64,000 nucleotides of DNA from Aphanomyces cochlioides (Eukaryota > Oomycota > Saprolegniomycetes > Saprolegniales > Verrucalvaceae), in the NCBI GenBank assembly GCA_019828595.1, contig JAHQRK010000022.1, positions 1,364,001 to 1,428,000 of the forward strand, written 5' to 3'. Under the pieces are notes generated by a model. The model searched no databases, was not told the origin of the DNA, and saw only the letters and a list, made by a program, of their open reading frames with translations. The translations under genes and the position numbers were made by a program. Of this stretch, positions 1 through 64,000 are shown piece by piece; the stretch's first letter is position 1; each line of letters starts with the position of its first letter.

Positions 1-35
1 TGAATGATGAGCAAGGTAGGCATAGTAGACATGGA

Positions 36-480
36 GGTCTTATAGTGTAGCGGTTATCACGTCTCCTTGACACGTGGAGAATGAGGGGGGAAATTGGCTC
101 AGTGGTAGAGCACACGCTTCGTAAGCGAGAGGTCACCGGTTCGATCCCGGGCTAGGACGAGGGATTTGCAACCCCTCCCCCCCTGTCCGAAAGCACGGTA
201 TTTAATGGGATGTATGTGATCGGGAAACTTAAGTGCGCCTCGAACTTACAAGAGAAGGATTGTCCGGAAGCGGTTACCGGAATGAAAGTGTCAGTTTAAT
301 GTGGCCGTTCTGTAAAAACGTGTCGAATCGCTGTACTACCGAAAAGGTAGAACTATCAAGACAAAGCCGTTAGACCTGGTCCAGCTGAGTTAAAGTAGTT
401 CATATCCACTATAACCTAGGTAATATACTCAATAAACCTTGACGTGGAGAAGGTCCCCGGTTCAAGTCCGGGTAAGACCA
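36..480 (+). pseudogene. tRNA-Val interrupted by SINE; left half mutated
   Basis: The left half (36-81) keeps tRNA positions 1-44 but has an extra CA in the anticodon segment (CTTGACACGTGG), so the left duplication is 15 nt (67-81). The right half (439-480) keeps positions 32-73 without change. This is the only copy seen with a damaged tRNA half, consistent with relaxed constraint on split genes. Confidence 0.9.
82..438 (+). mobile_element. tRNA-derived SINE, subtype G, 357 bp
   Basis: Same element as the reference copy at 1638-1997. It is three bases shorter in the C-rich tract after the tRNA-like head and carries the GTGATC (G) diagnostic variant. Confidence 0.85.
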
Positions 481-1650
481 TCCTTTTTCGACCCAAATCA
501 ACTTTTTTTGCTTCCCGAATGATATCTCGGCCAATATTTTCTTCCCAACACACGCTATCTCTTATGGCACCTCACATGCTCTTCTTTCAACCGCATCACA
601 ACCCGTCATCCCCGCACGCCGACGAAATGCGTGTAAAATGACAAAAGTACTAGACTTTGCGTCTCCATTTCTCATCCATGAGGCAAGTGTACCAATCATA
701 AAACACGCATAAATAGAACAGTTCAAACTGGACTTTCACCGAGACCCTGACACGACAAATATTCCATCTCAGTTTCACTTCAGAAAGGACGATTTTAAAT
801 CCTCATTGACTTGGAGGGGACGCTACTTGAGAAACCCTTCCAGTCATTCCTTACTCTCTTCAAAGCAACAAACTTTTCCAAAATGGACCCAACTTAAACT
901 TAACCACACTAAACAAATCTCAACAACAGGTAGCTCCAAAGAAACAGCGATTCGTTCAAATGAATACACAATCGTATCAACCGAGCGCTGGATAGACACA
1001 TCCACTCGACCTCAGAGTATGTCTCTCAAAACAATGACAGACAAGATGGAAGAGAGCATCCAATTGGACCGTTGGAACTTATTATAGATTCCAAGATACA
1101 TATATGTAGATGATTACAGGAGGTCCATCGTTCCCTGTGAGTTTGTGTGTTTAGACTCGTTTTTTGTGGGAGGGGGCGATGATCCGCTTTTGGTTTGAAA
1201 TGAAAGTATTTGAATAGGTCTACGAGAGGAGACAAACTTTTTCTCCCAAGCCCTTCGAGTATTGCATGTTGGCGAGGACTGACCACTCAGTTTGTCTAGG
1301 CTTTGGTTGCGAAAATAGAGTGCGCTGAAGGATTTTTGTGTCCAGAGTCGTCGTGAATGGTATGGAAACAGATCACAGACGTGGAGAGAGGAGATGATGT
1401 TTGTGACTTGTGAGGTCGAGTCTATCGTGGGCCGTGTGGTGACAGGATGTTAGTATAGGCGATGTTGTTGTGTGTGCTGACGTGATGGGTTTGGCGTTGA
1501 ATGTGTGACAAGGATAGTGTTCCAATGGTTGTGAGAGGGTGCTGGTGTGTGATTGATGTGAATGATGAGCAAGGTAGGCATAGTAGACATGGAGGTCTTA
1601 TAGTGTAGCGGTTATCACGTCTCCTTGACGTGGAGAATGAGGGGGGAAAT

Positions 1651-1661
1651 TGGCTCAGTGG
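1651..1661 (+). promoter_or_regulatory. SINE Pol III A box
   Basis: TGGCTCAGTGG is a perfect match to TRGCNNAGYGG and lies in the tRNA-like head. Confidence 0.85.
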
Positions 1662-1693
1662 TAGAGCACACGCTTCGTAAGCGAGAGGTCACC

Positions 1694-1704
1694 GGTTCGA
1701 TCCC
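1694..1704 (+). promoter_or_regulatory. SINE Pol III B box
   Basis: GGTTCGATCCC is a perfect match to the consensus and lies 43 nt after the start of the SINE A box, the normal tRNA spacing. Confidence 0.88.
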
Positions 1705-3152
1705 GGGCTAGGACGAGGGATTTGCAACCCCTCCACCCCCCCTGTCCGAAAGCACGGTATTTAATGGGATGTATGTGATCGGGAAACTTAAGTGCGCCTC
1801 GAACTTACAAGAGAAGGATTGTCCGGAAGCGGTTACCGGAATGAAAGTGTCAGTTTAATGTGGCCGTTCTGTAAAAACGTGTCGAATCGCTGTACTACCG
1901 AAAAGGTAGAACTATCAAGACAAAGCCGTTAGACCTGGTCCAGCTGAGTTAAAGTAGTTCATATCCACTATAACCTAGGTAATATACTCAATAAACCTTG
2001 ACGTGGAGAAGGTCCCCGGTTCAAGTCCGGGTAAGACCATCCTTTTTCGACCCAAATCAACTTTTTTTGCTTCCCGAATGATATCTCGGCCAATATTTTC
2101 TTCCCAACACACGCTATCTCTTATGGCACCTCACATGCTCTTCTTTCAACCGCATCACAACCCGTCATCCCCGCACGCCGACGAAATGCGTGTAAAATGA
2201 CAAAAGTACTAGACTTTGCGTCTCCATTTCTCATCCATGAGGCAAGTGTACCAATCATAAAACACGCATAAATAGAACAGTTCAAACTGGACTTTCACCG
2301 AGACCCTGACACGACAAATATTCCATCTCAGTTTCACTTCAGAAAGGACGATTTTAAATCCTCATTGACTTGGAGGGGACGCTACTTGAGAAACCCTTCC
2401 AGTCATTCCTTACTCTCTTCAAAGCAACAAACTTTTCCAAAATGGACCCAACTTAAACTTAACCACACTAAACAAATCTCAACAACAGGTAGCTCCAAAG
2501 AAACAGCGATTCGTTCAAATGAATACACAATCGTATCAACCGAGCGCTGGATAGACACATCCACTCGACCTCAGAGTATGTCTCTCAAAACAATGACAGA
2601 CAAGATGGAAGAGAGCATCCAATTGGACCGTTGGAACTTATTATAGATTCCAAGATACATATATGTAGATGATTACAGGAGGTCCATCGTTCCCTGTGAG
2701 TTTGTGTGTTTAGACTCGTTTTTTGTGGGAGGGGGCGATGATCCGCTTTTGGTTTGAAATGAAAGTATTTGAATAGGTCTACGAGAGGAGACAAACTTTT
2801 TCTCCCAAGCCCTTCGAGTATTGCATGTTGGCGAGGACTGACCACTCAGTTTGTCTAGGCTTTGGTTGCGAAAATAGAGTGCGCTGAAGGATTTTTGTGT
2901 CCAGAGTCGTCGTGAATGGTATGGAAACAGATCACAGACGTGGAGAGAGGAGATGATGTTTGTGACTTGTGAGGTCGAGTCTATCGTGGGCCGTGTGGTG
3001 ACAGGATGTTAGTATAGGCGATGTTGTTGTGTGTGCTGACGTGATGGGTTTGGCGTTGAATGTGTGACAAGGATAGTGTTCCAATGGTTGTGAGAGGGTG
3101 CTGGTGTGTGATTGATGTGAATGATGAGCAAGGTAGGCATAGTAGACATGGA

Positions 3153-3598
3153 GGTCTTATAGTGTAGCGGTTATCACGTCTCCTTGACGTGGAGAATGAG
3201 GGGGGAAATTGGCTCAGTGGTAGAGCACACGCTTCGTAAGCGAGAGGTCACCGGTTCGATCCCGGGCTAGGACGAGGGATTTGCAACCCCTCCACCCCCC
3301 CTGTCCGAAAGCACGGTATTTAATGGGATGTATGTGATCGGGAAACTTAAGTGCGCCTCGAACTTACAAGAGAAGGATTGTCCGGAAGCGGTTACCGGAA
3401 TGAAAGTGTCAGTTTAATGTGGCCGTTCTGTAAAAACGTGTCGAATCGCTGTACTACCGAAAAGGTAGAACTATCAAGACAAAGCCGTTAGACCTGGTCC
3501 AGCTGAGTTAAAGTAGTTCATATCCACTATAACCTAGGTAATATACTCAATAAACCTTGACGTGGAGAAGGTCCCCGGTTCAAGTCCGGGTAAGACCA
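3153..3598 (+). pseudogene. tRNA-Val interrupted by SINE
   Basis: Both tRNA halves and both 13-nt duplications are unchanged from the copy at 1594. Confidence 0.9.
3197..3556 (+). mobile_element. SINE, subtype G, 360 bp
   Basis: No difference from the 1638 copy was noticed by eye. Confidence 0.85.
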
Positions 3599-4711
3599 TC
3601 CTTTTTCGACCCAAATCAACTTTTTTTGCTTCCCGAATGATATCTCGGCCAATATTTTCTTCCCAACACACGCTATCTCTTATGGCACCTCACATGCTCT
3701 TCTTTCAACCGCATCACAACCCGTCATCCCCGCACGCCGACGAAATGCGTGTAAAATGACAAAAGTACTAGACTTTGCGTCTCCATTTCTCATCCATGAG
3801 GCAAGTGTACCAATCATAAAACACGCATAAATAGAACAGTTCAAACTGGACTTTCACCGAGACCCTGACACGACAAATATTCCATCTCAGTTTCACTTCA
3901 GAAAGGACGATTTTAAATCCTCATTGACTTGGAGGGGACGCTACTTGAGAAACCCTTCCAGTCATTCCTTACTCTCTTCAAAGCAACAAACTTTTCCAAA
4001 ATGGACCCAACTTAAACTTAACCACACTAAACAAATCTCAACAACAGGTAGCTCCAAAGAAACAGCGATTCGTTCAAATGAATACACAATCGTATCAACC
4101 GAGCGCTGGATAGACACATCCACTCGACCTCAGAGTATGTCTCTCAAAACAATGACAGACAAGATGGAAGAGAGCATCCAATTGGACCGTTGGAACTTAT
4201 TATAGATTCCAAGATACATATATGTAGATGATTACAGGAGGTCCATCGTTCCCTGTGAGTTTGTGTGTTTAGACTCGTTTTTTGTGGGAGGGGGCGATGA
4301 TCCGCTTTTGGTTTGAAATGAAAGTATTTGAATAGGTCTACGAGAGGAGACAAACTTTTTCTCCCAAGCCCTTCGAGTATTGCATGTTGGCGAGGACTGA
4401 CCACTCAGTTTGTCTAGGCTTTGGTTGCGAAAATAGAGTGCGCTGAAGGATTTTTGTGTCCAGAGTCGTCGTGAATGGTATGGAAACAGATCACAGACGT
4501 GGAGAGAGGAGATGATGTTTGTGACTTGTGAGGTCGAGTCTATCGTGGGCCGTGTGGTGACAGGATGTTAGTATAGGCGATGTTGTTGTGTGTGCTGACG
4601 TGATGGGTTTGGCGTTGAATGTGTGACAAGGATAGTGTTCCAATGGTTGTGAGAGGGTGCTGGTGTGTGATTGATGTGAATGATGAGCAAGGTAGGCATA
4701 GTAGACATGGA

Positions 4712-5156
4712 GGTCTTATAGTGTAGCGGTTATCACGTCTCCTTGACGTGGAGAATGAGGGGGGAAATTGGCTCAGTGGTAGAGCACACGCTTCGTAAGC
4801 GAGAGGTCACCGGTTCGATCCCGGGCTAGGACGAGGGATTTGCAACCCCTCCACCCCCCTGTCCGAAAGCACGGTATTTAATGGGATGTATGTGATCGGG
4901 AAACTTAAGTGCGCCTCGAACTTACAAGAGAAGGATTGTCCGGAAGCGGTTACCGGAATGAAAGTGTCAGTTTAATGTGGCCGTTCTGTAAAAACGTGTC
5001 GAATCGCTGTACTACCGAAAAGGTAGAACTATCAAGACAAAGCCGTTAGACCTGGTCCAGCTGAGTTAAAGTAGTTCATATCCACTATAACCTAGGTAAT
5101 ATACTCAATAAACCTTGACGTGGAGAAGGTCCCCGGTTCAAGTCCGGGTAAGACCA
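4712..5156 (+). pseudogene. tRNA-Val interrupted by SINE
   Basis: The halves are 4712-4755 and 5115-5156, with unchanged tRNA sequence. Confidence 0.9.
4756..5114 (+). mobile_element. SINE, subtype G, 359 bp
   Basis: One C is lost in the C tract (six instead of seven), a change shared with the next copy at 6314. The two therefore descend from one unit. Confidence 0.85.
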
Positions 5157-6269
5157 TCCTTTTTCGACCCAAATCAACTTTTTTTGCTTCCCGAATGATA
5201 TCTCGGCCAATATTTTCTTCCCAACACACGCTATCTCTTATGGCACCTCACATGCTCTTCTTTCAACCGCATCACAACCCGTCATCCCCGCACGCCGACG
5301 AAATGCGTGTAAAATGACAAAAGTACTAGACTTTGCGTCTCCATTTCTCATCCATGAGGCAAGTGTACCAATCATAAAACACGCATAAATAGAACAGTTC
5401 AAACTGGACTTTCACCGAGACCCTGACACGACAAATATTCCATCTCAGTTTCACTTCAGAAAGGACGATTTTAAATCCTCATTGACTTGGAGGGGACGCT
5501 ACTTGAGAAACCCTTCCAGTCATTCCTTACTCTCTTCAAAGCAACAAACTTTTCCAAAATGGACCCAACTTAAACTTAACCACACTAAACAAATCTCAAC
5601 AACAGGTAGCTCCAAAGAAACAGCGATTCGTTCAAATGAATACACAATCGTATCAACCGAGCGCTGGATAGACACATCCACTCGACCTCAGAGTATGTCT
5701 CTCAAAACAATGACAGACAAGATGGAAGAGAGCATCCAATTGGACCGTTGGAACTTATTATAGATTCCAAGATACATATATGTAGATGATTACAGGAGGT
5801 CCATCGTTCCCTGTGAGTTTGTGTGTTTAGACTCGTTTTTTGTGGGAGGGGGCGATGATCCGCTTTTGGTTTGAAATGAAAGTATTTGAATAGGTCTACG
5901 AGAGGAGACAAACTTTTTCTCCCAAGCCCTTCGAGTATTGCATGTTGGCGAGGACTGACCACTCAGTTTGTCTAGGCTTTGGTTGCGAAAATAGAGTGCG
6001 CTGAAGGATTTTTGTGTCCAGAGTCGTCGTGAATGGTATGGAAACAGATCACAGACGTGGAGAGAGGAGATGATGTTTGTGACTTGTGAGGTCGAGTCTA
6101 TCGTGGGCCGTGTGGTGACAGGATGTTAGTATAGGCGATGTTGTTGTGTGTGCTGACGTGATGGGTTTGGCGTTGAATGTGTGACAAGGATAGTGTTCCA
6201 ATGGTTGTGAGAGGGTGCTGGTGTGTGATTGATGTGAATGATGAGCAAGGTAGGCATAGTAGACATGGA

Positions 6270-6714
6270 GGTCTTATAGTGTAGCGGTTATCACGTCTCC
6301 TTGACGTGGAGAATGAGGGGGGAAATTGGCTCAGTGGTAGAGCACACGCTTCGTAAGCGAGAGGTCACCGGTTCGATCCCGGGCTAGGACGAGGGATTTG
6401 CAACCCCTCCACCCCCCTGTCCGAAAGCACGGTATTTAATGGGATGTATGTGATCGGGAAACTTAAGTGCGCCTCGAACTTACAAGAGAAGGATTGTCCG
6501 GAAGCGGTTACCGGAATGAAAGTGTCAGTTTAATGTGGCCGTTCTGTAAAAACGTGTCGAATCGCTGTACTACCGAAAAGGTAGAACTATCAAGACAAAG
6601 CCGTTAGACCTGGTCCAGCTGAGTTAAAGTAGTTCATATCCACTATAACCTAGGTAATATACTCAATAAACCTTGACGTGGAGAAGGTCCCCGGTTCAAG
6701 TCCGGGTAAGACCA
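6270..6714 (+). pseudogene. tRNA-Val interrupted by SINE
   Basis: The halves are 6270-6313 and 6673-6714. This is the last SINE unit before the LINE-bearing unit. Confidence 0.9.
6314..6672 (+). mobile_element. SINE, subtype G, 359 bp
   Basis: Carries the same six-C tract as the copy at 4756. Confidence 0.85.
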
Positions 6715-7863
6715 TCCTTTTTCGACCCAAATCAACTTTTTTTGCTTCCCGAATGATATCTCGGCCAATATTTTCTTCCCAACACACGCTATCTCTTATG
6801 GCACCTCACATGCTCTTCTTTCAACCGCATCACAACCCGTCATCCCCGCACGCCGACGAAATGCGTGTAAAATGACAAAAGTACTAGACTTTGCGTCTCC
6901 ATTTCTCATCCATGAGGCAAGTGTACCAATCATAAAACACGCATAAATAGAACAGTTCAAACTGGACTTTCACCGAGACCCTGACACGACAAATATTCCA
7001 TCTCAGTTTCACTTCAGAAAGGACGATTTTAAATCCTCATTGACTTGGAGGGGACGCTACTTGAGAAACCCTTCCAGTCATTCCTTACTCTCTTCAAAGC
7101 AACAAACTTTTCCAAAATGGACCCAACTTAAACTTAACCACACTAAACAAATCTCAACAACAGGTAGCTCCAAAGAAACAGCGATTCGTTCAAATGAATA
7201 CACAATCGTATCAACCGAGCGCTGGATAGACACATCCACTCGACCTCAGAGTATGTCTCTCAAAACAATGACAGACAAGATGGAAGAGAGCATCCAATTG
7301 GACCGTTGGAACTTATTATAGATTCCAAGATACATATATGTAGATGATTACAGGAGGTCCATCGTTCCCTGTGAGTTTGTGTGTTTAGACTCGTTTTTTG
7401 TGGGAGGGGGCGATGATCCGCTTTTGGTTTGAAATGAAAGTATTTGAATAGGTCTACGAGAGGAGACAAACTTTTTCTCCCAAGCCCTTCGAGTATTGCA
7501 TGTTGGCGAGGACTGACCACTCAGTTTGTCTAGGCTTTGGTTGCGAAAATAGAGTGCGCTGAAGGATTTTTGTGTCCAGAGTCGTCGTGAATGGTATGGA
7601 AACAGATCACAGACGTGGAGAGAGGAGATGATGTTTGTGACTTGTGAGGTCGAGTCTATCGTGGGCCGTGTGGTGACAGGATGTTAGTATAGGCGATGTT
7701 GTTGTGTGTGCTGACGTGATGGGTTTGGCGTTGAATGTGTGACAAGGATAGTGTTCCAATGGTTGTGAGAGGGTGCTGGTGTGTGATTGATGTGAATGAT
7801 GAGCAAGGTAGGCATAGTAGACATGGAGGTCTTATAGTGTAGCGGTTATCACGTCTCCTTGAC

Positions 7864-10788
7864 GTGGAGAATCATCTCGAGAAAGCGGAAAGGTGTACCA
7901 AATTTCACCTGAAGCCACCTCGCACAATCCCTTTACAAAAATCTCCCTTCAAGGCACTCAAAATGTCCAATGGAAATATTGCTTCTGATCAACAATCAAT
8001 TTCCTCGACACTCCACGAGTTTTATTCTGACCTGTATGGCGACCATGAGGCAGTTGACAAGGAAAGAATGGCCAAGTATTTAAAAACTCTGATATCTCGC
8101 CGACTCAATATCGACGACAAGAGATTTATTGGGGCTCCTCTCACGGCAAACGAATTTTATTTTGCCATTAAACACTCCAAACGGAATTCAACTCCTGGGC
8201 CAAATTCACTGCCCTACGAAATTTTGAAAATGTTTCCCCATGAATGGTCCCTGGCTTTGGAAATGCTATACTATTACCAAATCAACTCTCACTCCAACTT
8301 GGCACCCTCCCAATTGACAAGTTTAATTGTACTGCTGTACAAAAAGGACGACAAACTACTCCCAAAAAATTACCGTCCCATCAGCTTGGTCAATATCGAC
8401 GTGAAAATCCTCACAATGGTCCTTGCAGAACGAATGCAGAGAATCATTCAGTCGATAGTCCACCCGGATCAAACAGGATTTATTCGTGGTCGATCAATCC
8501 AAACCAATTTACTGCGCTTGGAAGACCTGAATCACTTTATGAAGTTTTATTCCTCCGAGTCTATTGTGGCCCTCTTGGACTTTGAAAAAGCCTTTGATAG
8601 GGTCAACCATTCCTATTTATTGGCAACCCTGAAGGAATTTAATTTTCCACCGTCCTTTCTCAACATGGTCAAAGTGCTTTATTCAAATCGTCGTGGACGA
8701 ATTATTGTCAATGGACATTTATCCAACCCATTTAAGATCCAACGTGGTGTTTTACAAGGCGACCCATTATCACCTCTTTTATTTGTCTTGGCGCTAGAAC
8801 CTATGTGTTTAGCCATACGCAAGAGAAAAGATTTGGGCATACGAATTGGTCATCACACTCACACCGGGAGCTATTATGCAGACGACTCCCAATTGTACTC
8901 CAAAAATACATCGACGTTGCAACTCCAACTCGACATCGTCAAAAAATTCTGTGATATCTCTGGTTTCAAGTTAAATCTCTCCAAGACAGAATTATTAACC
9001 CATGCCAATTTACCTCCAGACCTGGCACCTTTGGCTATTACTGATGACAAACCTGCTAAATCGTTGGGCCTTTTAATTTCTCCCAACATCACAGCCACAA
9101 CACGTTTAAATTCGCTATTGGAGAAATTGGTCTCAAGAACACAATTATGGTCTTATCGAGCACGAACCCTACCCGGAAAAGTGACAATCCTAAGGTCAAT
9201 TTGTTTTCCTGTGCTCTGGTATCAACTCCAATTTATTCCGATCGACAAAGAATATGCCAAACTATTCGACAAGGTCGCCAAGCAATTTATTCACGGCGAT
9301 ACAATTGATCCATATTCGACTCAACGTTATTTGCATCAATTCAACTCGGACATTATTTTCCTTCCAAAAGCACAAGGTGGTCTCGGATTTAAATCGTCTA
9401 CCCACTGGTGGTCAAAACTACACCGGGTCATGACCTTTAAATGCTTCAAGCTACTCCTAGCACCACCTCACAACTCGTATGGTCAAACGAAATTGCCAGC
9501 ATGGCTATCCATTGGAGAATATTTACTCTCCAGAGCCTTCAGTCCATGGGGAAATTTTTATGATCTCCTTTTCATGAGTCCACACTCTAGTATGTACAAA
9601 GCCATATCACACCAAGATAAGGTTCCACCTCTCTGGTCAGCATTTACTCGACTATGGTTATCCTTATCTCCAACCCCACTTAAATTTCCCACAGTACAAG
9701 TCGATGGAAATTTTCCACTTTGGCACAATCAATTCTTACCCTTGGAGAAAACTGTCTTTGAACACTGCTATCCAAAGACTTATGATTATGCTGTATCACT
9801 GGCAAAATTAAATTTTACCCATGTTCGCCACCTACTCGATGAAAATGGCAATCTTATGGATCGGAAAATCCTGTTAGATTGGATTAAATCTCAATGCTCT
9901 AGACGCCATTTAGCCACTCCCGATCATAAATGGTGGTATGCTCTACACGGGAGACTTAAAGCTATTCTACCATCTCCACCCGAGGACACAGAAATTAATT
10001 TTCGTCAGCCTACACCTTATCGGCAAACGGCTACCGAAATTACTTGGGCTGGAAATTTTAAAGATGGCTTTTTACCCTTTATTGATGCCACCTTGGATGA
10101 TTTAACTCATGAATTTAAATCCAAATCAGCTCAGGAGGTTTTACCTACAGCGCATTTATTGGTACCCTCGGATTTTTATGCCCACAAGGAAAATATTAAA
10201 GTGGTCGCATTCTACAGGCAGCCCAAATTTATTCTGCCAACGTATAGTGCTTTCATATATCGACTGCTTATACGAGCCTTACCTCTCCGATACAAATTCA
10301 AGTACTCGGACGATATCCCGAACACTTGTATTTTTTGTCATGAAGTGGAGACGTATAAACATTTCACCTTGGACTGTCCATATACTCGAGCATGTTGGAG
10401 TCCATTTAAATCCATGGCCAGATCCCTTAACTTTACTTGGCCAACTACCATGGAAAAAATATTCTTCTCTCCTATAGCACTCCAAGACAAAGACCTCCAA
10501 GCTGGATTTAATTTGCTGTGGCCAATTTTTTTATCTTGTATTTGGTATACAATATGGAAAACTCGGTGCGACCGGATTTACCGTCCAGATTTACCTAACA
10601 AAACACCTATGACGATATCCAGCTTAGCAGGACACATTATAAAGCGGCATCTGTACCAAGTCAATCGAGCCTCCTTGGACGACTCCACGAAGGCTTCCTT
10701 GACATCGGTGCTTCATAGTTTGCACCAGAATGAGTGGTTCTCTGCCCAAATCTTACCACAATCTCAAAACGAGACCTTGGAACCTTAA
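7864..10788 (+). CDS. LINE ORF2 fragment: reverse transcriptase and CCHC zinc knuckle
   Basis: The open frame runs 974 codons. The first codons (GTG at 7864) are tRNA sequence and the element starts at 7872, so there is no authentic start. Numbering from 7864: linker about 4-100; reverse transcriptase about 100-400 with NYRPISL (169-175), GFIRGRS (205-211), motif A LDFEKAFD with Asp239, RGVLQGDPLSP (294-304) and YYADD (337-341, Asp340/Asp341). The catalytic Asp triad is therefore present. The long C-terminal part ends in Cys822-x2-Cys825-x7-His833-x4-Cys838, the zinc knuckle of L1 and Tx1 clade ORF2 proteins. The AP-like endonuclease that should precede residue 1 is absent, and I see no RNase H. 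The intact parent protein would nick the target and prime cDNA synthesis there. This copy cannot encode a complete protein. Confidence 0.93.
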   Translation: MENHLEKAERCTKFHLKPPRTIPLQKSPFKALKMSNGNIASDQQSISSTLHEFYSDLYGDHEAVDKERMAKYLKTLISRRLNIDDKRFIGAPLTANEFYFAIKHSKRNSTPGPNSLPYEILKMFPHEWSLALEMLYYYQINSHSNLAPSQLTSLIVLLYKKDDKLLPKNYRPISLVNIDVKILTMVLAERMQRIIQSIVHPDQTGFIRGRSIQTNLLRLEDLNHFMKFYSSESIVALLDFEKAFDRVNHSYLLATLKEFNFPPSFLNMVKVLYSNRRGRIIVNGHLSNPFKIQRGVLQGDPLSPLLFVLALEPMCLAIRKRKDLGIRIGHHTHTGSYYADDSQLYSKNTSTLQLQLDIVKKFCDISGFKLNLSKTELLTHANLPPDLAPLAITDDKPAKSLGLLISPNITATTRLNSLLEKLVSRTQLWSYRARTLPGKVTILRSICFPVLWYQLQFIPIDKEYAKLFDKVAKQFIHGDTIDPYSTQRYLHQFNSDIIFLPKAQGGLGFKSSTHWWSKLHRVMTFKCFKLLLAPPHNSYGQTKLPAWLSIGEYLLSRAFSPWGNFYDLLFMSPHSSMYKAISHQDKVPPLWSAFTRLWLSLSPTPLKFPTVQVDGNFPLWHNQFLPLEKTVFEHCYPKTYDYAVSLAKLNFTHVRHLLDENGNLMDRKILLDWIKSQCSRRHLATPDHKWWYALHGRLKAILPSPPEDTEINFRQPTPYRQTATEITWAGNFKDGFLPFIDATLDDLTHEFKSKSAQEVLPTAHLLVPSDFYAHKENIKVVAFYRQPKFILPTYSAFIYRLLIRALPLRYKFKYSDDIPNTCIFCHEVETYKHFTLDCPYTRACWSPFKSMARSLNFTWPTTMEKIFFSPIALQDKDLQAGFNLLWPIFLSCIWYTIWKTRCDRIYRPDLPNKTPMTISSLAGHIIKRHLYQVNRASLDDSTKASLTSVLHSLHQNEWFSAQILPQSQNETLEP

Positions 10789-11906
10789 AAGGCATGTTAT
10801 ATTGCAACCTTTGAAGAAATTCACCTAAGTCACCCAAACCAATGGGAAAACTCAAAGTGGATTTTCTCGCGACCCACTTGGCCTTTTCATGCGTTTGATG
10901 GCTCGTTAGCCCCAGCTAACAGAGCTCTATGAACACACCAAGTAACTTTATCTCATGCCGAGTCGTTCACAAAATCGACTTGACTTTATCCGTTCACCCA
11001 AAATGGCAAAACTATCGACAACTCTGGCATTGCTCTGACGATCATTTCAGACATTCTAATGGTCATCAGGGTTGCTAGACATCCCAAGCAGACAAACGCA
11101 AGCGTTAGATTGCAAAAAAGTGCAGTGGTTCTCTCACAACAACACTTTGAAAATTGTTACGACGTCTCCCCCTGGGGGCGAAATCTCAAAATCGAGTGCA
11201 CACTTTTTGTTCGGGAAAATTGCGCCACGGTGCCTAAAAGATTCTCCCATGTCTCCTCCTCAAGATGTGCCAGTTTGCGAGTGCTCAAACCTCTCCAAAC
11301 TCGCGAAACAAAATTCGAAAGGAAATTCGACCCGGTGACACCCATTTTGAACCGGTTTCAACCCGTCACCAAAAGTGAAATTTCTCTCGACCTACTGCGT
11401 GGATTTCTACGTTTAGTGGCTTGTTATCTCAGTTGAATCGAGCTCTATGCCGACACCAACTAGCACATATTGCAGATCTATGGTTCAAAACCACGAACCC
11501 ATTTTGGACTGTCACCCAAACCGGTGAAACACCAGGACAACTCGAACGCTTTCCCTACGGTCACCGAGTGACATCTAGGGGTCTAGTGGGTGGCTCCACC
11601 ACTTATTACGACTAGCCAAAGCGTTAGAACGCCCTGAAACATCCTGGTTTGCTCGCAATCCTCAATCCAAAATGTCAACCGCCCCTATCCACCGGCTACA
11701 AAACCTTAAGTCGGCTACAGGTCGCAAATCATTTCCAATCGACCGGCTATGACTCTTTTCCATCCTATCATGGCTAGACGAGTGTTTTAAGCCATCAAGA
11801 GCGATGATTGAAGCCCTGGAACCTACTTGCCGTCGCCCCGACAACTTTTGGTGAAATGGCTAAAACTCATCGGAATGGCTCCTGAACGCAAATCAACTCC
11901 GATCGC

Positions 11907-12146
11907 CCAACTTAGAGTTGGAGAGGCTCGAGAATGTCCTCGCGATGGATTTGAGCTATCAAGCACCATGATAGCAGCACAGGAACCCAACTTCCGATTC
12001 CAAACCATTTTGAGCCGATAAGGCTCCAAAACGACCATCGTAGCTCATTTCAGCTACACTACTCTATATGCACCGATTAATATGGTGCATCCACCGCTAG
12101 CCTCCATTGATGGAGGACACCAAGTATGGCTATCTATCTCATAGCC
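11907..12146 (+). other. Train of hairpins in the LINE 3' UTR, about 30-nt spacing
   Basis: Stems by position: 11907-11912/11916-11921 (6 bp); 11955-11961/11969-11975 (7 bp); 12008-12016/12022-12031 (9 bp, one bulge); 12040-12045/12052-12057 (6 bp); 12068-12074/12084-12090 (7 bp); 12101-12106/12111-12116 (6 bp, tetraloop); 12128-12133/12141-12146 (6 bp). Weaker 4-bp stems lie at 11923-11941 and 11982-11995. The last five main centres lie 28.5-30.5 nt apart. The role is unknown; RNA packaging, protein binding or template recognition are possibilities. Confidence 0.7.
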
Positions 12147-12468
12147 GTTCGGAAGTTATGACTCCTTCAAATTTGGCCGCCGAGACGCCCGATTGGAAAA
12201 ACCACTGGTTTTGGCTAGCGCTCTCCCGCTACACACTACCTATGGCGATTCTAATGGTGCGCTATCCTTCGTACGTATCGTCGCTACGATTCTGCCAAGT
12301 GGCTCCATGCACCGCGGCGCCGTTCGAAATCCAGCTCCGACGATGCTCGCGCTCGAGACCTATCCGCGCATGGCGCATGTCAAAATGGCACCTCCCAAAT
12401 ATTTTACCCTTTTTTATTATTTTTGGGAGGTTTACCCCAAAAGCCCAACCCACAAGGGATTTTCCCTC

Positions 12469-12594
12469 TATCTCGCCACCTTCAACTCCGACGAAGACGC
12501 TCCTGAAATCAACTTTGCTTGTCATGGAACGACCGACCTCGTTGATTTTTTTGGCTGGTCAAATCGTCCAAGAACATTTTATTTTGGATGGTCT
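12469..12594 (+). repeat. Diverged direct duplication in LINE 3' UTR, copy A
   Basis: Aligns without gaps to 12918-13043 with 78 of 126 bases identical by hand count. Translated in matching frames the two share 19 of 42 residues, including YLAT, NSD, AC, FF and NR positions. Confidence 0.65.
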
Positions 12595-12631
12595 TTTCTC
12601 TCAAACCCAGCTTTTCCCATGGATCCAGCGA

Positions 12632-12661
12632 TTTAATTCGGCCTCCTGAGGTCGAATTAAA
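12632..12661 (+). other. Near-perfect 30-nt palindromic hairpin
   Basis: The arms run outward from a two-base centre (12646-12647). There are 14 pairs, of which one is a G-T wobble (12641/12652). It is the strongest inverted repeat noticed in the element. Confidence 0.8.
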
Positions 12662-12917
12662 TTGGCCACGACCTTTTTGGATTTTTTGGGCTCCTACCTC
12701 TTGCCAATTTATTTTCCTTGGGCCTGATTTTACTCTGTTTCGACCCTTTTGTCAATTTTTGGCCTTCCTCTCCTGTCGATTTATTTATCCATGGATCGAC
12801 CCCAACTCAAGCTTTTATTTACTTGGCCTTTTCACTGCGTACCTCCACTTGGAATTTTTATCAAGACTTTTGTATACAAATTTTCAAGTCCTCCACAGTC
12901 AACCCGAAATTGCCTCG

Positions 12918-13043
12918 TATCTCGCCACCACCAACTCGGATCAAGATGGTCATGAAAAGAAAGTTGCTTGTATGGCTCTTCTCTATACTGTTGAATTTTT
13001 TCACAGCCTGAATCGCCATGCAACATTTTCTTTCTGCCATGGT
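12918..13043 (+). repeat. Diverged direct duplication in LINE 3' UTR, copy B
   Basis: Partner of 12469-12594, offset 449 bp. The two copies lie in different reading frames relative to each other, which argues against one continuous protein. Confidence 0.65.
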
Positions 13044-13183
13044 TCCTCCAAATTACCCCACACCCCAAGTCTATTTCGGTTAAGCAACACTGGACGATTT
13101 TCCACAAGAACCTTCCAAGGTCACATTTCGCAACACATATTTATTATGCGACCTATGAAGCCAAAATCGAAAGTCTAGTTTGC

Positions 13184-13197
13184 GGCCCTTTTGGGCC
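13184..13197 (+). other. 3'-terminal LINE hairpin
   Basis: GGCCC-TTTT-GGGCC lies 30 nt before the 3' end of the LINE. In LINEs the 3'-terminal RNA structure often serves as the reverse transcriptase recognition site. The SINE shares the tail after it but not this stem. Confidence 0.7.
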
Positions 13198-14382
13198 ATA
13201 TTAATTCTTTAATATACTCAGTTAACCTTGACGTGGAGAAGGTCCCCGGTTCAAGTCCGGGTAAGACCATCCTTTTTCGACCCAAATCAACTTTTTTTGC
13301 TTCCCGAATGATATCTCGGCCAATATTTTCTTCCCAACACACGCTATCTCTTATGGCACCTCACATGCTCTTCTTTCAACCGCATCACAACCCGTCATCC
13401 CCGCACGCCGACGAAATGCGTGTAAAATGACAAAAGTACTAGACTTTGCGTCTCCATTTCTCATCCATGAGGCAAGTGTACCAATCATAAAACACGCATA
13501 AATAGAACAGTTCAAACTGGACTTTCACCGAGACCCTGACACGACAAATATTCCATCTCAGTTTCACTTCAGAAAGGACGATTTTAAATCCTCATTGACT
13601 TGGAGGGGACGCTACTTGAGAAACCCTTCCAGTCATTCCTTACTCTCTTCAAAGCAACAAACTTTTCCAAAATGGACCCAACTTAAACTTAACCACACTA
13701 AACAAATCTCAACAACAGGTAGCTCCAAAGAAACAGCGATTCGTTCAAATGAATACACAATCGTATCAACCGAGCGCTGGATAGACACATCCACTCGACC
13801 TCAGAGTATGTCTCTCAAAACAATGACAGACAAGATGGAAGAGAGCATCCAATTGGACCGTTGGAACTTATTATAGATTCCAAGATACATATATGTAGAT
13901 GATTACAGGAGGTCCATCGTTCCCTGTGAGTTTGTGTGTTTAGACTCGTTTTTTGTGGGAGGGGGCGATGATCCGCTTTTGGTTTGAAATGAAAGTATTT
14001 GAATAGGTCTACGAGAGGAGACAAACTTTTTCTCCCAAGCCCTTCGAGTATTGCATGTTGGCGAGGACTGACCACTCAGTTTGTCTAGGCTTTGGTTGCG
14101 AAAATAGAGTGCGCTGAAGGATTTTTGTGTCCAGAGTCGTCGTGAATGGTATGGAAACAGATCACAGACGTGGAGAGAGGAGATGATGTTTGTGACTTGT
14201 GAGGTCGAGTCTATCGTGGGCCGTGTGGTGACAGGATGTTAGTATAGGCGATGTTGTTGTGTGTGCTGACGTGATGGGTTTGGCGTTGAATGTGTGACAA
14301 GGATAGTGTTCCAATGGTTGTGAGAGGGTGCTGGTGTGTGATTGATGTGAATGATGAGCAAGGTAGGCATAGTAGACATGGA

Positions 14383-14828
14383 GGTCTTATAGTGTAGCGG
14401 TTATCACGTCTCCTTGACGTGGAGAATGAGGGGGGAAATTGGCTCAGTGGTAGAGCACACGCTTCGTAAGCGAGAGGTCACCGGTTCGATCCCGGGCTAG
14501 GACGAGGGATTTGCAACCCCTCCACCCCCCCTGTCCGAAAGCACGGTATTTAATGGGATGTATGTAATCGGGAAACTTAAGTGCGCCTCGAACTTACAAG
14601 AGAAGGATTGTCCGGAAGCGGTTACCGGAATGAAAGTGTCAGTTTAATGTGGCCGTTCTGTAAAAACGTGTCGAATCGCTGTACTACCGAAAAGGTAGAA
14701 CTATCAAGACAAAGCCGTTAGACCTGGTCCAGCTGAGTTAAAGTAGTTCATATCCACTATAACCTAGGTAATATACTCAATAAACCTTGACGTGGAGAAG
14801 GTCCCCGGTTCAAGTCCGGGTAAGACCA
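14383..14828 (+). pseudogene. tRNA-Val interrupted by SINE
   Basis: The halves are 14383-14426 and 14787-14828. This is the first unit after the LINE-bearing one. Confidence 0.9.
14427..14786 (+). mobile_element. SINE, subtype A, 360 bp
   Basis: First copy with GTAATC (A at 14566, element position 140) in place of GTGATC. All SINEs from here on share this except the one at 58048. Confidence 0.85.
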
Positions 14829-15948
14829 TCCTTTTTCGACCCAAATCAACTTTTTTTGCTTCCCGAATGATATCTCGGCCAATATTTTCTTCCCAACACA
14901 CGCTATCTCTTATGGCACCTCACATGCTCTTCTTTCAACCGCATCACAACCCGTCATCCCCGCACGCCGACGAAATGCGTGTAAAATGACAAAAGTACTA
15001 GACTTTGCGTCTCCATTTCTCATCCATGAGGCAAGTGTACCAATCATAAAACACGCATAAATAGAACAGTTCAAACTGGACTTTCACCGAGACCCTGACA
15101 CGACAAATATTCCATCTCAGTTTCACTTCAGAAAGGACGATTTTAAATCCTCATTGACTTGGAGGGGACGCTACTTGAGAAACCCTTCCAGTCATTCCTT
15201 ACTCTCTTCAAAGCAACAAACTTTTCCAAAATGGACCCAACTTAAACTTAACCACACTAAACAAATCTCAACAACAGGTAGCTCCAAAGAAACAGCGATT
15301 CGTTCAAATGAATACACAATCGTATCAACCGAGCGCTGGATAGACACATCCACTCGACCTCAGAGTATGTCTCTCAAAACAATGACAGACAAGATGGAAG
15401 AGAGCATCCAATTGGACCGTTGGAACTTATTATAGATTCCAAGATACATATATGTAGATGATTACAGGAGGTCCATCGTTCCCTGTGAGTTTGTGTGTTT
15501 AGACTCGTTTTTTGTGGGAGGGGGCGATGATCCGCTTTTGGTTTGAAATGAAAGTATTTGAATAGGTCTACGAGAGGAGACAAACTTTTTCTCCCAAGCC
15601 CTTCGAGTATTGCATGTTGGCGAGGACTGACCACTCAGTTTGTCTAGGCTTTGGTTGCGAAAATAGAGTGCGCTGAAGGATTTTTGTGTCCAGAGTCGTC
15701 GTGAATGGTATGGAAACAGATCACAGACGTGGAGAGAGGAGATGATGTTTGTGACTTGTGAGGTCGAGTCTATCGTGGGCCGTGTGGTGACAGGATGTTA
15801 GTATAGGCGATGTTGTTGTGTGTGCTGACGTGATGGGTTTGGCGTTGAATGTGTGACAAGGATAGTGTTCCAATGGTTGTGAGAGGGTGCTGGTGTGTGA
15901 TTGATGTGAATGATGAGCAAGGTAGGCATAGTAGACATGGAGGTCTTA

Positions 15949-15959
15949 TAGTGTAGCGG
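15949..15959 (+). promoter_or_regulatory. Pol III A box inside tRNA-Val
   Basis: TAGTGTAGCGG matches the A-box pattern TRGYNNARNNGG. It lies in the 5' part of the gene, so it is kept in the left half of every interrupted gene except the rearranged fragment at 18787. Confidence 0.85.
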
Positions 15960-15992
15960 TTATCACGTCTCCTTGACGTGGAGAAGGTCCCC

Positions 15993-16003
15993 GGTTCAAG
16001 TCC
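15993..16003 (+). promoter_or_regulatory. Pol III B box inside tRNA-Val
   Basis: GGTTCAAGTCC fits the B-box consensus GGTTCRANNCC. It lies 3' of the retroelement insertion point, so in interrupted genes it is separated from the A box by the insert. Confidence 0.88.
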
Positions 16004-16017
16004 GGGTAAGACCATCC

Positions 16018-16022
16018 TTTTT
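16018..16022 (+). terminator. Pol III terminator (T5)
   Basis: A run of five T begins four bases after the discriminator base. It recurs at the same offset behind every intact, SINE-split and LINE-split copy. Confidence 0.85.
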
Positions 16023-16036
16023 CGACCCAAATCAAC

Positions 16037-16043
16037 TTTTTTT
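16037..16043 (+). terminator. Back-up Pol III terminator (T7)
   Basis: A run of seven T lies about 15 nt after the T5 run and is conserved in all units. At 18782-18788 the same T run forms one side of a rearrangement junction. Confidence 0.7.
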
Positions 16044-17127
16044 GCTTCCCGAATGATATCTCGGCCAATATTTTCTTCCCAACACACGCTATCTCTTATG
16101 GCACCTCACATGCTCTTCTTTCAACCGCATCACAACCCGTCATCCCCGCACGCCGACGAAATGCGTGTAAAATGACAAAAGTACTAGACTTTGCGTCTCC
16201 ATTTCTCATCCATGAGGCAAGTGTACCAATCATAAAACACGCATAAATAGAACAGTTCAAACTGGACTTTCACCGAGACCCTGACACGACAAATATTCCA
16301 TCTCAGTTTCACTTCAGAAAGGACGATTTTAAATCCTCATTGACTTGGAGGGGACGCTACTTGAGAAACCCTTCCAGTCATTCCTTACTCTCTTCAAAGC
16401 AACAAACTTTTCCAAAATGGACCCAACTTAAACTTAACCACACTAAACAAATCTCAACAACAGGTAGCTCCAAAGAAACAGCGATTCGTTCAAATGAATA
16501 CACAATCGTATCAACCGAGCGCTGGATAGACACATCCACTCGACCTCAGAGTATGTCTCTCAAAACAATGACAGACAAGATGGAAGAGAGCATCCAATTG
16601 GACCGTTGGAACTTATTATAGATTCCAAGATACATATATGTAGATGATTACAGGAGGTCCATCGTTCCCTGTGAGTTTGTGTGTTTAGACTCGTTTTTTG
16701 TGGGAGGGGGCGATGATCCGCTTTTGGTTTGAAATGAAAGTATTTGAATAGGTCTACGAGAGGAGACAAACTTTTTCTCCCAAGCCCTTCGAGTATTGCA
16801 TGTTGGTGAGGACTGACCACTCAGTTTGTCTAGGCTTTGGTTGCGAAAATAGAGTGCGCTGAAGGATTTTTGTGTCCAGAGTCGTCGTGAATGGTATGGA
16901 AACAGATCACAGACGTGGAGAGAGGAGATGATGTTTGTGACTTGTGAGGTCGAGTCTATCGTGGGCCGTGTGGTGACAGGATGTTAGTATAGGCGATGTT
17001 GTTGTGTGTGCTGACGTGATGGGTTTGGCGTTGAATGTGTGACAAGGATAGTGTTCCAATGGTTGTGAGAGGGTGCTGGTGTGTGATTGATGTGAATGAT
17101 GAGCAAGGTAGGCATAGTAGACATGGA
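16044..17127. repeat. Representative non-coding spacer of the array unit
   Basis: This stretch of about 1.1 kb, repeated between all tRNA sites, has no recognisable gene. Its left half is rich in A and C on the + strand (hand count 16381-16500: A 49, C 32, G 11, T 28). Its right half is rich in G and T (16981-17100: G 46, T 43, A 23, C 8). The sign change falls near a perfect palindrome at 16631-16642. A 10-bp match to the retroelement target (GACGTGGAGA) sits at 16912-16921 and is empty in every unit. Two changes upstream of the tRNA (positions -76 T/C and -47 G/A) define spacer haplotypes. I find no second B box, 5S rRNA or U6-like sequence. The other spacers in the window hold the same sequence with small differences noted under neighbouring genes. 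Confidence 0.9.
16631..16642. other. 12-bp perfect palindrome at the spacer skew switch
   Basis: TACATATATGTA equals its own reverse complement. It recurs in each spacer I checked and lies where strand composition flips from A/C-rich to G/T-rich. Its function is unknown; an origin-like or bidirectional element is possible but unproven. Confidence 0.7.
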
Positions 17128-17573
17128 GGTCTTATAGTGTAGCGGTTATCACGTCTCCTTGACGTGGAGAATGAGGGGGGAAATTGGCTCAGTGGTAGAG
17201 CACACGCTTCGTAAGCGAGAGGTCACCGGTTCGATCCCGGGCTAGGACGAGGGATTTGCAACCCCTCCACCCCCCCTGTCCGAAAGCACGGTATTTAATG
17301 GGATGTATGTAATCGGGAAACTTAAGTGCGCCTCGAACTTACAAGAGAAGGATTGTCCGGAAGCGGTTACCGGAATGAAAGTGTCAGTTTAATGTGGCCG
17401 TTCTGTAAAAACGTGTCGAATCGCTGTACTACCGAAAAGGTAGAACTATCAAGACAAAGCCGTTAGACCTGGTCCAGCTGAGTTAAAGTAGTTCATATCC
17501 ACTATAACCTAGGTAATATACTCAATAAACCTTGACGTGGAGAAGGTCCCCGGTTCAAGTCCGGGTAAGACCA
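17128..17573 (+). pseudogene. tRNA-Val interrupted by SINE
   Basis: The tRNA halves are unchanged. The following spacer carries the 18366 T variant that the spacer before it also has at 16807. Confidence 0.9.
17172..17531 (+). mobile_element. SINE, subtype A, 360 bp
   Basis: Same length and diagnostic base as the 14427 copy. Confidence 0.85.
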
Positions 17574-18686
17574 TCCTTTTTCGACCCAAATCAACTTTTT
17601 TTGCTTCCCGAATGATATCTCGGCCAATATTTTCTTCCCAACACACGCTATCTCTTATGGCACCTCACATGCTCTTCTTTCAACCGCATCACAACCCGTC
17701 ATCCCCGCACGCCGACGAAATGCGTGTAAAATGACAAAAGTACTAGACTTTGCGTCTCCATTTCTCATCCATGAGGCAAGTGTACCAATCATAAAACACG
17801 CATAAATAGAACAGTTCAAACTGGACTTTCACCGAGACCCTGACACGACAAATATTCCATCTCAGTTTCACTTCAGAAAGGACGATTTTAAATCCTCATT
17901 GACTTGGAGGGGACGCTACTTGAGAAACCCTTCCAGTCATTCCTTACTCTCTTCAAAGCAACAAACTTTTCCAAAATGGACCCAACTTAAACTTAACCAC
18001 ACTAAACAAATCTCAACAACAGGTAGCTCCAAAGAAACAGCGATTCGTTCAAATGAATACACAATCGTATCAACCGAGCGCTGGATAGACACATCCACTC
18101 GACCTCAGAGTATGTCTCTCAAAACAATGACAGACAAGATGGAAGAGAGCATCCAATTGGACCGTTGGAACTTATTATAGATTCCAAGATACATATATGT
18201 AGATGATTACAGGAGGTCCATCGTTCCCTGTGAGTTTGTGTGTTTAGACTCGTTTTTTGTGGGAGGGGGCGATGATCCGCTTTTGGTTTGAAATGAAAGT
18301 ATTTGAATAGGTCTACGAGAGGAGACAAACTTTTTCTCCCAAGCCCTTCGAGTATTGCATGTTGGTGAGGACTGACCACTCAGTTTGTCTAGGCTTTGGT
18401 TGCGAAAATAGAGTGCGCTGAAGGATTTTTGTGTCCAGAGTCGTCGTGAATGGTATGGAAACAGATCACAGACGTGGAGAGAGGAGATGATGTTTGTGAC
18501 TTGTGAGGTCGAGTCTATCGTGGGCCGTGTGGTGACAGGATGTTAGTATAGGCGATGTTGTTGTGTGTGCTGACGTGATGGGTTTGGCGTTGAATGTGTG
18601 ACAAGGATAGTGTTCCAATGGTTGTGAGAGGGTGCTGGTGTGTGATTGATGTGAATGATGAGCAAGGTAGGCATAGTAGACATGGA

Positions 18687-18759
18687 GGTCTTATAGTGTA
18701 GCGGTTATCACGTCTCCTTGACGTGGAGAAGGTCCCCGGTTCAAGTCCGGGTAAGACCA
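18687..18759 (+). tRNA. tRNA-Val (GAC), intact, truncated 3' flank
   Basis: The gene and both T-run terminators (18763-18767 and 18782-18788) are complete. The normal spacer stops after the T7 run and is replaced by a tRNA fragment plus SINE, so only about 30 bp of its own 3' flank remain. Confidence 0.95.
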
Positions 18760-18786
18760 TCCTTTTTCGACCCAAATCAACTTTTT

Positions 18787-19201
18787 TTGACGTGGAGAAT
18801 GAGGGGGGAAATTGGCTCAGTGGTAGAGCACACGCTTCGTAAGCGAGAGGTCACCGGTTCGATCCCGGGCTAGGACGAGGGATTTGCAACCCCTCCACCC
18901 CCCCTGTCCGAAAGCACGGTATTTAATGGGATGTATGTAATCGGGAAACTTAAGTGCGCCTCGAACTTACAAGAGAAGGATTGTCCGGAAGCGGTTACCG
19001 GAATGAAAGTGTCAGTTTAATGTGGCCGTTCTGTAAAAACGTGTCGAATCGCTGTACTACCGAAAAGGTAGAACTATCAAGACAAAGCCGTTAGACCTGG
19101 TCCAGCTGAGTTAAAGTAGTTCATATCCACTATAACCTAGGTAATATACTCAATAAACCTTGACGTGGAGAAGGTCCCCGGTTCAAGTCCGGGTAAGACC
19201 A
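18787..19201 (+). pseudogene. Rearranged tRNA-Val fragment with SINE; no 5' half
   Basis: Only TTGACGTGGAGAA (tRNA positions 32-44; 18787-18799) remains on the left, fused directly to the T7 run of the preceding gene. The right half, 19160-19201, is normal. Positions 1-31 are absent, so no tRNA can come from this copy. Three bases (TTG) fit both parents at the junction, suggesting microhomology-mediated or unequal recombination between units. Confidence 0.88.
18800..19159 (+). mobile_element. SINE, subtype A, 360 bp, at a rearranged junction
   Basis: The element itself is complete. Its upstream context is 3' flank of an intact gene rather than a tRNA 5' half. Confidence 0.85.
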
Positions 19202-20314
19202 TCCTTTTTCGACCCAAATCAACTTTTTTTGCTTCCCGAATGATATCTCGGCCAATATTTTCTTCCCAACACACGCTATCTCTTATGGCACCTCACATGC
19301 TCTTCTTTCAACCGCATCACAACCCGTCATCCCCGCACGCCGACGAAATGCGTGTAAAATGACAAAAGTACTAGACTTTGCGTCTCCATTTCTCATCCAT
19401 GAGGCAAGTGTACCAATCATAAAACACGCATAAATAGAACAGTTCAAACTGGACTTTCACCGAGACCCTGACACGACAAATATTCCATCTCAGTTTCACT
19501 TCAGAAAGGACGATTTTAAATCCTCATTGACTTGGAGGGGACGCTACTTGAGAAACCCTTCCAGTCATTCCTTACTCTCTTCAAAGCAACAAACTTTTCC
19601 AAAATGGACCCAACTTAAACTTAACCACACTAAACAAATCTCAACAACAGGTAGCTCCAAAGAAACAGCGATTCGTTCAAATGAATACACAATCGTATCA
19701 ACCGAGCGCTGGATAGACACATCCACTCGACCTCAGAGTATGTCTCTCAAAACAATGACAGACAAGATGGAAGAGAGCATCCAATTGGACCGTTGGAACT
19801 TATTATAGATTCCAAGATACATATATGTAGATGATTACAGGAGGTCCATCGTTCCCTGTGAGTTTGTGTGTTTAGACTCGTTTTTTGTGGGAGGGGGCGA
19901 TGATCCGCTTTTGGTTTGAAATGAAAGTATTTGAATAGGTCTACGAGAGGAGACAAACTTTTTCTCCCAAGCCCTTCGAGTATTGCATGTTGGCGAGGAC
20001 TGACCACTCAGTTTGTCTAGGCTTTGGTTGCGAAAATAGAGTGCGCTGAAGGATTTTTGTGTCCAGAGTCGTCGTGAATGGTATGGAAACAGATCACAGA
20101 CGTGGAGAGAGGAGATGATGTTTGTGACTTGTGAGGTCGAGTCTATCGTGGGCCGTGTGGTGACAGGATGTTAGTATAGGCGATGTTGTTGTGTGTGCTG
20201 ACGTGATGGGTTTGGCGTTGAATGTGTGACAAGGATAGTGTTCCAATGGTTGTGAGAGGGTGCTGGTGTGTGATTGATGTGAATGATGAGCAAGGTAGGC
20301 ATAGTAGACATGGA

Positions 20315-20387
20315 GGTCTTATAGTGTAGCGGTTATCACGTCTCCTTGACGTGGAGAAGGTCCCCGGTTCAAGTCCGGGTAAGACCA
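20315..20387 (+). tRNA. tRNA-Val (GAC), intact
   Basis: No difference seen from the 15942 copy; T/G upstream haplotype. First of two intact genes in a row. Confidence 0.96.
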
Positions 20388-21500
20388 TCCTTTTTCGACC
20401 CAAATCAACTTTTTTTGCTTCCCGAATGATATCTCGGCCAATATTTTCTTCCCAACACACGCTATCTCTTATGGCACCTCACATGCTCTTCTTTCAACCG
20501 CATCACAACCCGTCATCCCCGCACGCCGACGAAATGCGTGTAAAATGACAAAAGTACTAGACTTTGCGTCTCCATTTCTCATCCATGAGGCAAGTGTACC
20601 AATCATAAAACACGCATAAATAGAACAGTTCAAACTGGACTTTCACCGAGACCCTGACACGACAAATATTCCATCTCAGTTTCACTTCAGAAAGGACGAT
20701 TTTAAATCCTCATTGACTTGGAGGGGACGCTACTTGAGAAACCCTTCCAGTCATTCCTTACTCTCTTCAAAGCAACAAACTTTTCCAAAATGGACCCAAC
20801 TTAAACTTAACCACACTAAACAAATCTCAACAACAGGTAGCTCCAAAGAAACAGCGATTCGTTCAAATGAATACACAATCGTATCAACCGAGCGCTGGAT
20901 AGACACATCCACTCGACCTCAGAGTATGTCTCTCAAAACAATGACAGACAAGATGGAAGAGAGCATCCAATTGGACCGTTGGAACTTATTATAGATTCCA
21001 AGATACATATATGTAGATGATTACAGGAGGTCCATCGTTCCCTGTGAGTTTGTGTGTTTAGACTCGTTTTTTGTGGGAGGGGGCGATGATCCGCTTTTGG
21101 TTTGAAATGAAAGTATTTGAATAGGTCTACGAGAGGAGACAAACTTTTTCTCCCAAGCCCTTCGAGTATTGCATGTTGGCGAGGACTGACCACTCAGTTT
21201 GTCTAGGCTTTGGTTGCGAAAATAGAGTGCGCTGAAGGATTTTTGTGTCCAGAGTCGTCGTGAATGGTATGGAAACAGATCACAGACGTGGAGAGAGGAG
21301 ATGATGTTTGTGACTTGTGAGGTCGAGTCTATCGTGGGCCGTGTGGTGACAGGATGTTAGTATAGGCGATGTTGTTGTGTGTGCTGACGTGATGGGTTTG
21401 GCGTTGAATGTGTGACAAGGATAGTGTTCCAATGGTTGTGAGAGGGTGCTGGTGTGTGATTGATGTGAATGATGAGCAAGGTAGGCATAGTAGACATGGA

Positions 21501-21573
21501 GGTCTTATAGTGTAGCGGTTATCACGTCTCCTTGACGTGGAGAAGGTCCCCGGTTCAAGTCCGGGTAAGACCA
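21501..21573 (+). tRNA. tRNA-Val (GAC), intact
   Basis: Unchanged; T/G haplotype; 1186 bp after the previous gene. Confidence 0.96.
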
Positions 21574-22686
21574 TCCTTTTTCGACCCAAATCAACTTTTT
21601 TTGCTTCCCGAATGATATCTCGGCCAATATTTTCTTCCCAACACACGCTATCTCTTATGGCACCTCACATGCTCTTCTTTCAACCGCATCACAACCCGTC
21701 ATCCCCGCACGCCGACGAAATGCGTGTAAAATGACAAAAGTACTAGACTTTGCGTCTCCATTTCTCATCCATGAGGCAAGTGTACCAATCATAAAACACG
21801 CATAAATAGAACAGTTCAAACTGGACTTTCACCGAGACCCTGACACGACAAATATTCCATCTCAGTTTCACTTCAGAAAGGACGATTTTAAATCCTCATT
21901 GACTTGGAGGGGACGCTACTTGAGAAACCCTTCCAGTCATTCCTTACTCTCTTCAAAGCAACAAACTTTTCCAAAATGGACCCAACTTAAACTTAACCAC
22001 ACTAAACAAATCTCAACAACAGGTAGCTCCAAAGAAACAGCGATTCGTTCAAATGAATACACAATCGTATCAACCGAGCGCTGGATAGACACATCCACTC
22101 GACCTCAGAGTATGTCTCTCAAAACAATGACAGACAAGATGGAAGAGAGCATCCAATTGGACCGTTGGAACTTATTATAGATTCCAAGATACATATATGT
22201 AGATGATTACAGGAGGTCCATCGTTCCCTGTGAGTTTGTGTGTTTAGACTCGTTTTTTGTGGGAGGGGGCGATGATCCGCTTTTGGTTTGAAATGAAAGT
22301 ATTTGAATAGGTCTACGAGAGGAGACAAACTTTTTCTCCCAAGCCCTTCGAGTATTGCATGTTGGCGAGGACTGACCACTCAGTTTGTCTAGGCTTTGGT
22401 TGCGAAAATAGAGTGCGCTGAAGGATTTTTGTGTCCAGAGTCGTCGTGAATGGTATGGAAACAGATCACAGACGTGGAGAGAGGAGATGATGTTTGTGAC
22501 TTGTGAGGTCGAGTCTATCGTGGGCCGTGTGGTGACAGGATGTTAGTATAGGCGATGTTGTTGTGTGTGCTGACGTGATGGGTTTGGCGTTGAATGTGTG
22601 ACAAGGATAGTGTTCCAATGGTTGTGAGAGGGTGCTGGTGTGTGATTGATGTGAATGATGAGCAAGGTAGGCATAGTAGACATGGA

Positions 22687-23129
22687 GGTCTTATAGTGTA
22701 GCGGTTATCACGTCTCCTTGACGTGGAGAATGAGGGGGGAAATTGGCTCAGTGGTAGAGCACACGCTTCGTAAGCGAGAGGTCACCGGTTCGATCCCGGG
22801 CTAGGACGAGGGATTTGCAACCCCCCCCCCCCTGTCCGAAAGCACGGTATTTAATGGGATGTATGTAATCGGGAAACTTAAGTGCGCCTCGAACTTACAA
22901 GAGAAGGATTGTCCGGAAGCGGTTACCGGAATGAAAGTGTCAGTTTAATGTGGCCGTTCTGTAAAAACGTGTCGAATCGCTGTACTACCGAAAAGGTAGA
23001 ACTATCAAGACAAAGCCGTTAGACCTGGTCCAGCTGAGTTAAAGTAGTTCATATCCACTATAACCTAGGTAATATACTCAATAAACCTTGACGTGGAGAA
23101 GGTCCCCGGTTCAAGTCCGGGTAAGACCA
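22687..23129 (+). pseudogene. tRNA-Val interrupted by SINE
   Basis: The halves are 22687-22730 and 23088-23129, both unchanged. Confidence 0.9.
22731..23087 (+). mobile_element. SINE, subtype A, 357 bp
   Basis: The interrupted C tract after the head is replaced by an uninterrupted C run, making this copy three bases shorter. Confidence 0.85.
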
Positions 23130-24242
23130 TCCTTTTTCGACCCAAATCAACTTTTTTTGCTTCCCGAATGATATCTCGGCCAATATTTTCTTCCCAACAC
23201 ACGCTATCTCTTATGGCACCTCACATGCTCTTCTTTCAACCGCATCACAACCCGTCATCCCCGCACGCCGACGAAATGCGTGTAAAATGACAAAAGTACT
23301 AGACTTTGCGTCTCCATTTCTCATCCATGAGGCAAGTGTACCAATCATAAAACACGCATAAATAGAACAGTTCAAACTGGACTTTCACCGAGACCCTGAC
23401 ACGACAAATATTCCATCTCAGTTTCACTTCAGAAAGGACGATTTTAAATCCTCATTGACTTGGAGGGGACGCTACTTGAGAAACCCTTCCAGTCATTCCT
23501 TACTCTCTTCAAAGCAACAAACTTTTCCAAAATGGACCCAACTTAAACTTAACCACACTAAACAAATCTCAACAACAGGTAGCTCCAAAGAAACAGCGAT
23601 TCGTTCAAATGAATACACAATCGTATCAACCGAGCGCTGGATAGACACATCCACTCGACCTCAGAGTATGTCTCTCAAAACAATGACAGACAAGATGGAA
23701 GAGAGCATCCAATTGGACCGTTGGAACTTATTATAGATTCCAAGATACATATATGTAGATGATTACAGGAGGTCCATCGTTCCCTGTGAGTTTGTGTGTT
23801 TAGACTCGTTTTTTGTGGGAGGGGGCGATGATCCGCTTTTGGTTTGAAATGAAAGTATTTGAATAGGTCTACGAGAGGAGACAAACTTTTTCTCCCAAGC
23901 CCTTCGAGTATTGCATGTTGGCGAGGACTGACCACTCAGTTTGTCTAGGCTTTGGTTGCGAAAATAGAGTGCGCTGAAGGATTTTTGTGTCCAGAGTCGT
24001 CGTGAATGGTATGGAAACAGATCACAGACGTGGAGAGAGGAGATGATGTTTGTGACTTGTGAGGTCGAGTCTATCGTGGGCCGTGTGGTGACAGGATGTT
24101 AGTATAGGCGATGTTGTTGTGTGTGCTGACGTGATGGGTTTGGCGTTGAATGTGTGACAAGGATAGTGTTCCAATGGTTGTGAGAGGGTGCTGGTGTGTG
24201 ATTGATGTGAATGATGAGCAAGGTAGGCATAGTAGACATGGA

Positions 24243-24315
24243 GGTCTTATAGTGTAGCGGTTATCACGTCTCCTTGACGTGGAGAAGGTCCCCGGTTCAA
24301 GTCCGGGTAAGACCA
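24243..24315 (+). tRNA. tRNA-Val (GAC), intact
   Basis: Unchanged; T/G haplotype; intact member of the first dimer. Confidence 0.96.
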
Positions 24316-25428
24316 TCCTTTTTCGACCCAAATCAACTTTTTTTGCTTCCCGAATGATATCTCGGCCAATATTTTCTTCCCAACACACGCTATCTCTTAT
24401 GGCACCTCACATGCTCTTCTTTCAACCGCATCACAACCCGTCATCCCCGCACGCCGACGAAATGCGTGTAAAATGACAAAAGTACTAGACTTTGCGTCTC
24501 CATTTCTCATCCATGAGGCAAGTGTACCAATCATAAAACACGCATAAATAGAACAGTTCAAACTGGACTTTCACCGAGACCCTGACACGACAAATATTCC
24601 ATCTCAGTTTCACTTCAGAAAGGACGATTTTAAATCCTCATTGACTTGGAGGGGACGCTACTTGAGAAACCCTTCCAGTCATTCCTTACTCTCTTCAAAG
24701 CAACAAACTTTTCCAAAATGGACCCAACTTAAACTTAACCACACTAAACAAATCTCAACAACAGGTAGCTCCAAAGAAACAGCGATTCGTTCAAATGAAT
24801 ACACAATCGTATCAACCGAGCGCTGGATAGACACATCCACTCGACCTCAGAGTATGTCTCTCAAAACAATGACAGACAAGATGGAAGAGAGCATCCAATT
24901 GGACCGTTGGAACTTATTATAGATTCCAAGATACATATATGTAGATGATTACAGGAGGTCCATCGTTCCCTGTGAGTTTGTGTGTTTAGACTCGTTTTTT
25001 GTGGGAGGGGGCGATGATCCGCTTTTGGTTTGAAATGAAAGTATTTGAATAGGTCTACGAGAGGAGACAAACTTTTTCTCCCAAGCCCTTCGAGTATTGC
25101 ATGTTGGCGAGGACTGACCACTCAGTTTGTCTAGGCTTTGGTTGCGAAAATAGAGTGCGCTGAAGGATTTTTGTGTCCAGAGTCGTCGTGAATGGTATGG
25201 AAACAGATCACAGACGTGGAGAGAGGAGATGATGTTTGTGACTTGTGAGGTCGAGTCTATCGTGGGCCGTGTGGTGACAGGATGTTAGTATAGGCGATGT
25301 TGTTGTGTGTGCTGACGTGATGGGTTTGGCGTTGAATGTGTGACAAGGATAGTGTTCCAATGGTTGTGAGAGGGTGCTGGTGTGTGATTGATGTGAATGA
25401 TGAGCAAGGTAGGCATAGTAGACATGGA

Positions 25429-25874
25429 GGTCTTATAGTGTAGCGGTTATCACGTCTCCTTGACGTGGAGAATGAGGGGGGAAATTGGCTCAGTGGTAGA
25501 GCACACGCTTCGTAAGCGAGAGGTCACCGGTTCGATCCCGGGCTAGGACGAGGGATTTGCAACCCCTCCACCCCCCCTGTCCGAAAGCACGGTATTTAAT
25601 GGGATGTATGTAATCGGGAAACTTAAGTGCGCCTCGAACTTACAAGAGAAGGATTGTCCGGAAGCGGTTACCGGAATGAAAGTGTCAGTTTAATGTGGCC
25701 GTTCTGTAAAAACGTGTCGAATCGCTGTACTACCGAAAAGGTAGAACTATCAAGACAAAGCCGTTAGACCTGGTCCAGCTGAGTTAAAGTAGTTCATATC
25801 CACTATAACCTAGGTAATATACTCAATAAACCTTGACGTGGAGAAGGTCCCCGGTTCAAGTCCGGGTAAGACCA
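25429..25874 (+). pseudogene. tRNA-Val interrupted by SINE
   Basis: Split member of the second dimer; tRNA halves unchanged. Confidence 0.9.
25473..25832 (+). mobile_element. SINE, subtype A, 360 bp
   Basis: No private change noticed. Confidence 0.85.
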
Positions 25875-26987
25875 TCCTTTTTCGACCCAAATCAACTTTT
25901 TTTGCTTCCCGAATGATATCTCGGCCAATATTTTCTTCCCAACACACGCTATCTCTTATGGCACCTCACATGCTCTTCTTTCAACCGCATCACAACCCGT
26001 CATCCCCGCACGCCGACGAAATGCGTGTAAAATGACAAAAGTACTAGACTTTGCGTCTCCATTTCTCATCCATGAGGCAAGTGTACCAATCATAAAACAC
26101 GCATAAATAGAACAGTTCAAACTGGACTTTCACCGAGACCCTGACACGACAAATATTCCATCTCAGTTTCACTTCAGAAAGGACGATTTTAAATCCTCAT
26201 TGACTTGGAGGGGACGCTACTTGAGAAACCCTTCCAGTCATTCCTTACTCTCTTCAAAGCAACAAACTTTTCCAAAATGGACCCAACTTAAACTTAACCA
26301 CACTAAACAAATCTCAACAACAGGTAGCTCCAAAGAAACAGCGATTCGTTCAAATGAATACACAATCGTATCAACCGAGCGCTGGATAGACACATCCACT
26401 CGACCTCAGAGTATGTCTCTCAAAACAATGACAGACAAGATGGAAGAGAGCATCCAATTGGACCGTTGGAACTTATTATAGATTCCAAGATACATATATG
26501 TAGATGATTACAGGAGGTCCATCGTTCCCTGTGAGTTTGTGTGTTTAGACTCGTTTTTTGTGGGAGGGGGCGATGATCCGCTTTTGGTTTGAAATGAAAG
26601 TATTTGAATAGGTCTACGAGAGGAGACAAACTTTTTCTCCCAAGCCCTTCGAGTATTGCATGTTGGCGAGGACTGACCACTCAGTTTGTCTAGGCTTTGG
26701 TTGCGAAAATAGAGTGCGCTGAAGGATTTTTGTGTCCAGAGTCGTCGTGAATGGTATGGAAACAGATCACAGACGTGGAGAGAGGAGATGATGTTTGTGA
26801 CTTGTGAGGTCGAGTCTATCGTGGGCCGTGTGGTGACAGGATGTTAGTATAGGCGATGTTGTTGTGTGTGCTGACGTGATGGGTTTGGCGTTGAATGTGT
26901 GACAAGGATAGCGTTCCAATGGTTGTGAGAGGGTGCTGGTATGTGATTGATGTGAATGATGAGCAAGGTAGGCATAGTAGACATGGA

Positions 26988-27060
26988 GGTCTTATAGTGT
27001 AGCGGTTATCACGTCTCCTTGACGTGGAGAAGGTCCCCGGTTCAAGTCCGGGTAAGACCA
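26988..27060 (+). tRNA. tRNA-Val (GAC), intact; first C/A haplotype
   Basis: The gene is unchanged. Its upstream spacer is the first with C at 26912 (-76) and A at 26941 (-47), the haplotype that later dominates in front of intact genes. Confidence 0.96.
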
Positions 27061-28173
27061 TCCTTTTTCGACCCAAATCAACTTTTTTTGCTTCCCGAAT
27101 GATATCTCGGCCAATATTTTCTTCCCAACACACGCTATCTCTTATGGCACCTCACATGCTCTTCTTTCAACCGCATCACAACCCGTCATCCCCGCACGCC
27201 GACGAAATGCGTGTAAAATGACAAAAGTACTAGACTTTGCGTCTCCATTTCTCATCCATGAGGCAAGTGTACCAATCATAAAACACGCATAAATAGAACA
27301 GTTCAAACTGGACTTTCACCGAGACCCTGACACGACAAATATTCCATCTCAGTTTCACTTCAGAAAGGACGATTTTAAATCCTCATTGACTTGGAGGGGA
27401 CGCTACTTGAGAAACCCTTCCAGTCATTCCTTACTCTCTTCAAAGCAACAAACTTTTCCAAAATGGACCCAACTTAAACTTAACCACACTAAACAAATCT
27501 CAACAACAGGTAGCTCCAAAGAAACAGCGATTCGTTCAAATGAATACACAATCGTATCAACCGAGCGCTGGATAGACACATCCACTCGACCTCAGAGTAT
27601 GTCTCTCAAAACAATGACAGACAAGATGGAAGAGAGCATCCAATTGGACCGTTGGAACTTATTATAGATTCCAAGATACATATATGTAGATGATTACAGG
27701 AGGTCCATCGTTCCCTGTGAGTTTGTGTGTTTAGACTCGTTTTTTGTGGGAGGGGGCGATGATCCGCTTTTGGTTTGAAATGAAAGTATTTGAATAGGTC
27801 TACGAGAGGAGACAAACTTTTTCTCCCAAGCCCTTCGAGTATTGCATGTTGGCGAGGACTGACCACTCAGTTTGTCTAGGCTTTGGTTGCGAAAATAGAG
27901 TGCGCTGAAGGATTTTTGTGTCCAGAGTCGTCGTGAATGGTATGGAAACAGATCACAGACGTGGAGAGAGGAGATGATGTTTGTGACTTGTGAGGTCGAG
28001 TCTATCGTGGGCCGTGTGGTGACAGGATGTTAGTATAGGCGATGTTGTTGTGTGTGCTGACGTGATGGGTTTGGCGTTGAATGTGTGACAAGGATAGTGT
28101 TCCAATGGTTGTGAGAGGGTGCTGGTGTGTGATTGATGTGAATGATGAGCAAGGTAGGCATAGTAGACATGGA

Positions 28174-28619
28174 GGTCTTATAGTGTAGCGGTTATCACGT
28201 CTCCTTGACGTGGAGAATGAGGGGGGAAATTGGCTCAGTGGTAGAGCACACGCTTCGTAAGCGAGAGGTCACCGGTTCGATCCCGGGCTAGGACGAGGGA
28301 TTTGCAACCCCTCCACCCCCCCTGTCCGAAAGCACGGTATTTAATGGGATGTATGTAATCGGGAAACTTAAGTGCGCCTCGAACTTACAAGAGAAGGATT
28401 GTCCGGAAGCGGTTACCGGAATGAAAGTGTCAGTTTAATGTGGCCGTTCTGTAAAAACGTGTCGAATCGCTGTACTACCGAAAAGGTAGAACTATCAAGA
28501 CAAAGCCGTTAGACCTGGTCCAGCTGAGTTAAAGTAGTTCATATCCACTATAACCTAGGTAATATACTCAATAAACCTTGACGTGGAGAAGGTCCCCGGT
28601 TCAAGTCCGGGTAAGACCA
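28174..28619 (+). pseudogene. tRNA-Val interrupted by SINE
   Basis: tRNA halves unchanged. The following spacer has a 1-bp deletion near 29133 that breaks a recurrent short frame. Confidence 0.9.
28218..28577 (+). mobile_element. SINE, subtype A, 360 bp
   Basis: No private change noticed. Confidence 0.85.
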
Positions 28620-29731
28620 TCCTTTTTCGACCCAAATCAACTTTTTTTGCTTCCCGAATGATATCTCGGCCAATATTTTCTTCCCAACACACGCTATCTC
28701 TTATGGCACCTCACATGCTCTTCTTTCAACCGCATCACAACCCGTCATCCCCGCACGCCGACGAAATGCGTGTAAAATGACAAAAGTACTAGACTTTGCG
28801 TCTCCATTTCTCATCCATGAGGCAAGTGTACCAATCATAAAACACGCATAAATAGAACAGTTCAAACTGGACTTTCACCGAGACCCTGACACGACAAATA
28901 TTCCATCTCAGTTTCACTTCAGAAAGGACGATTTTAAATCCTCATTGACTTGGAGGGGACGCTACTTGAGAAACCCTTCCAGTCATTCCTTACTCTCTTC
29001 AAAGCAACAAACTTTTCCAAAATGGACCCAACTTAAACTTAACCACACTAAACAAATCTCAACAACAGGTAGCTCCAAAGAAACAGCGATTCGTTCAAAT
29101 GAATACACAATCGTATCAACCGAGCGCTGGATAACACATCCACTCGACCTCAGAGTATGTCTCTCAAAACAATGACAGACAAGATGGAAGAGAGCATCCA
29201 ATTGGACCGTTGGAACTTATTATAGATTCCAAGATACATATATGTAGATGATTACAGGAGGTCCATCGTTCCCTGTGAGTTTGTGTGTTTAGACTCGTTT
29301 TTTGTGGGAGGGGGCGATGATCCGCTTTTGGTTTGAAATGAAAGTATTTGAATAGGTCTACGAGAGGAGACAAACTTTTTCTCCCAAGCCCTTCGAGTAT
29401 TGCATGTTGGCGAGGACTGACCACTCAGTTTGTCTAGGCTTTGGTTGCGAAAATAGAGTGCGCTGAAGGATTTTTGTGTCCAGAGTCGTCGTGAATGGTA
29501 TGGAAACAGATCACAGACGTGGAGAGAGGAGATGATGTTTGTGACTTGTGAGGTCGAGTCTATCGTGGGCCGTGTGGTGACAGGATGTTAGTATAGGCGA
29601 TGTTGTTGTGTGTGCTGACGTGATGGGTTTGGCGTTGAATGTGTGACAAGGATAGTGTTCCAATGGTTGTGAGAGGGTGCTGGTGTGTGATTGATGTGAA
29701 TGATGAGCAAGGTAGGCATAGTAGACATGGA

Positions 29732-29804
29732 GGTCTTATAGTGTAGCGGTTATCACGTCTCCTTGACGTGGAGAAGGTCCCCGGTTCAAGTCCGGGTAAG
29801 ACCA
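29732..29804 (+). tRNA. tRNA-Val (GAC), intact
   Basis: Unchanged. Its T/G haplotype makes it the exception among neighbouring intact genes, most of which are C/A. Confidence 0.96.
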
Positions 29805-30917
29805 TCCTTTTTCGACCCAAATCAACTTTTTTTGCTTCCCGAATGATATCTCGGCCAATATTTTCTTCCCAACACACGCTATCTCTTATGGCACCTCACA
29901 TGCTCTTCTTTCAACCGCATCACAACCCGTCATCCCCGCACGCCGACGAAATGCGTGTAAAATGACAAAAGTACTAGACTTTGCGTCTCCATTTCTCATC
30001 CATGAGGCAAGTGTACCAATCATAAAACACGCATAAATAGAACAGTTCAAACTGGACTTTCACCGAGACCCTGACACGACAAATATTCCATCTCAGTTTC
30101 ACTTCAGAAAGGACGATTTTAAATCCTCATTGACTTGGAGGGGACGCTACTTGAGAAACCCTTCCAGTCATTCCTTACTCTCTTCAAAGCAACAAACTTT
30201 TCCAAAATGGACCCAACTTAAACTTAACCACACTAAACAAATCTCAACAACAGGTAGCTCCAAAGAAACAGCGATTCGTTCAAATGAATACACAATCGTA
30301 TCAACCGAGCGCTGGATAGACACATCCACTCGACCTCAGAGTATGTCTCTCAAAACAATGACAGACAAGATGGAAGAGAGCATCCAATTGGACCGTTGGA
30401 ACTTATTATAGATTCCAAGATACATATATGTAGATGATTACAGGAGGTCCATCGTTCCCTGTGAGTTTGTGTGTTTAGACTCGTTTTTTGTGGGAGGGGG
30501 CGATGATCCGCTTTTGGTTTGAAATGAAAGTATTTGAATAGGTCTACGAGAGGAGACAAACTTTTTCTCCCAAGCCCTTCGAGTATTGCATGTTGGCGAG
30601 GACTGACCACTCAGTTTGTCTAGGCTTTGGTTGCGAAAATAGAGTGCGCTGAAGGATTTTTGTGTCCAGAGTCGTCGTGAATGGTATGGAAACAGATCAC
30701 AGACGTGGAGAGAGGAGATGATGTTTGTGACTTGTGAGGTCGAGTCTATCGTGGGCCGTGTGGTGACAGGATGTTAGTATAGGCGATGTTGTTGTGTGTG
30801 CTGACGTGATGGGTTTGGCGTTGAATGTGTGACAAGGATAGTGTTCCAATGGTTGTGAGAGGGTGCTGGTGTGTGATTGATGTGAATGATGAGCAAGGTA
30901 GGCATAGTAGACATGGA

Positions 30918-31363
30918 GGTCTTATAGTGTAGCGGTTATCACGTCTCCTTGACGTGGAGAATGAGGGGGGAAATTGGCTCAGTGGTAGAGCACACGCTTC
31001 GTAAGCGAGAGGTCACCGGTTCGATCCCGGGCTAGGACGAGGGATTTGCAACCCCTCCACCCCCCCTGTCCGAAAGCACGGTATTTAATGGGATGTATGT
31101 AATCGGGAAACTTAAGTGCGCCTCGAACTTACAAGAGAAGGATTGTCCGGAAGCGGTTACCGGAATGAAAGTGTCAGTTTAATGTGGCCGTTCTGTAAAA
31201 ACGTGTCGAATCGCTGTACTACCGAAAAGGTAGAACTATCAAGACAAAGCCGTTAGACCTGGTCCAGCTGAGTTAAAGTAGTTCATATCCACTATAACCT
31301 AGGTAATATACTCAATAAACCTTGACGTGGAGAAGGTCCCCGGTTCAAGTCCGGGTAAGACCA
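30918..31363 (+). pseudogene. tRNA-Val interrupted by SINE
   Basis: tRNA halves unchanged; T/G haplotype upstream. Confidence 0.9.
30962..31321 (+). mobile_element. SINE, subtype A, 360 bp
   Basis: No private change noticed. Confidence 0.85.
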
Positions 31364-32476
31364 TCCTTTTTCGACCCAAATCAACTTTTTTTGCTTCCCG
31401 AATGATATCTCGGCCAATATTTTCTTCCCAACACACGCTATCTCTTATGGCACCTCACATGCTCTTCTTTCAACCGCATCACAACCCGTCATCCCCGCAC
31501 GCCGACGAAATGCGTGTAAAATGACAAAAGTACTAGACTTTGCGTCTCCATTTCTCATCCATGAGGCAAGTGTACCAATCATAAAACACGCATAAATAGA
31601 ACAGTTCAAACTGGACTTTCACCGAGACCCTGACACGACAAATATTCCATCTCAGTTTCACTTCAGAAAGGACGATTTTAAATCCTCATTGACTTGGAGG
31701 GGACGCTACTTGAGAAACCCTTCCAGTCATTCCTTACTCTCTTCAAAGCAACAAACTTTTCCAAAATGGACCCAACTTAAACTTAACCACACTAAACAAA
31801 TCTCAACAACAGGTAGCTCCAAAGAAACAGCGATTCGTTCAAATGAATACACAATCGTATCAACCGAGCGCTGGATAGACACATCCACTCGACCTCAGAG
31901 TATGTCTCTCAAAACAATGACAGACAAGATGGAAGAGAGCATCCAATTGGACCGTTGGAACTTATTATAGATTCCAAGATACATATATGTAGATGATTAC
32001 AGGAGGTCCATCGTTCCCTGTGAGTTTGTGTGTTTAGACTCGTTTTTTGTGGGAGGGGGCGATGATCCGCTTTTGGTTTGAAATGAAAGTATTTGAATAG
32101 GTCTACGAGAGGAGACAAACTTTTTCTCCCAAGCCCTTCGAGTATTGCATGTTGGCGAGGACTGACCACTCAGTTTGTCTAGGCTTTGGTTGCGAAAATA
32201 GAGTGCGCTGAAGGATTTTTGTGTCCAGAGTCGTCGTGAATGGTATGGAAACAGATCACAGACGTGGAGAGAGGAGATGATGTTTGTGACTTGTGAGGTC
32301 GAGTCTATCGTGGGCCGTGTGGTGACAGGATGTTAGTATAGGCGATGTTGTTGTGTGTGCTGACGTGATGGGTTTGGCGTTGAATGTGTGACAAGGATAG
32401 CGTTCCAATGGTTGTGAGAGGGTGCTGGTATGTGATTGATGTGAATGATGAGCAAGGTAGGCATAGTAGACATGGA

Positions 32477-32549
32477 GGTCTTATAGTGTAGCGGTTATCA
32501 CGTCTCCTTGACGTGGAGAAGGTCCCCGGTTCAAGTCCGGGTAAGACCA
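32477..32549 (+). tRNA. tRNA-Val (GAC), intact
   Basis: Unchanged; C/A haplotype. Confidence 0.96.
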
Positions 32550-33662
32550 TCCTTTTTCGACCCAAATCAACTTTTTTTGCTTCCCGAATGATATCTCGGC
32601 CAATATTTTCTTCCCAACACACGCTATCTCTTATGGCACCTCACATGCTCTTCTTTCAACCGCATCACAACCCGTCATCCCCGCACGCCGACGAAATGCG
32701 TGTAAAATGACAAAAGTACTAGACTTTGCGTCTCCATTTCTCATCCATGAGGCAAGTGTACCAATCATAAAACACGCATAAATAGAACAGTTCAAACTGG
32801 ACTTTCACCGAGACCCTGACACGACAAATATTCCATCTCAGTTTCACTTCAGAAAGGACGATTTTAAATCCTCATTGACTTGGAGGGGACGCTACTTGAG
32901 AAACCCTTCCAGTCATTCCTTACTCTCTTCAAAGCAACAAACTTTTCCAAAATGGACCCAACTTAAACTTAACCACACTAAACAAATCTCAACAACAGGT
33001 AGCTCCAAAGAAACAGCGATTCGTTCAAATGAATACACAATCGTATCAACCGAGCGCTGGATAGACACATCCACTCGACCTCAGAGTATGTCTCTCAAAA
33101 CAATGACAGACAAGATGGAAGAGAGCATCCAATTGGACCGTTGGAACTTATTATAGATTCCAAGATACATATATGTAGATGATTACAGGAGGTCCATCGT
33201 TCCCTGTGAGTTTGTGTGTTTAGACTCGTTTTTTGTGGGAGGGGGCGATGATCCGCTTTTGGTTTGAAATGAAAGTATTTGAATAGGTCTACGAGAGGAG
33301 ACAAACTTTTTCTCCCAAGCCCTTCGAGTATTGCATGTTGGCGAGGACTGACCACTCAGTTTGTCTAGGCTTTGGTTGCGAAAATAGAGTGCGCTGAAGG
33401 ATTTTTGTGTCCAGAGTCGTCGTGAATGGTATGGAAACAGATCACAGACGTGGAGAGAGGAGATGATGTTTGTGACTTGTGAGGTCGAGTCTATCGTGGG
33501 CCGTGTGGTGACAGGATGTTAGTATAGGCGATGTTGTTGTGTGTGCTGACGTGATGGGTTTGGCGTTGAATGTGTGACAAGGATAGTGTTCCAATGGTTG
33601 TGAGAGGGTGCTGGTGTGTGATTGATGTGAATGATGAGCAAGGTAGGCATAGTAGACATGGA

Positions 33663-34108
33663 GGTCTTATAGTGTAGCGGTTATCACGTCTCCTTGACGT
33701 GGAGAATGAGGGGGGAAATTGGCTCAGTGGTAGAGCACACGCTTCGTAAGCGAGAGGTCACCGGTTCGATCCCGGGCTAGGACGAGGGATTTGCAACCCC
33801 TCCACCCCCCCTGTCCGAAAGCACGGTATTTAATGGGATGTATGTAATCGGGAAACTTAAGTGCGCCTCGAACTTACAAGAGAAGGATTGTCCGGAAGCG
33901 GTTACCGGAATGAAAGTGTCAGTTTAATGTGGCCGTTCTGTAAAAACGTGTCGAATCGCTGTACTACCGAAAAGGTAGAACTATCAAGACAAAGCCGTTA
34001 GACCTGGTCCAGCTGAGTTAAAGTAGTTCATATCCACTATAACCTAGGTAATATACTCAATAAACCTTGACGTGGAGAAGGTCCCCGGTTCAAGTCCGGG
34101 TAAGACCA
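33663..34108 (+). pseudogene. tRNA-Val interrupted by SINE
   Basis: tRNA halves unchanged; T/G haplotype upstream. Confidence 0.9.
33707..34066 (+). mobile_element. SINE, subtype A, 360 bp
   Basis: No private change noticed. Confidence 0.85.
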
Positions 34109-35221
34109 TCCTTTTTCGACCCAAATCAACTTTTTTTGCTTCCCGAATGATATCTCGGCCAATATTTTCTTCCCAACACACGCTATCTCTTATGGCACCT
34201 CACATGCTCTTCTTTCAACCGCATCACAACCCGTCATCCCCGCACGCCGACGAAATGCGTGTAAAATGACAAAAGTACTAGACTTTGCGTCTCCATTTCT
34301 CATCCATGAGGCAAGTGTACCAATCATAAAACACGCATAAATAGAACAGTTCAAACTGGACTTTCACCGAGACCCTGACACGACAAATATTCCATCTCAG
34401 TTTCACTTCAGAAAGGACGATTTTAAATCCTCATTGACTTGGAGGGGACGCTACTTGAGAAACCCTTCCAGTCATTCCTTACTCTCTTCAAAGCAACAAA
34501 CTTTTCCAAAATGGACCCAACTTAAACTTAACCACACTAAACAAATCTCAACAACAGGTAGCTCCAAAGAAACAGCGATTCGTTCAAATGAATACACAAT
34601 CGTATCAACCGAGCGCTGGATAGACACATCCACTCGACCTCAGAGTATGTCTCTCAAAACAATGACAGACAAGATGGAAGAGAGCATCCAATTGGACCGT
34701 TGGAACTTATTATAGATTCCAAGATACATATATGTAGATGATTACAGGAGGTCCATCGTTCCCTGTGAGTTTGTGTGTTTAGACTCGTTTTTTGTGGGAG
34801 GGGGCGATGATCCGCTTTTGGTTTGAAATGAAAGTATTTGAATAGGTCTACGAGAGGAGACAAACTTTTTCTCCCAAGCCCTTCGAGTATTGCATGTTGG
34901 CGAGGACTGACCACTCAGTTTGTCTAGGCTTTGGTTGCGAAAATAGAGTGCGCTGAAGGATTTTTGTGTCCAGAGTCGTCGTGAATGGTATGGAAACAGA
35001 TCACAGACGTGGAGAGAGGAGATGATGTTTGTGACTTGTGAGGTCGAGTCTATCGTGGGCCGTGTGGTGACAGGATGTTAGTATAGGCGATGTTGTTGTG
35101 TGTGCTGACGTGATGGGTTTGGCGTTGAATGTGTGACAAGGATAGCGTTCCAATGGTTGTGAGAGGGTGCTGGTATGTGATTGATGTGAATGATGAGCAA
35201 GGTAGGCATAGTAGACATGGA

Positions 35222-35294
35222 GGTCTTATAGTGTAGCGGTTATCACGTCTCCTTGACGTGGAGAAGGTCCCCGGTTCAAGTCCGGGTAAGACCA
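35222..35294 (+). tRNA. tRNA-Val (GAC), intact
   Basis: Unchanged; C/A haplotype; intact member of the fifth dimer. Confidence 0.96.
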
Positions 35295-36407
35295 TCCTTT
35301 TTCGACCCAAATCAACTTTTTTTGCTTCCCGAATGATATCTCGGCCAATATTTTCTTCCCAACACACGCTATCTCTTATGGCACCTCACATGCTCTTCTT
35401 TCAACCGCATCACAACCCGTCATCCCCGCACGCCGACGAAATGCGTGTAAAATGACAAAAGTACTAGACTTTGCGTCTCCATTTCTCATCCATGAGGCAA
35501 GTGTACCAATCATAAAACACGCATAAATAGAACAGTTCAAACTGGACTTTCACCGAGACCCTGACACGACAAATATTCCATCTCAGTTTCACTTCAGAAA
35601 GGACGATTTTAAATCCTCATTGACTTGGAGGGGACGCTACTTGAGAAACCCTTCCAGTCATTCCTTACTCTCTTCAAAGCAACAAACTTTTCCAAAATGG
35701 ACCCAACTTAAACTTAACCACACTAAACAAATCTCAACAACAGGTAGCTCCAAAGAAACAGCGATTCGTTCAAATGAATACACAATCGTATCAACCGAGC
35801 GCTGGATAGACACATCCACTCGACCTCAGAGTATGTCTCTCAAAACAATGACAGACAAGATGGAAGAGAGCATCCAATTGGACCGTTGGAACTTATTATA
35901 GATTCCAAGATACATATATGTAGATGATTACAGGAGGTCCATCGTTCCCTGTGAGTTTGTGTGTTTAGACTCGTTTTTTGTGGGAGGGGGCGATGATCCG
36001 CTTTTGGTTTGAAATGAAAGTATTTGAATAGGTCTACGAGAGGAGACAAACTTTTTCTCCCAAGCCCTTCGAGTATTGCATGTTGGCGAGGACTGACCAC
36101 TCAGTTTGTCTAGGCTTTGGTTGCGAAAATAGAGTGCGCTGAAGGATTTTTGTGTCCAGAGTCGTCGTGAATGGTATGGAAACAGATCACAGACGTGGAG
36201 AGAGGAGATGATGTTTGTGACTTGTGAGGTCGAGTCTATCGTGGGCCGTGTGGTGACAGGATGTTAGTATAGGCGATGTTGTTGTGTGTGCTGACGTGAT
36301 GGGTTTGGCGTTGAATGTGTGACAAGGATAGTGTTCCAATGGTTGTGAGAGGGTGCTGGTGTGTGATTGATGTGAATGATGAGCAAGGTAGGCATAGTAG
36401 ACATGGA

Positions 36408-36853
36408 GGTCTTATAGTGTAGCGGTTATCACGTCTCCTTGACGTGGAGAATGAGGGGGGAAATTGGCTCAGTGGTAGAGCACACGCTTCGTAAGCGAGA
36501 GGTCACCGGTTCGATCCCGGGCTAGGACGAGGGATTTGCAACCCCTCCACCCCCCCTGTCCGAAAGCACGGTATTTAATGGGATGTATGTAATCGGGAAA
36601 CTTAAGTGCGCCTCGAACTTACAAGAGAAGGATTGTCCGGAAGCGGTTACCGGAATGAAAGTGTCAGTTTAATGTGGCCGTTCTGTAAAAACGTGTCGAA
36701 TCGCTGTACTACCGAAAAGGTAGAACTATCAAGACAAAGCCGTTAGACCTGGTCCAGCTGAGTTAAAGTAGTTCATATCCACTATAACCTAGGTAATATA
36801 CTCAATAAACCTTGACGTGGAGAAGGTCCCCGGTTCAAGTCCGGGTAAGACCA
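36408..36853 (+). pseudogene. tRNA-Val interrupted by SINE
   Basis: First of two split genes in a row. The following spacer has a 1-bp deletion near 37141. Confidence 0.9.
36452..36811 (+). mobile_element. SINE, subtype A, 360 bp
   Basis: No private change noticed. Confidence 0.85.
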
Positions 36854-37965
36854 TCCTTTTTCGACCCAAATCAACTTTTTTTGCTTCCCGAATGATATCT
36901 CGGCCAATATTTTCTTCCCAACACACGCTATCTCTTATGGCACCTCACATGCTCTTCTTTCAACCGCATCACAACCCGTCATCCCCGCACGCCGACGAAA
37001 TGCGTGTAAAATGACAAAAGTACTAGACTTTGCGTCTCCATTTCTCATCCATGAGGCAAGTGTACCAATCATAAAACACGCATAAATAGAACAGTTCAAA
37101 CTGGACTTTCACCGAGACCCTGACACGACAAATATTCCATCCAGTTTCACTTCAGAAAGGACGATTTTAAATCCTCATTGACTTGGAGGGGACGCTACTT
37201 GAGAAACCCTTCCAGTCATTCCTTACTCTCTTCAAAGCAACAAACTTTTCCAAAATGGACCCAACTTAAACTTAACCACACTAAACAAATCTCAACAACA
37301 GGTAGCTCCAAAGAAACAGCGATTCGTTCAAATGAATACACAATCGTATCAACCGAGCGCTGGATAGACACATCCACTCGACCTCAGAGTATGTCTCTCA
37401 AAACAATGACAGACAAGATGGAAGAGAGCATCCAATTGGACCGTTGGAACTTATTATAGATTCCAAGATACATATATGTAGATGATTACAGGAGGTCCAT
37501 CGTTCCCTGTGAGTTTGTGTGTTTAGACTCGTTTTTTGTGGGAGGGGGCGATGATCCGCTTTTGGTTTGAAATGAAAGTATTTGAATAGGTCTACGAGAG
37601 GAGACAAACTTTTTCTCCCAAGCCCTTCGAGTATTGCATGTTGGCGAGGACTGACCACTCAGTTTGTCTAGGCTTTGGTTGCGAAAATAGAGTGCGCTGA
37701 AGGATTTTTGTGTCCAGAGTCGTCGTGAATGGTATGGAAACAGATCACAGACGTGGAGAGAGGAGATGATGTTTGTGACTTGTGAGGTCGAGTCTATCGT
37801 GGGCCGTGTGGTGACAGGATGTTAGTATAGGCGATGTTGTTGTGTGTGCTGACGTGATGGGTTTGGCGTTGAATGTGTGACAAGGATAGTGTTCCAATGG
37901 TTGTGAGAGGGTGCTGGTGTGTGATTGATGTGAATGATGAGCAAGGTAGGCATAGTAGACATGGA

Positions 37966-38411
37966 GGTCTTATAGTGTAGCGGTTATCACGTCTCCTTGA
38001 CGTGGAGAATGAGGGGGGAAATTGGCTCAGTGGTAGAGCACACGCTTCGTAAGCGAGAGGTCACCGGTTCGATCCCGGGCTAGGACGAGGGATTTGCAAC
38101 CCCTCCACCCCCCCTGTCCGAAAGCACGGTATTTAATGGGACGTATGTAATCGGGAAACTTAAGTGCGCCTCGAACTTACAAGAGAAGGATTGTCCGGAA
38201 GCGGTTACCGGAATGAAAGTGTCAGTTTAATGTGGCCGTTCTGTAAAAACGTGTCGAATCGCTGTACTACCGAAAAGGTAGAACTATCAAGACAAAGCCG
38301 TTAGACCTGGTCCAGCTGAGTTAAAGTAGTTCATATCCACTATAACCTAGGTAATATACTCAATAAACCTTGACGTGGAGAAGGTCCCCGGTTCAAGTCC
38401 GGGTAAGACCA
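37966..38411 (+). pseudogene. tRNA-Val interrupted by SINE
   Basis: tRNA halves unchanged; breaks the strict dimer alternation. Confidence 0.9.
38010..38369 (+). mobile_element. SINE, subtype A, 360 bp
   Basis: Private T-to-C change at 38142, just before the subtype-diagnostic base. Confidence 0.85.
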
Positions 38412-39524
38412 TCCTTTTTCGACCCAAATCAACTTTTTTTGCTTCCCGAATGATATCTCGGCCAATATTTTCTTCCCAACACACGCTATCTCTTATGGCA
38501 CCTCACATGCTCTTCTTTCAACCGCATCACAACCCGTCATCCCCGCACGCCGACGAAATGCGTGTAAAATGACAAAAGTACTAGACTTTGCGTCTCCATT
38601 TCTCATCCATGAGGCAAGTGTACCAATCATAAAACACGCATAAATAGAACAGTTCAAACTGGACTTTCACCGAGACCCTGACACGACAAATATTCCATCT
38701 CAGTTTCACTTCAGAAAGGACGATTTTAAATCCTCATTGACTTGGAGGGGACGCTACTTGAGAAACCCTTCCAGTCATTCCTTACTCTCTTCAAAGCAAC
38801 AAACTTTTCCAAAATGGACCCAACTTAAACTTAACCACACTAAACAAATCTCAACAACAGGTAGCTCCAAAGAAACAGCGATTCGTTCAAATGAATACAC
38901 AATCGTATCAACCGAGCGCTGGATAGACACATCCACTCGACCTCAGAGTATGTCTCTCAAAACAATGACAGACAAGATGGAAGAGAGCATCCAATTGGAC
39001 CGTTGGAACTTATTATAGATTCCAAGATACATATATGTAGATGATTACAGGAGGTCCATCGTTCCCTGTGAGTTTGTGTGTTTAGACTCGTTTTTTGTGG
39101 GAGGGGGCGATGATCCGCTTTTGGTTTGAAATGAAAGTATTTGAATAGGTCTACGAGAGGAGACAAACTTTTTCTCCCAAGCCCTTCGAGTATTGCATGT
39201 TGGCGAGGACTGACCACTCAGTTTGTCTAGGCTTTGGTTGCGAAAATAGAGTGCGCTGAAGGATTTTTGTGTCCAGAGTCGTCGTGAATGGTATGGAAAC
39301 AGATCACAGACGTGGAGAGAGGAGATGATGTTTGTGACTTGTGAGGTCGAGTCTATCGTGGGCCGTGTGGTGACAGGATGTTAGTATAGGCGATGTTGTT
39401 GTGTGTGCTGACGTGATGGGTTTGGCGTTGAATGTGTGACAAGGATAGCGTTCCAATGGTTGTGAGAGGGTGCTGGTATGTGATTGATGTGAATGATGAG
39501 CAAGGTAGGCATAGTAGACATGGA

Positions 39525-39597
39525 GGTCTTATAGTGTAGCGGTTATCACGTCTCCTTGACGTGGAGAAGGTCCCCGGTTCAAGTCCGGGTAAGACCA
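39525..39597 (+). tRNA. tRNA-Val (GAC), intact
   Basis: Unchanged; C/A haplotype. Confidence 0.96.
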
Positions 39598-40710
39598 TCC
39601 TTTTTCGACCCAAATCAACTTTTTTTGCTTCCCGAATGATATCTCGGCCAATATTTTCTTCCCAACACACGCTATCTCTTATGGCACCTCACATGCTCTT
39701 CTTTCAACCGCATCACAACCCGTCATCCCCGCACGCCGACGAAATGCGTGTAAAATGACAAAAGTACTAGACTTTGCGTCTCCATTTCTCATCCATGAGG
39801 CAAGTGTACCAATCATAAAACACGCATAAATAGAACAGTTCAAACTGGACTTTCACCGAGACCCTGACACGACAAATATTCCATCTCAGTTTCACTTCAG
39901 AAAGGACGATTTTAAATCCTCATTGACTTGGAGGGGACGCTACTTGAGAAACCCTTCCAGTCATTCCTTACTCTCTTCAAAGCAACAAACTTTTCCAAAA
40001 TGGACCCAACTTAAACTTAACCACACTAAACAAATCTCAACAACAGGTAGCTCCAAAGAAACAGCGATTCGTTCAAATGAATACACAATCGTATCAACCG
40101 AGCGCTGGATAGACACATCCACTCGACCTCAGAGTATGTCTCTCAAAACAATGACAGACAAGATGGAAGAGAGCATCCAATTGGACCGTTGGAACTTATT
40201 ATAGATTCCAAGATACATATATGTAGATGATTACAGGAGGTCCATCGTTCCCTGTGAGTTTGTGTGTTTAGACTCGTTTTTTGTGGGAGGGGGCGATGAT
40301 CCGCTTTTGGTTTGAAATGAAAGTATTTGAATAGGTCTACGAGAGGAGACAAACTTTTTCTCCCAAGCCCTTCGAGTATTGCATGTTGGCGAGGACTGAC
40401 CACTCAGTTTGTCTAGGCTTTGGTTGCGAAAATAGAGTGCGCTGAAGGATTTTTGTGTCCAGAGTCGTCGTGAATGGTATGGAAACAGATCACAGACGTG
40501 GAGAGAGGAGATGATGTTTGTGACTTGTGAGGTCGAGTCTATCGTGGGCCGTGTGGTGACAGGATGTTAGTATAGGCGATGTTGTTGTGTGTGCTGACGT
40601 GATGGGTTTGGCGTTGAATGTGTGACAAGGATAGTGTTCCAATGGTTGTGAGAGGGTGCTGGTGTGTGATTGATGTGAATGATGAGCAAGGTAGGCATAG
40701 TAGACATGGA

Positions 40711-41156
40711 GGTCTTATAGTGTAGCGGTTATCACGTCTCCTTGACGTGGAGAATGAGGGGGGAAATTGGCTCAGTGGTAGAGCACACGCTTCGTAAGCG
40801 AGAGGTCACCGGTTCGATCCCGGGCTAGGACGAGGGATTTGCAACCCCTCCACCCCCCCTGTCCGAAAGCACGGTATTTAATGGGATGTATGTAATCGGG
40901 AAACTTAAGTGCGCCTCGAACTTACAAGAGAAGGATTGTCCGGAAGCGGTTACCGGAATGAAAGTGTCAGTTTAATGTGGCCGTTCTGTAAAAACGTGTC
41001 GAATCGCTGTACTACCGAAAAGGTAGAACTATCAAGACAAAGCCGTTAGACCTGGTCCAGCTGAGTTAAAGTAGTTCATATCCACTATAACCTAGGTAAT
41101 ATACTCAATAAACCTTGACGTGGAGAAGGTCCCCGGTTCAAGTCCGGGTAAGACCA
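40711..41156 (+). pseudogene. tRNA-Val interrupted by SINE
   Basis: tRNA halves unchanged; T/G haplotype upstream. Confidence 0.9.
40755..41114 (+). mobile_element. SINE, subtype A, 360 bp
   Basis: No private change noticed. Confidence 0.85.
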
Positions 41157-42269
41157 TCCTTTTTCGACCCAAATCAACTTTTTTTGCTTCCCGAATGATA
41201 TCTCGGCCAATATTTTCTTCCCAACACACGCTATCTCTTATGGCACCTCACATGCTCTTCTTTCAACCGCATCACAACCCGTCATCCCCGCACGCCGACG
41301 AAATGCGTGTAAAATGACAAAAGTACTAGACTTTGCGTCTCCATTTCTCATCCATGAGGCAAGTGTACCAATCATAAAACACGCATAAATAGAACAGTTC
41401 AAACTGGACTTTCACCGAGACCCTGACACGACAAATATTCCATCTCAGTTTCACTTCAGAAAGGACGATTTTAAATCCTCATTGACTTGGAGGGGACGCT
41501 ACTTGAGAAACCCTTCCAGTCATTCCTTACTCTCTTCAAAGCAACAAACTTTTCCAAAATGGACCCAACTTAAACTTAACCACACTAAACAAATCTCAAC
41601 AACAGGTAGCTCCAAAGAAACAGCGATTCGTTCAAATGAATACACAATCGTATCAACCGAGCGCTGGATAGACACATCCACTCGACCTCAGAGTATGTCT
41701 CTCAAAACAATGACAGACAAGATGGAAGAGAGCATCCAATTGGACCGTTGGAACTTATTATAGATTCCAAGATACATATATGTAGATGATTACAGGAGGT
41801 CCATCGTTCCCTGTGAGTTTGTGTGTTTAGACTCGTTTTTTGTGGGAGGGGGCGATGATCCGCTTTTGGTTTGAAATGAAAGTATTTGAATAGGTCTACG
41901 AGAGGAGACAAACTTTTTCTCCCAAGCCCTTCGAGTATTGCATGTTGGCGAGGACTGACCACTCAGTTTGTCTAGGCTTTGGTTGCGAAAATAGAGTGCG
42001 CTGAAGGATTTTTGTGTCCAGAGTCGTCGTGAATGGTATGGAAACAGATCACAGACGTGGAGAGAGGAGATGATGTTTGTGACTTGTGAGGTCGAGTCTA
42101 TCGTGGGCCGTGTGGTGACAGGATGTTAGTATAGGCGATGTTGTTGTGTGTGCTGACGTGATGGGTTTGGCGTTGAATGTGTGACAAGGATAGCGTTCCA
42201 ATGGTTGTGAGAGGGTGCTGGTATGTGATTGATGTGAATGATGAGCAAGGTAGGCATAGTAGACATGGA

Positions 42270-42342
42270 GGTCTTATAGTGTAGCGGTTATCACGTCTCC
42301 TTGACGTGGAGAAGGTCCCCGGTTCAAGTCCGGGTAAGACCA
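42270..42342 (+). tRNA. tRNA-Val (GAC), intact
   Basis: Unchanged; C/A haplotype. Last intact gene before a run of three split genes. Confidence 0.96.
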
Positions 42343-43455
42343 TCCTTTTTCGACCCAAATCAACTTTTTTTGCTTCCCGAATGATATCTCGGCCAATATT
42401 TTCTTCCCAACACACGCTATCTCTTATGGCACCTCACATGCTCTTCTTTCAACCGCATCACAACCCGTCATCCCCGCACGCCGACGAAATGCGTGTAAAA
42501 TGACAAAAGTACTAGACTTTGCGTCTCCATTTCTCATCCATGAGGCAAGTGTACCAATCATAAAACACGCATAAATAGAACAGTTCAAACTGGACTTTCA
42601 CCGAGACCCTGACACGACAAATATTCCATCTCAGTTTCACTTCAGAAAGGACGATTTTAAATCCTCATTGACTTGGAGGGGACGCTACTTGAGAAACCCT
42701 TCCAGTCATTCCTTACTCTCTTCAAAGCAACAAACTTTTCCAAAATGGACCCAACTTAAACTTAACCACACTAAACAAATCTCAACAACAGGTAGCTCCA
42801 AAGAAACAGCGATTCGTTCAAATGAATACACAATCGTATCAACCGAGCGCTGGATAGACACATCCACTCGACCTCAGAGTATGTCTCTCAAAACAATGAC
42901 AGACAAGATGGAAGAGAGCATCCAATTGGACCGTTGGAACTTATTATAGATTCCAAGATACATATATGTAGATGATTACAGGAGGTCCATCGTTCCCTGT
43001 GAGTTTGTGTGTTTAGACTCGTTTTTTGTGGGAGGGGGCGATGATCCGCTTTTGGTTTGAAATGAAAGTATTTGAATAGGTCTACGAGAGGAGACAAACT
43101 TTTTCTCCCAAGCCCTTCGAGTATTGCATGTTGGCGAGGACTGACCACTCAGTTTGTCTAGGCTTTGGTTGCGAAAATAGAGTGCGCTGAAGGATTTTTG
43201 TGTCCAGAGTCGTCGTGAATGGTATGGAAACAGATCACAGACGTGGAGAGAGGAGATGATGTTTGTGACTTGTGAGGTCGAGTCTATCGTGGGCCGTGTG
43301 GTGACAGGATGTTAGTATAGGCGATGTTGTTGTGTGTGCTGACGTGATGGGTTTGGCGTTGAATGTGTGACAAGGATAGTGTTCCAATGGTTGTGAGAGG
43401 GTGCTGGTGTGTGATTGATGTGAATGATGAGCAAGGTAGGCATAGTAGACATGGA

Positions 43456-43901
43456 GGTCTTATAGTGTAGCGGTTATCACGTCTCCTTGACGTGGAGAAT
43501 GAGGGGGGAAATTGGCTCAGTGGTAGAGCACACGCTTCGTAAGCGAGAGGTCACCGGTTCGATCCCGGGCTAGGACGAGGGATTTGCAACCCCTCCACCC
43601 CCCCTGTCCGAAAGCACGGTATTTAATGGGATGTATGTAATCGGGAAACTTAAGTGCGCCTCGAACTTACAAGAGAAGGATTGTCCGGAAGCGGTTACCG
43701 GAATGAAAGTGTCAGTTTAATGTGGCCGTTCTGTAAAAACGTGTCGAATCGCTGTACTACCGAAAAGGTAGAACTATCAAGACAAAGCCGTTAGACCTGG
43801 TCCAGCTGAGTTAAAGTAGTTCATATCCACTATAACCTAGGTAATATACTCAATAAACCTTGACGTGGAGAAGGTCCCCGGTTCAAGTCCGGGTAAGACC
43901 A
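43456..43901 (+). pseudogene. tRNA-Val interrupted by SINE
   Basis: tRNA halves unchanged. The next spacer has an extra GAGA near 44649. Confidence 0.9.
43500..43859 (+). mobile_element. SINE, subtype A, 360 bp
   Basis: No private change noticed. Confidence 0.85.
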
Positions 43902-45018
43902 TCCTTTTTCGACCCAAATCAACTTTTTTTGCTTCCCGAATGATATCTCGGCCAATATTTTCTTCCCAACACACGCTATCTCTTATGGCACCTCACATGC
44001 TCTTCTTTCAACCGCATCACAACCCGTCATCCCCGCACGCCGACGAAATGCGTGTAAAATGACAAAAGTACTAGACTTTGCGTCTCCATTTCTCATCCAT
44101 GAGGCAAGTGTACCAATCATAAAACACGCATAAATAGAACAGTTCAAACTGGACTTTCACCGAGACCCTGACACGACAAATATTCCATCTCAGTTTCACT
44201 TCAGAAAGGACGATTTTAAATCCTCATTGACTTGGAGGGGACGCTACTTGAGAAACCCTTCCAGTCATTCCTTACTCTCTTCAAAGCAACAAACTTTTCC
44301 AAAATGGACCCAACTTAAACTTAACCACACTAAACAAATCTCAACAACAGGTAGCTCCAAAGAAACAGCGATTCGTTCAAATGAATACACAATCGTATCA
44401 ACCGAGCGCTGGATAGACACATCCACTCGACCTCAGAGTATGTCTCTCAAAACAATGACAGACAAGATGGAAGAGAGCATCCAATTGGACCGTTGGAACT
44501 TATTATAGATTCCAAGATACATATATGTAGATGATTACAGGAGGTCCATCGTTCCCTGTGAGTTTGTGTGTTTAGACTCGTTTTTTGTGGGAGGGGGCGA
44601 TGATCCGCTTTTGGTTTGAAATGAAAGTATTTGAATAGGTCTACGAGAGAGAGGAGACAAACTTTTTCTCCCAAGCCCTTCGAGTATTGCATGTTGGCGA
44701 GGACTGACCACTCAGTTTGTCTAGGCTTTGGTTGCGAAAATAGAGTGCGCTGAAGGATTTTTGTGTCCAGAGTCGTCGTGAATGGTATGGAAACAGATCA
44801 CAGACGTGGAGAGAGGAGATGATGTTTGTGACTTGTGAGGTCGAGTCTATCGTGGGCCGTGTGGTGACAGGATGTTAGTATAGGCGATGTTGTTGTGTGT
44901 GCTGACGTGATGGGTTTGGCGTTGAATGTGTGACAAGGATAGTGTTCCAATGGTTGTGAGAGGGTGCTGGTGTGTGATTGATGTGAATGATGAGCAAGGT
45001 AGGCATAGTAGACATGGA

Positions 45019-45464
45019 GGTCTTATAGTGTAGCGGTTATCACGTCTCCTTGACGTGGAGAATGAGGGGGGAAATTGGCTCAGTGGTAGAGCACACGCTT
45101 CGTAAGCGAGAGGTCACCGGTTCGATCCCGGGCTAGGACGAGGGATTTGCAACCCCTCCACCCCCCCTGTCCGAAAGCACGGTATTTAATGGGATGTATG
45201 TAATCGGGAAACTTAAGTGCGCCTCGAACTTACAAGAGAAGGATTGTCCGGAAGCGGTTACCGGAATGAAAGTGTCAGTTTAATGTGGCCGTTCTGTAAA
45301 AACGTGTCGAATCGCTGTACTACCGAAAAGGTAGAACTATCAAGACAAAGCCGTTAGACCTGGTCCAGCTGAGTTAAAGTAGTTCATATCCACTATAACC
45401 TAGGTAATATACTCAATAAACCTTGACGTGGAGAAGGTCCCCGGTTCAAGTCCGGGTAAGACCA
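45019..45464 (+). pseudogene. tRNA-Val interrupted by SINE
   Basis: tRNA halves unchanged. The next spacer has a 1-bp insertion near 45650. Confidence 0.9.
45063..45422 (+). mobile_element. SINE, subtype A, 360 bp
   Basis: No private change noticed. Confidence 0.85.
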
Positions 45465-46578
45465 TCCTTTTTCGACCCAAATCAACTTTTTTTGCTTCCC
45501 GAATGATATCTCGGCCAATATTTTCTTCCCAACACACGCTATCTCTTATGGCACCTCACATGCTCTTCTTTCAACCGCATCACAACCCGTCATCCCCGCA
45601 CGCCGACGAAATGCGTGTAAAATGACAAAAGTACTAGACTTTGCGTCTCTCATTTCTCATCCATGAGGCAAGTGTACCAATCATAAAACACGCATAAATA
45701 GAACAGTTCAAACTGGACTTTCACCGAGACCCTGACACGACAAATATTCCATCTCAGTTTCACTTCAGAAAGGACGATTTTAAATCCTCATTGACTTGGA
45801 GGGGACGCTACTTGAGAAACCCTTCCAGTCATTCCTTACTCTCTTCAAAGCAACAAACTTTTCCAAAATGGACCCAACTTAAACTTAACCACACTAAACA
45901 AATCTCAACAACAGGTAGCTCCAAAGAAACAGCGATTCGTTCAAATGAATACACAATCGTATCAACCGAGCGCTGGATAGACACATCCACTCGACCTCAG
46001 AGTATGTCTCTCAAAACAATGACAGACAAGATGGAAGAGAGCATCCAATTGGACCGTTGGAACTTATTATAGATTCCAAGATACATATATGTAGATGATT
46101 ACAGGAGGTCCATCGTTCCCTGTGAGTTTGTGTGTTTAGACTCGTTTTTTGTGGGAGGGGGCGATGATCCGCTTTTGGTTTGAAATGAAAGTATTTGAAT
46201 AGGTCTACGAGAGGAGACAAACTTTTTCTCCCAAGCCCTTCGAGTATTGCATGTTGGCGAGGACTGACCACTCAGTTTGTCTAGGCTTTGGTTGCGAAAA
46301 TAGAGTGCGCTGAAGGATTTTTGTGTCCAGAGTCGTCGTGAATGGTATGGAAACAGATCACAGACGTGGAGAGAGGAGATGATGTTTGTGACTTGTGAGG
46401 TCGAGTCTATCGTGGGCCGTGTGGTGACAGGATGTTAGTATAGGCGATGTTGTTGTGTGTGCTGACGTGATGGGTTTGGCGTTGAATGTGTGACAAGGAT
46501 AGTGTTCCAATGGTTGTGAGAGGGTGCTGGTGTGTGATTGATGTGAATGATGAGCAAGGTAGGCATAGTAGACATGGA

Positions 46579-47024
46579 GGTCTTATAGTGTAGCGGTTAT
46601 CACGTCTCCTTGACGTGGAGAATGAGGGGGGAAATTGGCTCAGTGGTAGAGCACACGCTTCGTAAGCGAGAGGTCACCGGTTCGATCCCGGGCTAGGACG
46701 AGGGATTTGCAACCCCTCCACCCCCCCTGTCCGAAAGCACGGTATTTAATGGGATGTATGTAATCGGGAAACTTAAGTGCGCCTCGAACTTACAAGAGAA
46801 GGATTGTCCGGAAGCGGTTACCGGAATGAAAGTGTCAGTTTAATGTGGCCGTTCTGTAAAAACGTGTCGAATCGCTGTACTACCGAAAAGGTAGAACTAT
46901 CAAGACAAAGCCGTTAGACCTGGTCCAGCTGAGTTAAAGTAGTTCATATCCACTATAACCTAGGTAATATACTCAATAAACCTTGACGTGGAGAAGGTCC
47001 CCGGTTCAAGTCCGGGTAAGACCA
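46579..47024 (+). pseudogene. tRNA-Val interrupted by SINE
   Basis: Third split gene in a row; tRNA halves unchanged. Confidence 0.9.
46623..46982 (+). mobile_element. SINE, subtype A, 360 bp
   Basis: No private change noticed. Confidence 0.85.
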
Positions 47025-48137
47025 TCCTTTTTCGACCCAAATCAACTTTTTTTGCTTCCCGAATGATATCTCGGCCAATATTTTCTTCCCAACACACGCT
47101 ATCTCTTATGGCACCTCACATGCTCTTCTTTCAACCGCATCACAACCCGTCATCCCCGCACGCCGACGAAATGCGTGTAAAATGACAAAAGTACTAGACT
47201 TTGCGTCTCCATTTCTCATCCATGAGGCAAGTGTACCAATCATAAAACACGCATAAATAGAACAGTTCAAACTGGACTTTCACCGAGACCCTGACACGAC
47301 AAATATTCCATCTCAGTTTCACTTCAGAAAGGACGATTTTAAATCCTCATTGACTTGGAGGGGACGCTACTTGAGAAACCCTTCCAGTCATTCCTTACTC
47401 TCTTCAAAGCAACAAACTTTTCCAAAATGGACCCAACTTAAACTTAACCACACTAAACAAATCTCAACAACAGGTAGCTCCAAAGAAACAGCGATTCGTT
47501 CAAATGAATACACAATCGTATCAACCGAGCGCTGGATAGACACATCCACTCGACCTCAGAGTATGTCTCTCAAAACAATGACAGACAAGATGGAAGAGAG
47601 CATCCAATTGGACCGTTGGAACTTATTATAGATTCCAAGATACATATATGTAGATGATTACAGGAGGTCCATCGTTCCCTGTGAGTTTGTGTGTTTAGAC
47701 TCGTTTTTTGTGGGAGGGGGCGATGATCCGCTTTTGGTTTGAAATGAAAGTATTTGAATAGGTCTACGAGAGGAGACAAACTTTTTCTCCCAAGCCCTTC
47801 GAGTATTGCATGTTGGCGAGGACTGACCACTCAGTTTGTCTAGGCTTTGGTTGCGAAAATAGAGTGCGCTGAAGGATTTTTGTGTCCAGAGTCGTCGTGA
47901 ATGGTATGGAAACAGATCACAGACGTGGAGAGAGGAGATGATGTTTGTGACTTGTGAGGTCGAGTCTATCGTGGGCCGTGTGGTGACAGGATGTTAGTAT
48001 AGGCGATGTTGTTGTGTGTGCTGACGTGATGGGTTTGGCGTTGAATGTGTGACAAGGATAGCGTTCCAATGGTTGTGAGAGGGTGCTGGTATGTGATTGA
48101 TGTGAATGATGAGCAAGGTAGGCATAGTAGACATGGA

Positions 48138-48210
48138 GGTCTTATAGTGTAGCGGTTATCACGTCTCCTTGACGTGGAGAAGGTCCCCGGTTCAAGTCCG
48201 GGTAAGACCA
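48138..48210 (+). tRNA. tRNA-Val (GAC), intact
   Basis: Unchanged; C/A haplotype. The next spacer reads TCTCTTCG instead of TCTATCG near 49153, which joins two antisense frames into a spurious 208-codon frame. Confidence 0.96.
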
Positions 48211-49324
48211 TCCTTTTTCGACCCAAATCAACTTTTTTTGCTTCCCGAATGATATCTCGGCCAATATTTTCTTCCCAACACACGCTATCTCTTATGGCAC
48301 CTCACATGCTCTTCTTTCAACCGCATCACAACCCGTCATCCCCGCACGCCGACGAAATGCGTGTAAAATGACAAAAGTACTAGACTTTGCGTCTCCATTT
48401 CTCATCCATGAGGCAAGTGTACCAATCATAAAACACGCATAAATAGAACAGTTCAAACTGGACTTTCACCGAGACCCTGACACGACAAATATTCCATCTC
48501 AGTTTCACTTCAGAAAGGACGATTTTAAATCCTCATTGACTTGGAGGGGACGCTACTTGAGAAACCCTTCCAGTCATTCCTTACTCTCTTCAAAGCAACA
48601 AACTTTTCCAAAATGGACCCAACTTAAACTTAACCACACTAAACAAATCTCAACAACAGGTAGCTCCAAAGAAACAGCGATTCGTTCAAATGAATACACA
48701 ATCGTATCAACCGAGCGCTGGATAGACACATCCACTCGACCTCAGAGTATGTCTCTCAAAACAATGACAGACAAGATGGAAGAGAGCATCCAATTGGACC
48801 GTTGGAACTTATTATAGATTCCAAGATACATATATGTAGATGATTACAGGAGGTCCATCGTTCCCTGTGAGTTTGTGTGTTTAGACTCGTTTTTTGTGGG
48901 AGGGGGCGATGATCCGCTTTTGGTTTGAAATGAAAGTATTTGAATAGGTCTACGAGAGGAGACAAACTTTTTCTCCCAAGCCCTTCGAGTATTGCATGTT
49001 GGCGAGGACTGACCACTCAGTTTGTCTAGGCTTTGGTTGCGAAAATAGAGTGCGCTGAAGGATTTTTGTGTCCAGAGTCGTCGTGAATGGTATGGAAACA
49101 GATCACAGACGTGGAGAGAGGAGATGATGTTTGTGACTTGTGAGGTCGAGTCTCTTCGTGGGCCGTGTGGTGACAGGATGTTAGTATAGGCGATGTTGTT
49201 GTGTGTGCTGACGTGATGGGTTTGGCGTTGAATGTGTGACAAGGATAGCGTTCCAATGGTTGTGAGAGGGTGCTGGTATGTGATTGATGTGAATGATGAG
49301 CAAGGTAGGCATAGTAGACATGGA

Positions 49325-49397
49325 GGTCTTATAGTGTAGCGGTTATCACGTCTCCTTGACGTGGAGAAGGTCCCCGGTTCAAGTCCGGGTAAGACCA
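49325..49397 (+). tRNA. tRNA-Val (GAC), intact
   Basis: Unchanged; C/A haplotype. The next spacer lacks one G near 50091. Confidence 0.96.
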
Positions 49398-50509
49398 TCC
49401 TTTTTCGACCCAAATCAACTTTTTTTGCTTCCCGAATGATATCTCGGCCAATATTTTCTTCCCAACACACGCTATCTCTTATGGCACCTCACATGCTCTT
49501 CTTTCAACCGCATCACAACCCGTCATCCCCGCACGCCGACGAAATGCGTGTAAAATGACAAAAGTACTAGACTTTGCGTCTCCATTTCTCATCCATGAGG
49601 CAAGTGTACCAATCATAAAACACGCATAAATAGAACAGTTCAAACTGGACTTTCACCGAGACCCTGACACGACAAATATTCCATCTCAGTTTCACTTCAG
49701 AAAGGACGATTTTAAATCCTCATTGACTTGGAGGGGACGCTACTTGAGAAACCCTTCCAGTCATTCCTTACTCTCTTCAAAGCAACAAACTTTTCCAAAA
49801 TGGACCCAACTTAAACTTAACCACACTAAACAAATCTCAACAACAGGTAGCTCCAAAGAAACAGCGATTCGTTCAAATGAATACACAATCGTATCAACCG
49901 AGCGCTGGATAGACACATCCACTCGACCTCAGAGTATGTCTCTCAAAACAATGACAGACAAGATGGAAGAGAGCATCCAATTGGACCGTTGGAACTTATT
50001 ATAGATTCCAAGATACATATATGTAGATGATTACAGGAGGTCCATCGTTCCCTGTGAGTTTGTGTGTTTAGACTCGTTTTTTGTGGGAGGGGCGATGATC
50101 CGCTTTTGGTTTGAAATGAAAGTATTTGAATAGGTCTACGAGAGGAGACAAACTTTTTCTCCCAAGCCCTTCGAGTATTGCATGTTGGCGAGGACTGACC
50201 ACTCAGTTTGTCTAGGCTTTGGTTGCGAAAATAGAGTGCGCTGAAGGATTTTTGTGTCCAGAGTCGTCGTGAATGGTATGGAAACAGATCACAGACGTGG
50301 AGAGAGGAGATGATGTTTGTGACTTGTGAGGTCGAGTCTATCGTGGGCCGTGTGGTGACAGGATGTTAGTATAGGCGATGTTGTTGTGTGTGCTGACGTG
50401 ATGGGTTTGGCGTTGAATGTGTGACAAGGATAGTGTTCCAATGGTTGTGAGAGGGTGCTGGTATGTGATTGATGTGAATGATGAGCAAGGTAGGCATAGT
50501 AGACATGGA

Positions 50510-50582
50510 GGTCTTATAGTGTAGCGGTTATCACGTCTCCTTGACGTGGAGAAGGTCCCCGGTTCAAGTCCGGGTAAGACCA
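50510..50582 (+). tRNA. tRNA-Val (GAC), intact; T/A haplotype
   Basis: The gene is unchanged. Its upstream spacer combines T at -76 with A at -47, an intermediate or recombinant haplotype. The next spacer has G-to-A near 51270, a change seen again near 57577. Confidence 0.96.
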
Positions 50583-51695
50583 TCCTTTTTCGACCCAAAT
50601 CAACTTTTTTTGCTTCCCGAATGATATCTCGGCCAATATTTTCTTCCCAACACACGCTATCTCTTATGGCACCTCACATGCTCTTCTTTCAACCGCATCA
50701 CAACCCGTCATCCCCGCACGCCGACGAAATGCGTGTAAAATGACAAAAGTACTAGACTTTGCGTCTCCATTTCTCATCCATGAGGCAAGTGTACCAATCA
50801 TAAAACACGCATAAATAGAACAGTTCAAACTGGACTTTCACCGAGACCCTGACACGACAAATATTCCATCTCAGTTTCACTTCAGAAAGGACGATTTTAA
50901 ATCCTCATTGACTTGGAGGGGACGCTACTTGAGAAACCCTTCCAGTCATTCCTTACTCTCTTCAAAGCAACAAACTTTTCCAAAATGGACCCAACTTAAA
51001 CTTAACCACACTAAACAAATCTCAACAACAGGTAGCTCCAAAGAAACAGCGATTCGTTCAAATGAATACACAATCGTATCAACCGAGCGCTGGATAGACA
51101 CATCCACTCGACCTCAGAGTATGTCTCTCAAAACAATGACAGACAAGATGGAAGAGAGCATCCAATTGGACCGTTGGAACTTATTATAGATTCCAAGATA
51201 CATATATGTAGATGATTACAGGAGGTCCATCGTTCCCTGTGAGTTTGTGTGTTTAGACTCGTTTTTTGTAGGAGGGGGCGATGATCCGCTTTTGGTTTGA
51301 AATGAAAGTATTTGAATAGGTCTACGAGAGGAGACAAACTTTTTCTCCCAAGCCCTTCGAGTATTGCATGTTGGCGAGGACTGACCACTCAGTTTGTCTA
51401 GGCTTTGGTTGCGAAAATAGAGTGCGCTGAAGGATTTTTGTGTCCAGAGTCGTCGTGAATGGTATGGAAACAGATCACAGACGTGGAGAGAGGAGATGAT
51501 GTTTGTGACTTGTGAGGTCGAGTCTATCGTGGGCCGTGTGGTGACAGGATGTTAGTATAGGCGATGTTGTTGTGTGTGCTGACGTGATGGGTTTGGCGTT
51601 GAATGTGTGACAAGGATAGTGTTCCAATGGTTGTGAGAGGGTGCTGGTGTGTGATTGATGTGAATGATGAGCAAGGTAGGCATAGTAGACATGGA

Positions 51696-52141
51696 GGTCT
51701 TATAGTGTAGCGGTTATCACGTCTCCTTGACGTGGAGAATGAGGGGGGAAATTGGCTCAGTGGTAGAGCACACGCTTCGTAAGCGAGAGGTCACCGGTTC
51801 GATCCCGGGCTAGGACGAGGGATTTGCAACCCCTCCACCCCCCCTGTCCGAAAGCACGGTATTTAATGGGATGTATGTAATCGGGAAACTTAAGTGCGCC
51901 TCGAACTTACAAGAGAAGGATTGTCCGGAAGCGGTTACCGGAATGAAAGTGTCAGTTTAATGTGGCCGTTCTGTAAAAACGTGTCGAATCGCTGTACTAC
52001 CGAAAAGGTAGAACTATCAAGACAAAGCCGTTAGACCTGGTCCAGCTGAGTTAAAGTAGTTCATATCCACTATAACCTAGGTAATATACTCAATAAACCT
52101 TGACGTGGAGAAGGTCCCCGGTTCAAGTCCGGGTAAGACCA
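51696..52141 (+). pseudogene. tRNA-Val interrupted by SINE
   Basis: tRNA halves unchanged; T/G haplotype. The next spacer has a 4-bp CA-type expansion near 52660. Confidence 0.9.
51740..52099 (+). mobile_element. SINE, subtype A, 360 bp
   Basis: Isolated SINE between runs of three and four intact genes; no private change noticed. Confidence 0.85.
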
Positions 52142-53258
52142 TCCTTTTTCGACCCAAATCAACTTTTTTTGCTTCCCGAATGATATCTCGGCCAATATTT
52201 TCTTCCCAACACACGCTATCTCTTATGGCACCTCACATGCTCTTCTTTCAACCGCATCACAACCCGTCATCCCCGCACGCCGACGAAATGCGTGTAAAAT
52301 GACAAAAGTACTAGACTTTGCGTCTCCATTTCTCATCCATGAGGCAAGTGTACCAATCATAAAACACGCATAAATAGAACAGTTCAAACTGGACTTTCAC
52401 CGAGACCCTGACACGACAAATATTCCATCTCAGTTTCACTTCAGAAAGGACGATTTTAAATCCTCATTGACTTGGAGGGGACGCTACTTGAGAAACCCTT
52501 CCAGTCATTCCTTACTCTCTTCAAAGCAACAAACTTTTCCAAAATGGACCCAACTTAAACTTAACCACACTAAACAAATCTCAACAACAGGTAGCTCCAA
52601 AGAAACAGCGATTCGTTCAAATGAATACACAATCGTATCAACCGAGCGCTGGATAGACACACACATCCACTCGACCTCAGAGTATGTCTCTCAAAACAAT
52701 GACAGACAAGATGGAAGAGAGCATCCAATTGGACCGTTGGAACTTATTATAGATTCCAAGATACATATATGTAGATGATTACAGGAGGTCCATCGTTCCC
52801 TGTGAGTTTGTGTGTTTAGACTCGTTTTTTGTGGGAGGGGGCGATGATCCGCTTTTGGTTTGAAATGAAAGTATTTGAATAGGTCTACGAGAGGAGACAA
52901 ACTTTTTCTCCCAAGCCCTTCGAGTATTGCATGTTGGCGAGGACTGACCACTCAGTTTGTCTAGGCTTTGGTTGCGAAAATAGAGTGCGCTGAAGGATTT
53001 TTGTGTCCAGAGTCGTCGTGAATGGTATGGAAACAGATCACAGACGTGGAGAGAGGAGATGATGTTTGTGACTTGTGAGGTCGAGTCTATCGTGGGCCGT
53101 GTGGTGACAGGATGTTAGTATAGGCGATGTTGTTGTGTGTGCTGACGTGATGGGTTTGGCGTTGAATGTGTGACAAGGATAGCGTTCCAATGGTTGTGAG
53201 AGGGTGCTGGTATGTGATTGATGTGAATGATGAGCAAGGTAGGCATAGTAGACATGGA

Positions 53259-53331
53259 GGTCTTATAGTGTAGCGGTTATCACGTCTCCTTGACGTGGAG
53301 AAGGTCCCCGGTTCAAGTCCGGGTAAGACCA
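53259..53331 (+). tRNA. tRNA-Val (GAC), intact
   Basis: Unchanged; C/A haplotype. First of four intact genes in a row at 1186-bp intervals. Confidence 0.96.
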
Positions 53332-54444
53332 TCCTTTTTCGACCCAAATCAACTTTTTTTGCTTCCCGAATGATATCTCGGCCAATATTTTCTTCCCAAC
53401 ACACGCTATCTCTTATGGCACCTCACATGCTCTTCTTTCAACCGCATCACAACCCGTCATCCCCGCACGCCGACGAAATGCGTGTAAAATGACAAAAGTA
53501 CTAGACTTTGCGTCTCCATTTCTCATCCATGAGGCAAGTGTACCAATCATAAAACACGCATAAATAGAACAGTTCAAACTGGACTTTCACCGAGACCCTG
53601 ACACGACAAATATTCCATCTCAGTTTCACTTCAGAAAGGACGATTTTAAATCCTCATTGACTTGGAGGGGACGCTACTTGAGAAACCCTTCCAGTCATTC
53701 CTTACTCTCTTCAAAGCAACAAACTTTTCCAAAATGGACCCAACTTAAACTTAACCACACTAAACAAATCTCAACAACAGGTAGCTCCAAAGAAACAGCG
53801 ATTCGTTCAAATGAATACACAATCGTATCAACCGAGCGCTGGATAGACACATCCACTCGACCTCAGAGTATGTCTCTCAAAACAATGACAGACAAGATGG
53901 AAGAGAGCATCCAATTGGACCGTTGGAACTTATTATAGATTCCAAGATACATATATGTAGATGATTACAGGAGGTCCATCGTTCCCTGTGAGTTTGTGTG
54001 TTTAGACTCGTTTTTTGTGGGAGGGGGCGATGATCCGCTTTTGGTTTGAAATGAAAGTATTTGAATAGGTCTACGAGAGGAGACAAACTTTTTCTCCCAA
54101 GCCCTTCGAGTATTGCATGTTGGCGAGGACTGACCACTCAGTTTGTCTAGGCTTTGGTTGCGAAAATAGAGTGCGCTGAAGGATTTTTGTGTCCAGAGTC
54201 GTCGTGAATGGTATGGAAACAGATCACAGACGTGGAGAGAGGAGATGATGTTTGTGACTTGTGAGGTCGAGTCTATCGTGGGCCGTGTGGTGACAGGATG
54301 TTAGTATAGGCGATGTTGTTGTGTGTGCTGACGTGATGGGTTTGGCGTTGAATGTGTGACAAGGATAGCGTTCCAATGGTTGTGAGAGGGTGCTGGTATG
54401 TGATTGATGTGAATGATGAGCAAGGTAGGCATAGTAGACATGGA

Positions 54445-54517
54445 GGTCTTATAGTGTAGCGGTTATCACGTCTCCTTGACGTGGAGAAGGTCCCCGGTTC
54501 AAGTCCGGGTAAGACCA
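54445..54517 (+). tRNA. tRNA-Val (GAC), intact
   Basis: Unchanged; C/A haplotype. Confidence 0.96.
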
Positions 54518-55630
54518 TCCTTTTTCGACCCAAATCAACTTTTTTTGCTTCCCGAATGATATCTCGGCCAATATTTTCTTCCCAACACACGCTATCTCTT
54601 ATGGCACCTCACATGCTCTTCTTTCAACCGCATCACAACCCGTCATCCCCGCACGCCGACGAAATGCGTGTAAAATGACAAAAGTACTAGACTTTGCGTC
54701 TCCATTTCTCATCCATGAGGCAAGTGTACCAATCATAAAACACGCATAAATAGAACAGTTCAAACTGGACTTTCACCGAGACCCTGACACGACAAATATT
54801 CCATCTCAGTTTCACTTCAGAAAGGACGATTTTAAATCCTCATTGACTTGGAGGGGACGCTACTTGAGAAACCCTTCCAGTCATTCCTTACTCTCTTCAA
54901 AGCAACAAACTTTTCCAAAATGGACCCAACTTAAACTTAACCACACTAAACAAATCTCAACAACAGGTAGCTCCAAAGAAACAGCGATTCGTTCAAATGA
55001 ATACACAATCGTATCAACCGAGCGCTGGATAGACACATCCACTCGACCTCAGAGTATGTCTCTCAAAACAATGACAGACAAGATGGAAGAGAGCATCCAA
55101 TTGGACCGTTGGAACTTATTATAGATTCCAAGATACATATATGTAGATGATTACAGGAGGTCCATCGTTCCCTGTGAGTTTGTGTGTTTAGACTCGTTTT
55201 TTGTGGGAGGGGGCGATGATCCGCTTTTGGTTTGAAATGAAAGTATTTGAATAGGTCTACGAGAGGAGACAAACTTTTTCTCCCAAGCCCTTCGAGTATT
55301 GCATGTTGGCGAGGACTGACCACTCAGTTTGTCTAGGCTTTGGTTGCGAAAATAGAGTGCGCTGAAGGATTTTTGTGTCCAGAGTCGTCGTGAATGGTAT
55401 GGAAACAGATCACAGACGTGGAGAGAGGAGATGATGTTTGTGACTTGTGAGGTCGAGTCTATCGTGGGCCGTGTGGTGACAGGATGTTAGTATAGGCGAT
55501 GTTGTTGTGTGTGCTGACGTGATGGGTTTGGCGTTGAATGTGTGACAAGGATAGCGTTCCAATGGTTGTGAGAGGGTGCTGGTATGTGATTGATGTGAAT
55601 GATGAGCAAGGTAGGCATAGTAGACATGGA

Positions 55631-55703
55631 GGTCTTATAGTGTAGCGGTTATCACGTCTCCTTGACGTGGAGAAGGTCCCCGGTTCAAGTCCGGGTAAGA
55701 CCA
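55631..55703 (+). tRNA. tRNA-Val (GAC), intact
   Basis: Unchanged; C/A haplotype. Confidence 0.96.
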
Positions 55704-56816
55704 TCCTTTTTCGACCCAAATCAACTTTTTTTGCTTCCCGAATGATATCTCGGCCAATATTTTCTTCCCAACACACGCTATCTCTTATGGCACCTCACAT
55801 GCTCTTCTTTCAACCGCATCACAACCCGTCATCCCCGCACGCCGACGAAATGCGTGTAAAATGACAAAAGTACTAGACTTTGCGTCTCCATTTCTCATCC
55901 ATGAGGCAAGTGTACCAATCATAAAACACGCATAAATAGAACAGTTCAAACTGGACTTTCACCGAGACCCTGACACGACAAATATTCCATCTCAGTTTCA
56001 CTTCAGAAAGGACGATTTTAAATCCTCATTGACTTGGAGGGGACGCTACTTGAGAAACCCTTCCAGTCATTCCTTACTCTCTTCAAAGCAACAAACTTTT
56101 CCAAAATGGACCCAACTTAAACTTAACCACACTAAACAAATCTCAACAACAGGTAGCTCCAAAGAAACAGCGATTCGTTCAAATGAATACACAATCGTAT
56201 CAACCGAGCGCTGGATAGACACATCCACTCGACCTCAGAGTATGTCTCTCAAAACAATGACAGACAAGATGGAAGAGAGCATCCAATTGGACCGTTGGAA
56301 CTTATTATAGATTCCAAGATACATATATGTAGATGATTACAGGAGGTCCATCGTTCCCTGTGAGTTTGTGTGTTTAGACTCGTTTTTTGTGGGAGGGGGC
56401 GATGATCCGCTTTTGGTTTGAAATGAAAGTATTTGAATAGGTCTACGAGAGGAGACAAACTTTTTCTCCCAAGCCCTTCGAGTATTGCATGTTGGCGAGG
56501 ACTGACCACTCAGTTTGTCTAGGCTTTGGTTGCGAAAATAGAGTGCGCTGAAGGATTTTTGTGTCCAGAGTCGTCGTGAATGGTATGGAAACAGATCACA
56601 GACGTGGAGAGAGGAGATGATGTTTGTGACTTGTGAGGTCGAGTCTATCGTGGGCCGTGTGGTGACAGGATGTTAGTATAGGCGATGTTGTTGTGTGTGC
56701 TGACGTGATGGGTTTGGCGTTGAATGTGTGACAAGGATAGCGTTCCAATGGTTGTGAGAGGGTGCTGGTATGTGATTGATGTGAATGATGAGCAAGGTAG
56801 GCATAGTAGACATGGA

Positions 56817-56889
56817 GGTCTTATAGTGTAGCGGTTATCACGTCTCCTTGACGTGGAGAAGGTCCCCGGTTCAAGTCCGGGTAAGACCA
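56817..56889 (+). tRNA. tRNA-Val (GAC), intact
   Basis: Unchanged; C/A haplotype. The next spacer has G-to-A near 57577 and one extra T near 57650. Confidence 0.96.
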
Positions 56890-58003
56890 TCCTTTTTCGA
56901 CCCAAATCAACTTTTTTTGCTTCCCGAATGATATCTCGGCCAATATTTTCTTCCCAACACACGCTATCTCTTATGGCACCTCACATGCTCTTCTTTCAAC
57001 CGCATCACAACCCGTCATCCCCGCACGCCGACGAAATGCGTGTAAAATGACAAAAGTACTAGACTTTGCGTCTCCATTTCTCATCCATGAGGCAAGTGTA
57101 CCAATCATAAAACACGCATAAATAGAACAGTTCAAACTGGACTTTCACCGAGACCCTGACACGACAAATATTCCATCTCAGTTTCACTTCAGAAAGGACG
57201 ATTTTAAATCCTCATTGACTTGGAGGGGACGCTACTTGAGAAACCCTTCCAGTCATTCCTTACTCTCTTCAAAGCAACAAACTTTTCCAAAATGGACCCA
57301 ACTTAAACTTAACCACACTAAACAAATCTCAACAACAGGTAGCTCCAAAGAAACAGCGATTCGTTCAAATGAATACACAATCGTATCAACCGAGCGCTGG
57401 ATAGACACATCCACTCGACCTCAGAGTATGTCTCTCAAAACAATGACAGACAAGATGGAAGAGAGCATCCAATTGGACCGTTGGAACTTATTATAGATTC
57501 CAAGATACATATATGTAGATGATTACAGGAGGTCCATCGTTCCCTGTGAGTTTGTGTGTTTAGACTCGTTTTTTGTAGGAGGGGGCGATGATCCGCTTTT
57601 GGTTTGAAATGAAAGTATTTGAATAGGTCTACGAGAGGAGACAAACTTTTTTCTCCCAAGCCCTTCGAGTATTGCATGTTGGCGAGGACTGACCACTCAG
57701 TTTGTCTAGGCTTTGGTTGCGAAAATAGAGTGCGCTGAAGGATTTTTGTGTCCAGAGTCGTCGTGAATGGTATGGAAACAGATCACAGACGTGGAGAGAG
57801 GAGATGATGTTTGTGACTTGTGAGGTCGAGTCTATCGTGGGCCGTGTGGTGACAGGATGTTAGTATAGGCGATGTTGTTGTGTGTGCTGACGTGATGGGT
57901 TTGGCGTTGAATGTGTGACAAGGATAGCGTTCCAATGGTTGTGAGAGGGTGCTGGTATGTGATTGATGTGAATGATGAGCAAGGTAGGCATAGTAGACAT
58001 GGA

Positions 58004-58451
58004 GGTCTTATAGTGTAGCGGTTATCACGTCTCCTTGACGTGGAGAATCGAGGGGGGGAAATTGGCTCAGTGGTAGAGCACACGCTTCGTAAGCGAGAGG
58101 TCACCGGTTCGATCCCGGGCTAGGACGAGGGATTTGCAACCCCTCCACCCCCCCTGTCCGAAAGCACGGTATTTAATGGGATGTATGTGATCGGGAAACT
58201 TAAGTGCGCCTCGAACTTACAAGAGAAGGATTGTCCGGAAGCGGTTACCGGAATGAAAGTGTCAGTTTAATGTGGCCGTTCTGTAAAAACGTGTCGAATC
58301 GCTGTACTACCGAAAAGGTAGAACTATCAAGACAAAGCCGTTAGACCTGGTCCAGCTGAGTTAAAGTAGTTCATATCCACTATAACCTAGGTAATATACT
58401 CAATAAACCTTGACGTGGAGAAGGTCCCCGGTTCAAGTCCGGGTAAGACCA
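58004..58451 (+). pseudogene. tRNA-Val interrupted by an independently inserted SINE
   Basis: Halves 58004-58047 and 58410-58451 with the standard duplication. This is the only SINE-split gene whose upstream spacer has the full C/A haplotype otherwise found before intact genes. Confidence 0.9.
58048..58409 (+). mobile_element. SINE, subtype G with a different 5' junction, 362 bp
   Basis: The element starts TCGAGGGGGGG where all others start TGAGGGGGG. It has G at the diagnostic site (58189), like the copies left of the LINE. Junction, subtype and spacer haplotype together indicate a separate insertion into the same nucleotide position. Confidence 0.88.
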
Positions 58452-59564
58452 TCCTTTTTCGACCCAAATCAACTTTTTTTGCTTCCCGAATGATATCTCG
58501 GCCAATATTTTCTTCCCAACACACGCTATCTCTTATGGCACCTCACATGCTCTTCTTTCAACCGCATCACAACCCGTCATCCCCGCACGCCGACGAAATG
58601 CGTGTAAAATGACAAAAGTACTAGACTTTGCGTCTCCATTTCTCATCCATGAGGCAAGTGTACCAATCATAAAACACGCATAAATAGAACAGTTCAAACT
58701 GGACTTTCACCGAGACCCTGACACGACAAATATTCCATCTCAGTTTCACTTCAGAAAGGACGATTTTAAATCCTCATTGACTTGGAGGGGACGCTACTTG
58801 AGAAACCCTTCCAGTCATTCCTTACTCTCTTCAAAGCAACAAACTTTTCCAAAATGGACCCAACTTAAACTTAACCACACTAAACAAATCTCAACAACAG
58901 GTAGCTCCAAAGAAACAGCGATTCGTTCAAATGAATACACAATCGTATCAACCGAGCGCTGGATAGACACATCCACTCGACCTCAGAGTATGTCTCTCAA
59001 AACAATGACAGACAAGATGGAAGAGAGCATCCAATTGGACCGTTGGAACTTATTATAGATTCCAAGATACATATATGTAGATGATTACAGGAGGTCCATC
59101 GTTCCCTGTGAGTTTGTGTGTTTAGACTCGTTTTTTGTGGGAGGGGGCGATGATCCGCTTTTGGTTTGAAATGAAAGTATTTGAATAGGTCTACGAGAGG
59201 AGACAAACTTTTTCTCCCAAGCCCTTCGAGTATTGCATGTTGGCGAGGACTGACCACTCAGTTTGTCTAGGCTTTGGTTGCGAAAATAGATTGCGCTGAA
59301 GGATTTTTGTGTCCAGAGTCGTCGTGAATGGTATGGAAACAGATCACAGACGTGGAGAGAGGAGATGATGTTTGTGACTTGTGAGGTCGAGTCTATCGTG
59401 GGCCGTGTGGTGACAGGATGTTAGTATAGGCGATGTTGTTGTGTGTGCTGACGTGATGGGTTTGGCGTTGAATGTGTGACAAGGATAGTGTTCCAATGGT
59501 TGTGAGAGGGTGCTGGTATGTGATTGATGTGAATGATGAGCAAGGTAGGCATAGTAGACATGGA

Positions 59565-60010
59565 GGTCTTATAGTGTAGCGGTTATCACGTCTCCTTGAC
59601 GTGGAGAATGAGGGGGGAAATTGGCTCAGTGGTAGAGCACACGCTTCGTAAGCGAGAGGTCACCGGTTCGATCCCGGGCTAGGACGAGGGATTTGCAACC
59701 CCTCCACCCCCCCTGTCCGAAAGCACGGTATTTAATGGGATGTATGTAATCGGGAAACTTAAGTGCGCCTCGAACTTACAAGAGAAGGATTGTCCGGAAG
59801 CGGTTACCGGAATGAAAGTGTCAGTTTAATGTGGCCGTTCTGTAAAAACGTGTCGAATCGCTGTACTACCGAAAAGGTAGAACTATCAAGACAAAGCCGT
59901 TAGACCTGGTCCAGCTGAGTTAAAGTAGTTCATATCCACTATAACCTAGGTAATATACTCAATAAACCTTGACGTGGAGAAGGTCCCCGGTTCAAGTCCG
60001 GGTAAGACCA
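59565..60010 (+). pseudogene. tRNA-Val interrupted by SINE; T/A haplotype
   Basis: tRNA halves unchanged. The upstream spacer has the mixed T/A haplotype also seen before 50510, and G-to-T at 59291. Confidence 0.9.
59609..59968 (+). mobile_element. SINE, subtype A, 360 bp
   Basis: Normal 5' junction and A diagnostic base, unlike its left neighbour at 58048. Confidence 0.85.
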
Positions 60011-61123
60011 TCCTTTTTCGACCCAAATCAACTTTTTTTGCTTCCCGAATGATATCTCGGCCAATATTTTCTTCCCAACACACGCTATCTCTTATGGCAC
60101 CTCACATGCTCTTCTTTCAACCGCATCACAACCCGTCATCCCCGCACGCCGACGAAATGCGTGTAAAATGACAAAAGTACTAGACTTTGCGTCTCCATTT
60201 CTCATCCATGAGGCAAGTGTACCAATCATAAAACACGCATAAATAGAACAGTTCAAACTGGACTTTCACCGAGACCCTGACACGACAAATATTCCATCTC
60301 AGTTTCACTTCAGAAAGGACGATTTTAAATCCTCATTGACTTGGAGGGGACGCTACTTGAGAAACCCTTCCAGTCATTCCTTACTCTCTTCAAAGCAACA
60401 AACTTTTCCAAAATGGACCCAACTTAAACTTAACCACACTAAACAAATCTCAACAACAGGTAGCTCCAAAGAAACAGCGATTCGTTCAAATGAATACACA
60501 ATCGTATCAACCGAGCGCTGGATAGACACATCCACTCGACCTCAGAGTATGTCTCTCAAAACAATGACAGACAAGATGGAAGAGAGCATCCAATTGGACC
60601 GTTGGAACTTATTATAGATTCCAAGATACATATATGTAGATGATTACAGGAGGTCCATCGTTCCCTGTGAGTTTGTGTGTTTAGACTCGTTTTTTGTGGG
60701 AGGGGGCGATGATCCGCTTTTGGTTTGAAATGAAAGTATTTGAATAGGTCTACGAGAGGAGACAAACTTTTTCTCCCAAGCCCTTCGAGTATTGCATGTT
60801 GGCGAGGACTGACCACTCAGTTTGTCTAGGCTTTGGTTGCGAAAATAGAGTGCGCTGAAGGATTTTTGTGTCCAGAGTCGTCGTGAATGGTATGGAAACA
60901 GATCACAGACGTGGAGAGAGGAGATGATGTTTGTGACTTGTGAGGTCGAGTCTATCGTGGGCCGTGTGGTGACAGGATGTTAGTATAGGCGATGTTGTTG
61001 TGTGTGCTGACGTGATGGGTTTGGCGTTGAATGTGTGACAAGGATAGCGTTCCAATGGTTGTGAGAGGGTGCTGGTATGTGATTGATGTGAATGATGAGC
61101 AAGGTAGGCATAGTAGACATGGA

Positions 61124-61196
61124 GGTCTTATAGTGTAGCGGTTATCACGTCTCCTTGACGTGGAGAAGGTCCCCGGTTCAAGTCCGGGTAAGACCA
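61124..61196 (+). tRNA. tRNA-Val (GAC), intact
   Basis: Unchanged; C/A haplotype. Confidence 0.96.
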
Positions 61197-62309
61197 TCCT
61201 TTTTCGACCCAAATCAACTTTTTTTGCTTCCCGAATGATATCTCGGCCAATATTTTCTTCCCAACACACGCTATCTCTTATGGCACCTCACATGCTCTTC
61301 TTTCAACCGCATCACAACCCGTCATCCCCGCACGCCGACGAAATGCGTGTAAAATGACAAAAGTACTAGACTTTGCGTCTCCATTTCTCATCCATGAGGC
61401 AAGTGTACCAATCATAAAACACGCATAAATAGAACAGTTCAAACTGGACTTTCACCGAGACCCTGACACGACAAATATTCCATCTCAGTTTCACTTCAGA
61501 AAGGACGATTTTAAATCCTCATTGACTTGGAGGGGACGCTACTTGAGAAACCCTTCCAGTCATTCCTTACTCTCTTCAAAGCAACAAACTTTTCCAAAAT
61601 GGACCCAACTTAAACTTAACCACACTAAACAAATCTCAACAACAGGTAGCTCCAAAGAAACAGCGATTCGTTCAAATGAATACACAATCGTATCAACCGA
61701 GCGCTGGATAGACACATCCACTCGACCTCAGAGTATGTCTCTCAAAACAATGACAGACAAGATGGAAGAGAGCATCCAATTGGACCGTTGGAACTTATTA
61801 TAGATTCCAAGATACATATATGTAGATGATTACAGGAGGTCCATCGTTCCCTGTGAGTTTGTGTGTTTAGACTCGTTTTTTGTGGGAGGGGGCGATGATC
61901 CGCTTTTGGTTTGAAATGAAAGTATTTGAATAGGTCTACGAGAGGAGACAAACTTTTTCTCCCAAGCCCTTCGAGTATTGCATGTTGGCGAGGACTGACC
62001 ACTCAGTTTGTCTAGGCTTTGGTTGCGAAAATAGAGTGCGCTGAAGGATTTTTGTGTCCAGAGTCGTCGTGAATGGTATGGAAACAGATCACAGACGTGG
62101 AGAGAGGAGATGATGTTTGTGACTTGTGAGGTCGAGTCTATCGTGGGCCGTGTGGTGACAGGATGTTAGTATAGGCGATGTTGTTGTGTGTGCTGACGTG
62201 ATGGGTTTGGCGTTGAATGTGTGACAAGGATAGCGTTCCAATGGTTGTGAGAGGGTGCTGGTATGTGATTGATGTGAATGATGAGCAAGGTAGGCATAGT
62301 AGACATGGA

Positions 62310-62382
62310 GGTCTTATAGTGTAGCGGTTATCACGTCTCCTTGACGTGGAGAAGGTCCCCGGTTCAAGTCCGGGTAAGACCA
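62310..62382 (+). tRNA. tRNA-Val (GAC), intact
   Basis: Unchanged; C/A haplotype. Confidence 0.96.
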
Positions 62383-63495
62383 TCCTTTTTCGACCCAAAT
62401 CAACTTTTTTTGCTTCCCGAATGATATCTCGGCCAATATTTTCTTCCCAACACACGCTATCTCTTATGGCACCTCACATGCTCTTCTTTCAACCGCATCA
62501 CAACCCGTCATCCCCGCACGCCGACGAAATGCGTGTAAAATGACAAAAGTACTAGACTTTGCGTCTCCATTTCTCATCCATGAGGCAAGTGTACCAATCA
62601 TAAAACACGCATAAATAGAACAGTTCAAACTGGACTTTCACCGAGACCCTGACACGACAAATATTCCATCTCAGTTTCACTTCAGAAAGGACGATTTTAA
62701 ATCCTCATTGACTTGGAGGGGACGCTACTTGAGAAACCCTTCCAGTCATTCCTTACTCTCTTCAAAGCAACAAACTTTTCCAAAATGGACCCAACTTAAA
62801 CTTAACCACACTAAACAAATCTCAACAACAGGTAGCTCCAAAGAAACAGCGATTCGTTCAAATGAATACACAATCGTATCAACCGAGCGCTGGATAGACA
62901 CATCCACTCGACCTCAGAGTATGTCTCTCAAAACAATGACAGACAAGATGGAAGAGAGCATCCAATTGGACCGTTGGAACTTATTATAGATTCCAAGATA
63001 CATATATGTAGATGATTACAGGAGGTCCATCGTTCCCTGTGAGTTTGTGTGTTTAGACTCGTTTTTTGTGGGAGGGGGCGATGATCCGCTTTTGGTTTGA
63101 AATGAAAGTATTTGAATAGGTCTACGAGAGGAGACAAACTTTTTCTCCCAAGCCCTTCGAGTATTGCATGTTGGCGAGGACTGACCACTCAGTTTGTCTA
63201 GGCTTTGGTTGCGAAAATAGAGTGCGCTGAAGGATTTTTGTGTCCAGAGTCGTCGTGAATGGTATGGAAACAGATCACAGACGTGGAGAGAGGAGATGAT
63301 GTTTGTGACTTGTGAGGTCGAGTCTATCGTGGGCCGTGTGGTGACAGGATGTTAGTATAGGCGATGTTGTTGTGTGTGCTGACGTGATGGGTTTGGCGTT
63401 GAATGTGTGACAAGGATAGCGTTCCAATGGTTGTGAGAGGGTGCTGGTATGTGATTGATGTGAATGATGAGCAAGGTAGGCATAGTAGACATGGA

Positions 63496-63568
63496 GGTCT
63501 TATAGTGTAGCGGTTATCACGTCTCCTTGACGTGGAGAAGGTCCCCGGTTCAAGTCCGGGTAAGACCA
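63496..63568 (+). tRNA. tRNA-Val (GAC), intact; last in window
   Basis: Unchanged; C/A haplotype. The window ends 432 bp later inside its spacer, which holds nothing else recognisable. Confidence 0.96.
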
Positions 63569-64000
63569 TCCTTTTTCGACCCAAATCAACTTTTTTTGCT
63601 TCCCGAATGATATCTCGGCCAATATTTTCTTCCCAACACACGCTATCTCTTATGGCACCTCACATGCTCTTCTTTCAACCGCATCACAACCCGTCATCCC
63701 CGCACGCCGACGAAATGCGTGTAAAATGACAAAAGTACTAGACTTTGCGTCTCCATTTCTCATCCATGAGGCAAGTGTACCAATCATAAAACACGCATAA
63801 ATAGAACAGTTCAAACTGGACTTTCACCGAGACCCTGACACGACAAATATTCCATCTCAGTTTCACTTCAGAAAGGACGATTTTAAATCCTCATTGACTT
63901 GGAGGGGACGCTACTTGAGAAACCCTTCCAGTCATTCCTTACTCTCTTCAAAGCAACAAACTTTTCCAAAATGGACCCAACTTAAACTTAACCACACTAA

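Follow-up and report, generated by a model that had tools for sequence, protein, structure and literature searches.

Targeted transposable elements have been described as either reading a DNA sequence at one site or being led by a host protein to a neighborhood (PMC3706591). Non-LTR elements inside tRNA genes are already known: the NeSL-related retrotransposons include NeSL-1_TV, reported as specific for tRNA-Pro, LIN15_SM, for tRNA-Arg, and LIN25_SM, for tRNA-Glu (Kojima and Jurka 2015, PMC4640811). In Dictyostelium, the L1-type elements TRE5-A and TRE3-A insert 40 to 54 bp upstream and 40 to 150 bp downstream of the gene, respectively; the TRE5-A ORF1 protein binds TFIIIB, and TRE5 is also found near 5S genes (PMC5911963). 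Other site-specific elements are Mutsu, Keno, and Dewa, with 5S, U2, and the tRNA-Leu spacer as their targets (PMC3706591, PMC4640811). Among DNA transposons, Dada elements use many tRNA isotypes and favor two regions, one of them around the anticodon (PMC8869645).

The window analyzed here, a stretch of 64,000 nucleotides (C15:1364001-1428000) within the 76.2-Mb genome of Aphanomyces cochlioides, an oomycete (water mold) that causes root rot, is a tandem array with a unit of ~1186 bp and one tRNA-Val(GAC) per unit, all on the + strand. It contains 43 tRNA-Val left halves, corresponding to 21 intact genes, 21 genes with a SINE, and 1 gene with a LINE, i.e., about half of the genes (22/43) are split. 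The features of the LINE-bearing gene and of two further genes of the array are as follows (window positions; basis in parentheses).

7828..7871, + strand: left part of the split tRNA-Val(GAC), tRNA positions 1-44 (matches intact ARAGORN copies)
7857..7871, + strand: left copy of the 15-bp target site duplication CCTTGACGTGGAGAA (sequence)
7864..10788, + strand: open frame of the truncated ORF2 (RVT_1; zf-RVT match slightly below cutoff)
7872..13225, + strand: 5'-truncated LINE, 5354 bp (alignment to the full-length copy)
10789..13225, + strand: long 3' UTR ending in TTAATATACTCAGTTAA, the tail partly common to the SINE (sequence comparison)
13226..13240, + strand: right copy of the target site duplication CCTTGACGTGGAGAA (sequence)
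13226..13269, + strand: right part of the split tRNA-Val(GAC), tRNA positions 30-73 (sequence)
14383..14828, + strand: tRNA-Val split by a SINE (358-bp body, tail TAATATACTCAATAAA), with the same 15-bp duplication as the LINE (example)
15942..16014, + strand: intact tRNA-Val(GAC), an empty site of the array (ARAGORN)

The LINE duplicated tRNA-Val positions 30-44 (15 bp), and the first 8 bases of its ORF2 frame (7864..10788) fall in the left duplication. Against a full-length copy, L039, it shows 99.7% identity over positions 3880-9233 of that copy, and it has lost the endonuclease part through 5' truncation. The original prediction that a LINE occupies a position in the tRNA-Val anticodon arm also used by SINEs was borne out, with 1 LINE and 21 SINEs in the window. 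The predicted left boundary (tRNA positions 1-44) was also correct, but the right part starts at position 30 rather than 32 and the duplication, at 15 bp, is longer by CC than had been written.

The SINE inserts in the window tRNA-Val genes measure 370 to 375 bp, duplication included; 19 of the 21 are identical at their start, so most of them probably arose by copying of the array unit. An orphan tRNA-Val right half (19172-19201) lies behind a SINE that has spacer upstream of it instead of a left half; the unit is a recombined one, joined at TTGACG beside a T run. LINE tails with Val flanks span C15:1084665 to 1484613, from which the array may be ~400 kb long. A second large tRNA family was located by Rfam tRNA search at C23:3862984-4023924 and on C36, its tRNAs often forming opposite-strand pairs ~1 kb apart.

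The full-length copy L039 (C15:1157648), of the kind sought by the original prediction for classification of the element, lies in another unit of the tRNA-Val array, is 9233 bp long with the same 15-bp duplication, and has two ORFs. ORF1 (L039:938-3205; 756 aa from the in-frame start chosen) is 100% identical to AC1031_012671 of A. cochlioides, the database protein having 837 aa; Pfam recognized no domain in it, a single subthreshold hit (E 0.095) being taken as chance. ORF2 (1361 aa) found its best PDB matches in L1 ORF2p (5e-66), with R2 at 1.7e-26, and its N-terminal part alone matched the L1 endonucleases 2v0s, 8sp5, and 1vyb at 6e-9 to 2e-8; this endonuclease also resembles a PDB entry named LR1. 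The residues N, QET, NIYAP, GDFN, and DH, which we take to be catalytic, are present in the endonuclease alignment. Pfam found only RVT_1 and a subthreshold zf-RVT in ORF2, with no restriction-like endonuclease, the NeSL trait. Target site duplications and 5' truncation, as in APE-type non-LTR retrotransposons, are both present. By similarity, the element is an APE-type, L1-like non-LTR retrotransposon, with an L1-type reverse transcriptase and an N-terminal APE-type endonuclease. APE-type endonucleases are also those of the Tx1 clade, to which, and to which endonuclease type, we presume Mutsu, Keno, and Dewa to belong.

The LINE appears young. When its first 162 bases were used as the query, all 40 of the 65 candidates that were scored proved 99 to 100% identical, starting at base 1, 2, or 3, and many copies thus extend to the 5' end. 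The family itself is probably older than one species, since ORF1 relatives 91% identical were among the matches listed for A. euteiches; the named ORF1 relatives among the 9 listed are from Aphanomyces. Among the best 120 relatives of ORF2, the nearest after one 93% record are 43% identical, and no A. euteiches ORF2 is as close as that species' ORF1. Missing gene calls, the sole way we found to reconcile these figures, may account for the mismatch. No relatives were confirmed in IMG/VR (query P0002) or in GTDB genomes (query P0001).

Genome-wide, the LINE 3' end TTAATATACTCARTWAA occurs 131 times and its reversed control 0 times. The flanks of the other copies, which the original prediction had proposed to tabulate, were read at 130 of the 131 ends, window copy included. 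Ninety-five are exact tRNA anticodon arms, 10 are other tRNA or tRNA-like sequences identified by eye, 4 are 5S, and 21 are neither, i.e., 109/130 LINE 3' ends lie within tRNA, tRNA-like, or 5S genes. The exact arms (n = 95) belong to Ala(AGC) (46 ends), Val(GAC) (21), Ala(CGC) (13), Ala(TGC) (7), Asp(GTC) (5), and Thr(AGT) (3). Those read by eye comprise L029 (probably Phe), L045 (Ala with one base changed), L068 (a shortened Asp), L013, L025, L030, L040, L053, L072, and L073; their T-arm scores (of 12) are 12 for L029 and L025, 11 for L045, L068, and L072, 10 for L030, 9 for L053, and 8 for L013, L040, and L073. ARAGORN and Rfam did not confirm the half or degenerate tRNA genes read by eye at LINE ends. 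L044, counted as neither tRNA nor 5S, still has a T-arm score of 10. The four 5S targets were identified by Rfam, all at one site in 5S, and a full-length copy in a 5S gene on C63 is flanked by a 13-bp duplication. When 21 empty sites were rebuilt by flank joining, ARAGORN recognized 14 of them as tRNA, of the Ala, Val, Thr, Arg, or Gly type.

A single tRNA-Val site as the target was accordingly dropped, other 3' ends lying in many tRNAs and in 5S. The LINE was found in Ala (AGC, CGC, TGC), Asp, Thr, Val, and probably Phe, and the SINE also in Gly and Arg. What stands of the sequence-specific endonuclease originally proposed is that an endonuclease-encoding LINE family favors the anticodon arm; it does not have one site. 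Taken literally, most copies lack tRNA-Val flanks (Val accounts for only 21/130), the result named beforehand as counting against the prediction, but this objection loses its point because 105 of the 130 ends are in tRNA or tRNA-like sequence.

Since arrays multiply copies, distinct flanks give a fairer count than the 130 ends. Our own grouping of the 130 flanks yielded 42 distinct ones, of which 23 are in tRNA, tRNA-like, or 5S sequence and 14 on a strict reading; the strict set includes two read by eye (Phe and the altered Ala) and falls to 12/42 without them. The nine Pol III contexts outside the strict 14 are degenerate, partial, or offset, most of them unconfirmed by ARAGORN or Rfam. Against a rough tRNA-gene ceiling of 0.52% of the genome (5429 first-look candidates, 63 of them scored, × 73 bp), the chance of the tRNA enrichment is p ~1e-41 for 23/42, ~5e-22 for 14/42, and ~4e-18 for 12/42. 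The remaining 19/42 distinct flanks lie outside tRNA and 5S, indicating a preference, not a rule; strictly site-specific elements of the R1/R2 kind have nearly all their copies in a single target sequence, which is not the case here. We can scarcely credit that a few events were simply amplified by arrays in the absence of targeting. Although most copies do sit in regularly spaced tandem arrays, amplification as the sole cause is contradicted by the 14 strict (23 with tRNA-like) distinct flanks, by the spread over eight isoacceptors (LINE plus SINE) and 5S, by two different offsets in Asp, and by differing 5' ends.

In the tRNA insertions, the junctions lie just before CC on the 5' strand of the anticodon stem, and CC begins 129/130 of all LINE junction flanks. 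In 8 LINE and 6 SINE insertions for which the two flanks are available, the duplication begins at tRNA position 28 (in Ala, Thr, and Arg) or at position 30 (in Val and Gly), and its last base is at 41-45; Asp has two offsets three bases apart, 28 and about 31. The duplications of the full-length copies examined measure 13 to 17 bp with one exception of 9 bp, and one site, on C18, shows a single mismatch in an otherwise 16-bp duplication. All 105 tRNA or tRNA-like LINE ends read are in gene-sense orientation. In five tRNAs, 90/90 matching junctions fall at one sense site, out of 5 to 8 sense and 7 to 10 antisense CC available per gene (13 to 18 on both strands). The same CC are relevant to survivorship, by which any CC would be hit and copies in multicopy tRNA genes retained. 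tRNA arrays should indeed tolerate insertions, but the other CC of the same tRNA genes would be equally tolerable and are yet absent among the junctions read, and a sister LINE persists outside tRNAs, all of which makes survivorship very improbable.

These properties set the Aphanomyces LINE beside, and apart from, the described elements. The NeSL-related tRNA elements are likewise non-LTR retrotransposons with tRNA-gene targets, but they have a restriction-like endonuclease and one reported isotype each, whereas this LINE is of APE type with several isotypes plus 5S (PMC4640811). The TRE elements, like it, are APE-type LINEs associated with Pol III genes; as had been correctly anticipated, they insert beside tRNA genes, keeping a set distance (PMC5911963), whereas the Aphanomyces LINE inserts inside, before positions 28-31. 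Mutsu, Keno, and Dewa share the use of multicopy RNA genes but are each given with one target, with no internal tRNA position described in the consulted parts of the sources (PMC3706591, PMC4640811). Dada elements match it in their many tRNA isotypes and use of the anticodon region but have a DDE transposase and 6- to 7-bp duplications; their lineages mostly have a tRNA of their own, with one family in both Asp and Val (PMC8869645). The original statement that no described family uses this position therefore needs narrowing, given the tRNA-specific NeSL-related elements (PMC4640811) and Dada at the anticodon (PMC8869645). What appears new is an APE-type LINE inside tRNA genes at one coordinate across several isotypes and in 5S, which we did not find in the literature searched (subscription papers and Repbase Reports aside); nor was there anything on this element in Aphanomyces among the literature matches listed. 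Two of the papers cited here do count tRNA genes among the targets of non-LTR elements.

The same genome carries a sister LINE that serves as an internal control. The A. euteiches protein P0002 is 97% identical to the sister's ORF2 and 43% identical to the ORF2 of the tRNA-targeting LINE. The sister's tail, ...CTCATTTAA, occurs 733 times. We read 26 sister junctions, 20 sampled from 100 listed places plus a single junction from each of six loci (at locus L182 the junction belongs to a neighboring copy). CC starts 18/20 of the sampled junctions and 6/6 of those in the loci, 24/26 overall, and 22 of the 24 distinct flanks. None of the 26 junctions read (0/24 distinct flanks) is in a tRNA, against 23/42 for the tRNA-targeting LINE (Fisher, p ~2e-6) or the strict 14/42 (0.001). 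Both LINE families thus have the CC habit, and this habit does not in itself bring about the preference for tRNA. The sister loci are numbered L182-L207; the 100 listed tail places crowd in blocks at C1 4.67-5.04 Mb, C3 2.40-2.57 Mb, and C4 0-0.25 Mb, and in at least one case (L202) the junction lies, by eye, within another copy's ORF2.

A position-weight motif was built from 18 distinct non-tRNA flanks and run on seven tRNAs. Among 134 to 140 positions, the site actually used ranked 2nd in three Ala, 3rd in Thr, 5th in Val, 6th in Arg, and 8th in Gly; in Ala, the motif's top place is the antisense side of the same anticodon stem. As the cause of site choice the motif was rejected, the used site never ranking first, which, together with a CC-using sister with no tRNA at any of its 26 junctions read, also speaks against the single sequence-specific site of the original prediction. 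The ranks in Ala and Thr nevertheless indicate that DNA preference explains part of the choice.

Other evidence for some DNA preference comes from the non-tRNA sites. On C23, the non-Pol III site CCAAAGCAGTGACAA was hit several times; there, at C23:520600-530300, LINE copies (L116, L117) are stacked at one site with repeats of CCAAAGCAGTGACAA between them. Two non-tRNA sites of full-length copies read CCGCTTCG and CCGCATTA. ARAGORN found no tRNA gene beside nine non-tRNA loci (L009-L012, L014, L015, L026, L027, and L031; 1.5 kb of flank on one side), and Rfam no tRNA in eight of them, so a tether is without support at these loci. The only noncoding RNA matches at or near the non-tRNA sites were the four 5S, tRNA-like SINE heads, and one snoRNA below gathering score.

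Direct DNA recognition, in which the ORF2 endonuclease or another part of the protein would read a degenerate sequence or shape with no Pol III protein involved, is how other site-specific APE-type elements are thought to find their targets. A signal common to anticodon arms and 5S might be, for example, CC(G/T)(C/T)T in an inverted repeat. The exact insertion coordinates would fit such recognition, as would CCGC after 81/131 LINE 3' ends and in 6/18 of the distinct non-tRNA flanks used for the motif, the second and third ranks in Ala and Thr, the repeated hits on C23, and the sequences of the two full-length non-tRNA sites. Yet the used site is never the motif's first choice; the stem, being an inverted repeat, offers CCGC on the antisense strand too, with a higher score in Ala, and no antisense insertions were seen; and the Ala site is markedly unlike those in Val, Gly, and Asp. 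We regard direct recognition as a possibility, albeit a somewhat doubtful one. That the motif does not give first rank to the used site favors instead a signal from the Pol III context combined with local CC.

The bodies of the SINE and the LINE do not resemble each other, as first noted, but the elements are not wholly unrelated, since their tails have 11 bp in common (TAATATACTCA) and 14 of the 17 end positions match. The SINE head is tRNA-like (31.5 bits by Rfam in four genome copies), and the traits of a LINE-dependent SINE, a tRNA-derived head and a tail common to the partner LINE, are both present. Its tail occurs 134 times in the genome; in 12 sites read, picked outside the C15 array, 11 insertions hit a tRNA or something tRNA-like (Ala, Gly, Arg, degenerate) and one does not, with CC at the start of 11/12 junctions. 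Gly and Arg are targets beyond the LINE list. The common tail and the tRNA sites fit mobilization by the LINE, and the SINE is probably a passenger moved by it, judging from these sequence comparisons.

A tag carried by the RNA would be another means of homing: read-through RNA extending past the LINE 3' end with target sequence (CCGCUUA...) could pair with nicked tRNA DNA. A 36-bp mini-insertion at the C23 site with the stacked copies (L116, L117) holds two LINE tails; CCGCTTA comes directly after the first, as though the RNA had continued into a tRNA-Ala target. This is one case only, insertions in Val, Asp, Gly, and 5S would each require a tag of their own, and the SINE is found in a similar range of tRNAs; read-through homing thus seems improbable.

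The reading we prefer, and consider rather likely, is that of a young L1-like APE LINE which inserts by target-primed reverse transcription and has a preference for Pol III genes through their context. ORF2p would nick the antisense strand, leaving a 3' end ...GG, with which the end of the LINE RNA (...GUUAA, then CC) would pair and be copied; the second strand would be cut ~15 bp away. The 36-bp mini-insertion on C23 also counts in favor of this reading. CC, often CCGC, may have a role in nicking or priming. Choice of tRNA and 5S genes would most likely depend on ORF1p or ORF2p contacting a Pol III factor which, when bound, would leave the stretch between the A box and the B box open for insertion. 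The anticodon arm lies between these two boxes. The SINE, with the same tail, would be carried by the LINE proteins, and tandem tRNA arrays would take up and multiply the insertions. More tentatively, targeting by this LINE may be a hybrid mode in which the Pol III machinery finds the gene and the cut is made at a fixed internal coordinate between the promoter boxes; such a mode, equally tentatively, would be as general as that of tethered elements and as precise as that of sequence-specific ones.

The Aphanomyces LINE falls between the sequence-reading and protein-led classes of targeting. A tRNA-targeting LINE and a sister with no tRNA among the junctions read, both within one genome, could show which part of the protein confers Pol III targeting, and predictable landing in highly repeated genes is of interest for safe-harbor gene insertion. 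For the element itself, the rDNA, home of R1 and R2, offers a parallel: with 22 of the 43 tRNA-Val genes of the window split, tRNA arrays seem to serve this LINE as rDNA serves R1 and R2. Its landings in tRNA and 5S genes suggest that it reaches safe sites by combining two mechanisms which had been known apart from each other.
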